In this document: positions 1 to 41,986 of the stretch, piece by piece
Layout of the letters: every line of letters starts with the position of its first letter
Numbering within the stretch: the first letter of the stretch is position 1
Origin: Chloroflexota bacterium
GTDB taxonomy: Bacteria; Chloroflexota; Limnocylindria; Limnocylindrales; CSP1-4
Assembly: GCA_003141245.1 (NCBI GenBank)
Contig: PLLE01000020.1
Location: 67,253-109,238 of the forward strand
Length of the DNA stretch: 41,986 nt
Direction of reading: 5' to 3'
Made by a program: the position numbers and the translations under genes
Notes under the pieces: model-generated
What the model was told of the DNA's origin: nothing
The model's database searches: none
The model's input: the letters and a program-made list of their open reading frames with translations, nothing else

Positions 1-73
1 ATTCGGCGCTCAAGTAGCAAGATCGACGTGGGCCACCCACATGGGCCCGTCCGGGAGCATCAGGGAGCGCGCA
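1..73. other. Window edge and leader of the HIT gene
   Basis: No gene can be supported in these bases. They hold the upstream region of the HIT gene, including its likely ribosome binding site AGGGAG at 62-67. An in-frame ATG at 41 would add 11 residues with no family similarity, so it is not used as the start. The region is too short to say whether it is a leader or the end of an upstream unit. Confidence 0.4.
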
Positions 74-421
74 ATGTCCTCTGACTGCCTGTTCTGCCGC
101 ATCATCGCCGGCGAGCTGCCCGCGGCCCAGGTCTATGCCGACGACTCGGTGGTCGCGATCCGCGACGTCGCTCCCCAGGCGCCGACGCACATCCTGCTGC
201 TCTCGCGCAAGCACATCGCTTCGGTGCGGGAGATAGACGCGGCGGACCACGACCTGATCGGCAAGATCTGCGCCGTCGGCTCGGAGCTGGCGACGCGCGA
301 GGGGATCGCCGCCGACGGCTACCGCCTTGTCATGAACGTCGGCCGGAACGGCGGCCAGACGGTCGACCACCTGCACGTCCACATGCTCGGTGGCCGCCAC
401 ATGGCCTGGCCTCCCGGCTGA
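74..421 (+). CDS. HIT family (HINT-like) purine nucleotide hydrolase
   Basis: Histidine-triad protein of 115 residues, the usual length for bacterial HINT1-like proteins, which hydrolyse adenosine 5'-phosphoramidates and acyl- or aminoacyl-adenylates in the cytoplasm. The N-terminal CLFC (Cys5, Cys8) and the C-terminal triad HLHVHMLGG with His99, His101 and His103 are both visible. ATG at 74 is chosen because it follows AGGGAG at a good distance and starts right before the conserved CxxC. The gene ends 7 bases before the end of the convergent acyl-CoA synthetase gene, so the two share almost no terminator space. The family is certain; the physiological substrate is not. Confidence 0.93.
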   Translation: MSSDCLFCRIIAGELPAAQVYADDSVVAIRDVAPQAPTHILLLSRKHIASVREIDAADHDLIGKICAVGSELATREGIAADGYRLVMNVGRNGGQTVDHLHVHMLGGRHMAWPPG

Positions 422-428
422 TCCTCGG

Positions 429-2156
429 TCAAGCGCCGCCAGGTCGGCGCCGTTTCTCCGAGCCGGCCGGAGATGGACCCTCCTCGCGGACGGGGAGCGG
501 CTCGTCGATGGCCGCCCAGGCGCGGACGCGGTCTCGTTGCACCTTGAACGTGTGAGTCCGCGGGAAGTCGGCGTCGGGCCAGAGGCGCCAGGCGACGACG
601 CGCTGGTGGACGGCCAGCGTCCGGTTCGCGGCGCGGACGGCGGCGTCTATCTCCGCGCGGACCCTCACCGGGTCCTCGATCTGGGGTGCGCGGGTGGCGT
701 CGGGCGGCTCTCCGGGCTCGGGCAGAAGAGGGGCGCCGGGCGCCAGCACGACCGCCTCGATTCGGCCGGGTATAGGTTCGACCACCACCGAGTCGCGGAT
801 CCCGGCGACGCGCAGAGCGTTCTCGACGTCCTCTGGGTATACGTTCAAGCCGTTCGGCAGGACGATGATGTCCTTCTTGCGACCCATCAGGATCAAGTGC
901 CCCGCGGCGTCGTGCCGGCCGATGTCGCCTGTCTTGTACCAGCCGTCGGGCGTGAAGGCACCGGCCGTGATCGCCGGATCGCGCCAGTAGCCGCTGAAGA
1001 GAGTCGGCCCCGCCACGAGCACCTCGCCGTCGTCGGCGAGCTTCACCTGAACCGGAGGGATCGTCCGTCCCACCGTCCCGAGGCCGTGGTCGCGCTGGTT
1101 CGTGGCTGAAGTGACGCCACATTCGGTGGCGCCGTAGCCCTGCATGACCACGACTCCGAGGTCCTCCCAGGCCTGTTGCAGCGCCGGCGGCAGGAAGGCC
1201 GCCGCGGAGACGATCAGGTTCAACGAGCCGCCCAGCTGCGCGTGGACCTGCGAGAAGAGGCGTCGGCGCACCGGGTAGGGGAGTCGCCGGGCAATCGGGC
1301 GCATTCGATTGAAGACCGCCGACTTGCCCTGCCGCGCGACCTCCCGCTCGATCGCCGCCCAGAACAGGTCGATGACCTGAGGCACGACAACGAGCGAGGT
1401 CGTGCGGTGGTCGCGGATCGCCTCGAAGATGACCCGCGGGTTGCGGCTCCGCACGTACAGCACGTGGGCGCCCACGCTCATGGCATAGAAGACGAGGGCG
1501 ACCTGCTCGAGCAGATGCGACAGCGGCAGGAGCGAGACGACGCGGTGCTCTTGCTCGGGCAGCAGGTTGTGGGCCGCATCCAGCGTGCCGATCAGGTTGA
1601 CGTGGCTGAGCATCACGCCCTTCGGCTCGCCGGTCGTGCCCGAGGTGAAGATGATCTCGGCCAGGTCCTGGGGGCCCGGGCGTGGCCAGTCGTTGACTTG
1701 CGCCTCCCAGTCGCTCGGGAAGCTGGCGTCGGGCTCCGCCGCCAGGCGCTCCACGAACGACGTCGGGAAGTGCTCGAGACGGGCGTCGGCCGGATCGGGT
1801 GCGTCGCGACCCTCGCCCAGGACCAGATGGCGTGCATCCGCCCGGGCGACGATCCCTTCGATGGCGCCGCTGGACATCCGCAGATCCAGCGGGACGAGCG
1901 TCAGCCCCGCCCGCATCGCCCCGTAGTAGAGGGCCGGCACGGCCGGGCTCGAAGGGGTCCACACCAGCAGCCGATCGCCGGGCTGCAGGCCCGCCGCCCG
2001 AAGCCGCCAGGCGATGATCCGGCTGCGGCGGTTGAGCTCGCGGTAGGTCCAGTGCTCGGTCGACCCGTCGTCACCGCGCATGCCGAAAGCGAACCGATCG
2101 CCGTAGCGGCGTTCGCCCTGGTCGATGATGTCGAGGAGGCTGTCGAGGCGATCCAT
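429..2156 (-). CDS. AMP-binding long-chain fatty acyl-CoA synthetase-like ligase
   Basis: Adenylate-forming enzyme of 575 residues, expected to activate a carboxylic (probably fatty) acid with ATP and transfer it to CoA. Visible core motifs in order are FTSGTTGEPKG at 170-180 (phosphate-binding loop), GYGATECG near 340-347, YKTGDIG near 407-413, and the hinge GRKKDIIVLPNG near 425-436. A C-terminal THTFKVQR carries the likely catalytic lysine. The layout resembles FadD15-type synthetases. The C-terminal subdomain contains a Pro-rich insertion of roughly 20 residues. The ATG at 2156 has no ribosome binding site but lies 9 nt after a TACCAT box, suggesting a nearly leaderless message. It is divergent from the ABC transporter genes. 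Substrate chain length cannot be read from sequence. Confidence 0.9.
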   Translation of the reverse strand: MDRLDSLLDIIDQGERRYGDRFAFGMRGDDGSTEHWTYRELNRRSRIIAWRLRAAGLQPGDRLLVWTPSSPAVPALYYGAMRAGLTLVPLDLRMSSGAIEGIVARADARHLVLGEGRDAPDPADARLEHFPTSFVERLAAEPDASFPSDWEAQVNDWPRPGPQDLAEIIFTSGTTGEPKGVMLSHVNLIGTLDAAHNLLPEQEHRVVSLLPLSHLLEQVALVFYAMSVGAHVLYVRSRNPRVIFEAIRDHRTTSLVVVPQVIDLFWAAIEREVARQGKSAVFNRMRPIARRLPYPVRRRLFSQVHAQLGGSLNLIVSAAAFLPPALQQAWEDLGVVVMQGYGATECGVTSATNQRDHGLGTVGRTIPPVQVKLADDGEVLVAGPTLFSGYWRDPAITAGAFTPDGWYKTGDIGRHDAAGHLILMGRKKDIIVLPNGLNVYPEDVENALRVAGIRDSVVVEPIPGRIEAVVLAPGAPLLPEPGEPPDATRAPQIEDPVRVRAEIDAAVRAANRTLAVHQRVVAWRLWPDADFPRTHTFKVQRDRVRAWAAIDEPLPVREEGPSPAGSEKRRRPGGA

Positions 2157-2165
2157 CCGCCGGCA

Positions 2166-2171
2166 ATGGTA
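2166..2171 (-). promoter_or_regulatory. Candidate -10 box of the acyl-CoA synthetase gene
   Basis: TACCAT read on the minus strand, followed by 9 nt and then the ATG. Transcription starting about 7 nt after the box would leave a leader of only a couple of bases, which agrees with the lack of a Shine-Dalgarno sequence. No convincing -35 is seen. Confidence 0.35.
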
Positions 2172-2315
2172 CTCAACGCCGAGTCACGGGCTTGCCCGAT
2201 GCGGTATCGTCACGGCAGGGACGTCCGCAGACCGGCCGCCAAAGGAACCCGCTTCCGTCGCGGGAGCCTTGACTCGCGAAGGCAGTCGTGCAGCAGGGAG
2301 TCGCAGGGGAGGGGC

Positions 2316-3233
2316 ATGGACGCCGCCATCGAAGCCCGAGGCCTCGTACGCCACTTCGGATCCGTCCCCGCAGTGGACGGGATCGACCTGTCGGTGCCGG
2401 TCGGTTCGGTGTACGGGTTTCTCGGGCCGAATGGCTCGGGCAAGACGACGACGATCCGTCTGTTGTTGGGGTTGCTCCGGCCGGATCGCGGCACCGTTCG
2501 GCTCATGGGAGGATCTCCGCGAGACCCCGCTTGCCTCGCCAGAGTCGGCGCTCTCGTGGAGCGACCCGCCCTCTATCCCTACCTGTCCGCCAGAGAGAAC
2601 CTCCTCTTGTTCGCGACCCTGGCGGGCATGGCCGGCCGCGACGCGAACCTGGCGATCGACCGGGCCCTGGGCATCGTCGGTCTCGGCGCGGTGGCGCGGC
2701 GCAAGGCCGGCGGCTTCTCGACGGGGATGCTCCAGCGGCTCTCCATCGCTCTCGCTCTGCTGCGAGATCCGACGCTGGTCATCCTCGACGAGCCCACGAA
2801 CGGTCTCGACCCGGCCGGCGTGGTGGACGTTCGGGCCCTGATCGCCGAGCTGGCTCGGAACGGGCGGACTGTCTTCCTCTCCACCCACGTCCTCACCGAA
2901 GTCGAGCAGCTTTGCGATCGCGTGGCGGTGCTACAGCGCGGCCGGCTCGTGGCCGACGGTCTGACTCGGGAGCTGCTCGAACGCGGGCAGCGGCTGGCGA
3001 TCGGCTTCGACACGGACGAGGAGGCCGTCCGGGCCGTGCGCGTGCTCGAAGAGTCCGGCATCGCGACCGAGCCCGCCGGAGACCAGAAGACCGCCCTGCG
3101 CGTCTCCCTGGACAGCCTCGGCCCGAGCGCGATCAACAGGCTTCTGGCCGAGCACGACCTCCACCCTGCCGAGCTCGTTGTCCGAAGGGCATCGCTGGAG
3201 TCGGTCTTCCTCGATCTGACGGACGGGGTGTGA
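2316..3233 (+). CDS. ABC transporter ATP-binding protein (ABC-2 type exporter)
   Basis: ATPase subunit of 305 residues, typical of DrrA/CcmA-like ABC-2 exporters. Walker A GPNGSGKTT is at about 37-45, the signature FSTGM at 134-138, Walker B LVILDEP at 154-160, and the switch histidine is in STHVL at about 191. A further C-terminal part of about 90 residues, common in this subfamily, follows. The ATG at 2316 is preceded by a strong GGGAGGGG. An open frame continues far upstream but overlaps the divergent gene antisense and has no coding support. The stop overlaps the start of the permease gene (TGATG), so the two subunits are almost certainly translationally coupled. Cargo is unknown: no export substrate gene is adjacent. 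Confidence 0.93.
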   Translation: MDAAIEARGLVRHFGSVPAVDGIDLSVPVGSVYGFLGPNGSGKTTTIRLLLGLLRPDRGTVRLMGGSPRDPACLARVGALVERPALYPYLSARENLLLFATLAGMAGRDANLAIDRALGIVGLGAVARRKAGGFSTGMLQRLSIALALLRDPTLVILDEPTNGLDPAGVVDVRALIAELARNGRTVFLSTHVLTEVEQLCDRVAVLQRGRLVADGLTRELLERGQRLAIGFDTDEEAVRAVRVLEESGIATEPAGDQKTALRVSLDSLGPSAINRLLAEHDLHPAELVVRRASLESVFLDLTDGV

Positions 3234-4186
3234 TGCTCTCGCTGGCTCGTGCCGACTGGTTCCGCATCCGGCGCCGCTGGGACGTCTGGATCATCGTCCT
3301 GGGCATCCCGGCGCTGGCTCTGCTCGCTTACGTGAGCGGGGCGCTCTCCTCCGGCAACATGCAGGTGCAGATTTCGGGCGATGTCCCGCCTGAGTTCCAG
3401 GCGCAGATGGCAGCCCAGGACGCAGCGATGCGTGCCTTCAACGCGCTGCCTTATCAATTCCCGCGCAGCATCGTCACGGTTCTCGAGGGATCAACGCTCT
3501 GGCTCGTCATCGGGGCCGCATTCCTCGCGGCGTCTCTGCTAGGACACGAGTTCAGCTGGGGAACGATCCGCAACGTGGTGCTCTTCCAGCCCGACCGAAT
3601 CCGCTATCTGGCCGTCCGGTTGGCATGGATCGTGGGGCTGGTCGTGGCGATCTTCCTGGCGCTGGTGGCGCTCGGCGCACTTCTTCCCGCCATCGTTCGC
3701 GTCGATCCCGGCGACCCGGCCGCCCTGGAGAACCTCGATCCGAGCCAGGGTTGGGTCCCTTACGGGCCCACCGCGTCGGTGAGTCTGGGCGGCGTTCTCC
3801 TGGTCGCCGGGGCTTTTCTTGTGTCGGTGGCCGGGGGCGTTGCTCTCGTCGGGCTGTGCGCGTTGAAGTTTCGCTCCGTTGCGTCGGGCTTGCTGGGCGC
3901 CGGTATCTACGTCGCGGGTGAGGGAATCTTCATCGGGCTCGTGATGTCGCGGGCGACCGGCGACCTGCGATACCTCCCGCAATTGACGTTGATCACGCGT
4001 TTGACTGCCCTCGTTGGCGACGCGCAGCAGGCTGCCGGCCTCGCCTCGGGCGCAGGCGGCATGTCGTCATCGCCGGGCTGGGTCGCCCTGCCGCCCCTGG
4101 TCGGAGCGTCCATCGTGGCCGTCTGGATAGTCGGCCTCATCGCTCTCTGGTTCGTGGTTCTCCGGCGGGCCGACATCCACGAGTAG
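3233..4186 (+). CDS. ABC-2 type transporter permease
   Basis: Integral membrane partner of the preceding ATPase, 317 residues. About six hydrophobic segments are visible at roughly 18-38, 88-104, 128-152, 186-208, 216-238 and 290-310. A periplasmic or external loop of about 50 residues lies between the first two. The segment around 104-120 (GHEFSWGTIRN) matches the conserved region after TM2 of ABC-2 permeases, where the chain reads 'E-x-x-x-G-T'. The ATG shares one base with the ATPase stop codon. Such two-gene exporters carry lipids, antibiotics or polysaccharides, and nothing here distinguishes among these. A roughly 150-base gap with its own promoter separates it from rpsU. Confidence 0.88.
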   Translation: MLSLARADWFRIRRRWDVWIIVLGIPALALLAYVSGALSSGNMQVQISGDVPPEFQAQMAAQDAAMRAFNALPYQFPRSIVTVLEGSTLWLVIGAAFLAASLLGHEFSWGTIRNVVLFQPDRIRYLAVRLAWIVGLVVAIFLALVALGALLPAIVRVDPGDPAALENLDPSQGWVPYGPTASVSLGGVLLVAGAFLVSVAGGVALVGLCALKFRSVASGLLGAGIYVAGEGIFIGLVMSRATGDLRYLPQLTLITRLTALVGDAQQAAGLASGAGGMSSSPGWVALPPLVGASIVAVWIVGLIALWFVVLRRADIHE

Positions 4187-4219
4187 TCGAGCCGCCGGCA
4201 CACGAGCGGCTGGCGCCGG

Positions 4220-4249
4220 TGGACAACGGGCCGCGTCCGGGGCTACACT
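4220..4249 (+). promoter_or_regulatory. Candidate sigma-70-like promoter of rpsU
   Basis: TGGACA at 4220-4225 and TACACT at 4244-4249 are separated by 18 bases. Transcription would begin near 4256, giving a leader of about 90 nt ahead of the TTG start of rpsU. Read by eye only. Confidence 0.4.
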
Positions 4250-4344
4250 CCGCCCGCCTGTACGCGGCCGGTGCGTTGGTGCTCGAAAGAGCCCGACACG
4301 GGCACCGTGATCGCGACTGAGCCCCGAAGGAGGTGATTTCCGGA

Positions 4345-4530
4345 TTGGCAGAAGTCCGTGTGGGTGAGAACGAGAGCTTCGAGAGTGCGCTGCGCCGGTT
4401 CAACAAGAAGATCCAGCAGAGCGGCATCCTGGCCGAGGCCCGCCGCCGCGAGCACTACGAGAAGCCGAGCGTGAAGCGCAAGCGCAAGGAAGCGAAGCGC
4501 AAGAAGGTCGCGCGCCAGCAGCCGAGCTAG
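4345..4530 (+). CDS. rpsU: Small ribosomal subunit protein bS21
   Basis: bS21, 61 residues, extremely basic at the C-terminus (a run of [11 protein letters not shown] type). The family core is clear: the N-terminal V-x-V-x-E-N-E-S-F-E-x-A-L-R-R-F and the following helix [10 protein letters not shown] full anti-SD complement AAGGAGGTGA occupies 4327-4336, so the start should lie several bases after it. The TTG at 4345 fits (product [10 protein letters not shown]...), whereas the GTG at 4333 is inside the Shine-Dalgarno itself. bS21 acts in 30S initiation and is absent from Actinobacteria, a small argument against that phylum. It is followed 75 bases later by yqeY, a neighbour seen in many genomes. 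Confidence 0.95.
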
Positions 4531-4605
4531 GGCGAGACCAGACACGCCGTCGAAGGGTCGAGCGACTGACTTCAGCCGCGCCGCCCGCCCCGAGGTGCCA
4601 CACCG

Positions 4606-5070
4606 GTGTCCCTCCGCGATCGACTCAATACTGAGCTCAGGGCCGCGATGCGGTCCAGTGACGCCACGCGCCGCGATGCGTTGCGCATGGTGCTCGCGGC
4701 CGTCCAGCGAGCCGAGAAGGAACGCAAGCACGAGCTTGCCGACGACGAGATGCTCGGTCTCCTGACCCGCGAGCTGAAGATTCGCCGCGAGTCGGTGGAC
4801 GCGTTCCGGGCCGGCGGCCGCGAGGATCTCGTGGCCAAAGAAGAAGCCGCCATCGCGGTCGTATCCGAGTTCATGCCCCAGCCGCTCTCCGAGGCCGAGC
4901 TGCGGGCTATGGTCGAGGCCGCCATCGCCGAGTCCGGAGCGGCCTCGCCGCGCGACATCGGCAAAGTGATGACCATTCTCTCGCCCAGGACCCGAGGCCG
5001 CGCCGATGGCAAAGCGGTCAGCCAGCTTGTGACGCAGCTGCTCTCGGCGCGCGCCGCGGGCGGATCGTAA
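4606..5070 (+). CDS. GatB/YqeY domain protein
   Basis: Protein of 154 residues matching the stand-alone YqeY family, which resembles the C-terminal tRNA-binding tail of GatB. Typical sequence is visible: an N-terminal helix with L-R-x-x-L-x-x-x-M-R-x-x-D, then the ELKIRRES segment. A central E-F-M-P-Q-P-L-S and the late K-x-S-Q-L-V motif also fit the family. GTG at 4606 is chosen with GAGGTG 8 bases upstream. The neighbourhood rpsU-yqeY is classical. The molecular role of YqeY is not well established; a tRNA-related function is assumed from homology. It ends 9 bases before the membrane HD gene, so the two are likely cotranscribed. Confidence 0.92.
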   Translation: MSLRDRLNTELRAAMRSSDATRRDALRMVLAAVQRAEKERKHELADDEMLGLLTRELKIRRESVDAFRAGGREDLVAKEEAAIAVVSEFMPQPLSEAELRAMVEAAIAESGAASPRDIGKVMTILSPRTRGRADGKAVSQLVTQLLSARAAGGS

Positions 5071-5079
5071 CGTGACGCC

Positions 5080-7239
5080 GTGTTGAGGGAGCCGCACGAG
5101 CGGCCTCGCTCGTTTGGGCGAGGCGACGCGATCAGGCTCCTGACGGCGGCGTTTCTTCTGGTCGGCGCGCTGGTCGCCGGCGTCGCCTCCGACCTCTCGC
5201 CGACCAACCCCGGGCTCGCGACCGGCGCCATCGCCGGAACGACGGTCAGGGCTCCGCGCGATGCGGCAATCCCCAACGCTCTCGAGACCGAGGCTGCCCA
5301 GGCTGCCGCCGCTGCCGCCGTCGTCTCCCAATACGACTTCACGCACGGACGCGCGGACAACGTCGCCAACCTGCAGGTCGCAACGCTGCAGGCCGAGCTC
5401 GCTCCAGTCGGCGACGCCTTCCGCACGGCCACGACGGCCGAGGCCCGCAAGCTCGCCCTCCAGGCGGCCCTGCCGTCGCTGTCGACGGAGGCGATGGCGA
5501 TCCTCGCGGAGCTGGATCCCGCCCGTTGGGCGACGCTCGATCAGGCTGCCATCCAGCTGCTCAGCGACGTCGAGCGCCGGGAGATCCGCAACGCCAGTGA
5601 CGCCGCGACCCTGATCCCTGCCCAGATGCCTGTCGGGCTGACCCAGTCGGAGCAGCGGCTCGTGACCACGCTCGTGACTCCGCTTGTCGCGGTGAACTCA
5701 TCCTTCAGCCAGACTCTGACTGACCAGGCGAAGGCAGCCGCCGCAGCCGGAGTCGCGATCGTCAAGGACACCCTCAAAGCCGGCCAGGTGATAGTCGATC
5801 AGGGCCACCAGATCACCGAGTCGGACATGATCAAGATCCGATTCTTCGGCCTTGACACATCGCGCACCGATTGGGGCAAGCCCGCCGCGTGGGTGGTGCT
5901 GAGTGCTCTGGCTGCGGCCCTGCTCCTCGGCTGGCTGTGGCGCTATCGCCCCGAGTACTGGCATCGCGGCCGGACGCTCGTTCTGATAGGCCTGATCTTC
6001 GCGATGGTTGCCCTGGCCGAGAAGCTTCCGGCCGGCAGGACATGGCTGCCCTACGTGATACCGACCGCCGCCGTAGGAATGCTCCTCACCGTGCTGCTCG
6101 ACGCCGGCACGGGCACGGTGGTGCTGGCCCTGCTGGCCGTCCTCGCCGGGATGGTCAACGGCTCGTCGCTCGAGCTGACCGGCTACATATTCCTGGGCGG
6201 GCTTTCGGGCATCCTCGCCATCCGCAAGGGCGAACGTCAGCACTTCTTCGTCCAGGCAGCCGTCTGCGTGGTGCTCGCCGACCTGGCGGTCGTCGGCGCG
6301 TTCACGATGCTCGGCCAGCATGACGCGACCGGGATGCTGCAGCTATGGATCGCCGCCGCCGGCGAGGCGCTGGTTGCCACTGTCGTGACGCTCGGCAGTT
6401 TCGCGCTGCTGGGCAACCTCTTCGGCATCCTGACCGGATCGCAACTCCTCGAGCTGGCGAACCCGTCGCAGCCGCTCCTTCGTCGCCTGCTGGTCGAGAC
6501 GCCCGGCACGTACCACCACTCGCTGATGGTCGGCAATCTGGCCGAGCGGGCGGCCGAGTCGATCGGCGCGGACCCGCTCCTTGCGCGCGTCGCGTCCTAC
6601 TACCACGATGTGGGGAAGCTCGCCAACCCGCTGGTCTTCATCGAGAACCAGGCGAACGGCGAGAATGTTCACGACCAGCTCGACCCGGAAGACTCGGCCA
6701 CGATCCTCAAGCAGCATGTCACCGACGGGATCGACCTCGCATACAAGGCGGGGCTGCCGAAGCCGCTCATCGCCTTCATTCCGCAGCACCACGGGACCTC
6801 CGTGATCAGCTACTTCTATTCCAAGGCGCGCGAGGCAGCGGCGGCGCCGTACGGGGGGCTGGGCAAGGGGGCCGGCAAGTCGGCCGGCAAGGAGGCGTCC
6901 GAAGCGGCCGAGGCTGTCGATGCGCGCCGGTTCCGTCACTCCGGTCCAAAGCCCCAGTCGCGCGAGGCCGCGGTGCTCATGCTTGCCGACGGCGTGGAGG
7001 CGTCGGTCCGTTCGCTTTCCAGCCGCGATGAAGCGACAATCAGGGCGATGGTCAGCCAGATCATCGGTGAGCGCCTCGCCGATGGGCAGCTCAACGAGTG
7101 CGACCTGACGATCAGGGATCTCGAAAGCGTCCGCGAAGCCTTCGTCGGCCAGCTCCTCGGGATGTACCACCAGCGGGTCGCGTACCCGCAGAGCAAGATC
7201 GTGGAGATCGAGTCGCGACGCGGACGCGGCCTGGGTTAG
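5080..7239 (+). CDS. pgpH: Membrane HD-domain phosphodiesterase, PgpH-like (7TMR-HD)
   Basis: Protein of 719 residues with the PgpH architecture: one N-terminal transmembrane helix (about 20-39), then an extracytoplasmic 7TMR-HDED-type domain to about 265. A block of about seven hydrophobic helices (roughly 267-460) and a cytoplasmic HD domain follow. The HD core includes PGTYHHS, YYHDVGKL (His509-Asp510) and the late QHHGT motif; these are metal ligands. Characterised PgpH proteins degrade cyclic-di-AMP to pApA, so the same activity is expected. A Gly/Lys/Ala-rich insertion near 593-610 interrupts the HD domain. The GTG at 5080 has no clear ribosome binding site, so coupling to yqeY (9-base gap) is likely. 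It precedes ybeY, as in many phyla. Confidence 0.9.
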   Translation: MLREPHERPRSFGRGDAIRLLTAAFLLVGALVAGVASDLSPTNPGLATGAIAGTTVRAPRDAAIPNALETEAAQAAAAAAVVSQYDFTHGRADNVANLQVATLQAELAPVGDAFRTATTAEARKLALQAALPSLSTEAMAILAELDPARWATLDQAAIQLLSDVERREIRNASDAATLIPAQMPVGLTQSEQRLVTTLVTPLVAVNSSFSQTLTDQAKAAAAAGVAIVKDTLKAGQVIVDQGHQITESDMIKIRFFGLDTSRTDWGKPAAWVVLSALAAALLLGWLWRYRPEYWHRGRTLVLIGLIFAMVALAEKLPAGRTWLPYVIPTAAVGMLLTVLLDAGTGTVVLALLAVLAGMVNGSSLELTGYIFLGGLSGILAIRKGERQHFFVQAAVCVVLADLAVVGAFTMLGQHDATGMLQLWIAAAGEALVATVVTLGSFALLGNLFGILTGSQLLELANPSQPLLRRLLVETPGTYHHSLMVGNLAERAAESIGADPLLARVASYYHDVGKLANPLVFIENQANGENVHDQLDPEDSATILKQHVTDGIDLAYKAGLPKPLIAFIPQHHGTSVISYFYSKAREAAAAPYGGLGKGAGKSAGKEASEAAEAVDARRFRHSGPKPQSREAAVLMLADGVEASVRSLSSRDEATIRAMVSQIIGERLADGQLNECDLTIRDLESVREAFVGQLLGMYHQRVAYPQSKIVEIESRRGRGLG

Positions 7240-7301
7240 CAGGAGGAACCCTGACCAATGGGGGAGCGGGCCGTCGGCGCGCAGGCGTCGAAGGCGGGCC
7301 G

Positions 7302-7994
7302 ATGAACGGGGACCAGGTGGTGGATCCCCGACTCACGGAGGCGGGAGTCTCCGTGACATCGGACTGCCCCGAGCCGGCGGGTCCCGAGAGGGGGGCGACC
7401 GCGTCGGTCTACCTGCCGCCGTTCCGGATCGATGTCGCCGTCCGCACGGGTGTCCCTCACGTTATCTCGCGGCACCGCCTCGCCGCCGCGGTTCGGGTCG
7501 CCCTGGAGGTCGCCGGGGCTCCCGGTCCGGCCTCGATCGGCGTCGTTCTGTCGGGCGACCGCGAGCTGGCCGAGCTCAACACCGCGCACATGGGCCATTC
7601 CGGCCCGACAGACGTTCTCTCCTTCCCGTTCTTTCCGCCCGAGGCCTTCCCGGCCCACGAGCGCGGCCTCCCGATCAGTCGCGACCCGGGGGTGGCGGCA
7701 GCGCTCAAGCAGGCCTTCGCTCTGCCGCCGGGACTGCGCGCCCACCTGGGCGACGTGATCCTCTCCGTCGAGCGCGCGATCGTCCAGGCCGCAGACGGTC
7801 GGGGCGGCCAGGCCGGCGACCTCCAGTGGACATCGGCCGAGGAGCTGCTCCTGCTCGCCGTCCACGGCACGCTGCACATCTGTGGCTGGGATCACGCCGA
7901 ACCCGTGGAAGAGGCCGCGATGCGGGCGATGGAGCGACGCATCCTGGATTCGCTGCCGGGCCACGAGCCGGCGCGCGAGGCCACGGCCCCCTGA
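7302..7994 (+). CDS. ybeY: Endoribonuclease YbeY (rRNA maturation, 16S 3' end)
   Basis: Metal-dependent RNase involved in 16S rRNA 3'-end maturation and ribosome quality control. The zinc site HGTLHICGWDH is at His188, His192 and His198. Upstream lies the family segment with N-x-x-x-M-x-H-S-G-P-T-D-V-L-S-F-P. At 230 residues it is longer than the usual 150-170. There is an N-terminal extension of about 45 residues, and extra sequence rich in Ala and Pro lies between the TDVLSFPF strand and HLGDV. The ATG at 7302 is favoured, with a weak AAGGCGG upstream; a later start is possible because the first 40 residues are not conserved. It lies in the same run as pgpH and pth. Confidence 0.92.
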   Translation: MNGDQVVDPRLTEAGVSVTSDCPEPAGPERGATASVYLPPFRIDVAVRTGVPHVISRHRLAAAVRVALEVAGAPGPASIGVVLSGDRELAELNTAHMGHSGPTDVLSFPFFPPEAFPAHERGLPISRDPGVAAALKQAFALPPGLRAHLGDVILSVERAIVQAADGRGGQAGDLQWTSAEELLLLAVHGTLHICGWDHAEPVEEAAMRAMERRILDSLPGHEPAREATAP

Positions 7995-8078
7995 TACCAT
8001 CCCCACAGGCCCTCCGGAACGGGATCAGGGCTTGTTTTGCGTGTCGCGGTCGTTCGCGGCGGCACCTGTGGAGCAGCG

Positions 8079-8761
8079 GTGAAGATCGTCGTCGGCCTCG
8101 GCAATCCCGGCGCTCAGTACGAGAAGACGCGCCACAACATCGGCTGGATGGTCCTGGACCGGCTGGCCGATCGAGCCGGCTGGTCCGGCAAGGGTAGGAC
8201 GCGCGATGCTTCGGCCATCGTCGCGGGCCGCTACCGCGGGCTCGACCTGTTGCTCGTCAAGCCGATCACCTTCATGAACGAGTCGGGCCTTGCGGTGCGC
8301 AAGGTGCTGGCTCGCGAGCACGCCCCACTGGTAGAACTGCTGGTCGTTGCCGACGACTTCGCCCTGCCGTTTGGCAAGCTGCGCTTCCGCGAGGGCGGCA
8401 GTGCCGGCGGGCACAACGGCCTGCGCTCCATCGTCGAGGAGATGGGCACGGAGAAGTTCAGCCGACTGCGGGTCGGGATCGGCGATCCCGGCCAGGACGC
8501 CGTCGACCACGTTCTGAGCCAGTTCTCGCGCGGCGAGCGCGGGCGTCTGACGGATCTGCTCGACGCGGCGGCAGACGCGGTCGAGGCATGGGCGCGCGAG
8601 GGGACGAACAAGGCCGCCAATCACTTCAACGCCTTCGAGCTTCGGCCCGACGACGAAGAGCGGTCGGCGCCGCCCGGCGAGGTGGACGGTCCGCCTGGCC
8701 CCGACGGCATTCGCCGCACCCGAACCGGCTGGCGCAAGGCGAAGCCGTCCGAGGGAGGGGA

Positions 8762-8765
<4 letters not shown>
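8079..8765 (+). CDS. pth: Peptidyl-tRNA hydrolase
   Basis: Releases peptides from prematurely dissociated peptidyl-tRNA, recycling tRNA. The N-terminal VVGLGNPG, the catalytic TRHNIG (His19), the KPITFMNESG strand (Asn67), the Asp pair near 92-93 and GGSAGGHNGLRS are all present. The chain is 228 residues against about 190 usual. The surplus is a charged C-terminal tail after the conserved AANHFN region. GTG at 8079 starts directly at the conserved MKIVVGLGNPG, with TGGAG just upstream. An in-frame upstream extension to 8037 is unconvincing. The stop overlaps the mfd start (GTGA), so pth and mfd are coupled. Confidence 0.95.
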
Positions 8766-12703
<3,938 letters not shown>

Positions 12704-12875
12704 TCGGGTTGCTTGGACTGGCCGCCCACCCCTTGAACCGGCGTCATCGCGTAACCTATTGGCGGCCCGCATCGGAAGAGAAGGTGCTGGCACGGCCCCG
12801 GCAAGGGGTTCGTCACGGACAGCCGGTCAGTTCCGTCGCACCCCGCGTCATGGCGACCACCGGGAAGGACTAGGG

Positions 12876-15143
12876 ATGCAGCGAACGAGCAACAGAAGCG
12901 CGGCCGGCTCGGGCGAGAAGGACAACTTCCGTCCCGACATCGAGGGTCTGCGCGGCGTCGCCGTCCTGCTCGTCGTCTTCTTCCATGCCGGGCTCCTCTC
13001 CAACGCGAGCTTCCAGATACCCGGTGGGTTCATTGGCGTCGACCTCTTCTTCGTCGTCTCCGGCTTCCTGATCACGGGTCTCCTGATTCGCGAGCGCGAA
13101 AGGACGGGGAAGGTCAGCTTCTCCCGGTTCTACGCGCGCCGAGTGCGGCGCATCCTGCCCGCGGCCGCGGTCGTCCTGCTGATCACGATCCCGCTCTCGT
13201 TCGCGCTGGTGACGTTGATCCAGCGCCCCGCGACCATGGAAGACGGCGCCTCCGCGGCCCTTTCGTTCGCCAACGTCCGCTTCGCCCTCACCACGGACTA
13301 CTTCAACCCGGTCAGCTACTCGCCCTTCCTCCACTTCTGGTCGCTGGGCGTGGAGGAGCAGTTCTACTTCGTCTGGCCGGCGCTGCTCGCCGTGGTGGCC
13401 TGGCGCAGGCCGCGCCTTGGAGCGGGTTTCGCCCTCACCGTCGTGGTCGTGGCCTCGTTCGCGGCGAGCCTCGTCATGACGGATCAGAACCCCGGCTGGG
13501 CCTTCTACATGCTGCCGACGCGAGCGTGGCAGCTGGCCGCCGGCGGTCTGCTCGCGGTCGGCGCCGGCTCGATGGCTCGCACGCCGCTGCCGATCCGCAG
13601 TTTGGTGTCGCGGGTGCTCGTGATCGTGGGCTGGTTCGCGCTCGCGGCCCTGATCGTCGACGCTTTCGTGCTCGACTCCACGATCCCGTATCCGGGCATG
13701 GCGGCGCTGGTGCCGACGCTCGCAGGCGTGCTCCTCATCGCCTCGGGGGCGGAACGCCACGGCCCCGGCGTCCTGCTCGGACTGATGCCGATCCGCTTCA
13801 TCGGCAAGATCAGCTACTCGCTGTACCTATGGCACTGGCCGATCCTGATCCTTGGCGGGCTTTACCTGCAGGGACCGCTCCAGCAGGCCCTCGCCCCCGA
13901 GCAGGCCTTCGCCCTCGCCGTCTTCTCCATCCCTGTCGCGACGGTGAGCTGGGGGCTGATCGAGGAGCCGTTCAGACGCGGCCGCATTCCGCTGCCGCGC
14001 CCGAGCCGCACGGTCTTGGCCGGCGTGGCGGTGATGGTGATCGTGGCCGTGCTCGGCATCAGTTTCGACTGGAGCGCGCAGTCGACTCTTGCCAACCTCG
14101 GCGGGCCGGACACCGCCCAAGTTCAACCCACTGACCAACCCACCGACCAGCCGACGGACACCTCGGGGGCCGACGCCACCGACACGCCGCCGCCCAGCGT
14201 CGCAACCCTCTCCCCCGGCGAGAGCCCCACGCCCACCCCCGTGATGACGCCGGCCCTTACTCCCTCGCCGGCCGGCCCGCCGCCGACTTCCTATGCCGTC
14301 ACGAACGCGCTTCGCCCGACATTGGGCAACGCACCCACGGACTACGAGCAGCCCTGGCGCGACGGCTGCCTGGGTTGGGAGCGGACGACTGTCCCGCCCG
14401 CCTGGGGCAAGTGCGTGTACGGCAAGACGAATGGGACCTACACCGTGGCTCTCATAGGCGACTCGCATGCGTCGGCCCTCTTCCCTGGCGTCAACGAAGT
14501 AGCCAAGGCACATGGCTGGAAGCTGGTCGTGTACATGAAGATCGACTGCTCGTTCGTTGACTTCCCGACGACCGCCTTCACCCTCAAGCGCGAATACACC
14601 GAGTGCGAGACTTGGAACAACAATGTCCTGGCCCGCCTGGCGGCCCACCCGCCGGATCTCGCGATCGTCCACATGAGCCGCTGGGTCTACAACATCAACG
14701 CCGGCGACGGGAGCATCACGGCCCAGGGGAACGGGATGGCCCGCGAGATGGAGAAGATTCCCAAGTCGACCGAGGTCGTGATGGTTACGGACATTCCGGA
14801 CCCCTGGAACATGAGCGTTCCGGAATGCCTCTCGAGCAATCTGTCCGACTACCGGAGGTGCGCCTACTCTCGCGCGACCGGCTTCGGATCGAATTTGGGC
14901 AAACGCGAGGCCGTTGCGTCAAAGGCGGCCGGCGTGCCCCTGATCGACCTTTCCGGATCGATCTGCCCTGGCACCGGAGCATGCCCGGCGGTTCTCAATG
15001 GCATGATCGTCTTCCGCGATCAACACCATCTGACAGCGACGTTCGCCAAGTCGTTGGGGCAAGCGATCGACCAGCAGCTCGTTCCGATCCTGGTCGCGGG
15101 ATCGAACCCCGGGGCCGCTCTCTCGCCGTCGCCTGGGGGTTGA
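12876..15143 (+). CDS. Acyltransferase 3 family protein fused to SGNH domain (OafA/YrhL type)
   Basis: Membrane O-acyltransferase, 755 residues. The N-terminal half is Acyltransferase-3: RPDIEGLRG at 19-27, a catalytic-type FFHAG (His37), GVDLFFVVSGFLIT, FYARRVRRILP and about ten hydrophobic helices to about 400. A Pro/Thr/Asp-rich linker of about 60 residues (TDQPTDQPTD...) follows. The chain ends in an extracytoplasmic SGNH-hydrolase-like domain with GDSHA (Ser530) and a late D-x-x-H (Asp715, His718). Relatives such as OafA acylate O-antigen, peptidoglycan or other surface sugars. The ATG at 12876 has GGAAGGA upstream. It is a single-gene unit in a 170-base gap after mfd. The substrate is unknown. 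Confidence 0.9.
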   Translation: MQRTSNRSAAGSGEKDNFRPDIEGLRGVAVLLVVFFHAGLLSNASFQIPGGFIGVDLFFVVSGFLITGLLIRERERTGKVSFSRFYARRVRRILPAAAVVLLITIPLSFALVTLIQRPATMEDGASAALSFANVRFALTTDYFNPVSYSPFLHFWSLGVEEQFYFVWPALLAVVAWRRPRLGAGFALTVVVVASFAASLVMTDQNPGWAFYMLPTRAWQLAAGGLLAVGAGSMARTPLPIRSLVSRVLVIVGWFALAALIVDAFVLDSTIPYPGMAALVPTLAGVLLIASGAERHGPGVLLGLMPIRFIGKISYSLYLWHWPILILGGLYLQGPLQQALAPEQAFALAVFSIPVATVSWGLIEEPFRRGRIPLPRPSRTVLAGVAVMVIVAVLGISFDWSAQSTLANLGGPDTAQVQPTDQPTDQPTDTSGADATDTPPPSVATLSPGESPTPTPVMTPALTPSPAGPPPTSYAVTNALRPTLGNAPTDYEQPWRDGCLGWERTTVPPAWGKCVYGKTNGTYTVALIGDSHASALFPGVNEVAKAHGWKLVVYMKIDCSFVDFPTTAFTLKREYTECETWNNNVLARLAAHPPDLAIVHMSRWVYNINAGDGSITAQGNGMAREMEKIPKSTEVVMVTDIPDPWNMSVPECLSSNLSDYRRCAYSRATGFGSNLGKREAVASKAAGVPLIDLSGSICPGTGACPAVLNGMIVFRDQHHLTATFAKSLGQAIDQQLVPILVAGSNPGAALSPSPGG

Positions 15144-15152
15144 ACTCGGATC

Positions 15153-15264
15153 GGGTTCGGCAGCAGACGATTCCTCCGCAGGACGGCCGCGGCGGACGCG
15201 ACGATCTGGTCGGCCGGTGGGTCGTTCGGGCGTGTCGCTGCGGTAGACTTCGCCTGCCGAACCC
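15153..15264. repeat. Perfect 11-bp inverted repeat flanking the apt promoter region
   Basis: GGGTTCGGCAG at 15153-15163 is the exact reverse complement of CTGCCGAACCC at 15254-15264. A -10-like TAGACT lies at 15244-15249, so the right arm falls around the expected start of the apt transcript. It could be a split operator, a long-range hairpin or chance; nothing else in the gap decides. Confidence 0.35.
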
Positions 15265-15295
15265 AGCCGCCGCTTGACCGGAGGAGAGCCTCGAC

Positions 15296-15817
15296 ATGAC
15301 AGCCGAGGAGCTGCGCGCCAAGATCCGTGAGATCCCCGACTTTCCGAAGCCGGGCATCCTCTTCTACGACGTCACGACGCTGCTGAAGGACCCCGACGCC
15401 TACCGCTCGGCGATCGATCTCATGATCGAGCCGTACCGCGATCAGGGCGTGGACCTCGTCGTGGGCATGGAGTCGCGGGGGTTCATCTTCAGTAGCCCGA
15501 TTGCCTACCAACTCCACGCCGGCCTGGTGCCCGTGCGCAAGCTCGGCAAGCTGCCGTCGGAGACTGTCTCGGTCGAATATGCGCTGGAGTACGGCTCCAA
15601 CACGCTCGAGATCCACAAGGACGCCATGAGCCGCGGCCAGCGCGTCCTGATAGTCGACGACCTGCTCGCGACCGGCGGCACTGTCCGCGGCACGATCGAA
15701 CTGGTGGAGCGCCTGCAGGGCCAGATCGTGGGCCTCGGCTTCCTCATCGAACTGCTCTTCCTCAAGGGCCGCGATCGCCTGCAGGGCTACAACACGACGA
15801 GCGTCATCCAGTACTGA
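15296..15817 (+). CDS. apt: Adenine phosphoribosyltransferase
   Basis: Cytoplasmic salvage enzyme converting adenine and PRPP to AMP. The 173-residue chain has the PRPP-binding motif RVLIVDDLLATGGTVRG at about 116-131 and the N-terminal IPDFPKPGILFYDVT typical of Apt. The MESRGF and RKLGKLP segments are also present. ATG at 15296 follows GGAGGAG. It lies upstream of a GNAT gene and ahcY; salvage of adenine or adenosine derived from S-adenosylhomocysteine breakdown is a plausible link, but this is inference. A TAGACT -10 candidate is at 15244-15249. Confidence 0.96.
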   Translation: MTAEELRAKIREIPDFPKPGILFYDVTTLLKDPDAYRSAIDLMIEPYRDQGVDLVVGMESRGFIFSSPIAYQLHAGLVPVRKLGKLPSETVSVEYALEYGSNTLEIHKDAMSRGQRVLIVDDLLATGGTVRGTIELVERLQGQIVGLGFLIELLFLKGRDRLQGYNTTSVIQY

Positions 15818-15920
15818 TCCGAGGACGAGGTCAAGTGAGCCTTTCCGGCAACGGCACGGACACCGACCCGGATCGCCCGGGGGAATCCCCGAGCCGGGGT
15901 CGGGTTCCGGATGTGGCGCA

Positions 15921-18093
<2,173 letters not shown>

Positions 18094-18126
18094 GCCCTCG
18101 CTCGCCGAGTACCGCCCAGAGGGGCG

Positions 18127-18135
18127 TGCTACTCT
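18127..18135 (+). promoter_or_regulatory. Candidate extended -10 promoter of metK
   Basis: TGC followed by TACTCT forms an extended -10 (TGnTACTCT). It implies a leader of roughly 65 nt before metK, which carries CCAGGAGAA just ahead of the start. I looked for SAM or SAH riboswitch conserved sequences in this leader and saw none. Confidence 0.4.
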
Positions 18136-18207
18136 CCGGTCTGAGCGCCCGTAGCGAGCCCGCGCCTGCCTCCAGAGCGGCGCGCCGGCCAAGTTACCAG
18201 GAGAACG

Positions 18208-19440
18208 ATGACGAGCTTCTTGGACGACCCGCATTATCTGTTCACGTCCGAATCGGTGACCGAGGGGCACCCGGACAAGATGTGCGACCAGATCTCCGAC
18301 GCGATCCTGGACGCGATCCTGACGGACGACCCCGACGCCCGAGTGGCGTGCGAGACGGCTACGACGACCGGCATCGTCCTGGTCCTCGGTGAGATCACGA
18401 CCTCGACGTACGTCGACTTCCAGGCGGTCGTCCGCGACACCGTCAAGGAGATCGGCTACACCAACGCCGAATACGGCTTCGATTACCTGACCTGCGGAAC
18501 CATCGTCAGCGTCAAGGAGCAATCGCGCGACATCGCCATGGGCGTCGACGAAGTTCGCGTCGGGGGCGATGGGGTGGCGAAAGCCGTCCGGCACGAACTG
18601 GGGGCCGGCGACCAGGGGATGATGATCGGCTTCGCCTGCCGCGAGACGCCCGAACTGATGCCTCTTCCCATCTCCCTTGCCCACCGCCTCGCTCGGCGCC
18701 TGGCCGAGGTTCGCAAGAGCGGCCAGCTGCCGTATCTGCGCCCCGATGGCAAGACTCAGGTCACGGTCGAGTACGAGCGCGGCGTGCCAAAGCGCGTCAC
18801 CAACATAGTGGTTGCCGCCCAGCACGACCCGAGCGTTGCCAACGAGCGGCTGCGCCCCGACATCCTCGAGGCCGTGATCCTGCCGTCGATCCCGCCCGAG
18901 CTGCGATCGAAGGATCCGGTCATCCACATCAACGCCACGGGCCGGTTCGTCATCGGCGGACCGATGGGCGATGCCGGGCTGACCGGGCGCAAGATCATCG
19001 TCGACACGTACGGCGGCATGGCCCGCCACGGCGGCGGAGCCTTCTCCGGCAAGGATCCGACGAAGGTCGACCGCTCCGCCAGCTACGCCGCGCGCTGGGT
19101 CGCCAAGAACGTCGTCGCCGCCGGGCTCGCCGATCGCTTCGAGATCCAGCTCGCCTACACCATCGGCATCGCCAGGCCGGCCTCGGTCTCGATCGAAACG
19201 TTCGGCACGGAGCACGTTCCCGACGACCGAATCCTGGCCGCCGTAGAGAAGCATTTCGATTTGCGGCCGGCGGGCATCATCGAGGCGCTCGACCTGCTCC
19301 GGCCCATCTACAAGGCAACGGCAGCCTACGGGCACTTCGGCCGCACCGACCGCGACTTCCCCTGGGAGCGCATCGACAAGGCCGCGACTCTCGCCGACGA
19401 GTGCGGCGTGGCGATGCCCGGCGCCGCGATCGGATCCTGA
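18208..19440 (+). CDS. metK: S-adenosylmethionine synthetase
   Basis: Makes S-adenosylmethionine from ATP and methionine. The 410 residues carry the family motifs: [19 protein letters not shown] near the N-terminus, [12 protein letters not shown], and the phosphate-binding [16 protein letters not shown]. Late in the chain comes the Y-G-H-F-G-R segment. ATG at 18208 has a good Shine-Dalgarno (AGGAG). The gene lies 114 bases after ahcY with its own candidate promoter, and 6 bases before manC, so metK probably leads a transcript continuing into two sugar-nucleotide genes. That combination is not a pathway link I know. Confidence 0.97.
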
Positions 19441-19446
19441 CGCGCG

Positions 19447-20601
19447 GTGTACGCGGTAGTCCTGGCAGGCGGGGGCGGAACGCGGCTCTGGCCGCTCAGC
19501 ACTCCCGAGTGTCCGAAGCCGTTCCTGCGGCTGATCGGCGACGAGACGCTCATTCAACGCACCGTGGCCCGGCTCGCCCCGCTCGTGGCGCCGGCGGACG
19601 TCTACGTCGTCACGGATCGTCGGTACCTGGACCTCGCCCGCTCGCAGCTGCCGGCGATCCCGCCGGCCAACTTCCTGGGCGAGCCGATGGGCCGCAACAC
19701 GGCCGCTGCCGTCGCCCTGGCCGCCGAGGCGATCGCCCGCCCTGCCGACGAGGTGATGCTCGTTCTGCCGGCCGACGCCCACATAGCGGACGAGGCGGGT
19801 CTGCGCACGGCGCTGGCAGTGGCCGGCGAGGTGGCCGCGGGCGGCTCGCTCGTGACGATGGGAGTGACGCCGGATCGGCCCGAGACGGGCTACGGCTACG
19901 TGCTCGCGCGGCGACCGGCCCGCGTCGTGGGCGGGCGCGAGACGTTCGCGGTGGACCGGTTCGTGGAGAAGCCGACGGTCGAGCGAGCGCGGGAGCTCAT
20001 CGCCAGCGGACTCGCGAGCTGGAACGCCGGCATCTTCGTCTGGACGCGGGCGACCGTCCGCGACAGGCTGGCCCGCCACGCGCCGGAGATCGTCGGGCCG
20101 ATCAGGGCCATCTGCTCGTCCGGCGGGGACGAGGACCTCGACCTGGCGTATCCCTCGCTGCGGGCCACTTCGATCGACTACGCGGTGATGGAGCCGGCCT
20201 CGCTGGAGGGAGCGGTAGCGGTAGTGCCGATGGACGTGGGCTGGAGCGATCTGGGCAGCTGGTCGGCGCTTCGCGACGCCTGGCAGGCGGCGGCGTCGCG
20301 CGACGAAGCCGCCTTGGCCCCGAAGGTCGCATCTGGCGCGGTCGGCACGGGCAACAGGCGCGACCTCGGCTCGTCGGAGAGCCTCGTCCTGGCGGGCGAT
20401 CGGCTGGTCGTGACGATCGGGCTGCGCGACATCATCGTCGTCGACGCGCCGGAGGCGCTCCTCGTCTGCTCGGCCGAGCACTCGCAGGAAGTTCGCGGCA
20501 TCGCCGAGGAGATGGCCCGGTCCACGGCCGCCGCGCCCGCGCCCATGCCCGCGCAGCCCCTCGCGTCGCCGCCCGGACCAACCAGGGAGACCAGGCCTTG
20601 A
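19447..20601 (+). CDS. manC: Mannose-1-phosphate guanylyltransferase
   Basis: Nucleotidyltransferase of 384 residues making GDP-mannose from mannose-1-phosphate and GTP. The N-terminal VVLAGGGGTRLWPLS, the VLPADAHI loop, FVEKPTVERA, NAGIFVWT and DVGWSDLGSW are the expected GMP motifs. It lacks the C-terminal isomerase domain of bifunctional AlgA-type enzymes and ends in a low-complexity Ala/Pro tail. GTG at 19447 is taken, with only a weak ribosome binding site; translation may be coupled to metK, 6 bases upstream. The stop overlaps the next gene's TTG start. GDP-mannose would feed surface polysaccharides or glycosylation. Confidence 0.92.
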   Translation: MYAVVLAGGGGTRLWPLSTPECPKPFLRLIGDETLIQRTVARLAPLVAPADVYVVTDRRYLDLARSQLPAIPPANFLGEPMGRNTAAAVALAAEAIARPADEVMLVLPADAHIADEAGLRTALAVAGEVAAGGSLVTMGVTPDRPETGYGYVLARRPARVVGGRETFAVDRFVEKPTVERARELIASGLASWNAGIFVWTRATVRDRLARHAPEIVGPIRAICSSGGDEDLDLAYPSLRATSIDYAVMEPASLEGAVAVVPMDVGWSDLGSWSALRDAWQAAASRDEAALAPKVASGAVGTGNRRDLGSSESLVLAGDRLVVTIGLRDIIVVDAPEALLVCSAEHSQEVRGIAEEMARSTAAAPAPMPAQPLASPPGPTRETRP

Positions 20602-22079
20602 TCTCGACCCCCAGCGGCGCGCAGCCGACTCGCATCGTCTTCGGCACCGACGGCTGGCGGGCCAGGATCGCGGACGATTACACGTTCGAGAACGTCCGCC
20701 GCTGCGCCCAGGCAGTGGCGGAGTACGTGGCGGCTCGCGGCGAGCAGGCCAGGGGGATCGTCATCGCCTACGACCGCCGGTTCGCCAGCGAGCATTTCGC
20801 GGCGGCGGCGGCGGAGGTCATCGTGGCGCACGAGATCCCGATCGCGATCGCTTCGCAGGCCGTGCCGACGCAGATGTCTTCGTTCGAGGTCGTCCAGCGC
20901 GGTTCGGCCGCGGGCATCGTCATCACCGCCAGTCACAACCCCTGGACGGACAACGGGTTCAAGATCAAGGCGCCGACCGGTGGGGCTGCCGGGCCGGAGA
21001 TGCTCTCGGCGATCGAGGCCCTGATCGCGGCCGGCGCTGGGAAGGCGATACCGCGGCGGCCCCTGGCCGATGCCGAGGCGGCCGGCCTCGTCGAGCGCAT
21101 CGACCCGTTTGCCGGCTACGAGGCCTTCATCCGCCCGAACCTGGACCTGGGCCGCCTCAAGGACGCCGACCTGCGCTTGCTCGTGGACCCGCTCTTTGGG
21201 TCGGGTGCGGGCTGGATCCCGCGGCTCCTCTCCGGCGGCCGGGTTCGTGTCACCGAGATTCATTCGGAGCGCAACCCTTACTTCGGCGGGGTCAATCCGG
21301 AGCCGATCTCACCCAACGTGGACGAGGCGCTGGCCCGGCTGGCGGGCGGCGGCTTCGACCTGGGGCTGTTCCTCGACGGCGACGCCGATCGGTCGGGCCT
21401 GGCCGACGAGCGTGGCACCTTCATCTCCACGCTCCAGATCTTCGGCCTGCTGATGTACTACCTGGCCGAGCACCGGGGCCTCAAGGCGCCGGTCGTCAAG
21501 ACTGTCAACGAGACCTCCATGGCCGAGCGACTGAGCCAGCGCTACGGCGTGCCCGTGTATGAGACACCTGTAGGGTTCAAGTACGTGGGCCCCAAGATGA
21601 TCGAGACCGGGGCCATGATGGGCGGCGAGGAGTCGGGCGGCTTCGGTTTCGGTATGCACCTCCCCGAGCGCGACGGCATCTTCACCGACCTGATGCTGCT
21701 CGATTTGTTCGTGTGTGAGAAGGCGGCCGGGCGCTGGCCGGCCAGCAAGGCGATCGCCCTGTTCCACGAGATCGCCGGACCATCGAGCTATCGGCGGGTC
21801 GACATCCATTTCGACCGGGCGACATACCCGGCCCTCAAGGAGCGTCTGCTGGCCGAGTTGCCGGAGAGAGCACCGGCTGCGCTGGCGGGTCGACCCGTGG
21901 TCCGCACGCAGCCGCTCTCGACGAACGATGGCGCGAAGTTCTTCGCCGACGACGGCTCGTGGCTGCTGGTGCGGTTCAGCGGCACGGAGCCGCTGGTGCG
22001 GGTCTACACGGAGGCCGCCTCGTCCGCCGCGGTGGACGCGAACCTCGCGACCGGGGAGCGGATCGTCCAGGGTTCCTGA
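20598..22079 (+). CDS. Phosphoglucomutase/phosphomannomutase family protein
   Basis: Alpha-D-phosphohexomutase of 493 residues, interconverting hexose 1- and 6-phosphates. Four family signatures are visible: the phosphoserine loop ITASHNPWTDNG, the metal loop DGDADRSG, the sugar-recognition GEESGG, and the phosphate-binding RFSGTEP. The start is the TTG at 20598, overlapping the manC stop (TTGA), with GGGAG about ten bases upstream; an earlier in-frame stretch runs antiphase inside manC. Because manC is coupled to it, a phosphomannomutase supplying mannose-1-phosphate is the most economical reading, but phosphoglucomutase activity cannot be excluded. Confidence 0.92.
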   Translation: MISTPSGAQPTRIVFGTDGWRARIADDYTFENVRRCAQAVAEYVAARGEQARGIVIAYDRRFASEHFAAAAAEVIVAHEIPIAIASQAVPTQMSSFEVVQRGSAAGIVITASHNPWTDNGFKIKAPTGGAAGPEMLSAIEALIAAGAGKAIPRRPLADAEAAGLVERIDPFAGYEAFIRPNLDLGRLKDADLRLLVDPLFGSGAGWIPRLLSGGRVRVTEIHSERNPYFGGVNPEPISPNVDEALARLAGGGFDLGLFLDGDADRSGLADERGTFISTLQIFGLLMYYLAEHRGLKAPVVKTVNETSMAERLSQRYGVPVYETPVGFKYVGPKMIETGAMMGGEESGGFGFGMHLPERDGIFTDLMLLDLFVCEKAAGRWPASKAIALFHEIAGPSSYRRVDIHFDRATYPALKERLLAELPERAPAALAGRPVVRTQPLSTNDGAKFFADDGSWLLVRFSGTEPLVRVYTEAASSAAVDANLATGERIVQGS

Positions 22080-22166
22080 GCTGCCCGGGACGCCGGCTCG
22101 AACGTGCGTTCGCAGACCGTTGCCCCGAGCCGGCCGTCCAGCAACTAGACCGAGTCGCGATCGAAC

Positions 22167-22189
22167 CCGCGGTCCATTTCCGACCGCGG
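22167..22189 (+). terminator. Perfect 8-bp hairpin after the metK-manC-mutase unit
   Basis: CCGCGGTC at 22167-22174 pairs exactly with GACCGCGG at 22182-22189 around a 7-base loop. It lies about 90 bases after the mutase stop and has no T tract, so it may be an intrinsic terminator of the GC-rich type or only a processing hairpin. The rest of the 299-base gap (22080-22378) shows no gene. Confidence 0.35.
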
Positions 22190-22378
22190 AAGCCGTGCGG
22201 AATCGACCGTCGGGTGGCTCGTTCGCATAGGCACGGCCCGGCCATCCGGCCCGATCGGGACCGCCCGCCATCTCTTGGCTCGCAGCTGTACAGTGGAGCT
22301 CGAACCGACCTCGGCAGTCGATTGGCGAGCCGGCGGCGGACCTCTTCGGGCAGGCAGGGCGACGGAGGGATATCGACG

Positions 22379-22654
22379 ATGCACAGCAGTCTCATCGGGA
22401 AGGTCGAGAAGGCGAACCGCTACGCCCGCGAGCTGGATCGGATCTCATTCGAACAGCTCGCGGTCACGTTTAAGGGTGACAACGACACCCATACCGTTCG
22501 ACTCGACGGCGGAGCCTGGCAGTGCACCTGCCACTTCTTCGAGAGCTGGGGATCGTGCGTCCATGTACTCACCCTGCAGAAGATCCTGGGCGTCATGCTC
22601 CCCGAGACCGCACAGGTATCGATTTTCAGCGCCCAGCCCGCGGTGCCCGCTTAG
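22379..22654 (+). CDS. Small stand-alone SWIM zinc-finger protein
   Basis: A 91-residue protein with one SWIM-type zinc motif: Cys49-x-Cys51, eight residues, Cys60-x-His62 (CTC ... CVH), followed by the usual short helix. SWIM domains bind DNA or proteins and usually occur inside larger proteins such as SWI2/SNF2 helicases. Here the domain stands alone and no helicase gene is adjacent. ATG at 22379 follows ACGGAGGGA at a proper distance. The first 45 residues are charged and probably form a helix plus a beta pair (VTFKGDNDTHTVRLD). The gene sits by itself between a sugar mutase and a lipoprotein gene. Its function is unknown. Confidence 0.82.
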   Translation: MHSSLIGKVEKANRYARELDRISFEQLAVTFKGDNDTHTVRLDGGAWQCTCHFFESWGSCVHVLTLQKILGVMLPETAQVSIFSAQPAVPA

Positions 22655-22761
22655 GGTCGGTTGAAGCGGAGACGGTCGTAGTCTCCTCGAGCGCGAGGTT
22701 GGCATACTGCCCCCGACCTCCGGAGAGAGATGGGGAAACCAACGACAACAAAGGATTGCTC

Positions 22762-23460
22762 GTGCATCACCGTGGTCTGCCTTCCCTGACCCTCTTCGCT
22801 GGCGCTCTGGTCGTCGCGTTCGCGGGCGCTGCCTGCAGCGGTTATGCCCAACCCACGCCGGGGGCCGTCGTGACGCCGAGCCCGACCGCGGGCGAAACCG
22901 TGGTGCCCACCCCCGTTCTGACCGCGGAGCCGACCGCAACGGTCACGGCCGCACCGTCCGCCTCGCCATCCATGTCCGCCTCGGCGGCGCCTTCACCGAG
23001 CCCGTCGCATACCGCCTCCGCCAGGCCGACCTCCCCCCCTACGGTCTGCACCGGCTGGTCCGGCAATCAGGCCTTCTTCCTGGCCGCCGCCCGCAAGATG
23101 GGTTTCCCGGTGTACTGCGTCCGTATGGGCAAGGGCTGGAGCCTGGGTTCCGCCGACTACGAGATGCCCCAGACCGGCCGGTGGCTCAAGCTCACCTACA
23201 ATGGCCCCGGCGGCGCCACGGTCGGCCTTTTCGAGGGTGCGTTCTGTCTCACGAGTCCGGCCGCCTGCTCGCCCAACAAGACCATTCTCGCGACGGGCAG
23301 TTTCGCCAGCCTTTCGGGCGATCTCGATTTGACCGTCGGCGGGTTCGCGATCTACGTCAACCCGGGCACGAAGACCGCTTACCAGATCACCTGCACGGGT
23401 CTGAGTCAGCTGGCATTTCAGAACATCGCCGCCAATCTGGGCGTGGTGCCGAAGTCCTGA
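22762..23460 (+). CDS. Putative lipoprotein with Pro/Thr/Ser linker, paralogue 1
   Basis: Predicted secreted lipoprotein of 232 residues. The signal peptide HHRGLPSLTLFAGALVVAF is followed by a lipobox-like AGAAC. About 65 residues of Pro/Thr/Ala/Ser-rich linker come next, then a C-terminal domain of about 140 residues. That domain has four to five cysteines (VCTGW, VYCVRMG, FCLTS, CSPNK, ITCTG), probably forming disulfides outside the cell. GTG at 22762 sits 6 bases after AAAGGA; an in-frame TTG at 22756 is less likely. The C-terminal domain is clearly homologous to the next gene's: NQAFFLAAARKMGFPVYC against NQGFFLKAATGVKFGVYC, and both end NLGVVPKS/SLKVVPKT. I do not recognise the family. 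Confidence 0.8.
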   Translation: MHHRGLPSLTLFAGALVVAFAGAACSGYAQPTPGAVVTPSPTAGETVVPTPVLTAEPTATVTAAPSASPSMSASAAPSPSPSHTASARPTSPPTVCTGWSGNQAFFLAAARKMGFPVYCVRMGKGWSLGSADYEMPQTGRWLKLTYNGPGGATVGLFEGAFCLTSPAACSPNKTILATGSFASLSGDLDLTVGGFAIYVNPGTKTAYQITCTGLSQLAFQNIAANLGVVPKS

Positions 23461-23584
23461 TCAGGCTCCGTCGCGTCGATGCTCATCTATCGTGAGACGG
23501 TGTAATCTCCCGACACAAGGTCGGCCACGAACCGATCTGCGATCGAACCGCGGGGCAGGACCCGTCAACTTCGGAGGTCAGCCT

Positions 23585-24313
23585 GTGAATCGTCGTGGTC
23601 TGCGCCCCGTGGCCCTCTTCGCCGCCGCCGCCGTCCTTGCGTTTGCCGGCGCTGCATGCGCCAGCAGCGAACAGCCCACGCCGATCTTCGTCGTGAAGAC
23701 GCCCATCCCGACGCCAAGGATCATCTACGTGACGCCGACGGCGAGTGTGAGCACGACCGGCACGCCCGGCGCCACTTTCACACTGCTGCCGACGCTGGCA
23801 CCGTCAGTCTCGCCTACGCCGGAGGCTTCTGCCTCGTCCATGGCGTCACCGACGGCCACCGTCTCGGCTGGGCCCACGTCGCCCGCCGCGTTCTGCACAG
23901 GCACCCTCGATAACCAGGGCTTCTTCCTCAAGGCGGCCACGGGCGTCAAATTCGGCGTCTACTGCGCCACCAAGCTCGGCAGCGGCTGGGGCCTCGCCAA
24001 GAGCCCACAGACAACCTGGTCCGGCAACAAGAGCGGCGGCACCGTGCTGATCTACTACCAGTACAGGAGCACGGCCACCAGGCTGGACGTGTGCGAAGGA
24101 ACATTCGCCACGACCGACTGCTCGGGGAACACGGGCGTCATTGGCACCGCCAGTTTCGGCGGGCTCTCCGGCGAGCTCGATTCCACGGCCGACGGCTTCG
24201 CCATCCGTGTGGCCCCCGGAACCAGCCAGGCCTACACCCTCGTGGGCCACAATGTCACCCAGTCGGCCCTGGTGAGCATCGGGGCCTCTCTCAAGGTCGT
24301 GCCCAAGACGTGA
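23585..24313 (+). CDS. Putative lipoprotein with Pro/Thr/Ser linker, paralogue 2
   Basis: Predicted lipoprotein of 242 residues, a tandem duplicate of the preceding gene. The signal peptide NRRGLRPVALFAAAAVLAF is followed by lipobox AGAAC. A Pro/Thr-rich linker of about 75 residues then leads to the same C-terminal domain (FCTGTLDNQGFFLK ... SGELDSTADGFAIRVAPGT). GTG at 23585 is preceded by GGAGGTC, a strong ribosome binding site. A -10-like TAATCT at 23503-23508 suggests its own promoter within the 124-base gap. The shared C-terminal block contains the 'F[AG]xLSG[DE]LDxTxxGFAI' segment. The role is unknown; a surface-anchored binding module on a flexible stalk is the natural guess. Confidence 0.8.
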   Translation: MNRRGLRPVALFAAAAVLAFAGAACASSEQPTPIFVVKTPIPTPRIIYVTPTASVSTTGTPGATFTLLPTLAPSVSPTPEASASSMASPTATVSAGPTSPAAFCTGTLDNQGFFLKAATGVKFGVYCATKLGSGWGLAKSPQTTWSGNKSGGTVLIYYQYRSTATRLDVCEGTFATTDCSGNTGVIGTASFGGLSGELDSTADGFAIRVAPGTSQAYTLVGHNVTQSALVSIGASLKVVPKT

Positions 24314-24363
24314 GCCCCGGGGACGATCGGCGGCCAGCCGGTCGGACCTGCGTCTGAACCACT

Positions 24364-24394
24364 CCGAACGGCCGCTCGACGAACGGCGGTTCGG
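24364..24394. terminator. Hairpin between convergent genes, likely bidirectional terminator
   Basis: Arms 24364-24374 and 24384-24394 pair over 11 positions with one mismatch (outer stem CCGAAC/GTTCGG) around a 9-base loop. It lies in the 92-base gap between the converging lipoprotein and AI-2E genes. It ends in a T/G-rich stretch (TCGTTG) but has no long T run. Confidence 0.5.
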
Positions 24395-24405
24395 TCGTTG
24401 CCGCG

Positions 24406-25713
24406 CTACGCGTCCGTTTCGGGCTTCTCTGCGGCCGGCCTTCGCCCTCGCTTGGGCAGGGCCGGCTTGGGCAGGGCCGGCGTGGGCTGGGCCGGCTGCG
24501 GCTCAGGCGCGAGGTCCGGCTCCACTTCCTGATCCTCACCGGCATGCGGCAGGCGCGGCACGCGGATATGCCGACCCTCACGGGCCTCGACCCGGCGAGC
24601 GGCGCGGACGGCCATGGGCACGGCATCGGCGCCCCGGTGGCCGAAATAGTAGAAGAAGAACGAGGCCACGACCGCCGCGATCGGGATGCCGAAGATCGCG
24701 CCGGGGACGCCGGCCAGCTTCGTCCCGATCATGACCGAGCCGAGGACGACCACCGGGTGGAGACCCACCGCTTCGGCCATGAGACGCGGCTGGATGATGT
24801 TCATCAGCACGAACCAGCCGATGATCATGATCACCATTGCCGGCAGCACTGCATCGGGCTGGAAGAAGACGGCCACGAGGACCGGCGGCAGCCAGGAGAT
24901 GAAGGGTCCGAAGAACGGGATTGCCTGGAGGATGCCCGACGAGGCGGCCGTGACCGGCATGTACGGCAGTCCCAGAAGCAGGCTGGCGGCCATCGAGACC
25001 GCGCCGTAGATCAAGCCCGAGAGTGCCTGCCCGCGCAGGAAGCCACCGAAGGATCGGGCCACGCTGTGCTCGAGCAGCTGGGCCTCATCGGTGTACGAGG
25101 GTGGGACGAGACGGAAGAGGAAGCTGACGATCCGGTCTCGGTCGACGGACATGTACAGCGACAGGAAGAAGACGAAGAGCAGGTTGCCGAATATGCCCAG
25201 GCTGGCGACGGCGACGTCGCCAAGCGGCTTGGCCAGTTCGCCCGCGCCGTTCTTGAGATTGGCCAGCAGCTGGTTGACCTGGTCGTGAAGGATGATCTGG
25301 CCGGCGCCAACGGAGATCAGGCGATCCTGCCACGGCTGGAGGATCTCACGCAGCCGCTGGTCGGACGGCCATTGGTTGACGAGGTTGGTGATCGACGTAT
25401 AGAGCTGTTGGGCCACCAGCAGGATGGCCGCGACCAGGAGGCCGATCAGCAGGGAGTAGACCAGGATGACCGCCAGCGCCCGCGGCAGACGCGGGAACAG
25501 GTGGACCAGGGCGCTGGCGAGTGGGCTCAGGATGAAGGCGAGCAACCACGCCAGGAAGAAGATCATGATCACGTCGCCGAAATACATGAGCCACTTGCCC
25601 ACGTAGTCGACGACGATGAAAGTGACCGCGACCGTCCCCAGGATCACCAGGGCGGTCAGCCAGCGGTGTATGCGCGGCGTCATGAAGGCTTCGGTGGAAG
25701 GCTGGTCGATCAT
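24406..25713 (-). CDS. AI-2E family transporter (UPF0118)
   Basis: Polytopic membrane protein of 435 residues with the AI-2E/PerM family profile. Two N-terminal helices (around LVILGTVAVTFIVVDYVG and DVIMIFFLAWLLAFILSPL) come first. A third helix and a roughly 80-residue soluble region (QQLYTSITNLVNQW ...) follow, then the conserved G-x-x-x-G-Q-A-L-S-G-L-I-Y and I-P-F-F-G-P-F-I-S-W. The late N-I-I-Q-P-R-L-M motif is also present. Members export autoinducer-2 or act as sodium/proton antiporters; which applies here is unknown. A Pro/Lys-rich cytoplasmic tail of about 60 residues is added. The ATG at 25713 follows GAGGGG; a GTG at 25734 would add 7 residues. Confidence 0.88.
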   Translation of the reverse strand: MIDQPSTEAFMTPRIHRWLTALVILGTVAVTFIVVDYVGKWLMYFGDVIMIFFLAWLLAFILSPLASALVHLFPRLPRALAVILVYSLLIGLLVAAILLVAQQLYTSITNLVNQWPSDQRLREILQPWQDRLISVGAGQIILHDQVNQLLANLKNGAGELAKPLGDVAVASLGIFGNLLFVFFLSLYMSVDRDRIVSFLFRLVPPSYTDEAQLLEHSVARSFGGFLRGQALSGLIYGAVSMAASLLLGLPYMPVTAASSGILQAIPFFGPFISWLPPVLVAVFFQPDAVLPAMVIMIIGWFVLMNIIQPRLMAEAVGLHPVVVLGSVMIGTKLAGVPGAIFGIPIAAVVASFFFYYFGHRGADAVPMAVRAARRVEAREGRHIRVPRLPHAGEDQEVEPDLAPEPQPAQPTPALPKPALPKRGRRPAAEKPETDA

Positions 25714-25782
25714 CGTCCCCTCGGTCCTCGGCACGGGCTGACGACGAGATGGTACGCCGCTCGGCGCGCCTTGGGCGAGCGG

Positions 25783-26817
25783 CTAGCGGAGGCCCATCCG
25801 CTCGCGGACTTCGGCCATGGTGGCCTCGGCGATGGGGCGGATCCGCTCGGCGCCTTCGTCCAGGATGCCGCGCAGTCGGGCCGGGTCGGCCATCAGCTCC
25901 TTATACGTCTCGCGGGGCCCGGCGTAGTGGGCGATGATTCGCTCGGCCAGCAGCTTCTTGGTGTCGACGCAGCCGGTTCGGGCGGTTCGCTCGCCGTCCC
26001 AGATTCCCTCGTAGTCGTCGCCGAAGAAGCGGTGCAGCTGGCAGACGTTGCACACCTGCGGTCGGCCGAGATCGGATCGAAGGATCCGCTGCGTGTCGGT
26101 CACCATCGACATGATCTGCTTGCGGATCACGTCCGGCTGGGCCAGGACTTCGATCGTGTTGCCGATCGACTTGCTCATCTTCCTGACGCCGTCCGTGCCG
26201 AGCACCACCGGGGCTTCGGTGTAGACGGCCTGCGGCTCCGGGAAGGTCTCGCCGTAGCGGGCGTTGAAGGCGCGCACGATCTCGCGGCTCAGCTCTAGAT
26301 GCGGGGCCTGATCCTTGCCGATGGGCACCAGCGATGCCTTGTAGATGACGATGTCGGCGGCCTGCAGGACGGGGTAGGTGAGCAGGCCGTGGTTGACGTC
26401 CTCGGGTTGGCTCTGGCGCTTCTCCTTGTACGTCGGCGTGCGCTGCAACCAGCCGACCGGCGTGACGGTGTTGAAGAGCCAGCACAGCTCCGTGACCTCG
26501 GGCCGGTCCGACTGGACGAAGACGGTGCAGCGCTTCGGGTCCAGGCCGAGGGCGATGAGAGCGGCCGCCATCTCGAGGGTCTGGCGGCGCAGCACTTCCG
26601 GATCGTGGACGTGCGTCAGGGCGTGGTAGTCCACGATGCAGTAGATCGCCTCGTAGCGATCCTGCAGCGCCACATAGTTGCGGATCGCGCCCAGGTCGTT
26701 GCCCAGGTGGGGCTGGCCGGTGGGCTGGATGCCGCTGAAGATGCGCGGCTTGACGGGCAGGCTCGAGGCGCGAGGGGCGGAAGCGGCTGAAGAATTCGCG
26801 GAGGCGTCGGTCGTCAT
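25783..26817 (-). CDS. trpS: Tryptophanyl-tRNA synthetase
   Basis: Class I aminoacyl-tRNA synthetase of 344 residues charging tRNA-Trp. The HIGH-equivalent TGQPHLGN is at 33-40 and KMSKS at 213-217. Class-typical segments such as NTVTPVGWLQR and GLLTYPVLQAADI are present. A first stretch of about 22 residues is low-complexity. Cys256, Cys259 and Cys283 lie where Thermotoga-type enzymes bind a [4Fe-4S] cluster, but the full four-cysteine set is incomplete. ATG at 26817 has no Shine-Dalgarno and lies exactly 7 nt after a TAGACT box, suggesting a leaderless transcript. It is divergent from the propeller lipoprotein gene. An in-frame extension upstream to 27114 covers the intergenic promoter region and is not accepted. 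Confidence 0.95.
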   Translation of the reverse strand: MTTDASANSSAASAPRASSLPVKPRIFSGIQPTGQPHLGNDLGAIRNYVALQDRYEAIYCIVDYHALTHVHDPEVLRRQTLEMAAALIALGLDPKRCTVFVQSDRPEVTELCWLFNTVTPVGWLQRTPTYKEKRQSQPEDVNHGLLTYPVLQAADIVIYKASLVPIGKDQAPHLELSREIVRAFNARYGETFPEPQAVYTEAPVVLGTDGVRKMSKSIGNTIEVLAQPDVIRKQIMSMVTDTQRILRSDLGRPQVCNVCQLHRFFGDDYEGIWDGERTARTGCVDTKKLLAERIIAHYAGPRETYKELMADPARLRGILDEGAERIRPIAEATMAEVRERMGLR

Positions 26818-26824
26818 GGCGCCA

Positions 26825-26830
26825 AGTCTA
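26825..26830 (-). promoter_or_regulatory. Candidate -10 box giving a leaderless trpS transcript
   Basis: TAGACT read on the minus strand is followed by 7 nt and then the ATG of trpS. No ribosome binding site occurs between them. The spacing equals that in front of lysC, where the box is TAAAAT. Confidence 0.45.
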
Positions 26831-26893
26831 CCGAGACGCGGCTGGTCGGGCCTGCCGGAAGCGTGCGCCTTCGAATCTGTTCGCCGCGGCACT

Positions 26894-26899
26894 ATCATG
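26894..26899 (+). promoter_or_regulatory. Candidate -10 box of the propeller lipoprotein gene
   Basis: TATCAT in the 184-base divergent gap between trpS and the lipoprotein gene. It would give a leader of about 100 nt that ends with the GGAGGG ribosome binding site. No clear -35 is seen. Confidence 0.3.
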
Positions 26900-27001
26900 C
26901 CTTGCGGGTGGTCAGCTGCCGGGCGCCGTTCTTTCGGCCGGGCGGCATGTCGACCGGGTGTCGCCTGAAGCGGTCGCGGTTCCACGTCGGAGGGTGCGGA
27001 G

Positions 27002-28405
27002 ATGATGGGGGATCGACGAACGATCGATCGGCTCAGGTCAGTCTCCCCGAGCCCGTTTGTCCGAGCGGCCGGCGCTCTCCTGTTGGGAGCGGCGATCGCA
27101 GGGTGCGCCGCCACGGGGCCCTCGTCGACCGCGACGCTTCACGACACGGCCGGGCCAACGCCGTCACCGACCCACACTCCCGGGCCGACGGCGATGGAAA
27201 CGGCAACGGTCAGGCCGACCGACACTCCCGGGCCGACCGACACTCCCGGGCCGACCGACACTCCCGGGCCGACCGACACTCCCGCGCCTTCCGCCAGCCC
27301 GCTACCTACGGTGGCGGGTCGAGTGCTTCGGTGGGTCTCAGTGCCAATGCCCGCGGGGCTCGTCGCAGACATGGACTCGCCCTTCCAGAACGCGCTCTTC
27401 GGCTGGAGCCGTGGGTACCTGGCATTCCACGAGAACGTCGACAGCGGCTCCGTCGTCCCGTGGGCTTCCTCCGATGCACGCAACTGGCAGCAGGGCAAGC
27501 CGCTCGACATGACCGGACTCGCCCATGGAGCCTGGGTCGAGGAGATCGTCGAGGGGCCGGCGGGTCTTCTCGCGCTGGGCCGTCCTGGCGGCTGCGTTGA
27601 CGATGGATCCGGCTGCATACCCGCGGCGGCGACCGCTCTCTGGACCTCCACCGATGGCCGGAGCTGGAGTCGAGTCGACCTGCGGAAGGCCTTCGGCGGA
27701 GGGGCGGTCGGTGACGTCTCCGCCGGTCCGAAAGGCTACATGGCGGTCGGAACATCCGGCGACTCTGGAACGGTCCGCTCGGCAGTCTGGCTATCGGCAG
27801 ACGGGCGAGTGTGGCGAGCCGCCTCCCTGTCGTCGGTCACGTTCAACGACGCCTACCTGGCGCGGGCCACGGTTCTTGGCAACGGCTTCCTGGTCGCGGG
27901 TCGGGTCGGCAGCCTTGAGGGCTATGGCGGCGGCTACTTCCCGTCGACGACGCCCGCGATATGGTGGTCGGCAGATGGCTCCGATTGGAGCCGCGAGACA
28001 CTGCCCAACGTCGCGGAGGCCCCTCAGGCGGAGGCCGCGATAGCGACCGTCGGCGGCGGCAAGCTCGTCGCGCACGTGGTCAGCTGGGACTGCGCGTGCC
28101 CGCCCGAGGGCGTCACCCAGGCGTGGACCTCAAGTGACGGGCGTGTATGGAAAGCGGTCGAGACGGCGTTCCCGTCTCCCGCCGTGGTTCTCTCCGACGG
28201 CCGTCAGGCGCTGCAGCTAGTCCCAGCCGACGGAGCGCTCACAGTGGCCACCTCCTCCGACGGGTTCGTGTGGGCCCAAATCGCCGTATCGGGCCCGGGA
28301 CCCGCCGATTTCCTCGATGAGGCATACGGTCCGGCGGGCCTGCTGGTCGAAGGCTCAGACGGGAACGTGTGGCTGGCCGCCATCGACAAGGCCACCGCAG
28401 GGTGA
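27002..28405 (+). CDS. Lipoprotein with six Asp-box-like repeats, predicted beta-propeller
   Basis: Predicted surface lipoprotein of 467 residues with lipobox AIAGC (Cys35). A Thr/Pro linker follows (about 40-105, containing four PTDTPG units), then a domain with six Asp-box-like motifs of form W-x-S-x-D-G-x-x-W. They lie at about 154-162, 214-222, 263-271, 321-329, 375-383 and 416-424, with periods of 41-60 residues, as in BNR/sialidase-type propeller blades. The fifth and first copies vary slightly (WASSDARNW; ATSSDGFVW). Such folds often bind or hydrolyse glycans, but no catalytic sialidase arginine triad was identified, so a binding role is more likely. ATG at 27002 (or 27005) has GGAGGG upstream. 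The gene stands alone. Confidence 0.83.
   Translation: MMGDRRTIDRLRSVSPSPFVRAAGALLLGAAIAGCAATGPSSTATLHDTAGPTPSPTHTPGPTAMETATVRPTDTPGPTDTPGPTDTPGPTDTPAPSASPLPTVAGRVLRWVSVPMPAGLVADMDSPFQNALFGWSRGYLAFHENVDSGSVVPWASSDARNWQQGKPLDMTGLAHGAWVEEIVEGPAGLLALGRPGGCVDDGSGCIPAAATALWTSTDGRSWSRVDLRKAFGGGAVGDVSAGPKGYMAVGTSGDSGTVRSAVWLSADGRVWRAASLSSVTFNDAYLARATVLGNGFLVAGRVGSLEGYGGGYFPSTTPAIWWSADGSDWSRETLPNVAEAPQAEAAIATVGGGKLVAHVVSWDCACPPEGVTQAWTSSDGRVWKAVETAFPSPAVVLSDGRQALQLVPADGALTVATSSDGFVWAQIAVSGPGPADFLDEAYGPAGLLVEGSDGNVWLAAIDKATAG
27213..27284 (+). repeat. Four perfect 18-bp tandem repeats coding PTDTPG
   Basis: Units of GGCCGACCGACACTCCCG at 27213-27230, 27231-27248, 27249-27266 and 27267-27284 are identical at the DNA level. 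They encode the Pro-Thr linker of the propeller lipoprotein. Because the unit is a multiple of three, copy-number change by slippage would lengthen or shorten the stalk without a frameshift. Confidence 0.9.
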
Positions 28406-28568
28406 CGCGACGAACGACCAGCTTCGGCTGACCGCTCGTCACCCTCCGGCACACTCTCCGGCACACCTGACGACGCCTCGGTTACCATTCGCGGACGACC
28501 CACTACCAGTCAGTCGATCGCCGGCTGCGGTGCCATCTCGGCCTCGCTGGCCCCAGTCCAACCCGCCC

Positions 28569-29891
28569 GTGACCACCGAGAAACGACCACTCCGCGTCGC
28601 GATCCTCGGTGTGGGCACCGTCGGCGCGGAGGTTGCCCGAGGCTTCCTTCGTAGCCCCAATCGGCAGATCGGCCCCGCGGGCGGCCGAATGCTGGAGCTG
28701 GTCGCGATCGCGGAGATGAACGTCCAGGGTGCCGTCGATCGCGGCATGCCGCGCGAGATCATCGTCCCCGACGCCGCCTCGGTGGTTCGCCGCGACGACG
28801 TGGATGTCGTCGTGGAGCTGCTCGGCGGCGACGAGCCGTCGCGCACGCTCATCGCCCAAGCTCTCGGGGCGGGCAAGCCCGTAGTCACGGCGAACAAGCA
28901 CGTCCTGGCCCACCACGGCCTGGAGCTCGAGGCGATCGCCCGTGCGAATGGCGCCGCTCTCCGCTACGAAGCCTCGGTCTGCGGCGGCACTCCCGTCCTG
29001 GATTCGATAGCCCGCGACCTGGCCGCGAACCGCATCCGGCGCGTCCGGGGCATCGTCAACGGCAGCACCAACTTCATCCTCACCGAGATGATGCAGGCTC
29101 GTCGAGGCTACGAGGAAGTGCTGGCCGCCGCCCAGGCCCAGGGCTACGTCGAGCGCGATCCCAGCGCGGATGTGGAGGGCCACGACGCCGCGAACAAGCT
29201 CGCGGTGCTGACCCGCCTCTGCTTCGGCGCGTGGCCGCGGATCGAGTCGATCGTGGCCAGCCCGCCCTCCGCGCGTGGCAACGGCAAGCCGGGGATTACC
29301 GGCGTATCTGCCAACGACATCGCCGGCGCGGTGGCGCTGAGCCTGGCGATCCGGCTCGTGGCCACCGTCAGCGCCCCGGGCACCGCGGAGCCGCATTTCG
29401 GGCTGGCAGGTTCCGTGATGACCTCCGCCGTCCCGGTCGGCGCGCCGCTCGGACGCACCGACGGCGTGCTGAACCGCCTCGAAGTCGATGCCGACCCGGT
29501 CGGTCGAGTCTCGTTCGAGGGACCCGGCGCCGGCGGTCCCGCGACCAGCAGCGCCGTCCTCGCCGATCTGTTGGAAGTGGCTCGCACGGGGCTCAGCACC
29601 TGGGCGGACCTGCCGCCCGCCGCCGCTGAGCTGGTGACCCTCGCCGACGACCGCGCCACGATTCGCCGACCGTGGTACGTGTGTCTCCCGGGCGTGATGC
29701 CGGACGAAGTCCCGGGCCGCCTGGCCGAGGAAATCGCCGGTCCGCCGCCGAGCGCCGTGCCGCGCCATCGCAGCCGGAGCTGGGTCGCGATCCAGACCCG
29801 GCCGCTGCCGCTGGCCGAGGTTCGAGAGGCGATCGAGTCGCTCATCGCCCCCGACCGCGACGTTCCCATCTACCCGATCCTGACCTCGTAA
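28569..29891 (+). CDS. hom: Homoserine dehydrogenase
   Basis: Reduces aspartate semialdehyde to homoserine with NAD(P)H. The 440 residues include the Rossmann motif AILGVGTVGAEV near 11-22, the TANKHVLAHHG segment, and the substrate-site signature R-G-I-V-N-G-S-T-N-F-I-L-T-E-M. The catalytic-lysine region EGHDAANKLAVLTR follows. A C-terminal stretch of about 80 residues has only an approximate ACT-like layout, so feedback control by threonine is uncertain. GTG at 28569 is chosen from family alignment; no Shine-Dalgarno is seen, and GTG 28530 is an alternative. A TACCAT -10 candidate lies at 28484-28489. It is followed 12 bases later by thrC. Confidence 0.93.
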   Translation: MTTEKRPLRVAILGVGTVGAEVARGFLRSPNRQIGPAGGRMLELVAIAEMNVQGAVDRGMPREIIVPDAASVVRRDDVDVVVELLGGDEPSRTLIAQALGAGKPVVTANKHVLAHHGLELEAIARANGAALRYEASVCGGTPVLDSIARDLAANRIRRVRGIVNGSTNFILTEMMQARRGYEEVLAAAQAQGYVERDPSADVEGHDAANKLAVLTRLCFGAWPRIESIVASPPSARGNGKPGITGVSANDIAGAVALSLAIRLVATVSAPGTAEPHFGLAGSVMTSAVPVGAPLGRTDGVLNRLEVDADPVGRVSFEGPGAGGPATSSAVLADLLEVARTGLSTWADLPPAAAELVTLADDRATIRRPWYVCLPGVMPDEVPGRLAEEIAGPPPSAVPRHRSRSWVAIQTRPLPLAEVREAIESLIAPDRDVPIYPILTS

Positions 29892-29903
29892 CCGGAGCCC
29901 AAA

Positions 29904-31013
29904 GTGTCCACATCACCCGCCAACGGCCCGATTGTCGCCCGATACCCAGCCCGGCCGCGCCTGGTGGAGCGCTATCGCGAGTTCCTGCCCGTCACCGACG
30001 CCACTCCGATCATCACCCTCGGCGAGGGCAGCACGCCCCTGGTTCGCCTGGACCGAATCGGCAAGCGGATCGGCCTGCCCAACCTGTACGTGAAGTACGA
30101 GGGCACGAACCCGACCGGCTCGTTCAAGGATCGGGGCATGGTCATGGCCATCTCCAAGGCGGTCGAAGAGGGTGCGCGGGCGGTCATCTGCGCTTCCACC
30201 GGGAATACCTCGGCCTCGGCTGCCGCATACGGGGCGGTCGCCGGGCTGGAAGTGATCGTCGTCCTGCCCAAAGGGAAGATCGCACTGGGCAAGCTGATCC
30301 AGGCCATCGTCGCCGGAGCCAAGGTTGTGGCTGTCGAGGGCAACTTCGATGAGGCGTTGCGCGTTGTCCGCGAGATGGCGGAACAGAAGGAGCATCCGGT
30401 CACGCTCGTCAACCACCTCAACCCGTACCGGATCGACGGCCAGACCACGGCCGCCTTCGAGATCTGCGACGACCTCGGCCGCGCCCCGGACATCCTGGCG
30501 ATCCCGGTGGGCAACGCCGGAAACATCACGGCGTATTGGGCGGGCTTCAACCGCTACCTTGCGGCCGGGAGGATCGACACGCGGCCACGTATGTTCGGCT
30601 TCCAGGCGGCGGGCGCGGCGCCGATCGTGCTGGGCCACCCGATCGAGAAGCCCGAGACGATTGCCACGGCCATCCGCATCGGCAATCCCGCGAGTTGGAA
30701 GCGGGCTGAGGCCGCGCGCGACGAGTCCGGTGGACTCATCGAGGCGGTCACGGACGATGAGATCGTGGCGGCGTATCGCGAGCTGGCCGCGAACCAGGGA
30801 ATCTTCTGCGAGCCCGCTGCGGCGGCGAGCGTGGCGGGCGTTTGCAAGCTCGCGGCGGCCCGGCGGATCGATCGCGACGCCACGATCGTGTGCGTGCTGA
30901 CCGGCCACGGCCTAAAGGATCCGGAAATCGCCGAGCGAACCGCTGGCGGTGCCGGCGCGATCATCGAGGCGGCGCCGACGACGGCCGGTGTCATGCACGC
31001 CCTCGGCTGGTAG
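29904..31013 (+). CDS. thrC: Threonine synthase
   Basis: PLP enzyme of 369 residues converting O-phosphohomoserine to threonine. The PLP-lysine motif NPTGSFKDRG has Lys75. The STGNTSAS phosphate-cup sequence, the PVGNAGNITAYW glycine-rich loop and a late FCEPAAAASVAG match the family. It is the shorter, bacterial/archaeal type without an N-terminal extension. GTG at 29904 has GGAG 7 bases upstream. It clearly forms a unit with hom. It needs phosphohomoserine; the only phosphotransferase-like gene nearby is thrH on the opposite strand, downstream. Confidence 0.95.
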   Translation: MSTSPANGPIVARYPARPRLVERYREFLPVTDATPIITLGEGSTPLVRLDRIGKRIGLPNLYVKYEGTNPTGSFKDRGMVMAISKAVEEGARAVICASTGNTSASAAAYGAVAGLEVIVVLPKGKIALGKLIQAIVAGAKVVAVEGNFDEALRVVREMAEQKEHPVTLVNHLNPYRIDGQTTAAFEICDDLGRAPDILAIPVGNAGNITAYWAGFNRYLAAGRIDTRPRMFGFQAAGAAPIVLGHPIEKPETIATAIRIGNPASWKRAEAARDESGGLIEAVTDDEIVAAYRELAANQGIFCEPAAAASVAGVCKLAAARRIDRDATIVCVLTGHGLKDPEIAERTAGGAGAIIEAAPTTAGVMHALGW

Positions 31014-31352
31014 GGGGAACCGCGTCTCGCTCGGGCGACAGGACGCTCGCCCACCGGCGTGGCCACGCGGTGGGGGCCGTCGGCCTCTCCTCAATAACGC
31101 CCGGGGCGATGCAAAGTGGAGTCAAAGACCTCCGTCCGGCCGAAATGGCTGGCAGAGTACGGATTCCACGAGCGAGCGACGCTCAGCCCGGACTCGCCAG
31201 AGTCCGAGAAAGGGCCGCGCAGAGCGTGGTCGCCACTTAGCATCGCCCGGGGCGATATTGAGTGGTAACGGACGCGGGTAGCGCGTTTTGCATAGCCCGG
31301 GGCGATATTGAGCGGTAGCGGACGCTGGTGGCGTCTGGAACTCAGCTCGCCT
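31014..31352. other. 339-base gene-free gap between convergent thrC and thrH
   Basis: No coding sequence is supported. A hairpin GGGCGA/TCGCCC (31033-31038 with 31047-31052) close after thrC may terminate it. The gap also holds three copies of a palindromic core at 31096-31306 and a small hairpin GACGC/GCGTC at 31321-31335 near the end of thrH. GC content falls relative to the flanking thrC gene in the thrH-proximal half. Confidence 0.5.
31096..31333 (+). repeat. Three copies of a palindromic intergenic repeat (core GCCCGGGGCGAT)
   Basis: Cores are at 31096-31110, 31242-31256 and 31292-31306. Copy 2 is a perfect 7-bp inverted repeat, ATCGCCC-G-GGGCGAT; copies 1 and 3 each break one pair. Copies 2 and 3 extend as a direct repeat, 31240-31283 against 31290-31333, identical at 39 of 44 positions with a 50-bp period. 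Copy 1 shares only the core and an AGTGG further on. They may be REP-like elements, terminators or mobile-element ends. Confidence 0.75.
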
Positions 31353-31958
31353 CTACGCCATCGCTTGCTTGATCAATTCCATCAAATCGCCGTAGGTTTC
31401 GACGGCCGGAAACTGGGGGAATTGCCGTCTCACATTGTCGGGAGCGCGGAACAGGATGCCCGCGTTGGCCTCGCCGAGCATGGCCGTGTCGTTGAAGGAG
31501 TCTCCACCGGCGATCACGTGGTAATTCATCCTCTTGAACGCGGCCACGGCTTCGCGCTTCTGCTCCCTGATGCGCAGTTGGTAATCCACGATGTGGTCGT
31601 TCTCGACGATCAACCGGTGACATAGGAGGGTTGGCCAGTTGAGTTGGCGGAGCAGGGGAGCGGCGAACTGCTCGAACGTGTCGGACAGGATCACGACCTG
31701 CACGTACGAACGCAGTTCATCCAGAAACTCCTTTGCGCCGGGCAGGGGCCGCAGCGTGCTGATGACATCCTGAATGTCTGACAACTTCAATCGATGCTGG
31801 TCCAGGATGGCTAGGCGCCCGCGCATGAGTTTGTCGTAATCCGGCTCATCGCGCGTGGTGCGGCGCAATTCCGGGATGCCCGTCTTTTCAGACACGGCAA
31901 TCCAGATTTCCGGCGTCAACACGCCTTCCATGTCCAGGGTGACGATCGATTGCTTCAT
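31353..31958 (-). CDS. thrH: Bifunctional phosphoserine phosphatase / phosphoserine:homoserine phosphotransferase ThrH
   Basis: HAD-family enzyme of 201 residues closely resembling Pseudomonas ThrH. It shares the unusual nucleophile motif D-x-E (LDMEGVLTPEIWIA, Asp9 and Glu11) in place of DxD. TTRDEPDYDKLM, QVVILSDTFEQF, LPTLLCH-like and GGDSFNDTAML segments are also shared, as is the ending FPQFPAVETYGDL. Known ThrH dephosphorylates phosphoserine and can move the phosphate to homoserine, producing phosphohomoserine. ATG at 31958 is aligned with the family start; it lies 7 nt after a TGC-AAGACT box and lacks a Shine-Dalgarno. Three 60-base lines counted by eye are 55-60% GC, below the 72% of a lysC line, suggesting recent acquisition. 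Confidence 0.93.
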   Translation of the reverse strand: MKQSIVTLDMEGVLTPEIWIAVSEKTGIPELRRTTRDEPDYDKLMRGRLAILDQHRLKLSDIQDVISTLRPLPGAKEFLDELRSYVQVVILSDTFEQFAAPLLRQLNWPTLLCHRLIVENDHIVDYQLRIREQKREAVAAFKRMNYHVIAGGDSFNDTAMLGEANAGILFRAPDNVRRQFPQFPAVETYGDLMELIKQAMA

Positions 31959-31965
31959 GGACGCG

Positions 31966-31974
31966 AGTCTTGCA
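31966..31974 (-). promoter_or_regulatory. Candidate extended -10 of a leaderless thrH transcript
   Basis: On the minus strand TGC precedes AAGACT, and 7 nt later comes the thrH ATG. The hexamer departs from TANNNT at the first base, so this is weaker than the lysC and trpS cases. Confidence 0.3.
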
Positions 31975-32062
31975 GAAGGCCGGTAACGTGTCCACTTCAC
32001 TGTGGATCACCGCGGTTCCGCGGGTTTGCCGGGAACGATGCCGGCGCCTCCCTGGCGCACGG

Positions 32063-33250
32063 TCACTTCGTTTCGTCGCCCTCGTCGCCCTGGTCTTCCT
32101 CGTACTGGGGAAGTGCGGGCTCCTTCACGACTTCGGCCCACGGCGCGTAGAGCGTCTGGGTATCCTCTGGTTCCAGCATGTCGGCCATGGCGAGAGCGGC
32201 GACTGCGTCGGCGACTGCGGGTCCCGCGGGCTCGCGGACGCGGGCCAGGTTCTGCGGCGCGCCGAACGAGTAATCGCGCTTCTCGCTGCGTCCGTTCATC
32301 CAGGCGAAGACTTCTTCCTGGGCTAGACGCAGCTGCTCGCGCCATTTGCGATCCTCGTCGGCGAGGGCCTGCAGGTTGCGGTGGGCAATCCGCAGCTCTT
32401 CTTTGGGTTGCCGGCGCCAGGCGGCGACCAGCTCGGAGGTCTCCGCCGCCGTCAGCGCGGCGAGCTTCGTGAGGAATTGCAGCACGAGCTCGGTGTTCGG
32501 GCCGAACTCGCCGTCGGCCTCGACGCCGTCATCGGCCGGTTCGGCTTCCTCCAAGCCTGATCGGCCCGCCGGTTCGGTCCCGTCGTCCTCGGCGCCGTCC
32601 ACGGCCCCGGCCCCGTCGTCATCCTCGGCGTCCATGACGTCCGACCACGGGCCGTAGAGAGTGGCGAAGTCCACGTCGGCCAGGTCGTCCTCAAGGACGA
32701 GGGCATCGACGGCGTCCGTGGCCGCGTCCGCCACGATTGAGAAGAGCTCCAGCTCGTCGCCTTCGAGCTGCAGCGCGGCGAGCCAATCGGAGACGGCGTG
32801 CTCGGCCGCCCACATCTCCGCCTCGAGTCCGCCGCCGCGGTGGCGTCGCCGTACGACAGACCGGGCGACCTTGCGCTCGGCTTCCGGGATCGCTTCATAG
32901 GCGTCCGCGATTGCCTCGGCGGTTTCGTAGTCGATATCCGCCAGGGAGTCGAGTAGCGCAGCGACTGCTTCGCCGTTGGGGCCGTAGATCTCCGCCGCGT
33001 TTGAGCCGGTCAGCCCGAACTCCTCAGCCTCCCGCTGAAGCTCGGCCGCAAGCTCTGCCGCCCGCCTGGCCGCGGCTTCTGGGTCCTCCTTGTCCTCATC
33101 GACCTCGTCGTCGGACTCGTCTTCGAGCTCGTCGCCTTGGTCCGACTCGTCTTCGACCCCGTCCTGCGCGACCCAGCTGAGCGCGTTCGGCTCAGCCTCG
33201 TCGCTGAGCCTGTTGGCCGCGTCCTTATCCCTTTGCTTTCTCCAGAACAT
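32063..33250 (-). CDS. Acidic protein with two copies of an unrecognised '[YF]GPN...L[YF]xPW' module (protein A)
   Basis: Uncharacterised 395-residue, strongly acidic protein without signal peptide or membrane helices, so probably cytoplasmic. After an acidic N-terminal stretch (28-58), two modules follow. Module 1 runs from YGPN (89-92) to LYGPW (198-202); module 2 from FGPN (249-252) to LYAPW (367-371). A Gly/Asp/Glu-rich linker joins them. Each module has an aromatic residue 29 positions after the first Y/F (Tyr118; Trp278) and a second Trp 67-68 positions after it (Trp156; Trp317). A helix of type D-A-V-x-A-L-x-x-x-D lies near the end. ATG at 33250 follows CGGAGGG. It lies 28 bases after protein B on the same strand. 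I do not know a named family. Confidence 0.85.
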   Translation of the reverse strand: MFWRKQRDKDAANRLSDEAEPNALSWVAQDGVEDESDQGDELEDESDDEVDEDKEDPEAAARRAAELAAELQREAEEFGLTGSNAAEIYGPNGEAVAALLDSLADIDYETAEAIADAYEAIPEAERKVARSVVRRRHRGGGLEAEMWAAEHAVSDWLAALQLEGDELELFSIVADAATDAVDALVLEDDLADVDFATLYGPWSDVMDAEDDDGAGAVDGAEDDGTEPAGRSGLEEAEPADDGVEADGEFGPNTELVLQFLTKLAALTAAETSELVAAWRRQPKEELRIAHRNLQALADEDRKWREQLRLAQEEVFAWMNGRSEKRDYSFGAPQNLARVREPAGPAVADAVAALAMADMLEPEDTQTLYAPWAEVVKEPALPQYEEDQGDEGDETK

Positions 33251-33278
33251 CGACCCTCCGCGGTCTCTCCTAACGTCG

Positions 33279-34403
33279 TCAGCCCCGGGCCTGGCCGGCC
33301 CCCTTGTCTCCGCCATCGCCGTCCGCGGCGACGGGCAGCGGCGGCGCGCCGACGAGATTGAACCACGGCGCGTATAGCATGTCAGCGTCTTCCGGCGCAA
33401 GCAGGTCGCCGACGACCAGGGCCGCGACTGCGTCCGCGAGGGCCGGGCCTGCCATCTTGCGCGTTCCGCCCTGCCCGGTCTGGCCCATGAAGCTGGCGGT
33501 CTCTTGGAGGCGGCCGCCATTGAGCCACGGGGTGATCTTCTCCTGAGCCCGGCGGACCTGGCCTCGCGATTCCGGGTCCTCTTCGACGAGATCGTGGAGG
33601 GCTTCGTGAGCCACTTCCAGGTCCTCGCGCGGTACGTCCTGCCAGCTGCTCACGAGTCGCGTCACCTGTTCGGCGGAGAGAAGCCAAAGGCGATTGAGGA
33701 AGTCGGCGACGGCGTCGGTGTTCGGGCCGAACTCCCCTTCGGCCTCGTCGTCTGTCTCGTCGGCGTCGGTTTCCTCGTCCTCGACGCCCTCGATCTCGTC
33801 GAGTTCCGCCTCGATCCGGATCTTCTCGATGGCGTCGGTCCAGGGCAGGAAGAGCGCCTCGTAGTGCGGCTCGTCCAGCTCGTCCTCGAGGATGATCGCG
33901 GTCGCGGCATCCAGGGCCGCGTCGCCCACCTGTGAGCAGATGCGGGCCCAATCCGGGACCGCCTTGGCGAACTCGGGGTACTCTGCCGCGATGGCCAGCC
34001 AGGCACCGATCTCCTCGCGCGCCATGCGCACGTTGCGGGCTATCTCCTCGTCCCGCTCGGTCAGCTTGCGGGCGGCTTTACGCGCGGCATCGCGATCGGA
34101 CTTGGAGCCGTCTTTCCAGGTGTCGGCAATGACGCCGGCGTCGTCTGGGCCGACTTCCTCGAGCCGGTCGAGCAGCTCCAGGACGGCCGTCGCGTTGGGG
34201 CCGTAGAGCCAGACGTCGTTGTCGGCCATGTAGTCGGCCGCCTGACTGTCCAGATCGGCGTTCATTTCCTCGGGCTCGGGCAGCCCCTCGGCGCCCTCTT
34301 CGCCCTCTGCCTCGATCTCGTCGTCGAGCTCCGGCTCGACCTTGTCGTCCGGCAGATCCGTTGCGCTCTCGTCGGGGGAGCGGCGATCGCGTCGCCTGGC
34401 CAT
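33279..34403 (-). CDS. Acidic protein with two copies of the same unrecognised module (protein B)
   Basis: Uncharacterised 374-residue acidic protein, first gene of the pair and paralogue of protein A. Module 1 runs from YGPN (67-70) to LFLPW (184-188); module 2 from FGPN (225-228) to LYAPW (343-347). The inner aromatics keep the spacing seen in A: Trp96 and Trp254 at +29, Trp135 and Trp293 at +68. The second modules of A and B are closest (GPALADAVAALVVGDLLAPED against GPAVADAVAALAMADMLEPED), so the two-module protein existed before the gene duplicated. ATG at 34403 follows GGAGGA. There is no signal peptide. Its 5' end is divergent from lysC across 150 bases. Function unknown. Confidence 0.87.
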   Translation of the reverse strand: MARRRDRRSPDESATDLPDDKVEPELDDEIEAEGEEGAEGLPEPEEMNADLDSQAADYMADNDVWLYGPNATAVLELLDRLEEVGPDDAGVIADTWKDGSKSDRDAARKAARKLTERDEEIARNVRMAREEIGAWLAIAAEYPEFAKAVPDWARICSQVGDAALDAATAIILEDELDEPHYEALFLPWTDAIEKIRIEAELDEIEGVEDEETDADETDDEAEGEFGPNTDAVADFLNRLWLLSAEQVTRLVSSWQDVPREDLEVAHEALHDLVEEDPESRGQVRRAQEKITPWLNGGRLQETASFMGQTGQGGTRKMAGPALADAVAALVVGDLLAPEDADMLYAPWFNLVGAPPLPVAADGDGGDKGAGQARG

Positions 34404-34546
34404 GAGTTCCTCCGGTGTTCCTGAGTGGCCGCGAGGCCCTCGCCTGGTACGCCGGAGGTCAAGCCACTCCGTGCGCGTCGATGAATCGTCTCACACGAGC
34501 CCACGCGCCGTCAGATTGGACTTCGTCACTCGCCGACCGCGGGCGC

Positions 34547-34555
34547 TGCTAAAAT
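34547..34555 (+). promoter_or_regulatory. Extended -10 promoter of a leaderless lysC transcript
   Basis: TG-C-TAAAAT is a near-consensus extended -10. Seven bases later comes ATG 34563, where transcription would start, and there is no ribosome binding site. This supports ATG 34563 over the in-frame ATG 34554, which would fall inside the promoter. Confidence 0.6.
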
Positions 34556-34562
34556 GCCGCCC

Positions 34563-35867
34563 ATGCCCAAACAGCTTGTCGTCCAGAAGTTCGGCGGCTC
34601 GTCCGTCGCCAACGCCGACCGAATCCGTCGCGTAGCCGCACGCGTCGCCCGTGAGCGGGCGACCGGCTGCGATCTCGTGGTCGTCGTCTCGGCGATGGGC
34701 GATGCCACCGACGAGCTGCTGGCCCTCGCCGGCGCCATCACCGACGATCCGGATCCGCGCGAGCTCGACATGCTCCTCGCGACCGGCGAGCACCAGAGCG
34801 CCACTCTCGTGTCGATGGCGCTGCACGCTCTGGGCGTGCCGGCAATCGCTCTCACGGGCGCCCAGGCGGGCATCACCACCGACGGCAAGTACGGCAAGGC
34901 GCGCATCGCCGGCATCGACCCCGAGCGCATCTTCAAGGAGATCGGCGCCGGCCGGGTCGTGATCGTGGCCGGCTTCCAGGGCCAGAGCCAGGTCGATCCT
35001 GGCCTGTCCGAGATCACCACGCTCGGTCGTGGCGGGTCGGACACGACCGGTGTCGCCCTCGCGGCCGCTCTGGAGGCGGACCGCTGCCAGATATTCACCG
35101 ACGTCCGCGGCATCTACACGGCCGACCCCCGGCTCGTGCCGGACGCACGCCAGCTGCCGGTCGTCTCGTACGAGGAGATGATGGAGCTGGCGCACCAGGG
35201 CGCCCAGGTGATGCAGGTCCGGGCCGTCGAGCTCGGCTGGGTCAACAACGTCGTCATCGAGGTGCTGAGCTCGTTCGAGGACGTCCCCGGCACGCTCATC
35301 AAGGAGGATCCGTTCGTGGAGCAGCGCAACAAGGTTCGCGGGCTGGCCCACGACCGCAACGTGGCCAAGGTGACCCTCGTTGAGGTCCCGGACCGGCCCG
35401 GCGTAGCTCATGCCGTCTTCGCACCACTGGCCGAGGCGGGCGTCAACGTCGATACGATCGTCCAGAACGTCGGCCACCACGGCACGACGGACCTGAGCTT
35501 CACGATCACGCGCGGCGACCTGGCCAAGACGAAGCGCATCCTGGAGCCGATCATCCGCGAACTCGGCTTCCGCGAGATGACGACCGACTCGGCCATGGCG
35601 AAGGTCTCCATCGTCGGCGCCGGAATCCAGAACGCCCCGGGCTACGCATCCCGAATGTTCGCTGCGCTCGCCGAAGCGGGCGTCAACATTGAGATCATCT
35701 CGACCTCGGAGATCCGCATCACCTGCATGATCGCCGAAGACCAGGTCGAGACCGCCGTTCGCGCCCTGCACAAGGCCTTCTCGCTCGAGGAGCCGGAGCC
35801 GGTGGTGCAGGATCAGGCGGGCGAAGCCGCGGCCAGCTCCGGTGGGGCGGCAAAGACGAGCGCGTGA
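34563..35867 (+). CDS. lysC: Aspartate kinase
   Basis: First enzyme of the aspartate family (lysine, threonine, methionine), phosphorylating aspartate. The 434 residues begin with VVQKFGGSSVAN and include VVVVSAMGDATDELL, the TLGRGGSDTTGVAL motif and FTDVRGIYTADPR. Two C-terminal ACT domains (about 265-405) should mediate feedback by lysine and/or threonine. ATG 34563 fits both the family alignment and an extended -10 seven bases upstream. A low-complexity acidic/Ala tail of about 30 residues ends the chain. The stop overlaps birA (GTGA), so the lead gene of the biotin/fatty-acid run is an amino-acid enzyme. With hom, thrC and thrH nearby, the route from aspartate is largely represented. Confidence 0.96.
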   Translation: MPKQLVVQKFGGSSVANADRIRRVAARVARERATGCDLVVVVSAMGDATDELLALAGAITDDPDPRELDMLLATGEHQSATLVSMALHALGVPAIALTGAQAGITTDGKYGKARIAGIDPERIFKEIGAGRVVIVAGFQGQSQVDPGLSEITTLGRGGSDTTGVALAAALEADRCQIFTDVRGIYTADPRLVPDARQLPVVSYEEMMELAHQGAQVMQVRAVELGWVNNVVIEVLSSFEDVPGTLIKEDPFVEQRNKVRGLAHDRNVAKVTLVEVPDRPGVAHAVFAPLAEAGVNVDTIVQNVGHHGTTDLSFTITRGDLAKTKRILEPIIRELGFREMTTDSAMAKVSIVGAGIQNAPGYASRMFAALAEAGVNIEIISTSEIRITCMIAEDQVETAVRALHKAFSLEEPEPVVQDQAGEAAASSGGAAKTSA

Positions 35868-36709
35868 CCACGAGCGTCGCGTTTCTCTCGCGACACGAGC
35901 GGTTCCGATCGGTCCCCTCCACCAACGACGTCGTCCGCACCTGGTTGACCGCAGGAACCGCCGAGGTCTGTCTGGCTGTGGCCGGCGAGCAGACCGCCGG
36001 TCGCGGGAGGTCGGGTCGGTGCTGGGTGGCCCCGAGCGGCACCGCTCTATTGCTTTCCCTCGGCTTCCGGCCGGGCTATCTTCCGGCGGACCGTCTGTGG
36101 CGGCTTGCGGCCGTCGTCTCCCTGGCGATGGCCGACGCGGCGGAGGCGGTCGCGGGGCTGGCAGTCGGCAGGCTGCGCCTGAAGTGGCCCAACGACATCG
36201 TCGTGGAGGTCGCGAGCGGCGCGGGCGGTGCAGCGGGCGGGCTTCGAAAAGTCGCCGGCGTTCTGGGCGAGACCGAGGGCGTTGGCACGGCCGACCAGTT
36301 GGCCATCGTGGGGATCGGCATCAACGCCGACTGGCCGCGGGCGAGCTTCCCGGTCGAGCTGGCCGACTCCATGACGAGCTTGCGCGAGGTTTCCGGCGGC
36401 CGGCCAATCGACGCCGACGAGCTGCTCGAGGCCTTCCTGCTGCGGGTCGAGCCGCGCGTGATGGCTTTGCGCGACGGCCACTTCGACGTGGCCGGCTGGC
36501 ACGACCGACAGGTGACCACGGGACGAACGGTTCGACTGGAACGTTCCGGCGAGGAGGCGGAGGAGGTCCTCGCCGTGGGCGTCGACGGAGCCACGGGAGC
36601 GTTGCTGGTCGAGGATTCGGCCGCTCCTGGCGTGGATCGAGAGGTGCTCGTGGGCGAGGTCGTGCACGTCCGCCTGGCCGCCGCCGGCGGCGGGGATGTA
36701 ACGCAATGA
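35864..36709 (+). CDS. birA: Biotin--[acetyl-CoA-carboxylase] ligase, no DNA-binding domain
   Basis: Attaches biotin through biotinyl-AMP to the carrier lysine of biotin enzymes. The 281 residues show the biotin/ATP-binding GRGRSGRCW at 46-54, KWPNDIVV near 107-114 and KVAGVLGE with the catalytic Lys. A small C-terminal SH3-like domain follows. It lacks the N-terminal winged helix of E. coli BirA, so it is the monofunctional type without repressor function. GTG at 35864 overlaps the lysC stop and its own stop overlaps the sigma gene start (ATGA). Its presence near accA, accC and accD makes functional sense, yet the AccB-like protein in this operon has no acceptor lysine. Confidence 0.93.
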   Translation: MTTSVAFLSRHERFRSVPSTNDVVRTWLTAGTAEVCLAVAGEQTAGRGRSGRCWVAPSGTALLLSLGFRPGYLPADRLWRLAAVVSLAMADAAEAVAGLAVGRLRLKWPNDIVVEVASGAGGAAGGLRKVAGVLGETEGVGTADQLAIVGIGINADWPRASFPVELADSMTSLREVSGGRPIDADELLEAFLLRVEPRVMALRDGHFDVAGWHDRQVTTGRTVRLERSGEEAEEVLAVGVDGATGALLVEDSAAPGVDREVLVGEVVHVRLAAAGGGDVTQ

Positions 36710-37344
36710 GCCGGACGGTGTTTGGTACTTCGGAGGAGGCAGCCAGGCCGGCCCGCCTGGATCGCGATCGCGGTCTGGTGGAGGCGGCGCGGCGCGATCC
36801 CGCCTGTTTCGACGCCCTGTATAGGAAGTACCTCGCCCAGGTGTACAGCTACGCTTTCTACGAGCTCCGCGATCACCACGCCGCGGAAGACGCCACCGAG
36901 CGTGTGTTTATGCAGGCTATGACCGGCCTGCCCCGCTTCGAGGAGCGGGCCGACTCGTTCGTCGGTGCCGGTTCCGGCGGCGAGGTATCCGCCGACGCGT
37001 CGACGTTCCGGGTCTGGCTCTTCCGTATCGCGCGCAACGTCGTCGCGAACGAACGCCGCCGCGACCGTCGTCGCCCGGTGACCCCGCTCGAGGATGCCCA
37101 AGGCCTGGCCGCCGCAGACGATGTCGTCGAAGCTGTTGCGGCGCGCGAGGCGGGCGGCGCGGCCTGGCAGGCCGTGGCGCGGCTGCCCGAGGATCGACGC
37201 CGGGCCGTCGTACTGCGCTTCGTCGACGAGATGTCCACGGCGGAGATCGCCGAGGTCCTCGGCCGCTCCGAGGGCGCAGTCCGCGTTCTGTTGCATCGGG
37301 CCCTGCGCTCGGTCGCGGCCGATCTGCGCGGGAGGCTCAGCTGA
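36706..37344 (+). CDS. ECF-type RNA polymerase sigma factor
   Basis: Sigma-70 family member of 212 residues. Region 2 is seen in FDALYRKYLAQVYSYAFYELRDHHAAEDATERVFMQAM. Region 4 is LPEDRRRAVVLRFVDEMSTAEIAEVLGRSEGAVRVLLHRAL, a helix-turn-helix recognising -35 elements. The linker between them is unusually long and Gly/Ser/Ala-rich (about 80-100), ending in FRVWLFRIARNVVANE. ATG at 36706 overlaps the birA stop; the next gene's ATG overlaps its own stop. Regulation by the downstream membrane protein is likely by analogy with other ECF pairs. Why a sigma factor sits inside this metabolic operon is open. Confidence 0.9.
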   Translation: MSRTVFGTSEEAARPARLDRDRGLVEAARRDPACFDALYRKYLAQVYSYAFYELRDHHAAEDATERVFMQAMTGLPRFEERADSFVGAGSGGEVSADASTFRVWLFRIARNVVANERRRDRRRPVTPLEDAQGLAAADDVVEAVAAREAGGAAWQAVARLPEDRRRAVVLRFVDEMSTAEIAEVLGRSEGAVRVLLHRALRSVAADLRGRLS

Positions 37345-37982
37345 TGCTGGGCGGCGGACCCCGCGACGCCCGCCGGACCGAGCGCTATCTCGACGGCCTG
37401 ATGGAGGCCGAGGAGCGCGGCGTCGCGGATGTCCCGATGGACGTCGACATCGATTCTGCGGTTGTGCTGGCCGCGCGCCAGCTTCGAGCCGATCTCATCC
37501 GCGTGCACCCGTCGTTCCGCTTCGAGGAAGGCCTTGCCGCGCGACTGGCGCGGACCGCCGGTCGGATGAGCGCCGGGCTTTCAGCCATCGAACCCGCGGA
37601 ACAGGTGGTCGTCCGCACCGCACCCGCGCCGATCGCGCCCTTCCGCGCCTCCGGCGTGGCCGCTTGGGCCGAGTTCGCGCCGGCCGAGCTCGCCGCGGCC
37701 GAGCTCGCCGCGTCGGATGATGGCATCGCCACTCCCGCCGCGGGTCTGCGCAAACTCCCCGCCTTTGCCACCAGAACTCCCCGTCCGCTCATCGTCGGCG
37801 GCGTGGGCGTGGCCTCGGCGGCCATCTCCATCGGCGCGGTCTACGTCGCCTGGCGATGGTCGCGCGCCGCTCACACGCCAATGGTTCGCGCCGTGCGCGC
37901 CGCCAGGTCCGGTCGCGGAGATGCCTCCGGGCACGGCCGACGCGCCGGTGTCCTCCACGGAATCCTCGGAGTGACCTCCTGA
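37344..37982 (+). CDS. Putative single-span membrane protein, candidate anti-sigma factor
   Basis: Protein of 212 residues without recognisable family. An N-terminal soluble part of about 140 residues has one short helical region (QLRADLIRVHPSFRFEEGLAARLARTAGRM). Ala-rich low-complexity sequence follows, then a single transmembrane helix at about 148-170 and a short basic tail. The topology and position directly after an ECF sigma gene (TGATG overlap) fit an anti-sigma factor, but the zinc motif HxxxCxxC of ZAS proteins is absent and no cysteine is found. A 15-bp direct repeat (GGCCGAGCTCGCCGC twice, 37682-37711) encodes AELAA twice. The stop overlaps accD (TGATG). Confidence 0.6.
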   Translation: MLGGGPRDARRTERYLDGLMEAEERGVADVPMDVDIDSAVVLAARQLRADLIRVHPSFRFEEGLAARLARTAGRMSAGLSAIEPAEQVVVRTAPAPIAPFRASGVAAWAEFAPAELAAAELAASDDGIATPAAGLRKLPAFATRTPRPLIVGGVGVASAAISIGAVYVAWRWSRAAHTPMVRAVRAARSGRGDASGHGRRAGVLHGILGVTS

Positions 37983-38935
37983 TGCCGGTTCGACTCCCGT
38001 TCCGACCCCGCCGCGACACATACCCGCCCGACCTGTGGACCAAGTGTCCCGGTTGCGCGGAGATGCTGTTCAACAAGCAGCTCGACAAGACGCTGCGGGT
38101 CTGCCCGAACTGCGGCCACCACTTCCGGATTTCGGCCAAGGCTCGCATCGAGCAGCTCGTGGACGGCGGCTCGTTCGTGGAGCGAGACGCGGACCTGACG
38201 CCTGTCGACGCCCTCGGGTTCGTGGACCTCAAGGCCTATCCCGATCGCCTGATGGCGGCCCAGCTGGCCACCGGCCTGCGCGACGCGGCGATGTGGGGCC
38301 TGGCCGCAATGGGCAGCAAGCCGATCTCGATGTGCGTCATGGACTTTGGCTTCATCGGCGGATCGATGGGCTCCGTCGTGGGCGAGAAGGTGGCCCGAGC
38401 CGGTGAGGCCGCCATAGCCGAGCGCATCCCGCTTCTGATCGTCTCGTCCTCGGGCGGGGCGCGGATGCAGGAGGGCACGTACTCGCTGATGCAGCTCGCC
38501 AAGACGATGAGCGTGGTCGAACGGGTGAAGGCGGCCCGCGTGCCGTTCATCTCCGTCATGACGGACCCCACGACGGGCGGCGTCTTCGCTTCCTTCGCGG
38601 CAGTCGGCGACGTGAACCTGGCCGAGCCCAACGCCCTGATCCGCTTCGCCGGCGACCGCGTCTCGGCCGGAACCATCGGCGAGGAGTTGCCGCCGGAATA
38701 TGCCCTCGCCGAGTTCTGGATGAGCCACGGTTTCGTGGACCGGATCGTGCCCCGGGCCAAGCTGCGCGACGAGATCATCACCCTGCTCGGGTTCCTTGTC
38801 GCTCCTTCCAACGGCCACGCTGAATCCGCGCCCAGCCCCACCTCCCGACCGCGGTCGTTCCTGAACGCCCTGACCGGGGCGCTCAGCTCCGACGGCAACG
38901 GCGACCAGAATCGTGGGGAGGCCGGCAATGGTTGA
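37982..38935 (+). CDS. accD: Acetyl-CoA carboxylase carboxyltransferase beta subunit
   Basis: Carries the zinc ribbon Cys22-x2-Cys25 ... Cys41-x2-Cys44, then the crotonase-like carboxyltransferase domain with DFGFIGGSMGSVVGEK, SSSGGARMQEG and MTDPTTGGVFASFA. Partners AccA to transfer CO2 from carboxybiotin to acetyl-CoA, the first step of fatty acid synthesis. A low-complexity tail of about 45 residues follows. ATG at 37982 shares one base with the upstream stop and the end overlaps accA by 8 bases, so coupling is tight. Length (317) is normal. Confidence 0.96.
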   Translation: MPVRLPFRPRRDTYPPDLWTKCPGCAEMLFNKQLDKTLRVCPNCGHHFRISAKARIEQLVDGGSFVERDADLTPVDALGFVDLKAYPDRLMAAQLATGLRDAAMWGLAAMGSKPISMCVMDFGFIGGSMGSVVGEKVARAGEAAIAERIPLLIVSSSGGARMQEGTYSLMQLAKTMSVVERVKAARVPFISVMTDPTTGGVFASFAAVGDVNLAEPNALIRFAGDRVSAGTIGEELPPEYALAEFWMSHGFVDRIVPRAKLRDEIITLLGFLVAPSNGHAESAPSPTSRPRSFLNALTGALSSDGNGDQNRGEAGNG

Positions 38936-39905
38936 CCGACTCCTCGGCCGACACGGGTCCGACCAGGGCCACACTGACGACCCCGTCTCTGCGGTGTGGG
39001 CCCACGTCCAGGAGGCTCGCAACCTCAAGCGCCCGCATACCCTCGAACTGCTCAAGGCCATGGCTGACGAGTTCGTCGAATTGCACGGCGATCGGGTCTT
39101 CGGCGACGACTCGGCGATCGTGACCGGCTTCGCCCGGATCTCCGGCCGGCGGGTCGTGGTGCTGGGCTTCCAGAAGGGCCAGGACACCGAAGAGAACATC
39201 CGCCGCAACTTTGGGCTGCCGCACCCCGAGGGTTACCGCAAGGCCATGCGGATCATGGACCTGGCCGAGCGGTACGCCATGCCGGTGCTCACCTTCGTCG
39301 ACGTCCAGGGCGCCTTCCCGGGCGCCGCAGCGGAGGAGCGCGGCATCGCTGAGGCGATCGCCAGCTCCATCGGCATGATGACCCGCCTGCGCACCCCGAT
39401 CGTCGTCGTCATCACCGGCGAGGGCGGCTCAGGTGGAGCCCTCGGTCTGGCCGTCGGCGACACCATAGTGGCCCTCGAGAACTCGATCTACTCCGTCATC
39501 AGCCCGGAGGGCTGCGCCACGATCCTGTGGCGGTCCGGCGAGCACAGCCACGAGGCCGCCGTGGCGATGAAGGTGACCGCCGGCGAGCAGCAGGAGATGG
39601 GCATCGTCGACATCGTCATTCCCGAGCCGGGCGAGGGCGCCCACACGGATCCGGCCGAAACGGCGAGGCGGATCAGGGAAGTCGTCCTCGAGCGGTTCGA
39701 CGCCCTCGGCCGCGTCCCGCTCGACGAGCTCGTCGAGGCGCGCTTCAGGAAGTTCCGCGTCATGGGCCCGTACATCGTCGCCGACCGACCGGTGGCTCCG
39801 CCGGAGCGCACTGGCATCGCCGACCGGCTGCGGGGCCTGCTGTCCAGCAGGCCGTCCATGCCCGGCATGAAGCGCGACGTCCCGCCCGGCCGCGAGGAGG
39901 TGTAG
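38928..39905 (+). CDS. accA: Acetyl-CoA carboxylase carboxyltransferase alpha subunit
   Basis: Alpha subunit partner of AccD, 325 residues. It shows VWAHVQEARNLKRPHTLELL, LHGDRVFGDD, the GFQKGQDTEENIRRNFG segment, and the DVQGAFPGAAAEERGIAEAIA loop. The oxyanion-hole glycines ITGEGGSGGALGLAVGD and ISPEGCATILWRS follow. Only the C-terminal tail (after about 290) is low in conservation. ATG at 38928 has GGGGAGG upstream and overlaps accD by 8 bases. The next gene starts 3 bases after its stop. Confidence 0.96.
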   Translation: MVDRLLGRHGSDQGHTDDPVSAVWAHVQEARNLKRPHTLELLKAMADEFVELHGDRVFGDDSAIVTGFARISGRRVVVLGFQKGQDTEENIRRNFGLPHPEGYRKAMRIMDLAERYAMPVLTFVDVQGAFPGAAAEERGIAEAIASSIGMMTRLRTPIVVVITGEGGSGGALGLAVGDTIVALENSIYSVISPEGCATILWRSGEHSHEAAVAMKVTAGEQQEMGIVDIVIPEPGEGAHTDPAETARRIREVVLERFDALGRVPLDELVEARFRKFRVMGPYIVADRPVAPPERTGIADRLRGLLSSRPSMPGMKRDVPPGREEV

Positions 39906-39908
39906 CCG

Positions 39909-40601
39909 ATGCCCGAGAATCGAAACGGCGCGACTTCCCCAGCCCCCCGCGGCGCCGCCAAGGCCTTATCCGCCGAGGCAGTTTCGGGCCAAGGCCCCGA
40001 CGTCCGCGCCGAGCGCGACCACCTGGCGATCTCCCGCCTGGCGGACGATCTGCTGCCCGCGCTGATCGCGAAGCTGACCGCCGGCGGTCTGGGCGAGATC
40101 GAAGTTCGAGAAGGGTCCTGGAAGGCGCGGCTGCGCAGGCCCGCCGGTTCGGACGAGGGCCGCGGGGTCGCCGCCTGGAGCTCCCTCGACAGCCACTCCG
40201 GGCACGGCCACGCTTTAGGGCGCGGCCCGGCCGCGAGCCACGGCCGTGGCACCGCCGAGGAGCGCGCCCGTCGAGCCCGCGAAGAAGAAGAGGCCGAGGA
40301 GTTGGCGCGTCTCCCCATAGTCGCCACTTCTCCGGCAGTCGGTATCTACCAGCCCCGCAAGGACCTGGCCGTCGGAATTCGGGTCCGCGCCGGCGATCGC
40401 ATCGGCACCGTCGACGTACTCGGCGTCCGCGAGGACGTGATCGCTCCCGCGGACGGCGTGATCGGGTCAAGCCTGGCCGAGGCCGGCGAGGCCGTGGAGT
40501 ACGGGCAGGAGCTGATCCGCATCGAGCTGTCGGAGAATGCCCGCGGCCTCGATGCCAACGGGGCCGACCGTGAGGCGGCCGCAGTGCTCGGGGAAGCTTG
40601 A
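39909..40601 (+). CDS. accB: BCCP-like biotin carboxyl carrier homologue lacking the biotinylated lysine
   Basis: Protein of 230 residues in the accB position. The N-terminal half (about 1-135) is a low-complexity Ala/Gly/Arg/Glu stretch with a His/Gly-rich segment. The C-terminal 90 residues align with the biotinyl domain: SPAVGIYQPRKDLAVGIRV, GDRIGTVDV, IAPADGVIG and EYGQELIRIE. Where BCCP has E-A-M-K-(L/M)-M, this reads D169-V-L-G-V-R174: Gly172 takes the place of the biotin-accepting Lys and no lysine lies in the loop. It therefore cannot be biotinylated there. A lysine-free relative in plants is BADC, an ACC regulator; similarity here is inferred. It overlaps accC (TGATG). A canonical BCCP may lie outside the window. 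Confidence 0.85.
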   Translation: MPENRNGATSPAPRGAAKALSAEAVSGQGPDVRAERDHLAISRLADDLLPALIAKLTAGGLGEIEVREGSWKARLRRPAGSDEGRGVAAWSSLDSHSGHGHALGRGPAASHGRGTAEERARRAREEEEAEELARLPIVATSPAVGIYQPRKDLAVGIRVRAGDRIGTVDVLGVREDVIAPADGVIGSSLAEAGEAVEYGQELIRIELSENARGLDANGADREAAAVLGEA

Positions 40602-41965
40602 TGTTCAGCAAGGTCCTGATCGCCAACCGAGGCGAGATCGCCCTTCGCATCCTTCGCGCCTGCCGCACCATCGGCATCGGCGCGGTTGTCGCATACAGCG
40701 AGGCCGACCGCGACAGTCTGGCCGCCCAGCTCGCCGACGAGGCGATCTGCATCGGGCCGTCCGACGCGCGCCGCAGCTATCTCTCCGCCCCCGCGGTGAT
40801 CTCGGCCGCGGTCGTGACCGGCTGCGACGCGATCCATCCCGGCTACGGATTCCTCTCCGAAGACGAGGGGTTCGCCGATGTCGTCCGCGCTCACGGCCTG
40901 ACCTTCATCGGTCCTTCGGCCGAGGTGCTGGAGCACTTCGCCTCAAAGGAGGCGACCCGCCGCCTGCTCGAAGCTCACGGCCTGCGCACGATCCCGGGGT
41001 CGGGGATGCTCCGCGACGAGGCCCACGCCCTCGAAGAGGCCGAGCGCATCAGCTACCCCGTTCTCATCAAACCCTCCGGCGGCGGTGGCGGCAAGGGAAT
41101 GCGGCTCGTCCGGACAGCGCGAGAGCTCGAGGCCACCTTCAAGGTCAGCCGCTCGGAGGCCAAGGCTGCCTTCGGCGACGATGCCCTGTATATGGAGAAG
41201 TACCTCGGCGACAACCGCCACGTCGAGATCCAGGTGGCCGTGGACCGCTTCGGTCACGCCATCCACCTGGGCGAGCGCGACTGCTCCGTCCAGCGTCGCC
41301 ACCAGAAGATCATCGAAGAGACGCCCAGCCCGGCCCTGACCGAGGCCGAGCGCCAGGACCTCTGCCAGAGAGCCGTCCGAGCCGTGGTCGAGGCCGGGTA
41401 CGAGAACCTGGGCACGCTGGAGTTTCTGGTGGACTCCAGGGGCGAGGCCTACTTCATCGAGATCAACTGCCGCATCCAGGTCGAACACCCGATCACCGAG
41501 ATGTGCACCGGCATCGATTTGATCGCTTTACAGATCAAGATCGCGGCCGGCGAGCCGCTCGGCATCAACCAGGCGGACGTCGTCTCTCGCGGCCACGCCA
41601 TCGAGTTCCGGATCCTTGCCGAGGACCCGAGCAACGACTTCCGGCCCCAGGGCGGCCAGGTGCTCGGTTACCTCGCCCCGGGCGGTCCGGGCGTCCGCAT
41701 GGACTCCCACCTGTACCCCGGCTACGAAGTGCCGCCTTACTACGACTCGCTCCTCGGCAAGCTGTCGGTCTGGGCGCCGGATCGCGCCCAGGCGATCGCC
41801 CGCGGCGACGCGGCCCTGCGCGAGCTGCTCGTGGACGGCCTCACCACCAACATCGAACTCCACCGGGCCATCCTCGCCAACCAGGTCTTCATCGACGGCA
41901 AGGTGACGACGGACCTGCTCGACCGCGTCGGCAGCGCACCGTTCGTCGCCGCCGGAAACCGCTGA
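40601..41965 (+). CDS. accC: Biotin carboxylase subunit of acetyl-CoA carboxylase
   Basis: ATP-grasp enzyme of 454 residues carboxylating biotin on the carrier. It starts MFSKVLIANRGEIALRILRA. The Gly-rich ATP loop is KPSGGGGGKGMRLV (157-170). The metal/substrate sites include EKYLGDNRHVEIQV, QRRHQKIIEE and EINCRIQVEHPITE with the catalytic Arg291. Residue 290 is Cys where Thr is usual (N-T-R-I-Q in E. coli). ATG at 40601 is preceded by GGGGAAG; the upstream TTG 40598 is in frame but less likely. It ends 21 bases before the window edge, where CCAGGAGC could be the ribosome binding site of a further gene. Confidence 0.96.
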   Translation: MFSKVLIANRGEIALRILRACRTIGIGAVVAYSEADRDSLAAQLADEAICIGPSDARRSYLSAPAVISAAVVTGCDAIHPGYGFLSEDEGFADVVRAHGLTFIGPSAEVLEHFASKEATRRLLEAHGLRTIPGSGMLRDEAHALEEAERISYPVLIKPSGGGGGKGMRLVRTARELEATFKVSRSEAKAAFGDDALYMEKYLGDNRHVEIQVAVDRFGHAIHLGERDCSVQRRHQKIIEETPSPALTEAERQDLCQRAVRAVVEAGYENLGTLEFLVDSRGEAYFIEINCRIQVEHPITEMCTGIDLIALQIKIAAGEPLGINQADVVSRGHAIEFRILAEDPSNDFRPQGGQVLGYLAPGGPGVRMDSHLYPGYEVPPYYDSLLGKLSVWAPDRAQAIARGDAALRELLVDGLTTNIELHRAILANQVFIDGKVTTDLLDRVGSAPFVAAGNR

Positions 41966-41986
41966 GTCGCTTCCCCATCCAGGAGC

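Follow-up and report, generated by a model that had tools for sequence, protein, structure and literature searches.

In plant plastids, the heteromeric acetyl-CoA carboxylase (ACC) contains BADC, a protein which resembles the biotin carboxyl carrier protein (BCCP), lacks the biotinylation motif and coexists with real BCCPs (PMC11926652). According to the same article, BADC assembles biotin carboxylase (BC) with BCCP and is unique to the plant enzyme, and a 'glue' subunit is mentioned for bacteria. The role of BADC is disputed: it is regarded as an inhibitor on the one hand (PMC7712654) and as a glue on the other (PMC11926652). A survey of Brassica (PMC9578262), in which the word BADC is absent, reports a BCCP-like motif, C-Y-I-E-Q-L-G-G, with E-Q-L-G where BCCP has E-A-M-K, and several of the genes are given as orthologues of an Arabidopsis BCCP-like protein. 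The motif is taken there as a new biotinylation domain and is counted as such despite the absence of a lysine at the acceptor place.

Within the phylum of the present locus, BC1 of Chloroflexus aurantiacus consists of a BC fused to a BCCP and is biotinylated on Lys553 (PMC11077971). Two BC dimers are joined in this enzyme by an eight-stranded barrel, which is formed by the N-terminal hairpin region of BCCP and not by the biotinyl core, unlike the E. coli BC-BCCP tetramer, which is held together by the BCCP cores (PMC11077971). A bacterial lysine-free BCCP or a bacterial counterpart of BADC was not found in the literature searched, which lay largely outside the subscription journals; a term search of an article on the evolution of biotin carboxylases (PMC3199775) gave no mention of a bacterial lysine-free BCCP, and one of an article on cotton BCCP (PMC5410604) gave no match. 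Here, we describe a bacterial AccB paralogue (called P1 for simplicity), which in contrast to the carrier part of BC1 is encoded as a separate protein and lacks the acceptor lysine.

An AccB paralogue with glycine at the acceptor position

The window, i.e. the whole stretch of DNA analysed (41,986 nucleotides), comes from a genome of the class Limnocylindria (G000) and contains the following features, of which the neighbour genes were labelled by sequence reading and synteny:

35864..36709, plus strand: birA; a DNA-binding part is not apparent by eye at the N-terminus; sole match to PF03099 that the genome yielded
37982..38935, plus strand: accD, carboxyltransferase beta (sequence label, conserved synteny)
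38913..39905, plus strand: accA, carboxyltransferase alpha (sequence label, conserved synteny)
39909..40601, plus strand: P1, lysine-free AccB paralogue of 230 amino acids with an ATG start (ORF reading, profile matches)
40014..40142, plus strand: N-terminal helix and beta-hairpin region of P1, residues 36-78, corresponding to the BCCP part by which BC dimers are joined in BC1 (hhalign against canonical BCCPs)
40326..40526, plus strand: biotinyl-type domain of P1, residues 140-206 (profile matches, alignment, PDB match)
40413..40424, plus strand: hairpin tip D-V-L-G of P1, residues 169-172, where carriers have E-A-M-K (alignments)
40494..40508, plus strand: V-E-Y-G-Q of P1, residues 196-200 (alignments)
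40601..41965, plus strand: accC, biotin carboxylase (PF02785), the only one found in the genome

The accA stop at 39905 lies three bases ahead of the P1 reading frame, the P1 stop overlaps the accC ATG (TGATG), and the G+C content of P1 at the three codon positions (0.79/0.56/0.82) broadly matches that of the acc genes around it. The first-pass annotation of this DNA had also placed birA in the acc operon; this is not shown, as birA lies upstream on the same strand with two ORFs (by eye) between it and accD. One of the two ORFs in this gap (36709-37982) resembles an ECF-type sigma factor and the other carries a single hydrophobic stretch (both by eye); the latter is a possible anti-sigma factor and might regulate the acc cluster together with the sigma-like ORF. 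That P1 serves as a decoy for a BirA repressor was rejected, if weakly, because the BirA ORF seems by eye to begin at the catalytic part. BirA is the only PF03099 protein matched in G000 although a lipoyl E2 is encoded; a second ligase or transferase was not matched, perhaps owing to the incomplete assembly.

Like AccB/BCCP (TIGR00531; E. coli 4hr7 chain B), P1 is built from an N-terminal domain, a linker and a biotinyl domain, and the best PDB match of its family profile is 4hr7_B, the BCCP of the E. coli BC-BCCP complex (E 1.8e-21). PF00364 matches residues 154-205 with E 9e-4 and 19.5 bits, which is less than the 22.1 bits set by Pfam as cut-off, and by eye the biotinyl domain of P1 has a shorter thumb than that of BCCP. 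The BCCP equivalog TIGR00531 matches residues 52-206 with 26.2 bits as compared to a curated cut-off of 115.2; this is a weak test, which was passed in only 4 of 26 further genomes and in one of these (G187, protein L248) by a lysine-free protein. The homology extends to the N-terminus. When the N-terminal part of the P1 family (26 rows) was compared by hhalign with the BCCPs of the class (20 rows), a probability of 96.9% was obtained; for the other canonical sets it was 93.8% (AccBs encoded next to efp in other Chloroflexota, see below), 87.5% (other BCCPs encoded among fab genes) and 62.4% (mixed outgroup), and three column-shuffled controls made from the profile of the canonical efp-slot AccBs gave 0.0-0.1%.

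In an alignment of 121 rows, whose groups were formed by presence or absence of E-x-M-K and which thus locates the acceptor column rather than measuring the frequency of lysine, this column holds glycine in P1 (Gly172) and lysine in the 58 rows of the three canonical Chloroflexota groups. The acceptor lysine of (E)-x-M-K is therefore missing from P1, whose four lysines are residues 18, 55, 72 and 151, and no lysine stands within 4 columns of this place in any of the 52 lysine-free rows. The replacement of M-K by L-G at the tip is the same change as in the motif printed in the Brassica survey (PMC9578262). Together, the profile matches and the alignment bear out what had been read at 39909-40601 from the sequence alone, namely that this AccB homologue has Gly172 in the acceptor position and no lysine nearby. 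The same 52 rows exclude that the lysine was shifted elsewhere in the tip and, since the lipoyl E2 of the genome is a separate protein, that P1 is a lipoyl protein (E2, GcvH). They also bear on the idea that P1 still carries a group, either on a tip that is modified otherwise or as biotin on another residue. The tip shows the degree of conservation of a functional site, as this idea would have it, but the acceptor place is occupied by glycine, asparagine or arginine depending on the lineage, and we regard such a modification as very improbable.

Conservation in Limnocylindria and the canonical carrier

The tip was readable in 80 genomes of the class, G000 included, which belong to five families (f1-f5), and glycine occupies the acceptor position in all of them; in G037 the sequence is truncated by the end of a contig, and the best match per locus taken without a motif filter also gives glycine. 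An error of sequencing or assembly as the source of the missing lysine, one of the two findings that by the earlier annotation would overturn it, is thereby rejected, and no lysine of P1 maps onto the site, which was the other. P1 follows accA in Limnocylindria and directly precedes accC in f1 and f2; the two are separated by a fabD-like gene (by eye) in one f4 locus, and accC is further off in f3 and f5. The gene order accD-accA-P1-accC-fabF-BCCP-fabH recurs in the class. One genome (G074) holds two clearly different P1-accC-fabF-BCCP-fabH stretches (L045 on contig C25, L046 on contig C29), which points either to a genuine second cluster or to a bin of mixed origin.

The biotinyl domain of P1 is under purifying selection. 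Within the genus, the median dN/dS of this domain was 0.20 for P1 (159 of 171 pairs with dS < 1.5, 19 genomes) and 0.13 for the BCCP (77 of 78 pairs with dS < 1.5, 13 loci); L022, which is broken after its readable tip, was left out of this set and of the tree described below, and in L049 the contig ends ahead of the domain. These data address the view that P1 is a decaying accB relic left behind once a second BCCP took over the carrying. Loss of the lysine does track the presence of a BCCP encoded among fab genes, as relaxed constraint would give. A relic is, however, at odds with the eight closest P1 pairs, of which seven have a dN/dS of 0.08-0.15 and one of 0.37, with the persistence of the gene (matches in 131 of the 151 genomes covered by a protein search, G000 included, not every match having been read), and with L171, G172 and V196-E-Y-G-Q200, which are among the 13 invariant columns of an alignment of 31 members from four families (A1). 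The view is largely refuted.

The source genome (2.54 Mb, 92% complete) yielded three PF00364 proteins, namely the lipoyl E2, P1 and a canonical BCCP of 185 residues with the motif G-L-I-E-A-M-K-L-F-N-E-I. The gene of the latter lies between fabF and fabH, 2.2 kb past the accC stop. The first-pass annotation had suspected a carrier encoded elsewhere, to be sought by a whole-genome search for a second BCCP, and this E-A-M-K protein is such a carrier. With a real BCCP downstream of accC, the three alternatives raised there for P1 (a BADC-like protein, a bridging subunit, a carrier elsewhere) become complementary rather than exclusive. In the assembly as it stands, G000 has one carboxylase and one carrier besides the single lysine-free look-alike; since no other biotin carboxylase was found, the AccC adjoining P1 is its only evident partner. 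Here and throughout, the genomes are incomplete metagenome assemblies, so that 'only one' and 'none' refer to what was found. By hand count, 39 of 59 class genomes have a fab-linked BCCP within the stretch examined; its lysine is readable in 38 of them and cut off by a contig end in the remaining one. A 40th (G110) has it in a further stretch, and in the other 19 none was seen within the stretch examined.

Distribution beyond Limnocylindria and descent

A search of the phylum gave matches in 284 of 400 genomes, class members included. From the best matches listed, 40 stretches outside Limnocylindria were picked by hand so as to spread over families and are thus not a random sample. Their accB-slot proteins lack the lysine in 26 cases (11 with glycine, 11 with asparagine and 4 with arginine at the acceptor place) and retain it in 14. 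In these other Chloroflexota, the gene lies mostly in the accB slot of a pepQ-efp-X-xseA cluster, and the EF-P gene turned up in 22 of the 26 stretches whose protein lacks the lysine and in 10 of the 14 whose protein keeps it. Among all the lysine-free proteins read, four (L124, L125, L138 and L333) have the tip E-A-M-G, so that the lysine alone is replaced; these are possibly young losses. A lysine-free accB-slot protein (L248/L133, G187:C16), with the tip E-T-L-N, scores 118.6 bits against the TIGR00531 cut-off of 115.2 and would therefore be called BCCP by automatic annotation.

No acc gene was seen beside the lysine-free gene in the examined stretches of these other Chloroflexota, so a role in ACC rests on homology there. 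This neighbourhood, mostly efp, pepQ or xseA, is what would be expected if P1 had left ACC and its lipoyl/biotinyl fold now served as a binding module for another partner, and so is a tip that was rewritten across lineages (VLG, SLG, SLN, TLR) and not merely stripped of its lysine. Against such a departure stand the position of P1 in Limnocylindria, after accA and, in f1 and f2, immediately before accC, the N-terminal BCCP domain that was kept, and the accC gene alongside five of the 20 best loci in the group of bacterium HR15 described below. We consider it distinctly doubtful that P1 works with another partner.

Where the copy is lysine-free, a second, canonical BCCP was present in 24 of 26 genomes, in 23 with fabF in the stretch and in one (G216) with accC; it was not found in G193 (76% complete) and G425 (58% complete). 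None of the 14 lysine-bearing genomes showed a fabF-linked BCCP when 30 of their 36 matches were examined; the other six matches were weak (E 2e-8 to 4e-6). Counted by genome, Fisher's test gave p = 3e-8 for the fabF-linked BCCP and 1e-6 for any second AccB-like protein (24/26 vs 2/14); counted by family code (11 vs 10, no overlap), it gave 3e-6, or 3e-5 with the family of G216 as a miss, and all these values ignore the kinship between families and the picking of the sample by hand. The separation is imperfect, as G262 and G304 keep the lysine and yet have other BCCP-like proteins. Four such proteins (L289, L290, L301 and L302 of G304 and G262, family f46), with the tips E-V-M-K-L-M and an unusual G-V-M-K-T-F, stand outside both main types. 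Standalone E-A-M-K-M-x-N proteins of 172-195 codons occur in the lysine-bearing genomes G197, G152 and G403 and are taken for putative carriers of other carboxylases.

The pattern recurs in bacterium HR15, which is unclassified in the taxonomy and which may belong to the Armatimonadota: it has a lysine-free copy with V-L-G and a canonical copy with E-A-M-K-V-F-N-E. The lysine-free protein was matched in 76 of 81 genomes (HR15 and 80 relatives), where the matches beyond the best 20 may in many cases be canonical; glycine occupies the acceptor place in all of these best 20 loci, HR15 included. Eighteen of the 20 genomes (HR15 and 17 of 19 others) hold a second canonical BCCP, which was not found in G512 and G513. 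The lysine-free pattern thus spans five families of Limnocylindria, eleven further families of Chloroflexota and the relatives of HR15, and is wider than the earlier annotation saw.

A tree was calculated from 121 proteins and 147 columns, with the five tip columns removed; it is unrooted, and its bootstrap had not settled. Herein, the 43 fab-linked BCCPs (20 from Limnocylindria, 23 from others) group into a single starred clade (99/94), separate from both the lysine-free and the efp-slot proteins, and the accC-linked BCCP (L255) falls outside this clade. All 31 members of A1 have the motif V-E-Y-G-Q, as do all 14 lysine-bearing efp-slot AccBs, which share it with P1, and it is not kept in the fab-linked BCCPs. 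Tree and motif together place P1 on the side of the ordinary AccB and make the working carrier the divergent paralogue. The best tree contains three changes of the lysine state, and a single origin was not rejected (p-AU 0.31).

A candidate non-catalytic subunit of acetyl-CoA carboxylase

We propose, with a probability of roughly two in three, that P1 is an AccB-derived, non-biotinylated and non-catalytic subunit of heteromeric ACC, which sits together with BCCP in the AccC core in the manner of BADC. That such membership of the AccC-BCCP core is the likeliest role follows from the kept N-terminal domain and fold, the single carboxylase found, the clustered carrier and the overlap with accC. 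In the proposed course of events, the ordinary accB lineage would lose its acceptor lysine where a second, fab-linked BCCP does the carrying. With its N-terminal hairpin domain and its biotinyl fold preserved, P1 would then enter the AccC core alongside BCCP or instead of it and would occupy carrier positions without carrying. It could thereby set the number and arrangement of live carriers per AccC core, as plant BADC is thought to do. From these features we infer that P1 is free of biotin in the cell, binds to AccC/BCCP and exerts a scaffolding or tuning effect on activity; its association and stoichiometry in the AccC-BCCP core and the sign of its effect are inferred likewise.

P1 shares three features with proteins of the BADC type, i.e. 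homology to BCCP in both the N-terminus and the biotinyl domain, the lack of the acceptor lysine and the coexistence with a BCCP. It differs from plant BADC in being bacterial, in being encoded in an acc cluster or in the efp-accB slot, and in the asparagine or arginine which some families have at the acceptor place. The likeness is drawn from the published description of BADC and from the printed tip motif of the Brassica BCCP-like proteins with E-Q-L-G, which are presumably BADC proteins, and P1 itself is known from its sequence alone. The non-catalytic subunits of bacterial acyl-CoA carboxylases would likewise be comparable to P1 as non-catalytic helpers of a biotin-dependent carboxylase; these are epsilon-type subunits and are not known to be related to BCCP in sequence.

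The BADC-like, lysine-free BCCP paralogue put forward by the first-pass annotation remains the best-supported reading; the inhibition suggested along with it is not singled out by the data, which a scaffold fits equally. As a specific inhibitor, the part originally ascribed to plant BADC, P1 would compete with BCCP for AccC and throttle the synthesis of malonyl-CoA upon a signal. The coexistence with BCCP, the kept domains and the BADC-like change at the tip are compatible with this, and in plants BADC was described to compete with BCCP for BC and to inhibit ACCase in the dark (PMC7712654). P1 is, however, encoded within the acc cluster, and its stop overlaps the start of accC, which suggests constant co-production rather than a switch, and according to the opposing study BADC acts as a glue, with data inconsistent with the inhibitory model (PMC11926652). 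A dedicated inhibitor is therefore unlikely, though it deserves consideration next to the non-catalytic core subunit that we favour.

For annotation, the findings are a warning that a protein bearing the BCCP label may lack the ability to carry biotin, as exemplified by the lysine-free L248, which passes a curated cut-off. The accB-slot proteins with and without lysine within one phylum also constitute a natural experiment. Further, we consider it an evenly balanced proposition that giving up biotin was a recurrent and ancient step in the evolution of bacterial ACC, by which AccB became a non-carrying subunit beside a second, fab-linked BCCP; this step would have been taken in Chloroflexota, in the relatives of HR15 and, in the form of BADC, in plants, separately or by descent, and repeatedly through the same change of M-K to L-G. 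If this is true, a carrier together with a lysine-free look-alike would be a standard architecture of heteromeric ACC. With a single biotin carboxylase, a single carrier and a single look-alike found, the bacterial system would offer a small model, open to reconstitution, for settling the BADC question.
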